DNA of 45,614 nucleotides, taken from assembly GCA_029263015.1 (NCBI GenBank), contig JAJCYI010000105.1:1-45614 (forward strand). Direction: 5' to 3'. The notes beneath the pieces were generated by a model. That model saw only the letters and a program-made list of their open reading frames with translations, did not search any database and was not told the origin of the DNA. This stretch comes from Saprospiraceae bacterium. GTDB lineage: Bacteria; Bacteroidota; Bacteroidia; Chitinophagales; Saprospiraceae. A program made the position numbers and the translations under genes. This document shows, piece by piece, positions 1 through 45,614 of the stretch. The first letter of the stretch is position 1. Each line of letters starts with the position of its first letter.

Positions 1-244
1 CTTGTTTTGCCGTAACTAACTGATTATCAGCATCTAATTGTTTTTTATTTAGTTTGAAAAATTGCATAAAAATCTTATTATTCAATAAATTTAAATTCAA
101 TTTTGTAATTGATTGATTGTCAATTTGTAACAAATGATTTAATTATATTTTACGAAAATATAAAATTCAATTTATTGAAATATTTTATTTGTAAATCATT
201 GATTCTCATAACGAAACAAGTCTATTAAATAAAAGCAGTTGAAA
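1..244. other. AT-rich intergenic DNA at window edge
   Basis: This stretch lies downstream of the minus-strand gene that ends at 245. It is very AT-rich, with short runs of T and A and the repeated word TTGATTGATT, and I see no open frame or strong hairpin in it. Confidence 0.5.
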
Positions 245-2968
245 TTAATTTTTCATGACCGACCCAATGATCTTTTTCTCACCAAATTTTAATTCATAAT
301 AAAATACACCCAACGGCAAATCAGAAATTAAAACTTGCCCTTTAAATGGTGTGTTTAAATTGGCAGGCCAAGATTTTTTTAAAAGTAAAATGCCATTTAA
401 GCTGTATATTTTTATATCAATTTTTTCAGCGGTACTATTTTTAATACTGACCGTAAATTCATTCTTCGCAGGGTTTGGGTATACTAAAATATCTGAACCT
501 CTCAATTTAAAATCCATCACAATAGGAGAAGTATAACTAAATATATTTGAAGCTTCTATTATTTTTAACCGATAAAAATTAGTGCCTATATTCGGCTCGT
601 GGTCAGTGAATTTATACTCACCCGTGTTATTGGTATTTACGCTTCCGATTGTTTTAAAACCAAAAATAGAATTCCCTCTTTCCACCTCAAAAGCAACAAG
701 GTCTTTTTCAAAAATAGTCTGCCATTCTAATTCCACAGCACGATCATGTTTTACGCCTCTAAAATATTCAAGTTCAAAAAAATCATCTTCACAATATGGA
801 AAAAGCCCCACAGTTGCATTACCCTTCAAACCTGCTGCATCGGTCACATTTAATTCAACTCGATACCAATATATCTCATCATTACAACCAAGTGGGGAAA
901 TAAAAAAACTGGAGGCTTTTTCTTGTTCAATCAAATCCGTATGTTCATGAGAGTCATGGTGTAAAAATGTCCGCCATTCATAAATTAATTCAGCAGGCCC
1001 GTGTTCTGCATCTGTTGCCATTCCATTTAATTGGATCAAAGTTGTGCGGTTTAAATCATAAAATGAACTATCGGGTAAACTGGTAATCTCAACCTTGGGC
1101 GGTGTATTATTTAATGAAATTAATAATTCAGTAGTTCGGGTCTGCCCAGCAGTGTCAGTTACAGAAAGTAAAACTGGAAATGAGCGTGGGGAATTTCCAG
1201 AAACTGAAAAAGTATGAACGGGGGTTATTTCATCGCTTTCGATCCCATCGCCAAAAATCCAATGATAAGTCAGCGGGGCATTGGCAGGGGAATAGGAACC
1301 TGCTGCATCAAAATGAACTTCCAATGGGGAAGGCCCATAACTCCGATCGGCCTCAGCAATCGCCACAGGTGCCGGTGTGCCTCCGTAACAGATTTTCCGT
1401 AATTTACTGTTTTTAAAATCAATGTAATAAAGACAACCATCAATAGGGTTTTCCGTCAATGAAACAATATTGCTGGCAGCAGAATGAAAGATTTCAATAT
1501 TTGTCGGAATGTGTTCTTCATTAAAATCAATGGTTCTAATCCAACCATGATAATCTGGATGAAAATACCTGTCTTTGTATTCTTCAGGAAAATGGTCGCC
1601 CTGATAAAAATGTCCTCCCAAACTAGAAATGCCAATGAAAGGAACTCCTGCCACTCCAGACTGTGGATCGTCGATGGAAAGTTGGATGGGTGTCCCTGAA
1701 TCATCATACGCGGGAATCCATGCTTCTGGCAAAATATTGTCGTCCTTGTTTCGATAAGCCAGCATTGGCCGACTATGCAAAAACGTATTTATTTCGGCTG
1801 GAATTGGAATATTGGAGTCACATGGATTTGGGAACAAATCATCCGTTTGTAAAAATGGCGGCGCAATTAAATCACTGAAAAGAAAATATTCTTCTTGACA
1901 ACCGACCACCCCAAACAATGGATTGGGAAGATCACGATTTGGTTTATTTTTTGAAACATAACTCGTTTGCATTTCAAACCCCTCGTAAATAGGCCAGCCA
2001 AAGTTCTGCCCTCCTTCAGTGGAAATGTTTAGCTCCTCCCAATAATTGGAACCGACATCGCCAATGAATATTTTCCCAGGATTTCCATCTCCAGGAAAAT
2101 GGCTGCCAGAGTTGGGCTTCACAACAAACCGGTATGGGTTTCTCAAACCCAACGCCCATACTTTTGAACGTGGTGCATTCGGTGAAGCAGGGTCGTAAAA
2201 TGGATTACTGGATAAACCTTCTCCTGTATTTGGGTCAATGCGGATCAACTTTCCGCTGAGGCTATTAACTAATTGTGATCGAAATGCACCTACATTTTCA
2301 GCTTCCCTGATTATTCCATCTTCCGATGCTTGCACAAAATAAGTATCCCCACTTCCACCAACATCTGCCCAATCAGGATGACCTGTGTCTCCACAAGTAG
2401 CGAGCAATGTGCCATCCGTTCCAAAAGCCAAAGTGCCAACTCCATGCGTTTTAAACAATAGTGGAAATCCTGTTTCTTTTGTCGCACCCACCAAAACTTT
2501 TCGGCTTCCAGGAACAATGGTTTTAAATCCGTTATTTATATCAGCAGTAAAGCGCGTAATCCGTCCAATGGTCGCTTGGTCTTTAACGGTGACGGAAGGA
2601 TCATAATCTGGCATTCCAAAAAAAAGAAGGTGATGCCGATCCATGACATAAAAAAGATACATCTTTCCATTATCAAGAAACCCAGGATCGAGTACAAAAC
2701 CCAACATCCCCATGTCCCACCAATTGGCAACTTCTTCAGAAATATCAATAACGGGTTCGGGCAAAAGAACCCCATTTGTGTCGAGCATAAAAACCCGACC
2801 GTTTCTTTCCCACAAAAAACCCCTCCCTTCCCCGTCGAAGGTGGTGCCACAAAACTGATCTAAGTTTGACAACACAAGTTCATCATAAAACCCATCTGGC
2901 AACTGTGCATTGCCTGTTGCATTTATGAAAAAAAGAAAAAGAAAAAATATTTTAAACCGGGAAATCAT
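245..2968 (-). CDS. Secreted PQQ-dependent sugar dehydrogenase-like beta-propeller with PKD domain and T9SS sorting tail
   Basis: The 907-residue product starts with a signal peptide (MISRFKIFFLFLFF, cleavage near NAQ at about 21). Residues of roughly 25-530 resemble the glucose/sorbosone dehydrogenase six-bladed propeller: motifs such as LVNSLSGKLIRIDPNTG, WALGLRNPYRF, IGDVGSNYWEELN and NFGWPIYEG are typical. A PKD domain follows at about 535-620 (FGDGIESDEITPVHTF), then an Ig-like stretch, and the last 80 residues form a type A T9SS sorting domain beginning near ILVYPNPAKNEFTV and ending in a short basic tail. The protein is expected to cross the outer membrane by T9SS and stay on the surface or be released. 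Soluble enzymes of this family oxidise sugars with PQQ, but the substrate here is unknown and activity is inference. It appears to be monocistronic. Confidence 0.85.
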   Translation of the reverse strand: MISRFKIFFLFLFFINATGNAQLPDGFYDELVLSNLDQFCGTTFDGEGRGFLWERNGRVFMLDTNGVLLPEPVIDISEEVANWWDMGMLGFVLDPGFLDNGKMYLFYVMDRHHLLFFGMPDYDPSVTVKDQATIGRITRFTADINNGFKTIVPGSRKVLVGATKETGFPLLFKTHGVGTLAFGTDGTLLATCGDTGHPDWADVGGSGDTYFVQASEDGIIREAENVGAFRSQLVNSLSGKLIRIDPNTGEGLSSNPFYDPASPNAPRSKVWALGLRNPYRFVVKPNSGSHFPGDGNPGKIFIGDVGSNYWEELNISTEGGQNFGWPIYEGFEMQTSYVSKNKPNRDLPNPLFGVVGCQEEYFLFSDLIAPPFLQTDDLFPNPCDSNIPIPAEINTFLHSRPMLAYRNKDDNILPEAWIPAYDDSGTPIQLSIDDPQSGVAGVPFIGISSLGGHFYQGDHFPEEYKDRYFHPDYHGWIRTIDFNEEHIPTNIEIFHSAASNIVSLTENPIDGCLYYIDFKNSKLRKICYGGTPAPVAIAEADRSYGPSPLEVHFDAAGSYSPANAPLTYHWIFGDGIESDEITPVHTFSVSGNSPRSFPVLLSVTDTAGQTRTTELLISLNNTPPKVEITSLPDSSFYDLNRTTLIQLNGMATDAEHGPAELIYEWRTFLHHDSHEHTDLIEQEKASSFFISPLGCNDEIYWYRVELNVTDAAGLKGNATVGLFPYCEDDFFELEYFRGVKHDRAVELEWQTIFEKDLVAFEVERGNSIFGFKTIGSVNTNNTGEYKFTDHEPNIGTNFYRLKIIEASNIFSYTSPIVMDFKLRGSDILVYPNPAKNEFTVSIKNSTAEKIDIKIYSLNGILLLKKSWPANLNTPFKGQVLISDLPLGVFYYELKFGEKKIIGSVMKN

Positions 2969-3057
2969 AAGTTGAATGTAAATGGGTTGAATGAGGTTGT
3001 GGCTGCAAATAAAAGCAGTTTTGAATTGATATGTATTTCATCGATTCATTCTAAACT

Positions 3058-3096
3058 AAAAATGCCAACTTGACCTAGCATCAAGTTGGCATTTTT
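3058..3096 (-). terminator. Intrinsic terminator hairpin
   Basis: A perfect 16-bp stem, AAAAATGCCAACTTGA paired with its complement, has a 7-nt loop and A/T tracts at both ends. It lies directly after the stop of the minus-strand gene ending at 3117 and could also act in the other direction. Confidence 0.8.
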
Positions 3097-3116
3097 ATCA
3101 ATCAAACTTCAAATTT

Positions 3117-3863
3117 CTACAAAGAATAATTCAATGAAAGCCCAATTGAACGTTTTAAAGTGGTGAACTTAGTTGGCCCGCCGAAAGATGCACGATAACC
3201 AATACCTTTCCTGAAGTTCAATCCAAATTCCATCCTTCTCAAAAAGCGTATTCCAACACCGCCTTGGATGAAAAGACGCTGGTTAAAACTATCCTTTTGC
3301 CTGAACGTGATGTCAATTTCCTCAGCAGAGGAGGGATTGTCGGAAATGGCCTCGCTCAAAAAGTAGCCTTTGATATTGACTTCTCCGCTATGTGAATAGC
3401 CCATGTTGGTGCCTATGCCCCCATTGAACGAAAAGGTTTTACTGACCTGTTCTCGGAAAAGGTAAACACCTTCCAGCGCTATTTCTTTGTTGACAGCACT
3501 GACTTCTGCAAAATGGCCTTCCTCTTCCAACTCATACCTTGCCTTGTCAATGCGGCCATCAATACTCAAAAGAGAAAGCTGAATCTCGGTATTTTGTTTC
3601 CCAACAGGAACGAAAGACATGCTAAAACGGAAAGTGCCGTTGTCGCACTCCATACTGACCAGTTCACCTTCAGAAAAGGGAAGTTCGCTGGCGTCAAAAT
3701 CAACACCCGAAGCAGTACTCAGCAGGTATTTGTGGTCGAGGTTGTGCGGCATTTCGATATCGCCACCTAGTGTAATTCCCACGCTAGTCGCTGACAAAGA
3801 TTGGGCTTGCAGTGCGGCACTAAATAGAGAAGTGATAGCGAGGAAAGTGAAAAGTCGATTCAT
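3117..3863 (-). CDS. Predicted outer-membrane beta-barrel protein, function unknown
   Basis: The 248-residue product has a clear Sec signal peptide (MNRLFTFLAITSLFSAALQAQ). The mature part alternates polar and hydrophobic residues and carries glycine-rich turns (GGIGTNMGYSHSG, GGVGIRF, GLNFRKGIGYR). It ends in SIGLSLNYSL, a pattern typical of the last strand of an outer-membrane barrel. I do not recognise a specific family. The gene stands alone between two terminator hairpins and the start at 3863 fits the signal peptide. Location is inferred from sequence pattern only. Confidence 0.7.
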   Translation of the reverse strand: MNRLFTFLAITSLFSAALQAQSLSATSVGITLGGDIEMPHNLDHKYLLSTASGVDFDASELPFSEGELVSMECDNGTFRFSMSFVPVGKQNTEIQLSLLSIDGRIDKARYELEEEGHFAEVSAVNKEIALEGVYLFREQVSKTFSFNGGIGTNMGYSHSGEVNIKGYFLSEAISDNPSSAEEIDITFRQKDSFNQRLFIQGGVGIRFLRRMEFGLNFRKGIGYRASFGGPTKFTTLKRSIGLSLNYSL

Positions 3864-3965
3864 TGATTAAGATTTTAGTTTTGGTTTTTGGGGTTAGATT
3901 TGGTTTGATTTGATGTAAAACAACCTAAAAACGAATGAGATAAATTTTTCCCTACTTCCGTAAAA

Positions 3966-4005
3966 TAAAATAGGCGCACTTGGTAAATCAAGTACGCCTA
4001 TTTTA
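3966..4005 (-). terminator. Intrinsic terminator hairpin
   Basis: TAAAATAGGCG and ACTTG pair with CAAGT and CGCCTATTTTA around a GTAAAT loop, with one C/A mismatch. It is placed just after the stop codon of the LolA-like gene (minus strand, ends 4022). Confidence 0.75.
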
Positions 4006-4021
4006 TAGCGGGTAAGAAACA

Positions 4022-4714
4022 TCAAATCCTTAAATCCTCAAAATGGCAATCGGAACATTCCTTTTTTGAAAAGATAAACGTGGATGCATCGACAGAAGCG
4101 TTTGGCAAAAGTTTATCTATTGTCAAAGTGAAACGGGAACCATCTTTTCCAAACGATTTTATTCGTACAATTTCTAGCGTCTTTTTATCCAAGGTCAGCC
4201 GAATCTTGGAATAATCAGAATAACGGCTAGTTGGTTTAAATTCTATTTGTTGGATAACGCGGCCATTCTCAGCAAATTCATTCACCAGGGCATATATATA
4301 ATTTTCCCACGTATATGCTCGGAGCAAGGCTTTCGGCGAACTGATCGTCCCTTCCTCTCCATCTTCTTCTGCATCGTTTATCTGGACTTCTTTATTCTTT
4401 TCAATGTACATCCACACAGATTCGCCATCAGAAACGATGGTCCGGCCTTCTAACGACAAACGGTATTTTTCACCTTGCTGCAAAAGGATTCCGTTTTCAG
4501 AACTGGCAGGTTGTTCAGGATATTCTATTTCCAATACAAAGTTGGCCTGAAGGCTATTGTAGCCATCATATTTCTGGCGCATATTTTCAAGCACTGCCCT
4601 AGCCATAGGGTCAGAATCTTGGTTGGTGGTAAAATTTTGTGCAGAAATGCTAACCGAAACAATGGAGAAAAAGGAAAGAAAAAATAGTTTATGCATGATC
4701 TTGGTTTTAGTCAT
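4022..4714 (-). CDS. lolA: LolA-like outer membrane lipoprotein carrier protein
   Basis: The 230-residue product has an N-terminal signal peptide and an internal ATG at 4696 (MHKLFFLSFFSIVSVSISAQ) that gives a cleaner signal than the upstream one, so the true start may be 4696. The mature part matches the LolA/LolB fold pattern: an early MRQKYDGYNSLQANFVLEIE helix-strand, then GILLQQGEKYRLSLEGRTIVSDGESVWMY as successive strands, and PKALLRAY before a later strand pair (LTLDKKTLEIVRIKSFGKDG). LolA ferries lipoproteins through the periplasm to the outer membrane. Bacteroidota often have several LolA-like paralogues, so this need not be the housekeeping copy. Confidence 0.8.
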   Translation of the reverse strand: MTKTKIMHKLFFLSFFSIVSVSISAQNFTTNQDSDPMARAVLENMRQKYDGYNSLQANFVLEIEYPEQPASSENGILLQQGEKYRLSLEGRTIVSDGESVWMYIEKNKEVQINDAEEDGEEGTISSPKALLRAYTWENYIYALVNEFAENGRVIQQIEFKPTSRYSDYSKIRLTLDKKTLEIVRIKSFGKDGSRFTLTIDKLLPNASVDASTFIFSKKECSDCHFEDLRI

Positions 4715-4949
4715 TAGGACTCATTCCCAAACGTAAAGACGAAAGGCTTATTGAATATACCACAAAGGTATCGGTTAAAGAATGTTAAAAACAGGTGGGT
4801 CGTAAATAAAAAAAGGCCGGAGCGACCTTTTGAAAACTTTTACAGTCGGGTGCCCCGGCTTCATGCGTAACTACTTATCTAAACAAAACTATTCCCTTGT
4901 TGGAGTTTTGAGTTGTTGAGTAAAAACATCGCACTGAGTACTCATTAAC

Positions 4950-5537
4950 TTAAAACTCAGAACTTGTTCGCCATGACCAGCCAAACCGCAATTTCAAATT
5001 AATGAAAAAAGCAGAAAGGTCTCCGTCATCAAGGTTTGTCAAAGCTGCACCGGAAACAAACCGGTAACCTCCTTCCAATCCTATCTTCCACCATTTGAAT
5101 GCGTTAATTTCAACTCCTCCTGATGGCTGTACGACAAACAACTTATCTTTATTTCCAGCACTATCTTTAACTTCTCCTCCTCCCAACATAAAACCAAAAC
5201 CAGGGTGGATAACTTTTTCCCGGTTTGGGTGGTAATCCACAAAAAAGCCTTTGTGCTTGAAGTTATACCTGCCCGAATCACTTTCTCTCAATTGGACGGA
5301 ACCAATTGTCTCCTCATTACCGAATCCGACAAACAAAATATTATTGAATTCAAAACCAAAAAAACCACCTTTGGTGGCTACTGCTTCTTCATTAAAAAAA
5401 GTAACACCACTGACAAAGCCACCCCAAACGCCAGTCATCTTTAATCCTGACTCGCCAAAGAGTGTTTCTTCCTGTTGGGCCATCAGGCCAGATACTGCAA
5501 AAATTACTGTGAGAACTACTGATGAGAGTTTTTTCAT
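4950..5537 (-). CDS. Predicted outer-membrane beta-barrel protein, function unknown
   Basis: The 195-residue product starts with a signal peptide (MKKLSSVVLTVIFAVSGLMAQ). Aromatic and glycine-rich amphipathic strands (WGGFVSGVTFFNEEAVATK, GFGFMLGGGEVKD, IGLEGGYRFVSGAAL) and a C-terminal strand LKLRFGWSW suggest a small outer-membrane barrel. No catalytic motif is visible. It lies between the LolA-like gene and fadD on the same strand but is more than 200 bp from each, so an operon is unlikely. Confidence 0.65.
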   Translation of the reverse strand: MKKLSSVVLTVIFAVSGLMAQQEETLFGESGLKMTGVWGGFVSGVTFFNEEAVATKGGFFGFEFNNILFVGFGNEETIGSVQLRESDSGRYNFKHKGFFVDYHPNREKVIHPGFGFMLGGGEVKDSAGNKDKLFVVQPSGGVEINAFKWWKIGLEGGYRFVSGAALTNLDDGDLSAFFINLKLRFGWSWRTSSEF

Positions 5538-5762
5538 GTACCTGGAATATTTTCCGAAAGTACACCACCAGAGACATTAATTACAACCAAGGGTTGCCTG
5601 ACTTAGACGAAGGCTATGAAAAATTAGAAGGAGGTCAATGGCTCAGGAATGAGGTTTAAACAAAATGTACAAACAAGCGAAATATTATTGTTCCAATCGA
5701 GGCGTCAAAACGGGCGTCATGCCAGGCATAACAACCATTTTGACAACAAAGAGTGGGACAAA

Positions 5763-5782
5763 CCTGCCTGCCGGCAGGAAGG
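5763..5782. repeat. CCTGCC/GGCAGG palindrome, copy 1
   Basis: CCTGCCTGCCGGCAGGAAGG is palindromic except for one base. A perfect 20-bp version lies at 9362-9381, inside a larger palindromic element. Confidence 0.7.
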
Positions 5783-5826
5783 AAGATAAAGTATAGTTGT
5801 ATGTTTTACTTAGAACTCATTCCTGA

Positions 5827-5858
5827 GCTTCGAGGAAGTTTTGGAACTTCCTCGAAGC
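5827..5858. terminator. CTTCGAGGAAGTT hairpin, copy 1, at fadD 3' end
   Basis: A perfect 14-bp stem with a TTGG loop (arm GCTTCGAGGAAGTT) sits six bases beyond the fadD stop codon. The same arm core recurs at 10157-10205. Its position suggests a transcription terminator, although the T-tract is weak. Confidence 0.6.
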
Positions 5859-5864
5859 CCTCTA

Positions 5865-7532
5865 TTACGTCAACTCATCGCGGAGTTTGCGCCGAAGAAT
5901 TTTACCCACATTGGTTTTCGGCAAGTCATCTATGAATGCAACCTCTTTAGGCACTTTGTAGCCAGTAAGCTCAGAACGGCAATGTTTGATAACTTCTTCT
6001 TCTGTAAGCGACTTGTTCTTTTTAACAACATATACTTTTACGATTTCCCCAGATTTTTCACTTGGCACACCAATGGCGGCAACTTCCAGTACTTTAGGAT
6101 GCCTTGCCACCACATCTTCGATTTCGTTTGGATAAACATTGAACCCAGATACAAGGATCATGTCTTTTTTCCTGTCCACTATTCTGAAATAACCATCCTC
6201 GTCCATCAGGCCAATATCACCAGTGCAGAGCCAGTCATCCACAATGGTTTTTTCCGTTGCTTCTGGTTGGTTGTAATACCCTTTCATCACTTGTGGACCT
6301 TTAATCTGGATTTCGCCGGTTTCACCAACTGGAAGAGGATTCAGTTTTTCATCCACTATCCTCAACTCAGTCGAAGGCGCTGGCAATCCAATATATCCTA
6401 ACTTACCTGATCCATCTATCGGGCTGATCGTTGCTACGGGCGAAGATTCGGTCATCCCATATCCTTCCACCAGTGGAGAACCAGTCACTTTCTGCCATTT
6501 TTCTGCCACGGCCCGCTGCACTGCCATCCCTCCTCCCAATGCAAATTTCAAAGCACTGAAATCGAGGCTTGCAAAGTCATTATGGTGGAGCAAGCCATTG
6601 AAAAGGGTGTTCACCCCCGTCATGTTAGAAATCTTGTAATTTTTAAATTCTTTCATCAACGAAGGCAGGTCACGAGGGTTTGTCACAAGGACATTAAGCG
6701 CGCCCAAACTGAACAGCGCGAGGCAGTTTACCGAGAATGCAAAAATATGGTAGAGCGGCAAAGGAGAAAGCGCAATTTCTTCCCCATCAACAATGGCATT
6801 GCGAGCAGCAGCCCTTATCTGCATCATATTGGCCACGAGGTTTCGGTTGGTTAACATGGCTCCTTTGGAAACCCCCGTCGTGCCGCCAGTATATTGTAGC
6901 AAGATCACGTCACTGGGGTTGGATGCAAATTCTTTGATAGAAAATTTTTTGCCCTGAGCCAACGCTTCCTTAAAAGTAACTGCATTTGGCAGGTTGTATT
7001 TGGGGACCATACTTTTCACCTTCCGCACTACAAAATTGGTGAGCATGCCTTTTGTAAACCCAAGCATTTCACCAATGTTGGTCAATATGATGGTCTTTAT
7101 TTGAGTATCCCCCAAAATCTTCTGGAGGTTGGCCGCAAAGTTCTCACATATAATAATGGCCTTCGCACCCGAATCTGTAAACTGATGTTTCATCTCTCTG
7201 GGCGTATATAATGGATTGGTATTTACAATCGTCAACCCTGCCCGCAGACACCCAAACAACGCAATAGGATATTGCAACATATTCGGCATCATAAGAGCTA
7301 CTTTATCCCCAGGCTCCAATCCCCTCGATAAAAGGTATGCCCCAAATTGTTGTGATTTTTTATCCACCTGTTCAAAGGTCAATTCTTTTCCCATACAGGA
7401 AAAAGCAGGGTTTTTTCCATACTTTATAAATGTCGCTTCCAGCAATGCAACCAAACTGGGATATTCATCTGCATTTATATTTGCAGGTACGCCTTGCGGA
7501 TAATTTTTTAACCAAGGTCTTTCGTCTGACAT
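5865..7532 (-). CDS. fadD: Long-chain fatty-acid--CoA ligase
   Basis: The 555-residue product activates fatty acids to acyl-CoA with ATP, which is the entry step of beta-oxidation and of phospholipid acyl recycling. ANL-superfamily motifs are in order: the P-loop-like A3 motif YTGGTTGVSKGAMLTNRN near residue 215, VEGYGMTESSP (A5), the adenosine-binding TGDIGLMDEDGYFRIVDRKKD (A7-A8 hinge) and the C-terminal catalytic lysine in PKTNVGKILRRKLRDEL. The N-terminal WLKNYPQGVPANIN opening is typical of FadD. Length is normal for the family. The gene is single and the start at 7532 matches the family start. Confidence 0.93.
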   Translation of the reverse strand: MSDERPWLKNYPQGVPANINADEYPSLVALLEATFIKYGKNPAFSCMGKELTFEQVDKKSQQFGAYLLSRGLEPGDKVALMMPNMLQYPIALFGCLRAGLTIVNTNPLYTPREMKHQFTDSGAKAIIICENFAANLQKILGDTQIKTIILTNIGEMLGFTKGMLTNFVVRKVKSMVPKYNLPNAVTFKEALAQGKKFSIKEFASNPSDVILLQYTGGTTGVSKGAMLTNRNLVANMMQIRAAARNAIVDGEEIALSPLPLYHIFAFSVNCLALFSLGALNVLVTNPRDLPSLMKEFKNYKISNMTGVNTLFNGLLHHNDFASLDFSALKFALGGGMAVQRAVAEKWQKVTGSPLVEGYGMTESSPVATISPIDGSGKLGYIGLPAPSTELRIVDEKLNPLPVGETGEIQIKGPQVMKGYYNQPEATEKTIVDDWLCTGDIGLMDEDGYFRIVDRKKDMILVSGFNVYPNEIEDVVARHPKVLEVAAIGVPSEKSGEIVKVYVVKKNKSLTEEEVIKHCRSELTGYKVPKEVAFIDDLPKTNVGKILRRKLRDELT

Positions 7533-7724
7533 AATATTTTTTATTTTCGATTGATCATTTAAAAAAAAATATTCAAAAACGGAATTGTAACAAATAAAAC
7601 GCTCATGTATAGTACTAAAAATAAAAATTTAGACCCGCATTATTGCTAAACAATTTTAAATAAAATTAATATTCAAAAGGTGTGTTTTTATTGAATAGAC
7701 GCATCTATTTATATTTTCAATAAA

Positions 7725-8945
7725 TCAAGTCAATAAAACACCTAAAAAAGTCAATACCGTTGCCACAAAACCAACCATAAATATATTATAAGAAATAGAT
7801 AAAAAGCGGTATTTTTTATCAAGTACCTTTCCTAAATAATATAAGTCACGAGATAAATTTCCATATAATAATTCAGTATCATTAAACATTTCTTCCAGTA
7901 ATTCCTCATATTTTTCAACCTTTAAGTTTACAAAATTCCCAAAAAAAACAATATTCTTTTTGGCCTCTTCAATGGGTGTTCCATCATTAATTAATGAGGT
8001 AACCTTTGGCCGGGCCGACAACACCGCAAAAATCAAAGAAGCCAAACCTGTCATTAAAAAAATAACCACGGGCATCAATACCGCTGGGTTTGTTTCTGTC
8101 ATGTTTCGATAAGAAATAACGGAAATAATAACACTGATTAAAATAGCATTAACACTGATCATGATATTTGCCTTTTGATCGGCAATAGCACTCAGGTTTA
8201 TATGTGTCCGGTAATTGGTCCGAAAAAATGTTTGCACCCCAGTATTGATGCGTGGCTCGAGACTGCCGAACATTTTATCTGATTTGGAAACGGGCAACTC
8301 TTCCCTTCTTTTTTGTTTTTCCAAACGCTGTTTAAGCGTCACAATATGGTTGGCAACGGTTGGTTCAAAATTCACCTTTGCATGGGAAGTATAAAACCTT
8401 ACAGCCCGAAGTTTTTGCATAAGGGATTGCGACCATTCAATACGGTCAAATTGCGAGTTGAGTAAAAACTCTTGTTCCAGTTGAAACAAAGGTACATTTT
8501 CGAAGAATGCCTCCCCGTACAGCACCGAATTTATGGCATCCGAAAGCATTTGAACAGCCGCTTTTTTGGGAGGCTCATTTGCATGTACAGCTTTAATAGC
8601 CTCTAAGATCGGAGCTTTTTTAGCTTTGGTGAAATCATGCGCAGTAAAAAATTTTTCAGCCAGTTCCATGCTTTTCGGGGCAGGGTTCTGATAGTTGAAA
8701 AGGTAGCCAACGTTGTAAAACCAAGCTCCAAGAACGGCCACCTCCCACTCTCCCTCTGTTGACCCGTTGGCCTGGGCAAGCACGTTCACCGTTTTTACAA
8801 TTTCATTCGTCTGCCGGTAAGAATGGAACACCAGCCTCGAATCACTTTTTTGATTGAATAAATTTAGAACGAACTGCCTAGCTAAAGTAGAAGTGTCAAC
8901 ATCAGGTGCAGCAGGCTCATTTGAAAAGTCAGTATTTTGGTTCAT
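7725..8945 (-). CDS. DUF5706 (Pycsar-effector-like) membrane protein with degenerate HD domain
   Basis: The 406-residue product has an HD-phosphohydrolase-like N-terminal half (about 20-215) and a DUF5706 C-terminal membrane half. The family signature FFRTNYRTHINLSAIADQ, followed by KANIMISVNAILIS, is at 240-271. Membrane segments lie near 262-280, 290-310 and 385-405. In related proteins DUF5706 is the membrane-disrupting effector that responds to cyclic pyrimidines in Pycsar defence. The usual HD pair (AWFHD) is here AWFYN (Y77 N78), and the second early histidine and the late aspartate also appear changed, so phosphohydrolase activity is doubtful. No pyrimidine cyclase gene is adjacent. 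An orphan effector or an unrelated membrane role are both possible. Confidence 0.8.
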   Translation of the reverse strand: MNQNTDFSNEPAAPDVDTSTLARQFVLNLFNQKSDSRLVFHSYRQTNEIVKTVNVLAQANGSTEGEWEVAVLGAWFYNVGYLFNYQNPAPKSMELAEKFFTAHDFTKAKKAPILEAIKAVHANEPPKKAAVQMLSDAINSVLYGEAFFENVPLFQLEQEFLLNSQFDRIEWSQSLMQKLRAVRFYTSHAKVNFEPTVANHIVTLKQRLEKQKRREELPVSKSDKMFGSLEPRINTGVQTFFRTNYRTHINLSAIADQKANIMISVNAILISVIISVISYRNMTETNPAVLMPVVIFLMTGLASLIFAVLSARPKVTSLINDGTPIEEAKKNIVFFGNFVNLKVEKYEELLEEMFNDTELLYGNLSRDLYYLGKVLDKKYRFLSISYNIFMVGFVATVLTFLGVLLT

Positions 8946-9270
8946 TAATGTTATTCTGGATTTCTTCGCAAGGTAATAGTATTTATCTAAAAAAAATGTA
9001 TCCGAGGATTGCCAAATTGAAGCCTGGAAATTGAAAATTGAAAATTAATGAAAATATAATTTCGTAATCGGTATATTATCAATTATTTATAAAATGAACC
9101 CTGCGTCAATATTTTGTTTTCAATTCTCAATTTAGCGAAGACATTGAGCACCAAGCATCTATATCTCATCTACAATTCTTACCTTTGATGAGACGGTAAA
9201 GTTATTCAAGAATAATTTTATGATACTTTCCTTTACTTTTCCGTCCGAATATTGGAATTTAATTCTTTCA

Positions 9271-9449
9271 AGAGCGATGATAAAATAAATTGACGTTCTT
9301 GGGTGAATTATTTTTTTCTCTAACGAGGCGAAAAACGCAGGCATAGCAGGGTTATAGCGAGCCTGCCTGCCGGCAGGCAGGTGTTTTCAACAAAATTAGA
9401 GGGAAAAAGAAACAGCCAAGAATGTTCATTTATTTTATCACCGCTCCTT
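9271..9449. repeat. Family P3 imperfect palindrome, copy 1 (with nested palindrome)
   Basis: The ends (GAGCGATGATAAAATAAATT on the left; its near complement on the right) pair, as do inner blocks such as TTCTTGG/CCAAGAA and TCTCTAA/TTAGAG. A second copy is at 26264-26422 and a fragment at 31585-31610. This copy carries an extra CCTGCC/GGCAGG 20-mer near its apex. Confidence 0.8.
9362..9381. repeat. CCTGCC/GGCAGG palindrome, copy 2 (perfect)
   Basis: CCTGCCTGCCGGCAGGCAGG is a perfect 20-bp palindrome. It lies in the apical part of the larger element, where the copy at 26264-26422 lacks it, so it looks inserted. Confidence 0.75.
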
Positions 9450-9468
9450 ATAAAATCAGAAAATAAAT

Positions 9469-10092
9469 ATGGCAAATTTACTGGACCTTTTACAAGGACA
9501 ATTGGATGATAATCTCATTGGTCAATTAAGCAATCAACTCGGTGGGGCAGATCATCAACAAACCGCAAAAGCAGCAGAAGGTGTGATGTCAACCTTAGTC
9601 AGTGCATTAGCAAAAAATGCAGCAAATCCTGAAAAAGCAGCTGGCCTTGACAAGGCACTTGACAAAGATCATGATGGCAGCATTTTCGATAACTTTAGCG
9701 ACCTTTTGGGCGGCGTTTCACAGCCACAAAACACTCGTTCCACAAATGGCGCTGGTATCGTCAAACATGTACTCGGCTCTCAGAAAAGCGGCATGATTGA
9801 TATGGTTAGCAAAATGAGTGGCCTTGATTCCGGCAATACAGGCAACCTCATGACCATGCTCGCCCCAATGGTAATGGGCATGCTCGGCCAACAAAAACGC
9901 CAACAAGGCTTGGACATCGGCGGAATCGCAGGGTTGCTGAGCGGCACCGTGAACCAACAGCGCAGCGCAGGAAACCCACTCATGGATATGGCTTCCCGAT
10001 TCCTCGATAAGGACGGCGACGGTAGTGCCCTGGATGACGTAGCTGGCATGGTCGGCAAAGGACTACTGGGCAAACTCTTTGGCGGAAAATAG
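9469..10092 (+). CDS. DUF937 (YidB-like) protein with two Asp-rich DxDxDG motifs
   Basis: The 207-residue product has the DUF937 pattern: a helical, glycine- and glutamine-rich N-terminal part (LLDLLQGQLDDNLIGQLSNQ), repeated hydrophobic helices around MLAPMVMGMLGQQKRQQG and IAGLLSG, and a glycine-rich end LLGKLFGGK. Two DKDHDGS / DKDGDGS segments, at about 65-71 and 185-191, each followed by a short helix, look like dockerin or EF-hand calcium-binding loops; binding is inference. There is no signal peptide. The function of the family is not established. The gene is followed by a strong terminator. Confidence 0.75.
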   Translation: MANLLDLLQGQLDDNLIGQLSNQLGGADHQQTAKAAEGVMSTLVSALAKNAANPEKAAGLDKALDKDHDGSIFDNFSDLLGGVSQPQNTRSTNGAGIVKHVLGSQKSGMIDMVSKMSGLDSGNTGNLMTMLAPMVMGMLGQQKRQQGLDIGGIAGLLSGTVNQQRSAGNPLMDMASRFLDKDGDGSALDDVAGMVGKGLLGKLFGGK

Positions 10093-10117
10093 ATTACCAA
10101 CAAAAAATATTAAGACC

Positions 10118-10147
10118 AAAAAGGGTGTGAGCAATCACACCCTTTTT
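10118..10147 (+). terminator. Intrinsic terminator
   Basis: AAAAAGGGTGTGA pairs perfectly with TCACACCCTTTTT around a GCAA loop and ends in a T-run, 25 bases after the DUF937 stop. Confidence 0.9.
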
Positions 10148-10156
10148 TATTTTCTA

Positions 10157-10205
10157 TTTTTTCCAACTTCGAGGAAGTTTCAAACTTCCTCGAAGTTGGA
10201 AAAAA
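10157..10205. repeat. CTTCGAGGAAGTT palindrome, copy 2
   Basis: A perfect 24-bp stem with a single-base loop at 10181 contains the same arm core as the hairpin at 5827-5858. It lies between the DUF937 terminator and psuG and ends 25 bases before the psuG start. Confidence 0.8.
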
Positions 10206-10229
10206 TCAATAAAGCAGTAACATTGCAAT

Positions 10230-11132
10230 ATGAAATACCTCGACCTTTCTCCAGAAATAAAAGATGCCCTGAAAAATAAAAAGCCTGTTGTCGCTTTGGA
10301 GTCCACGATCATCGCCCACGGTATGCCCTATCCCCAAAATGTAGAAACGGCATTATTGGTGGAAAAAACCATCCGTGAAAATGGTGCAATTCCAGCAACC
10401 ATTGCCATTATTAATGGAAAGATGAAAGCTGGCCTGTCAAATGACGAAATTGATTTTTTGGGGAAAGAAGGACAAAACATTCCCAAAACCAGCCGCCGTG
10501 ACATTCCTTTTATTTTATCTAAAAAAGTGTCTGGCGCCACCACCGTCGCCGCCACGATGATTATTGCAAAAAGGGCGGGCATTAAAATATTTGCCACTGG
10601 AGGGATCGGCGGCGTACACCGTGGCGCTCCAAAAAATATGGACATTTCGGCAGATCTCCAGGAATTGGCAAACACCAATGTTGCCGTTGTTTGTGCTGGC
10701 GCAAAATCCATCCTCGATATTGGCCTGACACTGGAATACCTGGAAACCCACGGCGTCCCCGTGATCGGGTATCGGACAAATGACTTTCCAGCATTCTATA
10801 CCCGCAAGAGCGGATTTAATGTGGACTATAAATTGGACTCACCAAAAGAAATTGCCGCGGCATTAAAAATAAAATGGAAGATTAAATTAAAAGGAGGTGT
10901 CGTTATTGCCAACCCCATCCCCGAAAAAGATGAACCTTCTTTTTTTGAAATGAAAAAAGCCACTGAGCAAGCTCAAAGAGAAGCGGGTTCAAAAAATATT
11001 AAAGGAAAAAAAATCACGCCTTTTTTATTGGGAAGAATAAAAGAATTGACAGGTGGGAAAAGTTTGGAAGCGAATATTAAATTGGTTTTGAATAATGCGA
11101 GGTTGGCGGCGGTGGTGGCGAGGGAGATGTAG
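10230..11132 (+). CDS. psuG: Pseudouridine-5'-phosphate glycosidase
   Basis: The 300-residue product belongs to the PsuG (IndA) family, which reversibly splits pseudouridine 5'-phosphate into uracil and ribose 5-phosphate during pseudouridine salvage. Family motifs are plain: VVALESTIIAHGMPYPQN near the start, KVSGATTVAATMIIAKRAGI, the FATGGIGGVHRGA loop, DISADLQELA, VVCAGAKSILDIGLTLEYLE and VIGYRTNDFPAFY. Length is as expected. No psuK kinase is adjacent. The last 25 codons and the downstream spacer are duplicated about 2 kb further on (13100-13272). Confidence 0.95.
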   Translation: MKYLDLSPEIKDALKNKKPVVALESTIIAHGMPYPQNVETALLVEKTIRENGAIPATIAIINGKMKAGLSNDEIDFLGKEGQNIPKTSRRDIPFILSKKVSGATTVAATMIIAKRAGIKIFATGGIGGVHRGAPKNMDISADLQELANTNVAVVCAGAKSILDIGLTLEYLETHGVPVIGYRTNDFPAFYTRKSGFNVDYKLDSPKEIAAALKIKWKIKLKGGVVIANPIPEKDEPSFFEMKKATEQAQREAGSKNIKGKKITPFLLGRIKELTGGKSLEANIKLVLNNARLAAVVAREM

Positions 11133-11236
11133 GTTTTATTTTGGTTTATTCCTTTTATCTTTGGTGGGTTAAAGATGGAATTGTATTTGTGAAATACACG
11201 CAATATTGCGTGTAACACACGTTGGCATCAATTAAA
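11058..11236 (+). repeat. psuG 3'-end direct repeat, copy A
   Basis: This copy includes the last 25 codons of the intact psuG plus about 100 bp downstream. It matches 13100-13272 with 4 differences over the first 76 bases and looser similarity afterwards, ending in CAATTAAA in both copies. Confidence 0.85.
11195..11214. repeat. Perfect 20-bp palindrome downstream of psuG
   Basis: TACACGCAATATTGCGTGTA is self-complementary. It is followed by ACACGTTGGC, a word with a counterpart (ACACGTTTTC) in copy B. Copy B lacks the palindrome itself. Confidence 0.7.
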
Positions 11237-11240
11237 AAAA

Positions 11241-11980
11241 ATGACAAAAGAATTCACAAAAGAGAAAGGGTTTGACAATCACTTTTTTCTGGACAAAAAA
11301 AGACTAAAGAAGATTGTGGATATTATTTTGGCTAATGGAGATAAAAGGGGAATACAAACCAAAGTTGAAATTGTTTTAAAAAGAGAACCAACTGAGGAAG
11401 AAAAAAAGGTGTTTAGTATTTACAGAAATTTGTGTTCCATTAATTTGAGATAATAGGAAACGAGTACTTTATCAGAGCTGGAAATGATTACTATAATTCC
11501 AATGTAGGGTATAGAATAACAGAAGATGATAGTAAAGAATTGGGATTAAGTTTAGATGCAGAATTACAGGTTTTTATTGAAAGAACTTTGTCCACCTCCA
11601 ATAAGACAATTAAGAGTTTTCTTAGAAGACTTGACAACATCCTTCCATTTGTTTTTATAATCATTATTGGTGCGTTAGTTTTTAAACTTAAACCTGAAAT
11701 CAATATTAAAATATCAGAAGTAACGGTTGAACAGTTTTTTTGGTGGACGATTATTGTTTCGGTAATAGTTTGGATAATTGAATTCATATTCCAATCAATA
11801 AAACCATTTTCAAAAACATTTGAAGTTTACTATCCTAACAAATCTGTTTTTTACTGGGGCGACCAAATTGAAATATATGATAAGTTCAAAGAAAAAAACA
11901 GTAAAATATTTTGGGGGATAATAATTGGATTTATCGTATCACTTTTAGCTGGATTAGCAACTGCAATAATAATAAAATAA
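11241..11980 (+). pseudogene. Membrane protein gene with an apparent frameshift, unknown family
   Basis: Two adjacent frames look like one gene. The first (11241-11453, 70 codons) opens with MTKEFTKEKGFDNHFFLDKK and runs into a stop at 11451. The second frame is open from 11444 and reads FEIIGNEYFIRAGNDYYNS and onward without any ATG, through two or three membrane segments (ILPFVFIIIIGALVF, WWTIIVSVIVWIIEFIF, IFWGIIIGFIVSLLAGLATA) to 11980. Adding one A in the TTAATTT tract near 11441 would join them as CSIKFEIIGNEYF and give about 246 residues. The only start for the second part alone would be a TTG at 11540. It lies between the psuG 3' repeats, 41 bp upstream of the DUF1016 gene. Confidence 0.6.
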
Positions 11981-12021
11981 AAACTGTGGCTTACAAAGCA
12001 TAGAAAAAAGAAGGAACAAAC

Positions 12022-13044
12022 ATGAAAGAGAAACCAATAAATATAGAATTTTATAATCAAGTTGTCAAACTATTGCAATCGGCAAGAAGAAGGGTTGTCC
12101 GCACAGTAAATGAGACAATGGTTCATGTTTACTATGAAGTAGGAAGAATGATTGTTGAAGAAGAACAATCGGGAAAAGACAGGGCGAAATATGGCAGACA
12201 CCTTCTGAAAGAGTTGTCAAGTGTTTTAACTGGAGAATTTGGGAAAGGGTTTTCGGTAACGAACATCCAACAAATGAGGAACTTTTACATTGCTTACAAA
12301 AAACAACAGACAGTGTCTGCTAAATCTGAAAGGAATGAAAGGAAATTTGAGTTGAGTTGGTCTCATTATCTTCTGTTGATAAGAATTGAGGACATTGATG
12401 AGCAGAAATTTTATGAAATCGAATCCTCAAAAAACCAATGGAGTGTCAGGGAATTACAAAGACAGTATGATTCAGCACTTTATACAAGACTTGCGTTGAG
12501 TAGAAATAAAGACAAAATAAAGGAACTTTCGGAAAAAGGTTTGATAATCGAAAGACCTCAAGATGCCATCAAAGACCCTTACATTCTTGAATTTATAGGG
12601 TTGCCAGAGCAAAACGTTTATTCAGAAAGTGATTTAGAACAGAAACTGATAGATAAATTAGAACATTTTCTTCTTGAATTGGGAACAGGATTTACGTTTG
12701 TCGCAAGGCAAAAAAGAATATCATTTGACGATAAACATTTTAGGATTGACCTTGTATTTTACAATCGGATATTGAGGTGTTTTGTATTGATAGATTTGAA
12801 GGTTGGCGAACTAAAGCACCAAGATATTGGTCAGATGCTGATGTATGTAAATTACTATGACAGGGAATTGAAATTGGAAGAAGAAAACAACACTATTGGA
12901 ATTATTCTATGTCAAAACAAAAGTGAGTCGGTTGTTGAATACACTTTGCCAAAAGACAATGAACAGATATTTGCGAGTAAATACAAAACTGTTCTTCCAA
13001 GCAAAGAAGAATTAAAGGCACTAATGAATGAAAGAAAAAAATAA
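12022..13044 (+). CDS. DUF1016 / YhcG-type PDDEXK nuclease domain protein
   Basis: The 340-residue product has the DUF1016 N-terminal helical region (YYEVGRMIVEEEQSGKDRAK, KYGRHLLKELS, GFSVTNIQQMRNFY; about 10-100) and a C-terminal PD-(D/E)XK nuclease fold (about 185-320). The active-site pattern is visible as RIDLVFYNRIL followed by VLIDLKVGELKHQDIGQM. Length is normal for the family. Such proteins are frequent in accessory DNA near mobile or restriction-type genes, but their physiological role is not settled. The gene follows the frameshifted membrane gene and both lie within the repeat-bracketed segment. Confidence 0.88.
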   Translation: MKEKPINIEFYNQVVKLLQSARRRVVRTVNETMVHVYYEVGRMIVEEEQSGKDRAKYGRHLLKELSSVLTGEFGKGFSVTNIQQMRNFYIAYKKQQTVSAKSERNERKFELSWSHYLLLIRIEDIDEQKFYEIESSKNQWSVRELQRQYDSALYTRLALSRNKDKIKELSEKGLIIERPQDAIKDPYILEFIGLPEQNVYSESDLEQKLIDKLEHFLLELGTGFTFVARQKRISFDDKHFRIDLVFYNRILRCFVLIDLKVGELKHQDIGQMLMYVNYYDRELKLEEENNTIGIILCQNKSESVVEYTLPKDNEQIFASKYKTVLPSKEELKALMNERKK

Positions 13045-13386
13045 AAGCCTGTCTGACAATGCATACTTGTCAAGTGTGGTTAAACGCCCCACACGAGATA
13101 AAAGTTTGGAAGCTAATATTAAATTGGTTCTGAATAATGCGAGGTTGGCGGCGGAAGTGGCGAGGGAGATGTAGGGTTGGGTTTGATTTTTATTTTTGGT
13201 GGTTCAGAGATGAAAATATATTTGTGAGATATGGCTAATTGTTGCATGTAGTACACGTTTTCAGCAATTAAAGAAAAACAGAAATAGCTTTTTCTAAAAC
13301 TTGTAATTTAGACTTGTTCAATTTTTCATTTTTGCTGAGGATTAATTTTAAGTTACCCCAATTTTTAAACCAGAGACGTCGAATAT
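13045..13386. other. Intergenic region with psuG repeat B and decayed sequence
   Basis: This spacer contains repeat copy B (13100-13272) and the left inverted repeat of an IS remnant. On the minus strand at about 13275-13366 there is also a short coding-looking stretch ending in KLQVLEKAISVFL and a stop, with no start; it may be the tail of a dead gene. Confidence 0.5.
13100..13272 (+). repeat. psuG 3'-end direct repeat, copy B (partial gene)
   Basis: This copy encodes only KSLEANIKLVLNNARLAAEV and AREM-stop, the C-terminus of PsuG with one substitution, plus a downstream spacer. There is no upstream psuG sequence. Together with 11058-11236 it brackets 1.86 kb of accessory DNA. Confidence 0.85.
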
Positions 13387-13672
13387 TTAGTTGGTAAAAA
13401 ATATGTTTTCGTTCCAAAATAATGTTCGGCTGGCGGTATCCGGTTCAGGCTCGTGTGCCTGTGCCAAAAAGGCTGACTTCCATGTCGAAATCTGGTTTTG
13501 GTGGAGCTGGTGCTTTTGGGCAATCTCGTTCAGGTCCTGGCGCTCCTTGAGCGCTTCCAAAACCACTTTCAGCTTGAATTCGGCAGAGAATCTGCGACGT
13601 TTTTTTCCCATTTTGATGGCTTATTTTGCACTAAATTATCAACTAAGCCACTGGTTCGAAAATTGGGGGTAA
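13353..13672. mobile_element. IS3-type insertion sequence remnant with terminal inverted repeats
   Basis: TTACCCCAATTTTTAAACCAG at 13353-13373 is the near-complement of the sequence at 13651-13672 (one gap and two mismatches). Between them lies a truncated OrfA-type reading frame on the minus strand. The 320-bp unit looks like an internally deleted insertion sequence. I see no clear target duplication. Confidence 0.65.
13387..13611 (-). pseudogene. Truncated IS3-family OrfA (HTH) fragment
   Basis: About the first 55 residues match the IS3/IS911 OrfA helix-turn-helix start: MGKKRRRFSAEFKLKVVLEA, then a LNEIAQKHQLHQNQISTWK helix-turn-helix. A full OrfA has around 90-110 residues and is followed by an OrfB integrase, and neither is present. 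The last residues (SRTLFWNENIFFTN) look unrelated, consistent with an internal deletion. It lies inside the inverted-repeat pair at 13353-13672. Confidence 0.75.
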
Positions 13673-13736
13673 GCATATAAGGGGCTAATACAGACAAGGG
13701 TCAATAATTTATATCATTATCAAAATCACTTCATTT

Positions 13737-14435
13737 ATGAAAAATCATTACTTAAATATAGTACTCATACTGCTACTTACGTCTTGTGCCGGTGATGTGA
13801 TGGACAAGCAATATTCGTACGAAACCTTTGAGGAAGATATAATTGAGATTAGGAAACAGATAACCAACGAACAGGCAGATTTACTTGAGCGAGCTATCAG
13901 GTTAGCTTATAAGGAAAAGCTAAATATTACCGATGGGACAAACTCAGAAATGATGACCTACCGATCATTATTGCACCTTCTCGAAAAAAGTCAAAAAGAA
14001 TATTTGTTAAAGCAAGAAGAAGAACGGCGATTTGAGGAGATGAAACGACTAAGCATGTTGAGTTCACTACACATTATGATGTTATCCCTACAGGTACGCA
14101 AATCCAATCTCAGCAGTTCTGATTTTAGGGATTACTTTGAATTTAGCGGTTATATTTCTAACACTAGTCAATATGACGTAAAGGCGGTAAATGGAACACT
14201 TCATATCACCGATTTATTTGATAACGTGTTAAAGTCTATTGACTTGAGTTTTACTTTGGATATCCCTGCAAAGACTAGCGCCGGAGCATTGTTTACGAAG
14301 GCCGATTTCGAATGGGAGTATAACAGGTTCAATGATGTAGACGTCAGGTTGGCGAGAACGCCCTTAAGCGATCTTGAAGCTCACTTGGAAATAAAAGAGT
14401 TAATCTTAAGTGACGGCACGAGAGTCAAACGGTAA
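13737..14435 (+). CDS. Predicted lipoprotein, function unknown
   Basis: The 232-residue product begins with a lipoprotein signal (MKNHYLNIVLILLLTSC, lipidation predicted at Cys17). Residues 30-120 are strongly helical and charged (EEDIIEIRKQITNEQADLLE). The second half is beta-rich with the pattern FEFSGYISNTSQYDVKAVNG and GTLHITDLFDN, resembling a DUF of the immunoglobulin-like type, but I cannot name the family. It lies between an IS remnant and a truncated HEPN gene, which suggests accessory DNA. The start at 13737 fits the signal sequence. Confidence 0.7.
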   Translation: MKNHYLNIVLILLLTSCAGDVMDKQYSYETFEEDIIEIRKQITNEQADLLERAIRLAYKEKLNITDGTNSEMMTYRSLLHLLEKSQKEYLLKQEEERRFEEMKRLSMLSSLHIMMLSLQVRKSNLSSSDFRDYFEFSGYISNTSQYDVKAVNGTLHITDLFDNVLKSIDLSFTLDIPAKTSAGALFTKADFEWEYNRFNDVDVRLARTPLSDLEAHLEIKELILSDGTRVKR

Positions 14436-14529
14436 AGCCTATTTATAATAACTATATTCATTAAGCAATAGTCCGTGGGGTTATTTTTAGAACAATAGTT
14501 GGAAAACGTGGGCTTTTGAGAATCGGATT

Positions 14530-14576
14530 TTAATTATTTGCCTGTTTGGGGAGAACCCGAACACCCAAATAATTAA
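14530..14576. terminator. Hairpin between lipoprotein and HEPN fragment
   Basis: TTAATTATTTG pairs with CAAATAATTAA, and an inner GTTTGGGG/CCCGAAC block pairs imperfectly. An A-run follows on the plus strand. It could terminate the lipoprotein gene, but the T-tract is missing on that strand. Confidence 0.4.
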
Positions 14577-14683
14577 AAAACCTATCTGTTGCAGATTTTT
14601 CAAATGCACCAAATTTTATAAACATCTGAAAATCAGCGATTTAATAAAAACGGGACGAAACACGTGTTGCCATATTTTCAAAT

Positions 14684-14977
14684 TTGTCCCCAAAACCGCC
14701 ACGAACCATTGATGCTGTAAGTGGGTTATTGGTGCATTCCGAAATAAATACAAAAACTCATTCTGGAGTCAAGACTCAATTTTTTCTACATTATATCAAG
14801 ACTGGACAAATAGAATTGGAATTGGGCAAGGTCTATGCAGATTTATTCGATTGGCGGCAAAAGGGAGATTATGGAGATTTTTTTGATTTCACAAAAGATG
14901 ATGTCAGTACTATTTTGAAACCTACCAAACAGTTGATAGAAGCTATCAAAGAGGAAATCAGAAATGAAAAAAAGTGA
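14684..14977 (+). pseudogene. 5'-truncated HEPN-domain (UPF0332-like) gene
   Basis: The reading frame matches the C-terminal two-thirds of a HEPN domain protein: AVSGLLVHSEINTKTHSGVK, then LHYIKTGQIELELGKVYADL, then FDWRQKGDYGDFFDFTKDDV. HEPN proteins of this type are usually about 130 residues, with an N-terminal helix carrying part of the RNase site, and are often paired with a nucleotidyltransferase antitoxin. Here the N-terminal helix is absent and no ATG precedes the match. The only candidate start is a TTG at 14684, and the frame is closed by a TAA at 14645. No partner gene is adjacent. I read it as a decayed toxin-antitoxin or defence gene. Confidence 0.7.
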
Positions 14978-15039
14978 CAGGAAATAAAACATTGCTGGCA
15001 AATGGAGTTATGCAGTCATGGCTAATAGAATAATCTCCC

Positions 15040-15909
15040 TCATCCACTCCGCTTCTTAAAAAACTTCAACAGCGCATTCACATAAGGCTCGTCCGTGCGG
15101 ATACTCACCGAATCAATTCCGCTTTTCGCAAAAACCGATTTAAAATAATCGAAATTGCCCCGGAACCACCCAGCATATTGGTCGCGCACGGTGGCCGAAG
15201 AAGTATCCAACCAGGCCAGTTCACCCGTCTCGGCATCCAATGCCCTGATCAATCCAATATTGGGCAAGCTCTCCTCTCGTTGATCGTATAGATGAATGCC
15301 GACAATATCGTGGCGGCGGGAGGCAATGCGGAGCGGATCTTCGTATCCTTTTCCCATAAAATCGGAAAGGATGAAACAGATACTCCGCTTTTTGATGACA
15401 TTATTAAAATATCTGAGCGCCTCGCCAATATCTGTTCCTGTATCTTCTGGATGAAAATCAATCAGTTCCCGAATGATGCGGAGAATATGTGATTTCCCTT
15501 TTTTGGGTGGGATGAATTTTTCAATTTTATCTGTGAAAAATATAACGCCAACCTTGTCATTGTTCTGAATAGCGGAAAAAGAAAGCACCGCACTTATTTC
15601 CGTGATGATGCCCTGCTTAAATTGATTGGCTGTTCCGAAATAAGCGCTCTGGCTCATATCAATCAACAGCATCACCGTCAGTTCCCTTTCCTCCTCAAAT
15701 ATTTTCACATAAGGGTCGCCCGTGCGGGCAGTCACGTTCCAATCAATATTGCGGACATCGTCACCATATTGGTAGCTCCGCACCTCGCTGAACGACATAC
15801 CCCTGCCCTTAAAAGCACTGTGGTATTCACCAGAAAAAATGTGCTTGCTCAAGCCTTTGGTCTTGATCTCGATCTTTCTGACTTTCTTTAAGAGTTCAGT
15901 CGTTTCCAT
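15040..15909 (-). CDS. DUF58 domain (VWA-like) protein
   Basis: I chose the ATG at 15909 (METTELLKKVRKIEIKTKGL) because it is the normal family start; the frame is open up to 16032 but that extension is not family-like. The 289-residue product has the DUF58 signature HSAFKGRGMSFSEVRSYQYG followed by DDVRNIDWNVTARTGDPYVK, then a VWA-like domain with the metal-site motif LLIDMSQSAYFG and a later ILSDFMGKGYED. DUF58 proteins usually work with a MoxR ATPase, probably in envelope or metal-centre maturation. Here the MoxR-type gene is adjacent but divergent, whereas in many Bacteroidota the pair is co-directional. Confidence 0.88.
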   Translation of the reverse strand: METTELLKKVRKIEIKTKGLSKHIFSGEYHSAFKGRGMSFSEVRSYQYGDDVRNIDWNVTARTGDPYVKIFEEERELTVMLLIDMSQSAYFGTANQFKQGIITEISAVLSFSAIQNNDKVGVIFFTDKIEKFIPPKKGKSHILRIIRELIDFHPEDTGTDIGEALRYFNNVIKKRSICFILSDFMGKGYEDPLRIASRRHDIVGIHLYDQREESLPNIGLIRALDAETGELAWLDTSSATVRDQYAGWFRGNFDYFKSVFAKSGIDSVSIRTDEPYVNALLKFFKKRSG

Positions 15910-16035
15910 GAAAAGCGGTGTATCGGTATGTAGGTTTACAGGTGCAAGGTGTATTGATATTTGAGTGTACCCCTTTTTTAATGTACAGTTGTACCTTGCA
16001 CCATCATACTGGTTTCCCACAAAAAAACGCATTTA

Positions 16036-17121
16036 ATGAAAAAGGAACAAGTACTCCGGCCACACGCCGAAACTATTTATGCAAAAGAATTGGCAGCCCT
16101 GGTCAAAGCTGACGACCATCCCCGCCCAACCAACTGGAAACTTTCCCCCTGGGCCGTGGTCACATACCTTCTCGGCGGCAAACTGGATGACGGGACGCTC
16201 ATCGAACCAAAATATTTCGGCAAAAAACGTTTGATCGAAATTGCTGTGGCAACGCTGGCCACCGACCGGGCATTGTTGCTCATCGGAATACCGGGCACGG
16301 CGAAGACCTGGGTTTCTGAGCACCTCGCTGCTGCCATTTCAGGTACCTCAAAATTATTGGTGCAAGGCACAGCCGGCCTCAATGAAGAGGCGATTCGATA
16401 TGGCTGGAATTATGCCGAACTTCTCTCCAAAGGGCCTTCCGAAAAAGCCCTCGTACCAAGCCCGGTGATGATCGGGATGAAAGAAGGAAAGATCACAAGG
16501 GTGGAAGAACTGACCCGCATCCCTTCTGAGGTACAGGACAACCTGATTACTATTTTATCGGAAAAGACATTACCTATACCTGAACTAAATACAGAAGTCC
16601 AGGCCATAAAAGGTTTTAACCTCATCGCCACCGCCAACAACCGCGACAAGGGCATCAATGAATTATCGAGTGCCCTCCGCCGCCGATTCAACACAGTGGT
16701 GATGCCGCTGCCCGATTCCCTGGAAGAGGAAGTGGCCATAGTAAAAACAAGGGTGGAAAAAATCGGTAAATCGCTGGAGCTACCTGCTAACTCTGCTCCT
16801 GCAAAAGAAATACAACGCCTCGTCACCATATTCCGGGAACTGAGGAGCGGCAAAACCGAAGATGGCCGCACCAAACTAAAAATGCCCAGCGCTACTCTCA
16901 GCACTGCCGAAGCCATTTCGGTGGTACACAGCGGACAGGCACTAGCGGTGCATTTTGGAGATGGAAAACTGAAAGCCCACGACCTGGCAGCCGGAATCAC
17001 TGGCGCCATCGTCAAAGACCCAGTACAGGACAAAAATATCTGGCTGGAATATTTGGAAACAGTGGTGAAGGAAAGAAAAGGCTGGGGCGATGTTTATCGG
17101 AGTTGTAAGGAGTTGTTGTGA
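16036..17121 (+). CDS. MoxR-like AAA+ ATPase
   Basis: The 361-residue product is an AAA+ ATPase with Walker A GIPGTAKT (84-91), a Walker B-like segment KITRVEEL (152-159) where the usual Asp-Glu is Glu-Glu, sensor 1 IATANNRDKG (197-206) and an arginine-finger region LSSALRRRFN. A lid domain follows with KLKMPSATLSTAEAISVV. This variant differs from the classic MoxR partner of DUF58 and resembles the group found with separate VWA-type gene clusters. It is divergent from the DUF58 gene with a 126-bp spacer. A co-chaperone or remodelling role is inference. Confidence 0.8.
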   Translation: MKKEQVLRPHAETIYAKELAALVKADDHPRPTNWKLSPWAVVTYLLGGKLDDGTLIEPKYFGKKRLIEIAVATLATDRALLLIGIPGTAKTWVSEHLAAAISGTSKLLVQGTAGLNEEAIRYGWNYAELLSKGPSEKALVPSPVMIGMKEGKITRVEELTRIPSEVQDNLITILSEKTLPIPELNTEVQAIKGFNLIATANNRDKGINELSSALRRRFNTVVMPLPDSLEEEVAIVKTRVEKIGKSLELPANSAPAKEIQRLVTIFRELRSGKTEDGRTKLKMPSATLSTAEAISVVHSGQALAVHFGDGKLKAHDLAAGITGAIVKDPVQDKNIWLEYLETVVKERKGWGDVYRSCKELL

Positions 17122-17190
17122 TTGGGCAAGGGAATAATATTTTTTGATTACATTGGCAAATCAAATTAACCAAACCTAACGAAAACAGTA

Positions 17191-19152
17191 ATGGTCTTAA
17201 ATAAAAAACGCCTTCTGGCCGCCATTATGTTTACGGACATAGTCGGTTATACGGCGATGATGCAAGAGAACGAGAGAACTGCCGCAGTTGCGCGTCAGCG
17301 TCACCGGGATATTTTTGAGGAGGAACACAAACGTTTTGAGGGCGAGGTATTGCAATACTACGGCGACGGCACACTAAGTATTTTTCAAAGCGCCGTGGAA
17401 GCTGTGAAATGTGCCATATCGATGCAACAAGCTTTTCAGACCGGGACAAAAGTGCCGCTAAGGATCGGCATTCATTTAGGTGATATTGTTCTTGACGATA
17501 GTGATGTATATGGTGACGGTGTAAACCTTGCTTCCAGAATCGAATCACTTGGAGTTCCTGGGTGTGTCCTTATTTCCGATAAATTGAATTATGCTGTCAA
17601 AAGCCAAGGTTCAATCTCAACCAAATCAGTCGGGTTTTTCGAATTTAAGAATATTAGGGAACCTGTAGAAGTGTTTGCCATTTCGAATACAGGTATCCGA
17701 GTGCCCCACCGCTCAGAGATGAAGGGCAAGCTCAAGGAAAATAAAAAATCCATCGCGGTACTTCCTTTTGTCAACATGAGTTCCGATCCTGAAAATGAAT
17801 ATTTCAGTGATGGCATCGCCGAAGAAATCCTGAATGCCCTTGTCAAAGTAAAAGAAATACAGGTAACTGCTCGAACTTCCTCATTTTGTTTCAAAGATAA
17901 AAACCTGGACATCCGGGAAATTGGTCAGCAACTCGGCGTCGCCCATGTCCTCGAAGGAAGTGTCCGGAAAGCGGGCAACCGAGTGCGTGTGACAGCACAA
18001 TTAGTGAGCAGTGTAGATGGTTTTCATTTTTTCTCTGAAACTTACGACCAGACACTAGAAGATATTTTTGCCGTACAGGACGAAATTGCACAAAAGGTCA
18101 CAAACCGCTTACGAGAGCATTTAAAAGAAGAACTACATGAAAAGCAATTGGTAAATGCCTCTACAACCAACATGGAGGCTTATGAAACTTACCTGAGGGG
18201 GCTGTATTATTTTAACCAATGGGGCGATGAACCATTAATAAAAGCCATTCCTCTTTTTCATAAAGCAATTGAAATGCAAGCTGACTTTGCATTACCTCAT
18301 GCCCAGTTGAGCCTCAGTTATATATTTCAGGCTTTCCAAAGAAAAATAACCTGGAAAGAAGCTCATAAAAGAGCAGTGGCTCACCTCACCCGAACTTTGG
18401 AATTGGATTCAGACTCACCCGAAGCCTACCTTTCAACTTTTGCTTTTCAGTTTTTTGTCGAATGGGACTGGAACGCCGCCTTGCAAGCCTTAAAGAAAGG
18501 ATTAAAGCTGTTCCCTAATTATGCCCGCCTGTATCATGCGCTTTCTGCAATTCATTATCTTAAGGGCGATATAGCTGGGGCTGTCAAAACGCACCAAAAA
18601 GGACTACAGCTAAATCCGCTATCGGTTGAAATGATATTTTATATGGGAATCGCCTACTACTGGAATAAAGAATACGATCAAGCCAATTATTATTTTGATA
18701 AAATACTGGCCATCGTTCCCAATCATCGGACAGCTTTGGAATACAAAGGCTGGTATGCTGGTCAACAAAACAGATACGAAGAAGCTATTTCCATTTTTCA
18801 AAACCTTGAACCTGCATCTGGTTATCAGATGCACCGCTTAACTTCTTTAGGGTGGGTTTATTTAAAACAAGGCAATACAAAAAAGGCAGAAGATTGTCTG
18901 GAAGAGTTATTAAAAATAAAGGAGCAACTAGACGATGGAGAAGTTTTATCGCACGACCTTGCTGTCTTATATACCAGCTTCGGGGACTTTGACTTGGCCT
19001 TCCATTATTTAGAAAAAGCCATTAAGAACAAAATTGGCGACTCCATGCTGCTGCGACTTCCCAGCTTAATATCCCCATTGCATATTGACCCACGGTTTGA
19101 AGATATGAAGGCATTGATTGGTGAGATGCCGAATGTTGATTTGGAGTTGTGA
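17191..19152 (+). CDS. Class III adenylate/guanylate cyclase with TolB-like domain and TPR repeats
   Basis: The 653-residue product has an N-terminal class III cyclase domain (about 8-165) with metal-binding aspartates in MFTDIVGY (Asp16) and YYGDG (Asp59) and the transition-state pair in VNLASRIES (Asn112, Arg116). A TolB-N-like region follows (about 188-305, SIAVLPFVNMSSDPENEYFS and DGIAEEILNAL), then tetratricopeptide repeats from about 325 to the end. There is no membrane segment, so it is probably cytosolic. The usual base-selecting lysine before the second aspartate appears to be Gln55, so ATP versus other nucleotides cannot be called. It starts 69 bp after the MoxR gene on the same strand. 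Confidence 0.88.
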   Translation: MVLNKKRLLAAIMFTDIVGYTAMMQENERTAAVARQRHRDIFEEEHKRFEGEVLQYYGDGTLSIFQSAVEAVKCAISMQQAFQTGTKVPLRIGIHLGDIVLDDSDVYGDGVNLASRIESLGVPGCVLISDKLNYAVKSQGSISTKSVGFFEFKNIREPVEVFAISNTGIRVPHRSEMKGKLKENKKSIAVLPFVNMSSDPENEYFSDGIAEEILNALVKVKEIQVTARTSSFCFKDKNLDIREIGQQLGVAHVLEGSVRKAGNRVRVTAQLVSSVDGFHFFSETYDQTLEDIFAVQDEIAQKVTNRLREHLKEELHEKQLVNASTTNMEAYETYLRGLYYFNQWGDEPLIKAIPLFHKAIEMQADFALPHAQLSLSYIFQAFQRKITWKEAHKRAVAHLTRTLELDSDSPEAYLSTFAFQFFVEWDWNAALQALKKGLKLFPNYARLYHALSAIHYLKGDIAGAVKTHQKGLQLNPLSVEMIFYMGIAYYWNKEYDQANYYFDKILAIVPNHRTALEYKGWYAGQQNRYEEAISIFQNLEPASGYQMHRLTSLGWVYLKQGNTKKAEDCLEELLKIKEQLDDGEVLSHDLAVLYTSFGDFDLAFHYLEKAIKNKIGDSMLLRLPSLISPLHIDPRFEDMKALIGEMPNVDLEL

Positions 19153-19308
19153 TTTTACAAGCTAGTCGGCGGAAATAGAACATTGTCGAAAAAACCGACT
19201 GTTTTATTCCGTGTACTAGTGATACTTACCGCAAGATAATCGGTTGTTTTTGGAATTATACCACGGACTCATTAATTTTGGTTATCTATTATTTATACCC
19301 ATACGGTA

Positions 19309-19560
19309 ATGACGGTCAATTTTAATAATAAAATAGTTGATGGATGGTGGACTTTATTACGACACCTAAGCCGAGAGGCCAAGTTGGAACTCGCTTCCCG
19401 GTTAATCAATTCATTGAAAAAAAACGAACCTGAAGAAAAAGAAGAAGGCTGGGTCAAACTTTATGGCTCGTGGGCTGATTCAAATGAAAAAGCCGAAAAG
19501 TTGATCGCTTTGATAAAGGGTAGCCGCAATACTGACCGTAAAATCGAACCCTTCGATTGA
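19309..19560 (+). CDS. Putative antitoxin of a VapBC-like pair
   Basis: The 83-residue product is not a strong match to a named antitoxin family, but its size, acidic character and position directly upstream of a PIN toxin, overlapping it by 4 bases, make an antitoxin role likely. The motif LSREAKLELASRLINSLKK resembles the helical segment of many small antitoxins found with PIN toxins in Bacteroidota. The C-terminal part (GWADSNEKAEKLIALIKG-like) probably wraps the toxin. The start at 19309 could also be slightly further in. Confidence 0.65.
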   Translation: MTVNFNNKIVDGWWTLLRHLSREAKLELASRLINSLKKNEPEEKEEGWVKLYGSWADSNEKAEKLIALIKGSRNTDRKIEPFD

Positions 19561-19952
19561 ACTACTTGCTCGACACCAATATTATCATATTTTTCTTCAA
19601 AGGAAAGTTTGGAATTGCCGACAAAATGAAAAAGGCCGGGATTGGAAATTGCTATATCTCAGAAATTACACTGGCTGAACTCAAATATGGTGCTTTATAC
19701 AATTCAAACCCTGAAAAGCATTTGGAAGAAATCGAACAACTGATTGCCTACCTATCTATTATTCCCATCACTTCTGCCATAGATTATTATGCAAAAGAAA
19801 AGGCACGTTTAAGAAAGGAAGGATCGTTGATTGACGATTTTGACCTTTTGATAGGCGGTACCGCAGCAGCCAATAAAATGATTTTGGTTACTAACAATAC
19901 CAAACATTTTACAAGGCTGGAAAAATTGAGGGTGGAGGACTGGACTAAATAA
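19557..19952 (+). CDS. vapC: VapC-like PIN-domain ribonuclease toxin
   Basis: The 131-residue product carries the PIN pattern: LLDTNIIIFFFKG at the start (first acidic residue), SEITLAELKYGALYN (Glu), and SLIDDFDLLIGGTAAANKMI with the central acidic pair, then VTNNTKHFTRLEKLRVEDW at the end. VapC toxins cut RNA, commonly tRNA. The start is a TTG at 19557, inside the last codons of the antitoxin gene, giving a 4-base TTGA overlap typical of translational coupling. All expected catalytic acidic residues appear to be present. Confidence 0.9.
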   Translation: MNYLLDTNIIIFFFKGKFGIADKMKKAGIGNCYISEITLAELKYGALYNSNPEKHLEEIEQLIAYLSIIPITSAIDYYAKEKARLRKEGSLIDDFDLLIGGTAAANKMILVTNNTKHFTRLEKLRVEDWTK

Positions 19953-20157
19953 TATAGTTGCAAGAATGTTGTCTGACTCCATACCCAAAAGCCAAGAGGT
20001 ATGTGACAGATTTGAACGGAGCACAATATGTCTAACAAAAATGGGTAACTCAGCGCCAGTGGGGGTAGTCAACTTATGATAATGTCAGTGACTAAATATT
20101 TAAACAGAATACTACCTTTATGCAGTAAACTACTATTCTAAACAAACACCTTGCAAA

Positions 20158-23100
20158 ATGAACAACCTCCGTCCTGCAAAACTCTACCTTATTGCCCTGT
20201 TAGCTTTCCTCATCGGCATACCTGAAATACAAGCTCAGAAAAATCAAACTTCAAAAACAGGCTACGACGAATTTTATTACAACACTATGCAATGGCGGTT
20301 GGTCGGCCCCTTCCGCGGTGGCCGGGCTGGTACGGTGGCCGGCATCAATGACAATCCGAATTTATATTATCTGGGCACAGCAGGTGGAGGTGTTTGGAAA
20401 ACAAAAGATGGGGGTAATACTTGGTCCAGCATTTCCGATGGTTATTTTGGTGGCTCGATTGGAGCGGTTGCTGTCGCTGATTCTGATCCAAACGTGATCT
20501 ATGTGGGCGAAGGCGAAGAGACTGTCAGAGGAAATGTCTCTTCCGGCGACGGCCTCTGGCGTTCAACCGATGCAGGAATTACCTGGAAATTTATTGGCCT
20601 AAAAGGAACAGAACATATTGGTCGCATCAGGGTACACCCAACAAATCCAGACTGGGTGTATGTAGCGGCAATGGGCAATTTGTGGATACCAAATGAAGAA
20701 AGAGGTGTCTATCGCTCAAAAGATGGCGGCAACAGCTGGGAAAAAATCCTTTACGTCAGCGACAAAGCAGGCGCTGTGGACATTGTATTTGACCCCAACA
20801 ACCCCCGAATTATTTATGCATCCACCTGGCAAATAAAAAGAAATGGCTACCGCATGGATAGTGGTGGGCCTGATAGTCACCTTTGGAAAAGCACCGATGG
20901 CGGCGACAATTGGGAAAAATTGACAGATCACCCTGGCCTGCCAAAAGGTGCGTTAGGCATTATCGGAGTGACGGTTTCCCCGCAGAACTCAGACCGCATT
21001 TGGACAATCATTGAAGCTGAAGAGGGTGGCGTATTCCGTTCGGATGACGGAGGGAAGACTTGGAAAAAAACCAGTGCCAACCGCTCTCTACGACAACGTG
21101 CCTGGTACTACTCCCGCATTTATGCAGACACAGAAAATGAGGATCGTGTCTATGTGCTGAACGTCGGATTTTGGCGCTCGAACGATGGTGGGAAAACATT
21201 TGAAAAAATAGATACTCCACATGGCGACCACCACGACCTTTGGATTGACCCAAATAACAATGAAAGAATGGCCATTGCTGATGACGGCGGCGGCCAGATC
21301 AGTTACGATGCAGGTGCAACCTGGACATCCTACCATAATCAACCAACCTCACAGTTTTACAGAGTGACGACTGACGATCACTTCCCTTTCAGGATATATG
21401 GTGCCCAACAAGACAATAGCACAATCAGGATATTGCACCGCTCAGCGGAAGGCTCTATTTCGGAGCGACATTGGGAACCGTCGGCAGGTGGCGAGAGTGC
21501 CCACTTGGCACCAGACCCATTGAACAGCAACATTGTATATGGTGGTACCTTTAAAGGTTATATGATGCGAAAGGATCATTTGACTGGGCAAGTCCGCTCG
21601 GTGAATGTATATCCCGACAACCCAGCAGGCTCAGGAGCTGAAGTGATGAAATACCGTTTCAATTGGAACTTTCCAGTCATGTTCAGTCCAAACGATCCTA
21701 AAAAATTATATGCCACTTCCAATCATGTACACGTGAGTTATAATGAAGGACAATCGTGGGAAGTGCTCAGTCCTGACCTGACCCGAAATGATCCTGAAAC
21801 GATCAAGTCATCAGGTGGTCAGATCACACAGGACAATACTGGAGCCGAGTTTTACGCCAATATTTTTGCGATAGCAGAGTCAACACTAGAGCCTGGTGTA
21901 ATCTGGACAGGCAGTGACGATGGCCTCGTACAAGTCAGCAGGGACAATGGAAAAACCTGGAACAACGTCACGCCAAAAGGCTCACCCAGGCTAAATATGA
22001 TGAACTGCATCGACATCGATCCTTATGAAAAAGGAGGTGCTTATGTGGCAGCCACATCTTATAAATTCGGTGATTACCAACCTTATATTTATAAAACGAG
22101 TGATTATGGAAAAACTTGGAAAAAAATAACCAATGGCATCGCCTCAAGTCATTACACCCGCGCGGTGAGAGCTGATCCTGTTCGCAAAGGTCTATTGTAT
22201 GCGGGCACAGAAAGGGGCATGTATATTTCTTTTGATGATGGCCAAAACTGGAAACCATTCCAGCTTAACCTGCCAATTGTTTCTATCAGGGATTTGCATA
22301 TCAAAAACAACACTTTGGTCGCTGCCACCCACGGTAGGAGTTTTTGGATGATCGACGACCTTGGCCCTGTGCGACAAATCAATGCTGAAACCATCAAAGA
22401 AACGCATCATCTATTTGAGCCAAAACCTGCTTACCGCATGGCTCAATCTCGAAGTTGGGGAAGCCCGAATTACAAACTCGTAGCTGAAAACCATCCGAAC
22501 GGTGTTCTTTTCAATTTTTTTATAAAAGATTTTAACGAGGAAAAAAAGGTGACTTTGGAAATCTTCGATGGAGCAGGAAATAGCATCCAAAAATTCAGCA
22601 ACAAAGCAGAAGAAAAAAAGCAGAAACTAAAAGTGGAGAAAGAAAAAAACCGCTTTGTCTGGAACATGCGCTATCCTGGGTTTAAAGAGTTTCCAGGAAT
22701 GGTTTTATACTCTTCCCCCAATAATGGCCCGAAAGCAATACCAGGTTCGTACTCAGCCATATTGGAGGTGGATAGCCAAATCGTGGAACAAAAATTTGAA
22801 ATAGCCAAAGACCCACGCCTACCAAACACAGATGAAGATTATCGAAAACAACTGGATTATTTGCTGGCAGTACGCAACAAAGTCAGTAACGCCCACCAGG
22901 CCATGATTGACATTAAAACCATAAGGGCCGATATTGAATATTTCAAAAAGAAACTGGAAGGGAATAAAAGCTATGAGGAGATTTTAGCGTTGGCAGCACA
23001 ATTAAATAAGGATATGACTGTCATTGAAAACAACATCCACATGACCAAAAACCAGAGCCGACAAGACCCTCTGAATTATGGCATCCGCATAAATAACCGC

Positions 23101-23313
23101 TTGGCATTTTTGATGGCCGACCAACAAAGGGGAGATTTCCCTCCCACTGACCAGGCAGATGAAGCCAGGAAAAATATCACTGCGGAATTGGATCACGAGT
23201 TGGAAATGTTAGATGATTTACTGCTCGAAAAACTTACGGAAATCAACGAAAAAGGAAAAGAATTGGGCGTGCAAATTATTAGTGATCGTTTGGTGAAAAA
23301 AAGGAAGCCGTAA
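20158..23313 (+). CDS. Large exported VPS10/sortilin-type BNR beta-propeller protein
   Basis: The 1051-residue product has a signal peptide (ending near PEIQAQ, about 27). Residues 40-780 contain many BNR/Asp-box repeats of the form SxDGGxTW: WKTKDGGNTWSSISDG, WRSTDAGITWKFIG, YRSKDGGNSWEKIL, WKSTDGGDNWEKL, FRSDDGGKTWKKT and later ISFDDGQNWKPFQ. This gives two stacked propellers. A linker beta-domain (about 800-900) and a helical C-terminal domain rich in Lys and Glu follow (LDYLLAVRNKVSNAHQAMID). It belongs to the glycosyl-hydrolase-like/sortilin group widespread in Bacteroidota, whose substrate is mostly unknown. No T9SS tail is visible. It is followed by a terminator. Confidence 0.85.
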   Translation: MNNLRPAKLYLIALLAFLIGIPEIQAQKNQTSKTGYDEFYYNTMQWRLVGPFRGGRAGTVAGINDNPNLYYLGTAGGGVWKTKDGGNTWSSISDGYFGGSIGAVAVADSDPNVIYVGEGEETVRGNVSSGDGLWRSTDAGITWKFIGLKGTEHIGRIRVHPTNPDWVYVAAMGNLWIPNEERGVYRSKDGGNSWEKILYVSDKAGAVDIVFDPNNPRIIYASTWQIKRNGYRMDSGGPDSHLWKSTDGGDNWEKLTDHPGLPKGALGIIGVTVSPQNSDRIWTIIEAEEGGVFRSDDGGKTWKKTSANRSLRQRAWYYSRIYADTENEDRVYVLNVGFWRSNDGGKTFEKIDTPHGDHHDLWIDPNNNERMAIADDGGGQISYDAGATWTSYHNQPTSQFYRVTTDDHFPFRIYGAQQDNSTIRILHRSAEGSISERHWEPSAGGESAHLAPDPLNSNIVYGGTFKGYMMRKDHLTGQVRSVNVYPDNPAGSGAEVMKYRFNWNFPVMFSPNDPKKLYATSNHVHVSYNEGQSWEVLSPDLTRNDPETIKSSGGQITQDNTGAEFYANIFAIAESTLEPGVIWTGSDDGLVQVSRDNGKTWNNVTPKGSPRLNMMNCIDIDPYEKGGAYVAATSYKFGDYQPYIYKTSDYGKTWKKITNGIASSHYTRAVRADPVRKGLLYAGTERGMYISFDDGQNWKPFQLNLPIVSIRDLHIKNNTLVAATHGRSFWMIDDLGPVRQINAETIKETHHLFEPKPAYRMAQSRSWGSPNYKLVAENHPNGVLFNFFIKDFNEEKKVTLEIFDGAGNSIQKFSNKAEEKKQKLKVEKEKNRFVWNMRYPGFKEFPGMVLYSSPNNGPKAIPGSYSAILEVDSQIVEQKFEIAKDPRLPNTDEDYRKQLDYLLAVRNKVSNAHQAMIDIKTIRADIEYFKKKLEGNKSYEEILALAAQLNKDMTVIENNIHMTKNQSRQDPLNYGIRINNRLAFLMADQQRGDFPPTDQADEARKNITAELDHELEMLDDLLLEKLTEINEKGKELGVQIISDRLVKKRKP

Positions 23314-23343
23314 ATCATATAGACATTCACCGTTCATTTATTT

Positions 23344-23387
23344 CCCGATCGGACCGCCTGTGGTGAGCCGATCGGGTCTGCTTTTTT
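23344..23387 (+). terminator. Intrinsic terminator of the BNR protein gene
   Basis: CCCGATCGG pairs with CCGATCGGG around a GC-rich loop that itself can pair (ACC/GGT), and a T-run follows at 23381. Confidence 0.8.
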
Positions 23388-23451
23388 TCTCCGGGAAAAA
23401 ACACCCCGCCTTTGTTGTCTAACCGACAAACTACAATGCGAACACAATAAT

Positions 23452-24015
23452 ATGGTGCTAAAACCACATCGGAATATCTCCGAAGCCGATTTGATCGGCC
23501 AGTGCCGGAAAGGCCAAGAAAGTGCCTTTCGGGAAGTGGTGACTATGCATGAAAAACAAGTTCGAAGAACGGTTTTTGGTATGTTGGGTGAATCATCCGA
23601 AGCGGAAGATGTAGCACAAGAAACCTTCATCCGTTTTTTTCAATCCTTGGACAACTTTAGGGGAAAAGCAAAAATGGGTACTTTCCTAACCCGCATTGCC
23701 ATTAATCTTTCGCTCAATGAATTAAAAAGACGGAAACGAAAAAACCGTTGGTTGACTTTTATTAAAAAGGGCGACCCAGAATTAAATATTGAAGACCCTT
23801 CTGCCAACCCCAATAAAATAGACACAATAGAATTGGTACAAAAAGCTTTGCAACTGTTAGAGCCTGAATTCAGGTCAGTTGTTGTTTTGCGAATGTTAGA
23901 TGGTTACTCGGTAAAAGAAGCAGCAGTAATTTTGCAAATACCAGAAGGTACCATTGCTTCTCGTTTGGCAAGAGGTCAAAAAAAATTAAAAAGCATTTTA
24001 GAAAAAATATTATAA
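23452..24015 (+). CDS. ECF-family RNA polymerase sigma factor
   Basis: The 187-residue product has sigma region 2 (about 12-80: ADLIGQCRKGQESAFREVV, then EAEDVAQETFIRFFQ with the core-binding motif and the -10 reading segment KMGTFLTRIAINLSLNELKR) and sigma region 4 (about 125-185: LLEPEFRSVVVLRMLDGYSV, EAAVILQIPEGTIASRLARG). It has no region 1.1 or 3, as expected for group 4. The gene is followed after one base by an anti-sigma-like gene and then by Spy/CpxP-like genes, so it probably senses envelope stress or metal and controls this operon. Confidence 0.93.
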   Translation: MVLKPHRNISEADLIGQCRKGQESAFREVVTMHEKQVRRTVFGMLGESSEAEDVAQETFIRFFQSLDNFRGKAKMGTFLTRIAINLSLNELKRRKRKNRWLTFIKKGDPELNIEDPSANPNKIDTIELVQKALQLLEPEFRSVVVLRMLDGYSVKEAAVILQIPEGTIASRLARGQKKLKSILEKIL

Positions 24016-24016
24016 A

Positions 24017-24412
24017 ATGAAAAATGCACTTGAATTATTAATTTATTCCCTCGATAATAAATTATCAAAAGAGGAGCAACAGCAATTAGATACTGCATTA
24101 AATAGTTCTGCCGAATTACGGGTGGAGCAAAAAAAATATTTAATGTTGAAAAATGTTGTTTCCAATATAACTTTTCCCAAGGCTGAAAATTTTACAGAAA
24201 ATATCTTAAATAAGATAAAAGATAAAAAAGCAAAAAATAATTTCAGCAATAATATTATTCAATTATTTCCAAAGGTGGCCATCGCTGCATCTTTTTTATT
24301 ATTTATCACTTGGTCCATAATTTATTTTACAGGAGATAATATCGTAATAAATGATTTAGTTGGCGTGGGGGAATTATCACCGGACGAGGCGTATAGTTTA
24401 TTGTCTTTTTAG
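24017..24412 (+). CDS. Putative anti-sigma factor, single-pass membrane protein
   Basis: The 131-residue product starts one base after the sigma-factor stop. Its N-terminal part is cytosolic and helical (ALELLIYSLDNKLSKEEQQQ, like the zinc-less anti-sigma N-domains), one membrane helix lies at about 88-107 (VAIAASFLLFITWSIIYF), and the short exported tail is LVGVGELSPDEAYSLL. There is no HxxxCxxC zinc motif. Function is inferred from position and topology. Confidence 0.75.
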   Translation: MKNALELLIYSLDNKLSKEEQQQLDTALNSSAELRVEQKKYLMLKNVVSNITFPKAENFTENILNKIKDKKAKNNFSNNIIQLFPKVAIAASFLLFITWSIIYFTGDNIVINDLVGVGELSPDEAYSLLSF

Positions 24413-24441
24413 AAAAATATTCAAGAATTTAAAATTCAGTA

Positions 24442-24454
24442 GCCGCGGAGCGGC
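24442..24454. repeat. Short GCCGC/GCGGC hairpin
   Basis: GCCGCGGAGCGGC is a 5-bp GC stem with a GGA loop in otherwise AT-rich DNA, 18 bases before the next start codon. Its role is unknown. Confidence 0.4.
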
Positions 24455-24472
24455 GCAACAATAGCAGTAGCA

Positions 24473-24877
24473 ATGGAAAACATAAAAACAATATTGGCAA
24501 TGGTTGGGCTTGTGGCAATTGGTTTTGCCGGCGGTTTTTTTACCCACGCCCAATTGACGCAACATCACCTGAATCAAGTTGCCAAAGAAGCAACAATAAT
24601 GGGATTTGAAGATCGCCTATTCAAGGTTATCGGCGTTGAAGAAGAGCAGCGAAAACGGCTCGAACCAATTGTAAAAGAATACGCTCAGCGTATGGGAAAA
24701 ATACACACCGATATCCACCATGACCGTAAAGGTACACTTGATTCTTTACACCATGCGTTGCAGTCGGAATTAACGGAACAACAAATGGAACGACTGGGTA
24801 GGTTTATTCACCGCCAATTAAGGATGCGCCCCGATCACGATAAAAAAATGCAACGTCGGAAAAAAATAGACCATTGA
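24473..24877 (+). CDS. Membrane-anchored Spy/CnrX-like periplasmic sensor or chaperone
   Basis: The 134-residue product has an N-terminal membrane anchor (ILAMVGLVAIGFAGGFF), then a helical periplasmic domain with many His and Arg residues and a closing RRKKIDH. It includes an LTEQQMERLGRFIH segment of the LTxxQ type used by Spy/CpxP folds. In metal-resistance ECF systems a CnrX-like membrane sensor of this kind controls the anti-sigma factor. The histidine-rich loops (HIDIHHD-type) would fit metal binding. It belongs to the sigma-factor operon by spacing (60 bp) and direction. The assignment is by analogy. Confidence 0.7.
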   Translation: MENIKTILAMVGLVAIGFAGGFFTHAQLTQHHLNQVAKEATIMGFEDRLFKVIGVEEEQRKRLEPIVKEYAQRMGKIHTDIHHDRKGTLDSLHHALQSELTEQQMERLGRFIHRQLRMRPDHDKKMQRRKKIDH

Positions 24878-24997
24878 TGTTGTCTAATTTAAAAATCACT
24901 TCAAACTGAAAGATTAAATTGTAAGAAAAGGATCCATTCTAACAATTTATTTTTCGAAATCATTTTGATCAAGAATCATTTAAATATTAAGTAAATT

Positions 24998-26200
24998 ATG
25001 AAAAATATTAAATCATCTATTTTAATCGCTTTTGCATTTTTTTTAATGCAAAATATTTATGCACAGGAACACCCTCATCATCCACATCATGAAATGAGGA
25101 CTCAAAAGATAGAAAAATTTAAAGCCGATTTAAATTTATCAACAGAACAAGAAGAGGCAATTGAAAAAATAAGAGAAAAATACCGCACAGAAAGGGAATC
25201 ATTAAAAAATAAAACAACGGAAGATCGGCATGTTATGCATGAAAAAATGCAAGGATTGACAAAAGCGCAAAGTGAGGAAATAGAAAATGTACTGACAGCA
25301 GAACAACAAAAAACATTAGAGGAAAAATTGGAAGGCACGCACGAGGAGCGATTTGAAAGAAGGCAACAACATCAAAAACAGAGAAAGGCGCTTCACAAAA
25401 AAGCAAAAAAATACCACAATGAAAATATTACTCCTGTCATGTTGGAACAGCGAGCTAAGTTAGAAGAAAAAATAAGCATTGAAGATAAAGCGAAGCTGGA
25501 AGAACTTCGTCCAATTTTCAGCAATTTACATGAACGTCGTATCAAAAAGCACGATGAATTATCAAAGTTTGAAAAGCCTATGAAAAAAGAAGAACGCCAG
25601 GCTTTTCATGAAGAACATAAAAAATCGATGGAGCAATATAAACCACAGATGGATTTATTGCACGAGTTGGTTGATAAATATGAAGACGACATCAATGTTT
25701 TGCTTGCTGAATTAGAAGAAGATCGCAAGGTCTGGCGAGAAGACATGCGTGAATTGCACGATGAGCACATTGACAAAAACAAAAAAGAAAGACATGAAAA
25801 ACGCCGTCGTCACCATTCAGAAGAAGGAAAACCTCATCATGAACATGGCGGCATGCACATAGAAGGTAAAAAAATGCGCAAAGGTCATTTTTTATTGCTC
25901 GACCCAAATGCTGAAGCTAGTGAAATGGAATTAACCAATAACATCAAATCTGTTTCCATCAACCCAAACCCTTCTATCAATTCGAATACAGTTATTTATG
26001 AATTAGCTGAATCAGGAAAAGTGCGTTTAGAATTACGGGGCAAAAGCGGAACCCTTATTAATGTATTGTTCGAAGGAAATAAAGAGGCTGGTAGTTTTGT
26101 ACAGGAAGTTGATCTATCCAATCAAAAAAGTGGTGTTTACTATATTTCACTAATTAGTGGCAAAGAAGTTATTTCCAAGAAATTTGTTGTCGCAAAATAA
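24998..26200 (+). CDS. His-rich Spy/CpxP-like LTxxQ protein with T9SS sorting tail
   Basis: The 400-residue product has a signal peptide (MKNIKSSILIAFAFFLM to AQE). Long charged helices follow, with two LTxxQ-like segments (LNLSTEQEEAIEKI, LTAEQQKTLEEKL), many His residues (EHPHHPHHEMR at the N-terminus; HEHGGMHIEGKK near 290) and a high Glu/Lys content suggesting a coiled fold. The last 75 residues are a type A T9SS sorting domain (VSINPNPSINSNTVIYEL, ending KKFVVAK). Spy/CpxP proteins normally stay in the periplasm, so a surface-exported version is unusual. It is the last gene of the ECF operon and precedes a strong terminator. Confidence 0.8.
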   Translation: MKNIKSSILIAFAFFLMQNIYAQEHPHHPHHEMRTQKIEKFKADLNLSTEQEEAIEKIREKYRTERESLKNKTTEDRHVMHEKMQGLTKAQSEEIENVLTAEQQKTLEEKLEGTHEERFERRQQHQKQRKALHKKAKKYHNENITPVMLEQRAKLEEKISIEDKAKLEELRPIFSNLHERRIKKHDELSKFEKPMKKEERQAFHEEHKKSMEQYKPQMDLLHELVDKYEDDINVLLAELEEDRKVWREDMRELHDEHIDKNKKERHEKRRRHHSEEGKPHHEHGGMHIEGKKMRKGHFLLLDPNAEASEMELTNNIKSVSINPNPSINSNTVIYELAESGKVRLELRGKSGTLINVLFEGNKEAGSFVQEVDLSNQKSGVYYISLISGKEVISKKFVVAK

Positions 26201-26211
26201 ATATTTTGAAG

Positions 26212-26260
26212 GCATAAAAAATCCCGATTGCTTAAATTAAGTAATCGGGATTTTTTATGC
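26212..26260 (+). terminator. Intrinsic terminator of the ECF/Spy operon
   Basis: An 18-bp perfect outer stem (GCATAAAAAATCCCGATT with its complement) encloses an inner CTTAA/TTAAG pairing, and the A/T tracts at both feet make it bidirectional. Confidence 0.85.
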
Positions 26261-26263
26261 TTT

Positions 26264-26422
26264 AGGAACAGTGAAAGAATAAATTGACATTCTTGGCTGT
26301 TTCTTTTTCCCTCTAACTTTGTTGAAAATACTCGCCGTAGCTCTGCTATGTCTGCGTTTTTCGCCTCATTAGAGAAAAAAATAAATCACTCAAAAATCTC
26401 AATTTATTTTTTCACTGCTCCT
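26264..26422. repeat. Family P3 imperfect palindrome, copy 2
   Basis: AGGAACAGTGAAAGAATAAA at the left pairs with the right end near 26403-26422, and inner blocks match those of 9271-9449. The right end touches the stop codon of the oxidoreductase gene. It lacks the 20-bp GC palindrome seen in copy 1. Confidence 0.8.
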
Positions 26423-27747
26423 TATCCATATTTCCGCATGGTATAGCCGAATCGTTTTGTAATAACCACCCCTGTCTTTTTCAAAAACTGCATTGGTAAT
26501 TCTCCTCCGGTAAAAATGTAAACTAAGTCATTTTCCAAAATTTCCAGTTTATCTTCCCCAATTTTTAGTCTTACATTTTCTTTTTCGATTTTGACTAAAT
26601 TTGAATTGTAAACCACTTTCAGCTTGTCCATTCCAATGGCATAGTTGAGACGTTCCTTATTTTTATTTTTTATTCGCCATAAATTGTCCTTACGGTAAGA
26701 GAGTATAACCTCGTTCTGATCGGCCAGTGATATAGCTGCTTCCACCGCTGAGTCTCCACCACCAACAATGATTATTTTTTTACCGGAAACCAGTTCCGGC
26801 TCCAATAACCGATAGGCCACTTTTCCCAATTGTTCACCAAGAATACCCAGTTTTTTGGGGCTGCCCCTGCGTCCTATAGCCAACAACACTGTTTGGGTTT
26901 TTACCTCTTCTCCACCATTGATGCTGACGGTGAAACCATTGCCATCGGGCCGAATACTGTCCACCTTGGTATGTTCTTGAATATCGATATCGTTTTTGGA
27001 CAAAATGGCATACCACAAATCAAGAAGTTCTGTCTTTGAAGTACCGAACAACTTTGTTTTTCCATGCAGAGGCAAATTCATCGGCGCAGTCATTACTATT
27101 TTTGAGCGGGGAAAATTGAATACAGAGCCACCCAGTGTGTCTTGCTCCAAGGTTAGGAAATTCAAACCTAACTTTTTGGCCATTAGTGAAGCCGAAATGC
27201 CTGCGGGGCCAGCACCGACGATTATGAGATCATATTCAGTTTTTCCTTTTTCCAGACCTGATTTCACGATGTTTTCCACTGCCATTTGGCCTTGCTCTAC
27301 ACTGTTTTTTATAAGGCCCATGCCACCGAGTTCTCCAGCAATATATATCCCCTGTATGTTGGATTCGTAATTTTCATTGATATGTGGCAGATCCGCTCCC
27401 CGTTTTTCTGTACCAATCACCAACGAGATGGCCTCTACCGGACAACCGTGGAAACAAGCGCCATGTCCCATGCAATTGGAAGCTTCAATCAAAGTGCCAC
27501 CACCATCTAAAATACCGAGGATGTCCTGCTCTGGGCAAGCCTTTACACAGGCAGCTGATTTGATGCAAGAATTCAAGTCAATGCGGGGGTGCAGCGACAC
27601 GGGTTCGTGCAGCCCATCTTCTTTGGCACGGGCAATTTTCGCTTCGACTATTTTAGAGGCCTCTTTTTGTCTTTTTAAATAATAATAAACCACCCATACG
27701 CTAAATAGCAGTACCGCAGAATAGATAATTATTTGTTCAAGTAGCAT
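26422..27747 (-). CDS. Membrane-anchored ferredoxin-domain FAD/NAD(P) oxidoreductase
   Basis: I chose the ATG at 27747 (MLLEQIIIYSAVLLFSVWVV) because the membrane helix then starts at once; ten more residues are open upstream to 27777. The roughly 441-residue product has an N-terminal membrane helix, a two-cluster ferredoxin-like domain (CIKSAACVKACP and CMGHGACFHGCP), then an FAD Rossmann motif (LIIVGAGPAGISASL) and an NAD(P) motif (IIIVGGGDSAVEAAI). In each cluster motif the second of the usual CxxCxxC cysteines is Ser or His, which may be family-typical or may mean unusual ligation. There is no CxxC redox pair in the flavin part. An electron-transfer role is likely but the partner is unknown. 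Its stop codon overlaps the end of repeat P3 copy 2. Confidence 0.8.
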   Translation of the reverse strand: MLLEQIIIYSAVLLFSVWVVYYYLKRQKEASKIVEAKIARAKEDGLHEPVSLHPRIDLNSCIKSAACVKACPEQDILGILDGGGTLIEASNCMGHGACFHGCPVEAISLVIGTEKRGADLPHINENYESNIQGIYIAGELGGMGLIKNSVEQGQMAVENIVKSGLEKGKTEYDLIIVGAGPAGISASLMAKKLGLNFLTLEQDTLGGSVFNFPRSKIVMTAPMNLPLHGKTKLFGTSKTELLDLWYAILSKNDIDIQEHTKVDSIRPDGNGFTVSINGGEEVKTQTVLLAIGRRGSPKKLGILGEQLGKVAYRLLEPELVSGKKIIIVGGGDSAVEAAISLADQNEVILSYRKDNLWRIKNKNKERLNYAIGMDKLKVVYNSNLVKIEKENVRLKIGEDKLEILENDLVYIFTGGELPMQFLKKTGVVITKRFGYTMRKYG

Positions 27748-28132
27748 ATTCAAATAGGTGGAAAAGCAACTTTCCACGTCAATAATGATTATCTTGATGC
27801 AAGATTAGAAATAAGCAAAACTCTGTCCCGAATGTAAAAGGTACTTAAAATTAGAACCTATCTAGGTAAGACCATATTTAAGGTTTCTGAATCGGGAAAA
27901 TGACACGCTGGTTGGGAAAATATACCTTTTATATCAAAATGCTTGTTGATTGTTATCTATAAATTCACTGTTTCAAAGAAAAATCCACTTCTCATATCTT
28001 TTTATCATTAAATTTGCTTGAGTATGCATCTCTTCTCATTCAGTGCTTTATATTCCATATTGAAACCATTCTTTTCCCCAATATTTATCTATAGGAATAT
28101 CTTTGTTTGAGGCTTATTAATGAAAGCGAATT
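27748..28132. other. Divergent promoter region
   Basis: This 385-bp spacer lies between the oxidoreductase (minus) and the YceI gene (plus). A TATCTTTG word at 28098-28105 fits the Bacteroidota -7 consensus TAnnTTTG and lies 28 bp before the YceI start, but no good -33 TTTG is at the right distance. No gene is visible. Confidence 0.4.
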
Positions 28133-28690
28133 ATGCTCAGAATTTACCTGACATTTGTTTGTATTTTTTCTTCTTGGTACGTTATGTCCCAAGATTTGTC
28201 TCCATATATTACAGAAAATGGTACTGTTCATTTTAGTTCCGATGCTCCCCTAGAGTTTATTAAAGCCACCTCGAACGAACTACATGGAGTTATTGATCCC
28301 GTTAAAAACATTTTCTGCTTCCACCTTGAAATCGTTAGTTTTAAGGGCTTTAACAGTCTTGAACAACAGGTTCATTTCAATGAAAATCATATGGAAAGTG
28401 ACCATTTTCAAATTGCTTTTTTTTCTGGCAAAATCATCGAAGATGTAGACTTGACTGAAGATGGTCTATATTTCATCAGGGCCAAAGGCAAATTGGAAAT
28501 ACATGGCGTAAAACAGGAACGTATCATCAAAGGCACCGTCGAGGTGGTGGACAGTAAAATCCATGTTCGTACCCGTTTTACTGTTTTGCCGGAAGAGTAT
28601 GACATCCGGTTGCCCAGGATTGTCTATCAAAAAATTGCCAAGGAGATTGTTGTCGAGATTAATGCAGAACTCATAAGGCCTAGACTATGA
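28133..28690 (+). CDS. YceI-like exported lipocalin-fold protein
   Basis: The 185-residue product has a signal peptide (to about residue 19, MSQ) and the YceI pattern: HFSSDAPLEFIKATSNELHG near the start, ENHMESDHFQIAFFSG (the characteristic MxSxHF-type helix), then GLYFIRAKGKLEIHGVKQER and FTVLPEEYDIRLP. YceI proteins bind isoprenoid-like ligands in a beta-barrel. Its stop codon overlaps the kinase start by 4 bases (ATGA), so the two are probably one transcript. Confidence 0.85.
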   Translation: MLRIYLTFVCIFSSWYVMSQDLSPYITENGTVHFSSDAPLEFIKATSNELHGVIDPVKNIFCFHLEIVSFKGFNSLEQQVHFNENHMESDHFQIAFFSGKIIEDVDLTEDGLYFIRAKGKLEIHGVKQERIIKGTVEVVDSKIHVRTRFTVLPEEYDIRLPRIVYQKIAKEIVVEINAELIRPRL

Positions 28691-31572
28691 GGGAACTTAT
28701 CCATATATCACTATTTCTCTTTTTGGTGGGTGTGGCCAATGCACAAATGCCTTTCCTCAAAATTCACAAACTGGTCGAACCCTACCACCAAGCCAAAATA
28801 GAACTGGTTTACGAAGACCAAAACAGTGCCCTATGGTTTGGTACTTCAGAAGGACTTTTCCTTTACGACGGTATTGAATTCCAGCCTTTCTTAAAGGAAG
28901 ATACTACCAGCAATCATGTACGATCCATTTTTCGAGATAACCAAAACCGACTATGGATTGGCTACAATGATGGCACCATCTATCATCTCAAAAAGCAAAA
29001 ACTACAGCAATGGCAACCACCAGGGGGAGAGCCCCTTCAAGTACCTGTTAACGGATTTGCAGAGGATGAAACAGGGAATATCTTGATTTCAACTTATGGA
29101 GAGGGCGTTTATTTTTTTGATGGAGATAGTTTTCTCAATTTCAATAGCGAAGATGGATTGCTGAGCAATGATATCTATGTGATGATTATAAGCGCATCAG
29201 GGAGTATCTGGTTAGGCACAGACCGTGGAATATCTACCTGTTCATTTACTGATAATAAAAATTCCATCAAAAATTATACTACTGAAGATGGGTTGCCCGA
29301 TGACATTGTTCAAGCTATCCTGCCCAACAGAGATGGTAAATTATGGATTGGTACATACGATGGCGGGGTCTGCCTTTTTGACCCAAAAGAAAAAACATTT
29401 ACTTATCCCTTACCTGACCAAGCCTTAGGGGTTGTGAACTGTCTTGAATTATTTGAGGGCACAGATTTATGGATTGGAACTTTGGGCAATGGTGTTTGGC
29501 GATACTCTCTGCTGCAGGGAGACCTCTACCCCTTGCCTAGTCTCGAAAATGCAAAAGTGAAAGACCTCCACCGGGATATAGAAGGAAACATTTGGATGGT
29601 AACAAATACTCACGGTATTTGCAGCGCAAATCGGCAGTTCGAGTCTATTCCAACCGATTTTGATAATGTTCAGTCAGTATTGAGCGACGCAAGTAACTTA
29701 TTGTGGATTGGTACTCCGAACGGTTTGTTTACCCACCATCTGGACAACAAGGGCAATAGTAGTTTTCAAGAACATTTGCCATTGTTGAAGTTGAACACCA
29801 TTAGCCTGTTTGAGGATAAGTACAATAATATTTGGATAGGTACTTATGGACAAGGGCTGTTTATTTACCAACCAAATACAGGAACTGTTCGCCACCTTTC
29901 AAAGGAGAATGGATTGGGAGATGGAAATATCTTTTCTATTGATGGAATCAATAACCACATTTGGGTGGGCACTTTGGGTGGCGTAACGGAAATCAAGTAC
30001 GATGAAGACATTCTAAAGGGAGGGGAGTTGGATTTCCGTATTATTGATCAAAAAGATGGCCTCGGCACAAATTTCATCTACAAAGTTTTCGTCGATAGCC
30101 AAGGGCATGTCTGGATCGGCACAGATGGTAAAGGAATCAGTGTATTAGAAAATGGAGAAGTGAAAAATTATCCTATAAATTTCCATACCCACTCTGATGG
30201 ATATATTGATGAAGAATCTCGATTACATGCAGTATACTCAATCACTGAAGATAAAAATGGCCACATATGGCTGAGTACTGACAAGGCAGGTATTTTTGAA
30301 TTTGATGGTGCAAATTTCAATCACCTAACTGTTAAGGAAGGTATTCGTGATCTTGAAATCACAAGCCTTGCTACCGATGCCAACGGCCAAATCATCATAG
30401 TCCATCCTACTGGCCTCGATGTATTGACGCCCAATTCGAAACATTTAATTTATTATGATGATGAGGTGGGGGTTCAAGACCTCCATCCAAATATAAATGC
30501 TGTTTGTACTGATCATTTTGGCAACGTTTGGATCGGCGGGAAAAACACTATTATCAAATACACGGCACTTAAAGAAGACCTGGAAATCCATCCCCGTACC
30601 TTGTTAAACAATGTCTCCATTTTTCTTGAACCAATTGATTTTCATAACAATACAACATTCTCGCACCATCAAAACAATCTCGTTTTTAGCTATATGGGAA
30701 TTTGGTATACTGACCCCCAGACCGTAAAATACCGCTATCGTTTGTCCGGTTATGACTTAGATTGGATTGGCTCAAAAGACCGTCGGGCCACCTACTCCAA
30801 TTTACCTTCAGGCAAGTATACATTCGAAGTGACAAGTACTGAAAACGACGCTTGGCTAGATGAACCCATCGTCAGTTACAGTTTCAAAATCACGTTACCA
30901 ATTTGGAAACAATGGTGGTTAATCATGCTGTTGTTATTGTCTATTGCAGGAATGTTTTTATGGTATCAAAAAAACCGTGATAAGCGCATACAACTGGTAA
31001 ACCTTTTGGAAAAGGATAAAGTGGAGAGTCAGCTTGCCGCGTTGAAAGCCCAGATCAACCCCCATTTTCTTTTTAATAGCTTCAATACGCTCGTATCGGT
31101 GATCGAAGAAAATCCAAAACTTGCAGTTGAGTATGTAGAGAACCTTTCAGATTTCTACCGGAAAATCATGCAATTGCGTGACAGAGAAATAATTTCCATC
31201 CAGGAGGAAATCGAGTTAGTGAAAAACTATGCTTACTTGCTCAAGAAACGTTATGGAAATAATTTTAAAATGAATATAAGTCACAACGGCGAGCTTTTTT
31301 ACATCGTACCATTCACATTACAGATCTTGGTGGAAAACGCCGTGAAGCACAACATCATCTCGAAAAGAAAGCCGCTGATGGTCACCATCGCTATGGAGGA
31401 AGGCAAGTACATCATTGTGACGAATAATGTCCAGCCTAAATTGACCAAAGAAAAATCGACCCATTTCGGTCTCCAAAGCCTCACCAAACGCTATAAATTG
31501 CTGGGCAACAAAAAGGTGAAAGTGGAAGAGACGGGTGAAGAATTTAAAATCAGTATCCCCGTCATTGATTGA
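28687..31572 (+). CDS. Two-component regulator-propeller sensor with LytS-type histidine kinase domain
   Basis: The 961-residue product has a signal peptide and two seven-bladed propellers built from repeats such as SALWFGTSEGLFLYDG, LWIGYNDGTIYHL and NIWIGTYGQGLFIY (about 40-640). A Y_Y_Y domain follows (YRYRLSGYDLDWIG to about 760), then one membrane helix (WLIMLLLLSIAGMFLWY), a His-kinase dimerisation segment with the phosphorylation histidine in LKAQINPHFLFNSFNTL, and a divergent ATPase domain (FTLQILVENAVKHNIIS). This layout is common in Bacteroidota sensors of the LytS group, which signal to LytTR regulators such as the one downstream. Ligand unknown. It overlaps the YceI gene. Confidence 0.93.
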   Translation: MRELIHISLFLFLVGVANAQMPFLKIHKLVEPYHQAKIELVYEDQNSALWFGTSEGLFLYDGIEFQPFLKEDTTSNHVRSIFRDNQNRLWIGYNDGTIYHLKKQKLQQWQPPGGEPLQVPVNGFAEDETGNILISTYGEGVYFFDGDSFLNFNSEDGLLSNDIYVMIISASGSIWLGTDRGISTCSFTDNKNSIKNYTTEDGLPDDIVQAILPNRDGKLWIGTYDGGVCLFDPKEKTFTYPLPDQALGVVNCLELFEGTDLWIGTLGNGVWRYSLLQGDLYPLPSLENAKVKDLHRDIEGNIWMVTNTHGICSANRQFESIPTDFDNVQSVLSDASNLLWIGTPNGLFTHHLDNKGNSSFQEHLPLLKLNTISLFEDKYNNIWIGTYGQGLFIYQPNTGTVRHLSKENGLGDGNIFSIDGINNHIWVGTLGGVTEIKYDEDILKGGELDFRIIDQKDGLGTNFIYKVFVDSQGHVWIGTDGKGISVLENGEVKNYPINFHTHSDGYIDEESRLHAVYSITEDKNGHIWLSTDKAGIFEFDGANFNHLTVKEGIRDLEITSLATDANGQIIIVHPTGLDVLTPNSKHLIYYDDEVGVQDLHPNINAVCTDHFGNVWIGGKNTIIKYTALKEDLEIHPRTLLNNVSIFLEPIDFHNNTTFSHHQNNLVFSYMGIWYTDPQTVKYRYRLSGYDLDWIGSKDRRATYSNLPSGKYTFEVTSTENDAWLDEPIVSYSFKITLPIWKQWWLIMLLLLSIAGMFLWYQKNRDKRIQLVNLLEKDKVESQLAALKAQINPHFLFNSFNTLVSVIEENPKLAVEYVENLSDFYRKIMQLRDREIISIQEEIELVKNYAYLLKKRYGNNFKMNISHNGELFYIVPFTLQILVENAVKHNIISKRKPLMVTIAMEEGKYIIVTNNVQPKLTKEKSTHFGLQSLTKRYKLLGNKKVKVEETGEEFKISIPVID

Positions 31573-31584
31573 ACGTTTTTCTTC

Positions 31585-31610
31585 ATAAGGAACGGTGATA
31601 GAATAATTTG
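31585..31610. repeat. Family P3 fragment (one end only)
   Basis: ATAAGGAACGGTGATAGAAT is nearly identical to the right-hand end of P3 copy 1 read from the other strand. Its mate arm is missing here. Confidence 0.5.
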
Positions 31611-31639
31611 TAAATGCCAAATAAAACTTAACTGTAATT

Positions 31640-31800
31640 AGAGCTTGTCTATATTTTCATGATTGAGCGAAAGGGAGCAAATTTTGTTCTGGACGAGGCA
31701 AATTTTGCAGGCAGATGCGGGCAATCTACCGAAAAATTTAACAAAGTACAGGGTAAAATTTGCCGCTTGTAGTCAATTGATGGAAATATAGACAAGCTCT
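31640..31800. repeat. Family P2 imperfect palindrome between kinase and regulator
   Basis: AGAGCTTGTCTATATTTTCA at the left pairs with the right end at about 31780-31800; inner blocks GCAAATTTTG/CAAAATTTGC-type also match. The 161-bp unit ends 13 bases before the LytTR regulator start. Confidence 0.8.
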
Positions 31801-31813
31801 TAAATGGACTCTT

Positions 31814-32566
31814 ATGAAAATCTTGATTATTGAAGACGAAGTAGCTGCACTTAGCAGGCTGTCCAAGCTTTTAAATGAAATCGATCCTAACATTGAAATC
31901 ATCGATGATCTGGATAGTATTGAATCTACCGTCAACTGGTTTCAGCACAACCCTATGCCCGACTTGCTTTTTTTTGATATCCACCTGGCCGATGGGTCCA
32001 GTTTTGAAATATTTAAATATGTGGATATAGATAAGCCTATTATTTTCACTACCGCTTACGACGAATATGCCCTCGATGCCTTTAAAGTCAATGCTATTGA
32101 CTATCTCCTGAAACCCATTAAAAAACAGGACCTGGAAAAGGCTATAGAAAAGTATCGTCAATGGACAAAACCCACAACCTTTGATTATCAAAAACTGGCT
32201 GATGTCATGTCAGGAAATACGTCCGTCAAACGTTTCCTCATCCGAATCGGCCAAACGCTAAAGGTGGTTGATTTTATGGAGGTGGCGTATTTTTACACTA
32301 GCGATAAAATCACTTTTCTTGTAACCATGAAGGGCAGGCGTTTTCCAATTGACTACTCTCTGGAGCAACTTGACGAAATGGCCGACAGTCGTAAATTTTT
32401 TCGTATCAACCGCCAATTTATTATCAATATTGAGGCTGTAAGTGACATGTACACCTACTCTAAGTCAAGGGTCAAAATAACCTTAAACCCACCTTGTGAT
32501 ATGGATACGGTGGTCAGTACTGACCGATCCCCTCTTTTTAAGAAATGGTTGGTTGGTGAGGATTGA
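31814..32566 (+). CDS. LytTR-family response regulator
   Basis: The 250-residue product has a receiver domain (about 1-115) with IIEDEVAALSRL, the phosphoacceptor Asp in LLFFDIHLADGSS, TTAYDEYALDAF and LLKPIKKQD, and a LytTR DNA-binding domain (about 140-250) with RFLIRIGQTLKVVDFMEV and RKFFRINRQFIINIEAV. It is the expected partner of the upstream LytS-type kinase. A palindromic element lies between the two genes, so transcription may not be simply operonic. Confidence 0.93.
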   Translation: MKILIIEDEVAALSRLSKLLNEIDPNIEIIDDLDSIESTVNWFQHNPMPDLLFFDIHLADGSSFEIFKYVDIDKPIIFTTAYDEYALDAFKVNAIDYLLKPIKKQDLEKAIEKYRQWTKPTTFDYQKLADVMSGNTSVKRFLIRIGQTLKVVDFMEVAYFYTSDKITFLVTMKGRRFPIDYSLEQLDEMADSRKFFRINRQFIINIEAVSDMYTYSKSRVKITLNPPCDMDTVVSTDRSPLFKKWLVGED

Positions 32567-32691
32567 TTTGTCATTTGGAATTCCCGGTTCAGGGAATTCA
32601 GCATTGGTGAAGAAATAAAGTATTCTCCTTTTCCCGAACAAAAAAAATGGTTCGAATAAGATAAGAAACAATAGGTTTTTATCATGATGCC

Positions 32692-34248
32692 TCACCCACT
32701 CCACCCCTCCTTGTCCAAACTCCGATACTGTATAGCCTCCGCCAAATGTTCGATTTTTATATCCTTGCTGCCTGCCAGATCTGCACTTGTCCGCGCCACT
32801 TTCAGTATGCGGTCATAGGCACGGGCGGAGAGTTTTTGTACTTCCATTGCCTTTTTTAATAAAGCCGCTCCAGCCGTGTTCAACTGGCAGACCTCCCGCA
32901 CCATGCGGCTCGGCATCTGCGCATTGCAGGTTATTTCTTTGTATTTTTTGAAACGCCCTTCCTGCACACCCCTCGATTTCATGACATCGGCCATTATTTC
33001 TTTGCTCCCTCGTTTGGAAGGCTCATAATTGGAAAGCTGTGCATAACTGACCGGCGTCACTTCCACATGCAGATCGATGCGGTCGAGCAGAGGGCCTGAT
33101 ATTTTTGACAGGTACCTTTTTACCTGCGCTGGGCCGCACACACATTCTTTGTCAGGATGGTTGTAAAATCCACAAGGGCAGGGGTTCATGGATGCAATCA
33201 ACATAAAATTGGCAGGGTAGTCAATCGTCACTTTTGCCCTCGAAATAGTCACCCGCCGCTCCTCCATCGGCTGCCGCATTACTTCTAAAACTGAACGTTT
33301 GAATTCTGGGAGTTCATCTAAAAAAAGTACGCCGTTATGTGCCAAAGATATTTCCCCAGGCATTGGGTCGGAACCGCCGCCGACCAAAGCCACATCACTT
33401 ATCGTATGGTGAGGCGAGCGGAACGGGCGGTTGGAAATAAGCGAAGCATCTGTGGGAAGCATTCCCGACACAGAATGGATTTTGGTCGTTTCGAGCGCTT
33501 CAAACAAAGTCAACTGCGGCAAAATGGTGGGCATTCGTCGGGCGAGCATGGTTTTGCCCGCGCCTGGCGGACCTATCAATATGGCGTTATGCCCGCCCGC
33601 TGCAGCTATTTCGAGGGCACGTTTTACATTCTCCTGTCCTTTTACATCAGAAAAGTCAACTGAAAAAATCTCTTGCTGATCGGCAAACTCCTGACGGGTA
33701 TCCACTTTGACCGGTTCCAGTTCCTTTTTCCCAGTCAGGAATTCAACCGCCTCCAGCAGGTTTTCAACACCATATACATTAACGTTATTGACAATGGCTG
33801 CTTCCCGGGCATTTTGTTTTGGTAAAATGAGTCCCATAAATTTTTCGGCTCGTGATTGGATAGCCATCGGCAACGCTCCTTTGATAGGGCGTAACCCACC
33901 ATCCAAACTCAACTCACCCATTATGACATATTTATCCAAATTATCAGGCGGTATTTGCCGGGTAGCCGCCAAGACTCCAATAGCAATTGGCAGGTCGTAA
34001 GCTGAGCCTTCTTTCCTGATATCGGCTGGGGCGAGATTCATGGTCATTTTCAGTCGGATCATCTCGTAACTGCTATTGGTAATGGCGGCTTCTATTCGCT
34101 GGAAGCCTTCCCGTACAGCATTGTCAGGCAAACCGACCATATGGTAAAATGGCCCGTTCCCACTGTGCATTCCTCCAGCATTGACTTCTACGGTAATGGT
34201 TTGTGCATCTACGCCACGAACGGCACTTGCAAAGGTTTTTACTAACAT
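32692..34248 (-). CDS. comM: YifB/ComM-type Mg-chelatase-like AAA+ ATPase
   Basis: The 518-residue product is full length. It has the N-terminal ChlI-type domain (FASAVRGVDAQTITVEVNAG; NLAPADIRKEGSAYDLPIAI), AAA+ motifs Walker A IGPPGAGKTMLARR and Walker B-like VLFLDELPEFKRSVLE, a Cys-rich loop CPCGFYNHPDKECVCGP, and a C-terminal helical part (LSARAYDRILKVARTSADLA). ComM in other bacteria is a hexameric branch-migration helicase that helps integrate transformed DNA. Function here is by homology. Confidence 0.93.
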   Translation of the reverse strand: MLVKTFASAVRGVDAQTITVEVNAGGMHSGNGPFYHMVGLPDNAVREGFQRIEAAITNSSYEMIRLKMTMNLAPADIRKEGSAYDLPIAIGVLAATRQIPPDNLDKYVIMGELSLDGGLRPIKGALPMAIQSRAEKFMGLILPKQNAREAAIVNNVNVYGVENLLEAVEFLTGKKELEPVKVDTRQEFADQQEIFSVDFSDVKGQENVKRALEIAAAGGHNAILIGPPGAGKTMLARRMPTILPQLTLFEALETTKIHSVSGMLPTDASLISNRPFRSPHHTISDVALVGGGSDPMPGEISLAHNGVLFLDELPEFKRSVLEVMRQPMEERRVTISRAKVTIDYPANFMLIASMNPCPCGFYNHPDKECVCGPAQVKRYLSKISGPLLDRIDLHVEVTPVSYAQLSNYEPSKRGSKEIMADVMKSRGVQEGRFKKYKEITCNAQMPSRMVREVCQLNTAGAALLKKAMEVQKLSARAYDRILKVARTSADLAGSKDIKIEHLAEAIQYRSLDKEGWSG

Positions 34249-34325
34249 AGGGTGTTTGGTTTTTTAAAAATATAAGCTATTATCGCTTGACCGTTTGTAA
34301 AAGTCAAAAAACGAAAAGCCTTGGG

Positions 34326-35006
34326 TTAATCAAATAAAGTAGGAGGCTCCGGCACTTCATAATGTAGTTCAGGAGAGTTGTTCCCGACCGAATTGACAAG
34401 TTCTGATACTCGGTGCATTCCAAGGGTTCCATCAGGTGGCGTTTTCAATATAGCCAAAATTTCATACAGGTCCTCTGATTGCAACCAGGCTTGTTGCTCT
34501 TCTTTAGTATGCAAAATAACAGGCATCCGAGTATGGATGCCCGACATTTCAAAATTAGGTGGAGTGGTGATAATAGAAAAAGTTTTCAACCCATAATCAC
34601 CCTTGTACCAGATGTCCCACACCCCAGCGAACATGAGCAAACCACCATCCTTTGGAAAAATACGGTAAGGTATTTTTCTTGTCCCTTCTCTTTTCCATTC
34701 GTAAAAACTATCAGCAGGCACAAAGCAACGGCGCTTTCGGATGGGAATTCGGAAAGACGGCTTGGTCTCTATTCCTTCTTTTCTGGAGTTGATGAGCCGA
34801 CCATTGTTTTTTCCATCGTTCGACCAATGAGGCACCAAGCCCCAAGTAATGTATTGCAGGCGTTCCGGTTGGTCGTTGGTCACCACATAAGTATGCTGGG
34901 TTGGCGCAATATTGTAGCTCACCCGCAATGCTTCCACCGTTTCAACAAAAGGAAGTTGTTGCTGTAATTTTTCTTTAGAAGTTGCCAATGAAAAACGTCC
35001 GCACAT
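34326..35006 (-). CDS. HMCES/YedK-type SOS response-associated peptidase
   Basis: The 226-residue product starts MCGRFSLA; the Cys2 that becomes N-terminal after Met removal is the residue that crosslinks to abasic sites in single-stranded DNA. Other family residues are the Asn in VSYNIAPTQHTYVV, FVPADSFYEWKREG (Glu) and IHTRMPVILHTKEE (His). The protein shields abasic sites at replication forks. Six copies of a heptamer lie immediately upstream of the start (35013-35054). Length is normal. Confidence 0.93.
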   Translation of the reverse strand: MCGRFSLATSKEKLQQQLPFVETVEALRVSYNIAPTQHTYVVTNDQPERLQYITWGLVPHWSNDGKNNGRLINSRKEGIETKPSFRIPIRKRRCFVPADSFYEWKREGTRKIPYRIFPKDGGLLMFAGVWDIWYKGDYGLKTFSIITTPPNFEMSGIHTRMPVILHTKEEQQAWLQSEDLYEILAILKTPPDGTLGMHRVSELVNSVGNNSPELHYEVPEPPTLFD

Positions 35007-35012
35007 ATGCCT

Positions 35013-35058
<46 letters not shown>

Positions 35059-35813
35059 GCAAAAGTGGCGCAATAGTATTTGGATACTTTTTACATTTTA
35101 CATTCTACTTTTTACTTGTTTACCAGTTTGAAACGAATAGTTGGTATTATAAATAATCCACATATAAAATGGGCAATCCAACACCAATCCACAACATAAG
35201 GACTTTCTTCCACAACAAAAAAATAGTGTGTTAAAACAATCCGTTTTTTACGTTTTCAACACCACTCTTTTTGAAATTTCATAAAGGTATAAAAGCCAAG
35301 GATTTACCAAAATCTACTTTCCACAGAACTTGTGGGTAACCCTGTGGATCAACCACTATATTTTAAACACTCATCAACGCACATCGTGTACCTATAAATT
35401 TTTCAGGGACACACGAAACCCATTCTGTGTGTAAACCACCACCCTTATGCACAATGGCAACCTAGTTTTGAAATTCAACATGGGAAGTATTTTTCACCAT
35501 GAATGGTTACCAACAAGCTGTGAGGAAGTTTATAAATGATTGATTTTAAATTCATTTAGGCGTTGGTAACATGTGGATGGATACATTGAAAATATTAGGA
35601 ACACAAACTGGAAATATAAAAGCAGTTTTTCCCAACAAACTAACACCCCTAATAATAAGAGAGGAAAAATTATTTTATAAAAAAACTAGTAATATTATTA
35701 GTAAGGCTTGGTGTGCATCGATGACACAAAACAATTTAGTTTTGCCCTATTCAAGATGAACTCAATATTTAACGTGAAATATGGATTAGGCTTTTTAAGT
35801 GATTCCGTCTTTG

Positions 35814-35989
35814 ATTTCCGAAATTTTAGCTACTTTGAAAGAAGGCCGTTCCCAAAGCAGGGGCATTTCCCACAAGCAATTTCGGAAATCTTTCAGGGAA
35901 ACAGGCGTGGATATTTCCGAAATTCGCCCTGAACCGGCTGTGTGTGTCAGACCCAAGCTTTGCCCTGTATGCGCTGAAATTTCGGAAAT
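35814..35989. repeat. Four alternating copies of ATTTCCGAAAT / ATTTCGGAAAT
   Basis: Copies lie at 35814-35824 (+), 35879-35889 (-), 35913-35923 (+) and 35979-35989 (-), so neighbours form inverted pairs. Confidence 0.75.
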
Positions 35990-36162
35990 CAGCCCTAATG
36001 CAAAATCGAACCTACCAATAATACTGATTATCAAGTGGTTATGATGATTTTAATGAATCTTAAAAATCCACCTCCTTTGGTGGTGGTTATGTTCTTTTGG
36101 CTTTGCCTGAATAAAATTTATGTATAAGTTTCTGTCAGAAAAGCTGTTTAGAGCAAGTTAGA

Positions 36163-36194
36163 TTTGAGATGCCCCCTATAGGGGGCATCTCAAA
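36163..36194. terminator. Perfect 32-bp palindrome (hairpin)
   Basis: TTTGAGATGCCCCCTA is directly followed by its exact complement. A second hairpin, CCACCTTCT-C-AGAAGGTGG, follows at 36196-36214, and a related CCACC/GGTGG hairpin precedes at about 36069. They lie 40-95 bases before the heme A synthase start; terminator or regulatory use is inference. Confidence 0.6.
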
Positions 36195-36256
36195 GCCACC
36201 TTCTCAGAAGGTGGATATTTACTTCACGTTATTTACATCTTCGATAAACGTATTTT

Positions 36257-37360
36257 ATGAAAAATAAAAAGGCCGGTCAATCAATTGCTGCAAATGAAAT
36301 CAGAAGGCCTGTCCGCGTTTGGCTGCTCATTGGGGTAGTCATGGTTTTTTTCCAAGTGTTGATCGGGGGTGTCACCCGCCTCACTGATTCAGGATTGTCC
36401 ATTACGGAATGGTCGGTCATTCAGGGGACACTCCCTCCCATGGACGAAACCGCGTGGCTACATGCTTTTGACCAATATAAAGAAGCTGCAAAAAAGCAAT
36501 TCGAATCCTTGCACGCGGACATGACATTATCCGAGTTTAAGCTGATTTATTTTTGGGAGTATTTTCACCGGCTCTGGGCTAGGACAATGGGTTTTGTTTT
36601 CCTGATACCATTCGTTTTTTTCCTGATTAAAAAATGGATGCCCAGATGGCTAATGCAAAGATTAGGCATTGTCATATTATTGGCTTTATTGGCAGCGGTG
36701 TTTGGATGGATCATGGTGGTCAGTGGCCTGAACAACGATAACCGCACTTGGGTGAGTGCATACAAGTTGGTGGCACATTTAGGAATCGCCACCGCATTAT
36801 TTGGCTATCTCTTTTGGACTTGGCTAAGGGCCGCACAGCCGATGAGTAAAGATGGTCATTTATCCAATTTGAAGAAATTAGGTTGGCTCGTAGCAGCTGT
36901 ATTGTTCATACAGATCATTTTCGGCGGACTGATGGCGGGTATGCGAGCAGGGCTTATCCATCCCCATTTTCCTGTTTTTGTGGAAGGAGAACGCTTCGTG
37001 CACGCCTTGGCGACCCAAAGTGATTTGGGAGCAAACCAAATTGTCGATTATGAGGCAAGTGGCTTTGTGAAAGCAATCGTACAGTTGTTGCACAGAGCGA
37101 CGGCATGGATATTAAGTGGGCTGGTTCTTTTATTCTATTTCAGGGCAAATAAATTGCAGATATCAAGAAGATTGGCTTTTGGAAATAAGTTATTGGTAGG
37201 TATGTTGATAATCCAGTTTATAATAGGTGTTTTTACAGTTATCAACAGTACAGGCAGAATACCTTTGTTTTGGGGTGTCGTACACCAGGCAGGAGCACTT
37301 CTTTTACTTATTTGTTTATTATTTGTCATTTATCAGCTTAGAAAAGCCAAAAGCACTTAA
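36257..37360 (+). CDS. ctaA: Heme A synthase (COX15/CtaA family)
   Basis: The 367-residue membrane protein has about eight hydrophobic helices and family motifs with the heme-ligand histidines: GGVTRLTDSGLSITEW near residue 40, FWEYFHRLWARTMGFVF near 100, LVAHLGIATALFGYLF near 175, LLHRATAWILSGLV near 280 and WGVVHQAGALLLLICLL near 345. It oxidises heme O to heme A for cytochrome oxidase. No oxidase genes are adjacent. Both flanking spacers hold DnaA-box-like sites. Confidence 0.92.
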   Translation: MKNKKAGQSIAANEIRRPVRVWLLIGVVMVFFQVLIGGVTRLTDSGLSITEWSVIQGTLPPMDETAWLHAFDQYKEAAKKQFESLHADMTLSEFKLIYFWEYFHRLWARTMGFVFLIPFVFFLIKKWMPRWLMQRLGIVILLALLAAVFGWIMVVSGLNNDNRTWVSAYKLVAHLGIATALFGYLFWTWLRAAQPMSKDGHLSNLKKLGWLVAAVLFIQIIFGGLMAGMRAGLIHPHFPVFVEGERFVHALATQSDLGANQIVDYEASGFVKAIVQLLHRATAWILSGLVLLFYFRANKLQISRRLAFGNKLLVGMLIIQFIIGVFTVINSTGRIPLFWGVVHQAGALLLLICLLFVIYQLRKAKST

Positions 37361-37808
37361 TTGTTGGTAAATGTGTGGATAAGTTACAGGTAGAAACAAT
37401 TCTTAGTATACTATGTTGATACATAGCTTTTTATAACAAAATTGTAGATTGGAACAGCATCAATAAACTGTTGGTAAAGTGTGGATAAACGCAAATTGTG
37501 ACCTTCTTACATTTAGTATTTGGAAATAATTAAATAATAAAAATTTCAATTTACTAAACTGATATTTCACACGATTTTATAGATTAAAAGAAATCAGAAT
37601 ATTTAAAACCAACACTTGTGGAGAAAAGTGTGGATAAACAAAATACAGGGATTTTCCGACCCGTTAAAGAAGACCGGAGCAATGGAAAAACACTGTTCGT
37701 TTATATTTATAAATTTGCGGAAAATGGTTTTTCAAAAAGAATTGGATTGTGGAGACGGATTGAAAAAACTACATTTGCCACAATAAACCTTTACAAACAG
37801 ACGGTATA
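37361..37808. promoter_or_regulatory. Candidate replication-origin region: clustered DnaA boxes in AT-rich DNA
   Basis: Perfect TGTGGATAA boxes lie at 37374-37382, 37480-37488 and 37629-37637, all in the same orientation, with weaker versions at 37617-37625 and 37748-37756. Two of the boxes are preceded by GTTGGTAAA or GTTGGTAAAG. A very AT-rich stretch at 37510-37605 could be an unwinding element. A small frame (GTG at 37618) runs through the boxes and is probably not a gene. dnaA itself is not in the window. Confidence 0.55.
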
Positions 37809-38600
37809 ATGGATCATACGGTAATTGATGATGGGGGTTTCAAATTTATCGAAACTAAAGGTGGTGAAAACAACCTTCTCTTGCTTCATGGTTTGTTTGG
37901 TGCTTTGAGCAATTTCACAGGCATTCTCAAACATTTTGGGAAAAGCTATAATGTGATCGTTCCTATCCTGCCTATTTTTGAAATGCCCTTCAGAAAATTA
38001 TCCGTCTCTGGCTTGGTTGACCATGTTGCTAAATTTGTGGAAGCCAAAAAATTAAAGTCAGTCCACGTGCTGGGCAATTCACTGGGCGGCCATATTTCAT
38101 TGTTGTACGCCCTGGCCTATCCAGAAAAATTAGACTCCATTATCCTCACAGGCAGTTCTGGGTTATTTGAAAGTGCTATGGGGTCCACTTTCCCAAAACG
38201 CGGAGATTATGGGTTCATCAAAAAGAAAACAGAGCAAACCTTTTATGACCCCGATGTAGCGACCAAAGAATTAGTGGATGAGGTTTTTGGTACAGTCAAC
38301 GATAGGAACAAGGCAATCCGAGTGATTGCTATCGCTAAATCCGCCATCCGTCACAACCTCCGCGACAAGGTGGCTAAAATAAAAGCTCCTACCTTATTGA
38401 TCTGGGGCAAAGACGACACGATAACACCTGCATTTGTCGGTGAAGAATTCCATAAACTCATCAACGGTTCTCGCCTTCACCTGGTTGATAAATGTGGCCA
38501 TGCTCCAATGATGGAACACCCCGGCCTTTTCAACCAATATTTAGAAGAGTTTTTGAAAGAAGTCATAAAGGAGCCTGTAGGCGCAGTTGAGGGAGAGTGA
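37809..38600 (+). CDS. Alpha/beta-fold hydrolase
   Basis: The 263-residue product is an alpha/beta hydrolase with an oxyanion segment LLLLHGLFGALSNFTG, nucleophile elbow GNSLGG (in HVLGNSLGGHISLLYAL), acid in LIWGKDDTITPAF and catalytic histidine in DKCGHAPMMEHP. The full Ser-Asp-His triad is present. The substrate is unknown; the family spans esterases and C-C bond hydrolases. It follows the candidate origin region and is followed by a hairpin. Confidence 0.88.
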   Translation: MDHTVIDDGGFKFIETKGGENNLLLLHGLFGALSNFTGILKHFGKSYNVIVPILPIFEMPFRKLSVSGLVDHVAKFVEAKKLKSVHVLGNSLGGHISLLYALAYPEKLDSIILTGSSGLFESAMGSTFPKRGDYGFIKKKTEQTFYDPDVATKELVDEVFGTVNDRNKAIRVIAIAKSAIRHNLRDKVAKIKAPTLLIWGKDDTITPAFVGEEFHKLINGSRLHLVDKCGHAPMMEHPGLFNQYLEEFLKEVIKEPVGAVEGE

Positions 38601-38649
38601 AGTGAGGCTTACTGATTTTTGAATGTTGAATTATGATTGAATAAAAATA

Positions 38650-38674
38650 GCCAGCCATTATAAAAATGACTGGC
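38650..38674 (+). terminator. Hairpin after the alpha/beta hydrolase
   Basis: GCCAG and CAT pair with ATG and CTGGC around a TATAAAA loop, with one C/A mismatch. A weak T-tract follows. Confidence 0.5.
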
Positions 38675-38696
38675 GATCTTATTCACAGTAAAATGC

Positions 38697-38858
38697 TAAG
38701 TAGTCGAGTTTAAATATTTTCCAGTTTTTGTCGATCTTATTTTTCTGAAGTACAAGGCAAAAAAAGTGAGCATAGTGGTGCTACGCAAACTTTTTTTAAC
38801 GCAGTAATTCAGATAAAGAAGCCGAGAAAAGCGGAAGTTATTTAAACTCGACTACTTA
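38697..38858. repeat. Family P1 imperfect palindrome
   Basis: TAAGTAGTCGAGTTTAAATA at the left matches the complement of the right end; the inner AAAAAAAGT/ACTTTTTTT blocks and the apical GCATAG/CTACGC also pair. The 162-bp unit ends 9 bases beyond the aconitase stop codon. Confidence 0.85.
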
Positions 38859-38866
38859 ACTAAATC

Positions 38867-41158
38867 CTACCCTGCAATATACTCACGTATTTTATTCAGA
38901 GCAGAACCAGCGGCAACCCATTCGATCTGGGTTTTATTATAAGTATGTTTTACTTCGAAGCTATCTTCGGTGCCGTCGGCATGGTGCAACTGGATAGTCA
39001 AATTCTTTCCAGGAGTCATTTCATCAAAACCTAACAAGTCGATTTTATCGTCCTGACGGATTTTTTCGTAATCGGCAGGATTGGCAAAAGTCAGTCCCAG
39101 CATACCTTGTTTTTTCAGATTCGTTTCATGGATACGGGCAAACGATTTCACCACAACTACTTTCACGCCGATGTGACGTGGCTCCATCGCAGCATGTTCG
39201 CGGGAAGAACCTTCCCCATAATTTTCTTCACCAAAAACGATGGTGCTGATGCCTGCCGCTTTGTATTTACGAGCAGAATCAGGAACTGGGTGGAAAGATG
39301 GATCAGTAGCACTTTCAGCATAGTTGGCTACATTGTTTGCCTCGCCATTGAAATAATTGATGGCTCCGATGAAACAGTTATTCGAAATATTCTCCAAATG
39401 ACCACGGAACTTCAGCCATGGCCCTGCCATGGAAATGTGGTCGGTAGTACATTTCCCTTTTGCTTTTATCAAAAGACGCATGCCCGTGAGTTGTGCTTGT
39501 GTCAATGGCACAAAAGGCGTGAGCAATTGCAAACGTTGTGAGTCTGGATTTACAACCACCTGAACACTGCTGCCATCTTCAGCAGGGGCAAGATAACCTG
39601 CATCTTCCACATCAAAACCTTTTGGTGGCAACTCGACTCCGACTGGTGGATCAAGTTTCACTTCCTCCCCATTTTCATTGAGCAACGAATCAGTCAACGG
39701 GTTGAAAGTAAGATCGCCGGCGATCGCCATTGCTGTCACGATTTCAGGACTAGCTACAAAACCATGTGTATAAGGATTGCCGTCGTTTCGCTTGGTAAAA
39801 TTTCTGTTGAAAGAAGTGATGATGGAATTTTTCCTTTTGTTCTTAATGTCTTCTGCTGCATTGTGTCTGGCCCACTGGCCGATGCAAGGCCCACATGCAT
39901 TTGACAAAACAACGCCGCCCATTTTTTCAAAAGCAGCCAATTGGCCATCTCGTTCCACGGTAAAACGGATAAGCTCAGAGCCGGGCGTTACCGTGAATTC
40001 TGATTTTACTTTTAAATTTTTGGCAACTGCCTGATTGGCCAAAGAAGCAGCGCGGTCGAGGTCTTCGTAAGATGAATTGGTGCAAGAACCAATTAAACCA
40101 ACTTCCAATTTTTGAGGATAACCTTTTTCTTTTACCGCTTGCGCAAATTTTGAAATAGGCCAAGCAAGGTCAGGCGTGTAAGGGCCATTGATATGTGGCT
40201 CCAATTCCGACAAGTTGATTCTGACAACCCGGTCAAAATATTTATCAGGATCAGCATAACATTCCGCATCCCCAGTCAAATGTTCCGCAACACCATCAGC
40301 GAGTTCTGCAACTTCAGCGCGGCCAGTCGCACGGAGGTAACGACTCATCGCCTCGCCATATCCAAAAGTAGAAGTAGTTGCGCCGATTTCTGCGCCCATG
40401 TTGCAGATCGTACCTTTTCCAGTACAAGATAATGACTGTGCGCCAGGGCCGAAGTATTCAACGATGGCACCTGTTCCGCCTTTTACAGTGAGGATGCCAG
40501 CCACGGCGAGGATCACATCTTTGGAAGATGTCCAGCCGCTCAATTCGCCCGTCAATTCAACACCGATCACTTTTGGCATTTTCAATTCCCAGGGCATGTC
40601 GGCCATCACGTCCACCGCATCAGCACCACCAACTCCGATGGCAATGCATCCCAACCCACCAGCATTTGGTGTGTGGCTGTCCGTGCCAACCATCATTAGG
40701 CCAGGGAAGGCGTAATTTTCAAGAACGATCTGGTGAATAATGCCAGCGCCTGGTTTCCAAAAGCCGATTCCGTATTTATTGGAAATGGAAGCGAGGAAGT
40801 CGTACACCTCTTTATTGGTGTCGATGGCGATTGCCAAATCTTTTTCCGAACCAACTTTTGCTTGTATCAAGTGGTCGCAATGCACGGTGCTCGGCACAGC
40901 AACTTTGCTCTTGCCTGCCATGTCAAATTGCAACAGCGCCATTTGCGCAGTGGCATCTTGCATGGCCACCCGGTCTGGTGAGAAATAAACGTAGTCGCCG
41001 CCACGGGTATATTTTTTCAGAGGCGATTCAGCATGAAGGTGGGTGTAAAGGATTTTTTCTGTGAGGGTCAGCGGCCGCCCCAATGCCTGGCGGGCTTCGG
41101 CAATCTTGCCGGGCAGCTCCGCATATACTTTTTTGATGAGATCAAGATCAAATACCAT
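38867..41158 (-). CDS. acn: Aconitate hydratase
   Basis: I chose the ATG at 41158 ([19 protein letters not shown]) as the family start; 35 more in-frame codons upstream run through a heptamer repeat and are probably not translated. The roughly 763-residue product converts citrate to isocitrate in the TCA cycle. The [4Fe-4S] ligands are in [15 protein letters not shown] and [14 protein letters not shown]; the swivel domain has [15 protein letters not shown]. It is the mitochondrial-type form common in Bacteroidota. Confidence 0.95.
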
Positions 41159-41196
41159 ATTGTCAGATTTATATTGTGATTGGAAAGATTGTGAAC

Positions 41197-41230
41197 AAGT
41201 AAAAAGTAAAAAGAACAAAGTAAAAAGTGA
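41197..41230. repeat. AAAGTAA heptamer repeat upstream of aconitase
   Basis: Four imperfect units (AAAGTAA, AAAGAAC, AAAGTAA, AAAGTGA) lie about 40-70 bases upstream of the chosen aconitase start. The same word is repeated at 35013-35054. Confidence 0.6.
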
Positions 41231-41453
41231 GGTTAGGATGGGTGGGGTTGTTGACACTCGCAATTGTACGTTTTAATTCCACTTGCTTACATTAACAAAT
41301 TTGGGTTGCAAATGTATGTGTTTTGAAATATTATTTTTTGGCAAAACTGGATGTGACACCCTTGCGTAAAATGTTGTAAGCTAATTCTTTGTAAAACCAA
41401 AATCTTATTACTTTTGACGAATTGAAAACCACCATAAATACCAAAATTTAACC

Positions 41454-42155
41454 ATGAAAACCTATAACCCTGATTCCCTTCCCATCACTGCATGGTCAGA
41501 AGATGACCGTCCCCGTGAAAAATTACAGAACCTTGGCCGCCATGTTCTTTCCGATGCAGAGTTGCTGGCGATCCTTTTAGGATCGGGATCCCGCAATGAA
41601 TCTGCCGTTGCCCTCGCCAAACGCATCCTTCAATCTGTCGATAGCAATCTCAATCAACTCGGCAAGCAGACCCTCGCCGAACTGATGAAGTTCAAAGGCA
41701 TCGGCGAGGCCAAAGCCATCACTATTACCGCCGCATTGGAACTGGGTCGCCGCCGGCAGTCCTCCGATTTTATCGAACGCCCCGTGATTACCTGTAGCCG
41801 TGATGCTTATCTGGTCATCGCTCCCTCGTTGATGGATCACCCGCACGAAGAATTCTGGATGCTGCTTTTGAGCAAGGCCAATAAAGTCACCAGCAAAATG
41901 CAGATGAGCAGCGGCGGCACCGACGCCACCATCGTGGATGTAAAAATGCTGTTCCGAAAAGCCATCGAAGGGCAGGCCGTTTCCATTGTGGTCTGCCACA
42001 ACCACCCCTCTGGCCGACTGCGCCCCAGTCAGGCAGATCTTGATTTGACGAAAAAAATAAAAGAGGCTGGGAGATTAATAGGTATTAACCTTTTGGATCA
42101 CTTGATTATTGGTGATGGGGGGTATTATAGTTTTGCAGATGAGGGGGTGATGTGA
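41454..42155 (+). CDS. radC: RadC-family (JAB/MPN) protein
   Basis: The 233-residue product has a helix-hairpin-helix N-terminal part (LMKFKGIGEAKAITITAAL) and the JAB metalloprotease-like C-terminal domain with the zinc motif VVCHNHPSGRLRPSQAD. Length is standard. Despite its name the family is not clearly a repair enzyme, and it is common in accessory DNA; here it borders the second accessory patch. Confidence 0.93.
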   Translation: MKTYNPDSLPITAWSEDDRPREKLQNLGRHVLSDAELLAILLGSGSRNESAVALAKRILQSVDSNLNQLGKQTLAELMKFKGIGEAKAITITAALELGRRRQSSDFIERPVITCSRDAYLVIAPSLMDHPHEEFWMLLLSKANKVTSKMQMSSGGTDATIVDVKMLFRKAIEGQAVSIVVCHNHPSGRLRPSQADLDLTKKIKEAGRLIGINLLDHLIIGDGGYYSFADEGVM

Positions 42156-42283
42156 GGGGGAAATGGCGATTATGGGCTATAGTTTTTTGAGGGGATTGTT
42201 CGTAATTTGGCTTACTCGAATAGATAGTTATATACACCTTGGATTATGTAACGACAAGTTATGTAGTATTATAAAAATAAATA

Positions 42284-43348
42284 ATGGAAGAAGAACAAGA
42301 GTTTAAAAAAGGACAAAAATCATATTTAAAAAGATTTGTCAATTTATTCCAAAGTGATGCATCAATTGCTTTGGATGATTTTGCTGCCAACACAGAACAA
42401 AGTCTTTCTGACTTTGAGAAAACTAAGAAAGTATTAAATAGTGAAATTGAGACAATCAAAGAATTAATATCGACAATTGAAGAAAAGGAAAATGAATTAC
42501 AAGTCAAACTTGACAAAATTTCAGAATTTCATTCAACTATTTTCGAAGGGGATACTGATGGAAATGTGATTTCCGAAGAAATTGAAGGGTTTGTAGATGA
42601 GTTTAATGAATATAAAAAGGAAGTTGAGAACCACAAAGAGAATATTGAGGAATACAAATTTGAATTGTTTGGCCATGAGGACGAAGAAGGTAATGAAGTT
42701 ACTGGGTTAAAGCATAAAATCGAAAGTTTAAAAAAACAATTACAAGGTACAATAAAAAAAAGTCAGGCAGATTTAGATTCATATTATAGCTCAAACAGCA
42801 AAAAACAAGAGGATCTTTTTAATAAGATTGAAGGTCTTTTGAAAGGAGCAAGTACTGTTGCACTGGCAAAAGCATTTAAGGAACATAAAGATTCATTTGT
42901 GACATCTAATTACATATGGATGGTATTATTTGTAATTTCTGTATTATCGATGATGGGGATTTCTTTATGGGGTTTTATTAATGCCAATTATGAATTTAAA
43001 GATATGTGGAAATATACTCTTGGTAACCTTCCTTTTATTGGTGGTGCAATTTGGCTTGCTATTTACTCCAGTAAGCAAAGAAGTCAAAATAAAAGACTCC
43101 AACAAGAATATGCTTTCAAGGAAGATGTAGCCAAAATTTATTATGGGTTAAAACAAGAAATTGAAGAATTGGGTGAATCTGAGATGGGGAATAAGTTAAT
43201 GTCTAAGATGCTTGAAACAGTATTAATCGTAGTTAGCATTAATCCGAGTGAAACGCTAGACAGTAAATCTCACAATGATAAAGGACCAATAGTCGAAGCT
43301 CTTAATAACGCAACAGAAATAATTAACAAGATGAAAGAACCTACATAA
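42284..43348 (+). CDS. Coiled-coil protein with two membrane helices, unknown
   Basis: The 354-residue product has no signal peptide. Residues 20-190 are long charged helices with heptad character (FEKTKKVLNSEIETIKELIS; EFNEYKKEVENHKENIEEYK), followed by two membrane segments (about 208-230, WMVLFVISVLSMMGISLWGF; and about 242-262, GNLPFIGGAIWLAIYSS) and a helical C-terminal domain. The codon use looks more AT-rich than that of radC. Its neighbours (a broken TIR gene, dinD) suggest an accessory role, possibly immunity, but I do not recognise the family. Confidence 0.6.
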   Translation: MEEEQEFKKGQKSYLKRFVNLFQSDASIALDDFAANTEQSLSDFEKTKKVLNSEIETIKELISTIEEKENELQVKLDKISEFHSTIFEGDTDGNVISEEIEGFVDEFNEYKKEVENHKENIEEYKFELFGHEDEEGNEVTGLKHKIESLKKQLQGTIKKSQADLDSYYSSNSKKQEDLFNKIEGLLKGASTVALAKAFKEHKDSFVTSNYIWMVLFVISVLSMMGISLWGFINANYEFKDMWKYTLGNLPFIGGAIWLAIYSSKQRSQNKRLQQEYAFKEDVAKIYYGLKQEIEELGESEMGNKLMSKMLETVLIVVSINPSETLDSKSHNDKGPIVEALNNATEIINKMKEPT

Positions 43349-43422
43349 CATTATGCAAAACGTCAATGCTCCCATTCGGTCGCTACTACGTTTGCTCGGC
43401 CGGTCAGACTGTTAAAAAATAT

Positions 43423-43493
43423 CCTGCTAGTCTCCGACGAGCGCTTGTGAGAGCCAAACAAAGAGTTACATCCAAGTCACAGACTTAAAAGAG
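43423..43493. repeat. Spacer repeat modules, copy 1
   Basis: The module TATCCTGCTAGTCTCCGAC and the module ATCCAAGTCACAGACTTA lie upstream of the TIR gene. Near copies recur at about 44306-44325 and 44442-44461. Confidence 0.65.
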
Positions 43494-43546
43494 AGATTGA
43501 ATTATCATAAAAAACATTGATCTAGATATTTTCTGATAGAATATTC

Positions 43547-44263
43547 ATGCAAGAAGTAAACATATTTATATCATATGCAAAGAACGATTACAGTATCGTA
43601 AAAAAGACTATTCAAAACTCGATGAATTTTCACGTTTTTACTCAAAACAGAATTAAATTTAAAACAAAATTTTGGTGGGATACACATATGATTCCAGCAG
43701 AAAAATGAAACGACCAAATTGTTCAAGAAATAAATAAAGCTGATTTAGTAATATGCATGTTGAGCCCAAGTTTTTTCGAATCGGAATTTATATGGCAAAC
43801 AGAATTGCCCTTATCATTTGAAAGAAAAGAGATCTATGGTATAGGTGTTTTAGGTGTACTTATACATGAATGTGATTTTAATTATTCATTAATTAAAAAC
43901 TTTGAAATTATTCCAAAAAGTAAAGCAAGGTTGAAAGCTGTTTCCTCGTGGAGGTCAAAAAAAAAGTGTTGGAATGCTATCAAATCAGCTGTAAAAATTA
44001 GTATTTATAATTCTTATGATAGATTGCCTGAACCTCTCAAATACAAACCTGAAACTTTATCGTCAAAAGCAAATGCAGAATATAAAAAGCAGTTTTTTAA
44101 CCCAACCATTCAAAGGTTTGATAAAATATTAAAAAAGAAACGAAGAAAGGTAAATCCAAAAAAGAAACGATCGATCTGGGACATTTTAAAAGGAATATTA
44201 TTAAAAATTGTTATTGCGTTGATTCTGGTTATCATCCTGTTTTTTTTATTTAAGTTGTATTAA
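43547..44263 (+). pseudogene. TIR-domain protein with C-terminal membrane helix, interrupted by an in-frame TGA
   Basis: From the ATG at 43547 the frame reads VNIFISYAKNDYSIVKKTI, then WWDTHMIPAEK, then a TGA at 43706-43708, and continues in the same frame as NDQIVQEINKADLVICMLSP and FFESEFIWQTEL. TIR domains have a tryptophan at the TGA position (EEW-type), so a TGG-to-TGA nonsense change is likely. The candidate catalytic Glu is in FIWQTEL. The full product would be 238 residues, ending in a membrane helix (LLKIVIALILVIILFFLF). A shorter product starting at 43757 would lack the TIR start. I read it as a damaged NAD-consuming immunity effector. Confidence 0.75.
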
Positions 44264-44332
44264 ACAAATACCCCGCTGGTTTCAGACTCCAGTCTGAAAC
44301 CCTATATCCTGCTCGTCTCTGACAAACGTTTA

Positions 44333-44402
44333 CCTGTTGGTGCTGGACTCCGTCCAGTTCAGAAAGTACAAAAGGTCTCAGCCCTTTATTAAATAAAGAA
44401 CC
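44333..44402 (+). repeat. 70-bp direct repeat left of dinD
   Basis: It begins CCTGTTGGTGCTGGACTCCG and ends AAAGAACC, and matches 45367-45436 with four differences. It contains CTGGAC-TCC-GTCCAG and AAGGTCT-C-AGACCTT type hairpins (the second is perfect only in the right copy). Confidence 0.9.
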
Positions 44403-44510
44403 AGCCAAAGTCTGGCACTATCAGATACGGGTAAAAAATAGTATCCAAGTGACAGACTTAGACGAGCGGTGAAAATTTATTAAACAAACTACAATCAAAA
44501 CCCTGGAAAA

Positions 44511-45353
44511 ATGAAAAAAGAACTCATCACAGAATTATTTCAAAAATTTGAAGATGCTTGCTATGATTTAGACGGTTTAGAATGTTGGAGTGCAAGAGAA
44601 TTACAGGAAATTCTTGGTTACAAGGATTGGAGGAATTTCACAAACACAATTCAAAAGGCCGCAAAATCCTGCGAAAACTCAGGAGAAGATGTTAAAAACC
44701 ATTTCGTTGGCGTCAACAAAATGGTCAAATTAGGAAGTGGCTCTGAAAGAGAAGTTCAAGATGTAGCCCTAACGAGGTATGCTTGTTATTTGGTTGCCCA
44801 AAATGGTGATCCGGCAAAACCGGAAATAGCATTTGCACAAACATATTTTGCAGTTCAGACCAGAAAACAAGAATTGATAGAACAGCGTCTGCTCGACATT
44901 GCAAGGGTGAATGCGAGGGGAAAACTATCAAAATCCGAAAAGAAGCTTTCGGGGATTATTTATGAGAGGGGTGTTGACAATAGGAGTTTTGCTGTTATTA
45001 GATCCGAGGGAGACAAGGCATTATTTGGTGGACGTACTACTCAGTTTATGAAACAAAAATTAGGCATTCCTTCGAGTAGGCCTCTTGCTGATTTTCTTCC
45101 AACATTGATGATAAAGGCAAAAGATTTTGCTACAGAACTGACGAGCCATAATGTGGTTGATAAAGACCTAATGGGAGATAGAGCAATATCTAAAGAACAT
45201 GTGGACAATAATAAAGAGGTCAGAAGTATTTTATTAAAAAGAGGTGTAAAACCCGAAGAACTCCCACCTGCTGAGGATGTGAAAAAAGTTCAAAGAAGGA
45301 TTGATAACACAGAAAAGAAAATTTTGAAAGAAATAAAAAAAGATAAAAAGTAA
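44511..45353 (+). CDS. dinD: DinD-like DNA damage-inducible protein
   Basis: The 280-residue product matches DinD: a BRO-N-type N-terminal region (CWSARELQEILGYKDWRNFT, near residue 22) with the following TRYACYLVAQNGDPAKPEIA, then a C-terminal part with IYERGVDNRSFAVIRSEGDK and FGGRTTQFMKQKLGIPSSRP. Length is standard. In E. coli DinD is SOS-induced and inhibits RecA filaments. Here it stands alone between 70-bp direct repeats, so it looks like a gene cassette. No clear LexA box is visible upstream. Confidence 0.9.
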   Translation: MKKELITELFQKFEDACYDLDGLECWSARELQEILGYKDWRNFTNTIQKAAKSCENSGEDVKNHFVGVNKMVKLGSGSEREVQDVALTRYACYLVAQNGDPAKPEIAFAQTYFAVQTRKQELIEQRLLDIARVNARGKLSKSEKKLSGIIYERGVDNRSFAVIRSEGDKALFGGRTTQFMKQKLGIPSSRPLADFLPTLMIKAKDFATELTSHNVVDKDLMGDRAISKEHVDNNKEVRSILLKRGVKPEELPPAEDVKKVQRRIDNTEKKILKEIKKDKK

Positions 45354-45366
45354 ATGCAAATTACAG

Positions 45367-45436
45367 CCTGTTGGTGCTGGACTCCGTCCAGTTCAGAAAG
45401 TACATAAGGTCTCAGACCTTTACAAAATAAAGAACC
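45367..45436 (+). repeat. 70-bp direct repeat right of dinD
   Basis: This is the partner of 44333-44402, at a spacing of 1034 bp, and starts 14 bases beyond the dinD stop codon. Confidence 0.9.
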
Positions 45437-45482
45437 TGACAGGGCCAGCACAAACGAATACAAGTTTAAACCAACTCAATAA

Positions 45483-45589
45483 CCACCTACTAAAAGTAGG
45501 TGGGTTGGAATTGCGACTGAAAGTCGCTGTTAAGGCTAAAGCCATCTAAAGGTTTTGACTAAAGTCAACTAAAGACTGGGACTAAAGTC
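45483..45589. repeat. Run of five small hairpins with CTAAAG-type tips
   Basis: Stems are at 45483-45503 (CCACCTACT arm), 45513-45527 (GCGACT), 45534-45543 (GGCT), 45555-45568 (TTGACT) and 45580-45589 (GACT). Each ends in a C-T-A/G-A-A-A-G-like tip. The run may continue past the window edge. Confidence 0.7.
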
Positions 45590-45614
45590 ATTTCCCGATC
45601 TGAAAACCGTCATC

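Follow-up and report, generated by a model that had tools for sequence, protein, structure and literature searches.

How single accessory genes move between bacteria without a transposase or integrase is an open question, and one locus in a Saprospiraceae genome raises it directly: how did a short segment of accessory genes come to lie between two copies of a metabolic gene's 3′ end? The locus sits in a 45,614-nucleotide stretch of DNA, the whole of which we refer to as the window. Its anchor gene is psuG, which from a first reading of the sequence we take to encode pseudouridine-5′-phosphate glycosidase; its product is complete (300 aa, with the Pfam Indigoidine_A match spanning residues 9-299), and all 14 of the 14 searched genomes of the genus, its own included, contain a psuG match. 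The parts of the locus are as follows.

10230..11132, + strand: psuG, the intact anchor gene (Pfam PF04227, Indigoidine_A, E 2.3e-134)
11058..11132, + strand: tail copy 1, the last 24 psuG codons plus stop, continuous with the gene body
11133..11241, + strand: spacer 1, the 3′ part of copy 1
11195..11214, no strand: 20-nt perfect palindrome inside spacer 1
11241..11980, + strand: pair of ORFs in different frames (70 aa and ~178 aa)
12022..13044, + strand: DUF1016 / YhcG predicted PD-(D/E)XK nuclease, 340 aa, both domains (Pfam, PADLOC)
13045..13099, + strand: junction from DUF1016 to copy 2, with two small predicted hairpins
13100..13174, + strand: tail copy 2, an orphan psuG tail in frame to its stop
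13175..13276, + strand: spacer 2, the 3′ part of copy 2
15040..16032, − strand: right-hand anchor gene, which adjoins psuG in two relatives (G008, G002)

The original prediction held that the last 25 psuG codons and about 100 bp of spacer occur twice, and both searches bear this out. A repeat search of the window returned the tail pair 11058-11132 / 13100-13174 with ~100 bp of related spacer, and when the own genome was searched at the DNA level with 11049-11240, the matches were the query itself, 13100-13276 (79% identity) and two short stretches (27 and 49 bases) around the palindrome, with nothing further at E ≤ 0.001, leaving the first two as the only long copies. A chance origin of the repeat is excluded (blastn E 1e-40). 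From its start at AAAAGTTTGG (13100), copy 2 stays in frame through 24 codons and the stop, to 13174. Three codons differ between the tails, two silently and one as V>E, the single residue change already noted in the downstream tail. Within the aligned core, mismatches affect 4 of 75 coding positions versus 26 of 102 spacer positions (Fisher p = 0.0004). The palindrome is degenerate in spacer 2, and its core occurs at three further sites in the own genome, one with a mismatch; as a mobile signal it is at most a possibility, other bracketed loci carrying different repeats.

Between the tails, the predicted DUF1016 gene stood up to inspection: DUF1016_N and YhcG_C both score above their Pfam cut-offs (PF06250, E 1.9e-59; PF17761, E 1.1e-42), and the protein matches the PADLOC candidate PDC-S02 (E 6.4e-142). 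From these domains, a nuclease role is predicted. The accompanying membrane gene fared less well. It corresponds to two ORFs (11241-11453 and 11444-11980), neither matching a Pfam or NCBIfam family above cut-off, which are probably one frameshifted gene, and the ~178-aa product of the second appears membrane-like by inspection. As had been predicted, no integrase was found among the ORFs of the segment or its Pfam/NCBIfam matches; the cargo comprises DUF1016 and an ORF pair of no known family, without a restriction-modification (R-M) system.

The arrangement is not peculiar to psuG and recurs around DUF1016 at unrelated targets. From 229 DUF1016 loci, removal of 19 duplicates and 19 loci with flanks < 500 bases left 191, which are mutually dependent and a non-random draw; direct repeats bracketed 35 of them compared to 4 of 155 control genes (p = 1.6e-6), leaving 156 DUF1016 loci with no bracket. 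Tight brackets numbered 23 versus 2 (p = 8e-5), and gene-tail brackets 10 versus 1 (p = 0.026), the single control being a 1.5-kb tandem repeat; a slightly looser rule yielded 11 gene-tail DUF1016 loci. At each of these 11, a co-directional gene upstream supplies the first repeat with its 3′ tail, and the orphan tail lies beyond DUF1016. DUF1016 is the sole ORF of at least 70 aa inside eight of them, and the remaining three add RhuM (L233), a 223-aa ORF (L301) and the ORF pair of the psuG window. Across the 28 brackets whose repeats are at least 70% identical, 21 contain no other ORF of at least 70 aa within the tightest repeat pair. We considered an assembly artefact, as the own genome is a draft of 245 contigs, and rejected it because brackets also occur in records titled as strains: a gene-tail bracket in Pedobacter changchengzhani (L156) and a repeat array in Chryseobacterium piscicola (L146).

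Codon differences between tails carry information about where the second copy came from. Taken singly, the psuG pair, with its 2 silent differences and 1 replacement, is not decisive (P = 0.056). Pooled over the 11 pairs, however, 51 codon differences are silent and 22 are replacements, where random placement expects 56.6 ± 3.6 replacements and produced as few as observed in 0 of 2000 runs; seven of the 11 pairs fall below 0.05 singly, and three (L233, L297 and L319) are uninformative. The deficit also holds against an assumed 62% replacements, as for a drifting orphan opposite a constrained live copy (p = 3e-8), and against 49% (p = 8e-4). Four of the 11 anchors resemble R-M genes, beside which DUF1016 commonly lies, a point against the recombination reading preferred below; the non-R-M anchors alone give 26 silent versus 6 replacement differences. 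Because the differences are mostly silent, the tail pairs resemble alleles whose divergence took place while they belonged to working genes, not a gene end and its decayed local duplicate. In the aligned cores of the pairs other than psuG, spacers are not more diverged than coding sequence (14 of 241 versus 76 of 914 mismatched positions), a comparison shaped by local alignments ending where spacers diverge.

The original prediction offered two origins, insertion at the 3′ end of psuG or recombination with a foreign allele. Each agrees with the anatomy; the better fit is the second, given the little-diverged coding part and much-diverged spacer at psuG and the mostly silent differences across the 11 DUF1016 gene-tail pairs, and simple local duplication followed by decay is disfavored. 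On balance, we think it somewhat more likely than not that a foreign tail allele and its DUF1016 cassette came in when recombination took place at the resident tail. A cassette consisting of DUF1016, and at psuG one broken gene, would insert at the 3′ end of its target through an exchange in which the resident psuG tail recombines with that of another allele, brought along by the cassette. One of the two tails would complete the gene, thereby keeping psuG whole, and the other would stay as an orphan on the far side of the cassette. We infer that the exchange is homologous recombination, either of a circle via a single crossover or of linear DNA homologous at one end and joined illegitimately at the other; the cassette would need no recombinase of its own, and the donor would be a related strain or species. 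The recurring arrangement points to a route by which single genes could move although they encode no obvious recombinase.

Relatives supply part of the expected picture. In G008 and G002, two of the 14 fetched stretches, psuG directly adjoins the 15040-16032 gene (presumably DUF58-type) without spacer homology to the window, giving the empty site that the prediction called for. The different cargo it anticipated between psuG tails was not seen: the 26-residue tail peptide matched 119 of 398 family genomes and occurred twice only in the own genome, in a search that a decayed orphan could escape. psuG therefore finds no support as a hot spot in its own right. At anchors other than psuG, cargo does differ between tail copies, and arrays hold further cargo between repeats. 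Neither a donor nor a circular form turned up, and no two strains differing in the presence of the psuG insert were found. A second case with an empty relative is anchored in glutamate dehydrogenase (L270), the empty site being in G812, whose protein is 97% identical. Of the 6 sites that differ, only 3 show the L270 orphan with a state that G812 lacks and that prevails in a more distant group, and over its first 39 nt the orphan is identical to the live tail; after this site-by-site comparison, we dropped a clean reciprocal crossover at L270. Homology-facilitated illegitimate recombination, as outlined in PMC3240628, joins a homologous to an illegitimate end and would produce an equal bracket. 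It would leave an orphan that is wholly resident, against which the distant-group states of the L270 orphan are weak evidence.

Long target duplication has a precedent in R-M genes, which insert in this manner (Nobusato et al. 2000 and Furuta et al. 2010, as cited in PMC3031569), all R-M types being described there as able to do so with long, variable duplications. Here too, genes that bring no recombinase with them lie between variable-length direct repeats of target sequence, from 31 to 392 bp among the matches listed and of very variable identity (below 70% at 7 of the 35 bracketed DUF1016 loci, 95-99% at L107, L297, L123 and the tail pair of L319), and the sites at psuG and L270 are empty in relatives. 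Were the cassette to duplicate resident sequence, the copies would start identical and then drift; the orphan tails lack the replacement changes expected from drift, and the very unequal divergence of coding sequence and spacer at psuG also counts against this origin, which we regard as unlikely. The loci further depart from R-M insertion in that their cargo is DUF1016 (elsewhere DinD or RhuM) rather than an R-M system, and in that 11 DUF1016 loci repeat an upstream gene tail whose copies resemble diverged alleles, not a self-duplication.

An integrase acting in trans, with the cassette bringing an att site within a borrowed gene tail, would resemble e14 at icd in E. coli K-12, where a 165-bp duplicated tail differs by 12 nucleotide exchanges, with two residues conservatively replaced (PMC11148124). 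Like icd, psuG is a metabolic gene with the insertion at its 3′ end, has an in-frame duplicated tail of which one copy completes the gene and the other lies orphaned beyond the insert, and shows few tail changes, mostly without protein effect. Polarity also suits this explanation, with 11 repeats being tails of upstream co-directional genes, none of convergent genes and 1 a gene head, but it is only partly informative because the upstream neighbor is co-directional at 172 of 190 DUF1016 loci generally. A putative integrase belongs to the e14 prophage (PMC11148124, PMC6379469), whereas the psuG insert spans ~2 kb and has none; no ORF within the 11 gene-tail brackets is named as an integrase, the anchors are unrelated, and by eye they display no common core. 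We consider such an integrase improbable, and homing still more so. In homing, the DUF1016 nuclease would cut an empty allele within its tail and repair from the donor would follow, such that the left edge of the orphan tail would mark the cut. The predicted PD-(D/E)XK fold and the frequent solitude of DUF1016 within gene-tail brackets favor it; other cargo inside arrays, the absence of an evident motif by eye at the left edges of orphan tails, and DinD loci bracketed about as often make it very unlikely.

DinD loci were indeed bracketed nearly as often as DUF1016, at 7 of the 46 (out of 50) with enough flank, so that the identity of DUF1016 may be irrelevant to bracketing, and the notion of DUF1016 as a special self-mover is weakened. 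For Fic, 50 loci less 6 without a usable ORF and 1 with too little flank gave 43, of which 3 were bracketed (4 with a 1.4-kb flank), a rate for which neither an excess over controls (p = 0.18) nor a deficit relative to DUF1016 (p = 0.07) is clear; flanks of many DinD and Fic loci measured only 1.5 kb. The window also carries a DinD, separate from the 46 surveyed. A broader reading, which we hold to be doubtful, is that Bacteroidota DUF1016 genes are recombinase-less single-gene mobile elements, each circulating as a cassette with a borrowed host-gene tail as its address, entering by exchange with the resident tail while the host gene remains intact, and stackable with cargo such as a second DUF1016 or RhuM, the array spacers being tail copies. 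If DUF1016 and DinD do travel with pieces of their targets, recombination at gene ends would suffice to add genes while leaving the target unharmed; orphan tails would then mark insertion places, a simple signature of recent single-gene gains and stacked cargo arrays, and the model would be directly testable.

The DUF1016 / COG4804 (YhcG) family is known from mobile elements, including conjugative elements and a plasmid (PMC4316617), and is counted among transferred genes (PMC10782964). In the passages concerned it lies on large conjugative elements, and a stand-alone form bracketed by gene tails is not described. As a within-species case E. coli yhcG is uninformative: at K-12 yhcG itself we found no direct repeat, and the yhcG stretch matched in 5030 of 5426 genomes, 3307 of them over at least 80% of its length, 29 of the 30 E. 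coli matches listed overlapping nanQ.

The 3′ end of psuG is duplicated around an accessory segment, as originally predicted: a second copy of the final 24 codons and stop lies downstream, followed by a related spacer, on a single contig (C105) of a 6.95-Mb genome in 245 contigs.

Features of the psuG bracket and its surroundings
10230-11132, psuG, full length
12022-13044 (+), DUF1016 nuclease
13100-13174, second copy of the psuG tail (last 24 codons and stop)
after this copy to about 13276, spacer 2, related to spacer 1 behind psuG
13356-13668, remnant outside the bracket that we take to be IS3-like; it has inverted ends of 18 bp, and its 74-aa ORF matches HTH_Tnp_1

The coding parts of the tail copies mismatch at 4 of 75 positions, comprising two silent codon differences and the one expected residue change (V>E), whereas the spacers show 26 mismatches over 102 aligned positions and also contain gaps (Fisher p = 0.0004). 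Within the genome, the two bracket copies were the only long matches to tail and spacer; two further matches were short and centred on a palindrome of spacer 1. The DUF1016 nuclease anticipated in the bracket has both domains, and no integrase lies between the tail copies, again as anticipated. The single membrane gene proposed beside the nuclease corresponds to two ORFs in different frames, probably one broken gene, in which no Pfam or NCBIfam family scored over cut-off.

Several smaller elements surround the locus. A 25-nt inverted repeat (10156-10206), perfect and with a loop of 1 nt, lies close upstream of psuG. The spacer 1 palindrome (11195-11214) has a core, ACGCAATATTGCGT, that also occurs elsewhere in the genome at C40:2643, C89:51018 and C195:14246, one of the three with a mismatch; by eye, an ATG-started frame follows shortly after the C40 site. 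Sequence related to the 13356-13668 remnant is present on another contig of this genome (C173) and in the relative G010 (C271).

Every one of the 14 genus genomes, the own one counted, has a psuG match; over the whole search the figure is 26 of 60 genomes. When 14 stretches around psuG were compared (13 same-genus, 1 same-family; several contigs end soon after psuG), an empty arrangement appeared in two, from G008 and G002, where psuG directly adjoins the equivalent of the gene at 15040-16032; the window has 3.9 kb between the two. Relative to these genomes the interval was therefore gained or lost as one unit, and acquisition of the interval, bracket included, is the simpler reading. psuG has other neighbours in G010, the nearest relative (79% in protein). 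Outside the own genome, no match to the bracketed insert among the 14 genus genomes exceeds 431 bases; this longest one, at 66%, falls inside DUF1016. The psuG tail matched in 119 of 398 family genomes and matched twice in the own genome only, so different cargo between psuG tails, a suggested comparison, was not seen among them. Separately, 272 bases at 14442-14713 are 93% identical to G010:C607:21588-21859, on a contig other than that of G010 psuG; the other two G010 matches in this search reached 82% and 88%.

Brackets recur at DUF1016 genes. From a family DNA search, named genomes (the 80 nearest relatives) and a phylum search (30 loci plus 100 stretches hand-picked among the matches listed, ordered by score), we collected 229 loci and kept 191 after dropping duplicates and short flanks (phylum search 108, named genomes 67, family search 15, plus the window). 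Of these 191 loci, which are neither mutually independent nor a random draw, 35 were flanked at each end by direct repeats no more than 2.5 kb away, compared with 4 of 155 control genes, which encode 200-450 aa, come from 31 stretches in which the DUF1016 search had no hit, and are probably mostly core genes. A tighter bracket measure gave 23 versus 2, and a gene-tail measure 10 versus 1. Repeats fell below 70% identity in 7 of the 35; among the other 28, 21 held no further ORF of at least 70 aa inside the tightest repeat pair, and their repeats mostly recurred every 1.1-1.6 kb, which matches a lone DUF1016 gene in size.

At 11 DUF1016 loci, a gene running in the same direction had its 3′ end inside the upstream repeat; no repeat held a convergent-gene tail and one held a gene head. 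DUF1016 was the sole ORF of at least 70 aa inside 8 of these 11 brackets, the others adding a RhuM-family gene (L233), a 223-aa ORF (L301) or the ORF pair of the window. By Pfam, anchors included Indigoidine_A (psuG), AIRS (presumably thiL), glutamate/leucine dehydrogenase, an M28 peptidase with prolyl isomerases, an AraC-type regulator and an Eco57I methylase; we take the anchors of L266, L297 and L301 to be restriction-modification (R-M) subunits, that of L319 to be FtsW-like and that of L233 an ATP-binding protein. Irrespective of repeats, the nearest upstream ORF was co-directional at 172 of the 190 DUF1016 loci that had such an ORF (short-flank loci included) versus 98 of 155 controls; R-M operons probably contribute to the DUF1016 figure.

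Local copying followed by drift of the orphan tail (the detached copy) would leave mostly replacement changes. In the 11 tail pairs, codon differences within the homologous cores were instead silent in 51 cases and replacements in 22; placing as many changes at random gave 56.6 ± 3.6 replacements and reached the observed level in 0 of 2000 runs. Seven of the 11 pairs were singly below 0.05 and psuG stood at 0.056, while L233, L297 and L319 were singly uninformative. The replacement deficit persisted with a constrained live copy (p = 3e-8 and 8e-4 for assumed replacement fractions of 62% and 49%), and removing four R-M-like anchors left 26 silent to 6 replacement. This silent excess indicates, from codon comparison, that the tails mostly diverged while each belonged to a working gene, and hence in separate lineages. 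Counting against such divergence, the coding/spacer inequality of psuG fails in the other ten pairs pooled (coding 76/914, spacer 14/241, with alignment stopping where spacers diverge).

The best-supported reading is entry of a different tail allele with DUF1016 by homologous recombination. DNA carrying both would recombine at the resident gene tail, either as a circle through one crossover or as a linear fragment joined by homology at one end and illegitimately at the other. The original prediction of insertion at the psuG 3′ end, or recombination with a foreign allele, is partly supported, the foreign allele being the better fit. The bracket, its recurrence at other DUF1016 genes, the G008/G002 arrangement and the allele-like divergence over 11 pairs are observed; the recombination enzyme and donor we infer. 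The anatomy equals that of the E. coli prophage e14 at icd, where the two copies of a 165-bp tail differ by 12 nt exchanges, with two residues changed conservatively (PMC11148124, PMC6379469); e14, however, has a putative integrase, which the psuG bracket lacks. An integrase acting in trans is possible but unsupported, as is homing driven by the nuclease. Other reports describe R-M insertion with long, variable target duplications (PMC3031569), count DUF1016 among transferred genes (PMC10782964) and show it carried by conjugative elements and plasmids (PMC4316617, PMC6300072). Among the matches listed from the cassette/integrase and gene-end integration literature, we found no description of DUF1016 between gene tails.

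At the glutamate dehydrogenase locus L270 (genome G465), comparison with nine relatives of the genus suggests exchange between lineages. G812 has an empty site, with an orphan-like tail and spacer running on into what follows downstream (82.6% over 178 bases and then 90% over 443). Of the 6 coding sites that differ between the tails, the live tail, joined to its gene, shares the G812 state at 5. At three of the 6 the orphan departs from G812 and follows the majority of a more distant group (G591, G809, G733, G499, G808); its remaining sites show one minority state, one state of its own and one as in G812. In one search of these relatives the live-tail spacer matched G809 alone. A clean single crossover was rejected here, given the mixed orphan states and a first 39 nt identical to the live tail.

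Other cargo was bracketed at 7 of 46 DinD loci (p = 0.003 versus controls) and 3 of 43 loci of Fic, a small-sample accessory comparator (p = 0.18). L297 reads gene tail, DUF1016, tail, second DUF1016 (PF06250 E 4e-57), tail; L315 has a second, broken DUF1016, and L301 and L233 have a RhuM-family gene among tail or repeat copies. Bracketed genes therefore vary at these other anchors. In the window, a DinD gene (44511-45353) lies between 75-bp direct repeats (44333-44407 and 45367-45441) that are 92% identical and unique to that site in the genome at E <= 0.001. L132, L135, L140 and L146 are arrays of different genes, including DUF1016, separated by similar repeats of ~70-390 bp.
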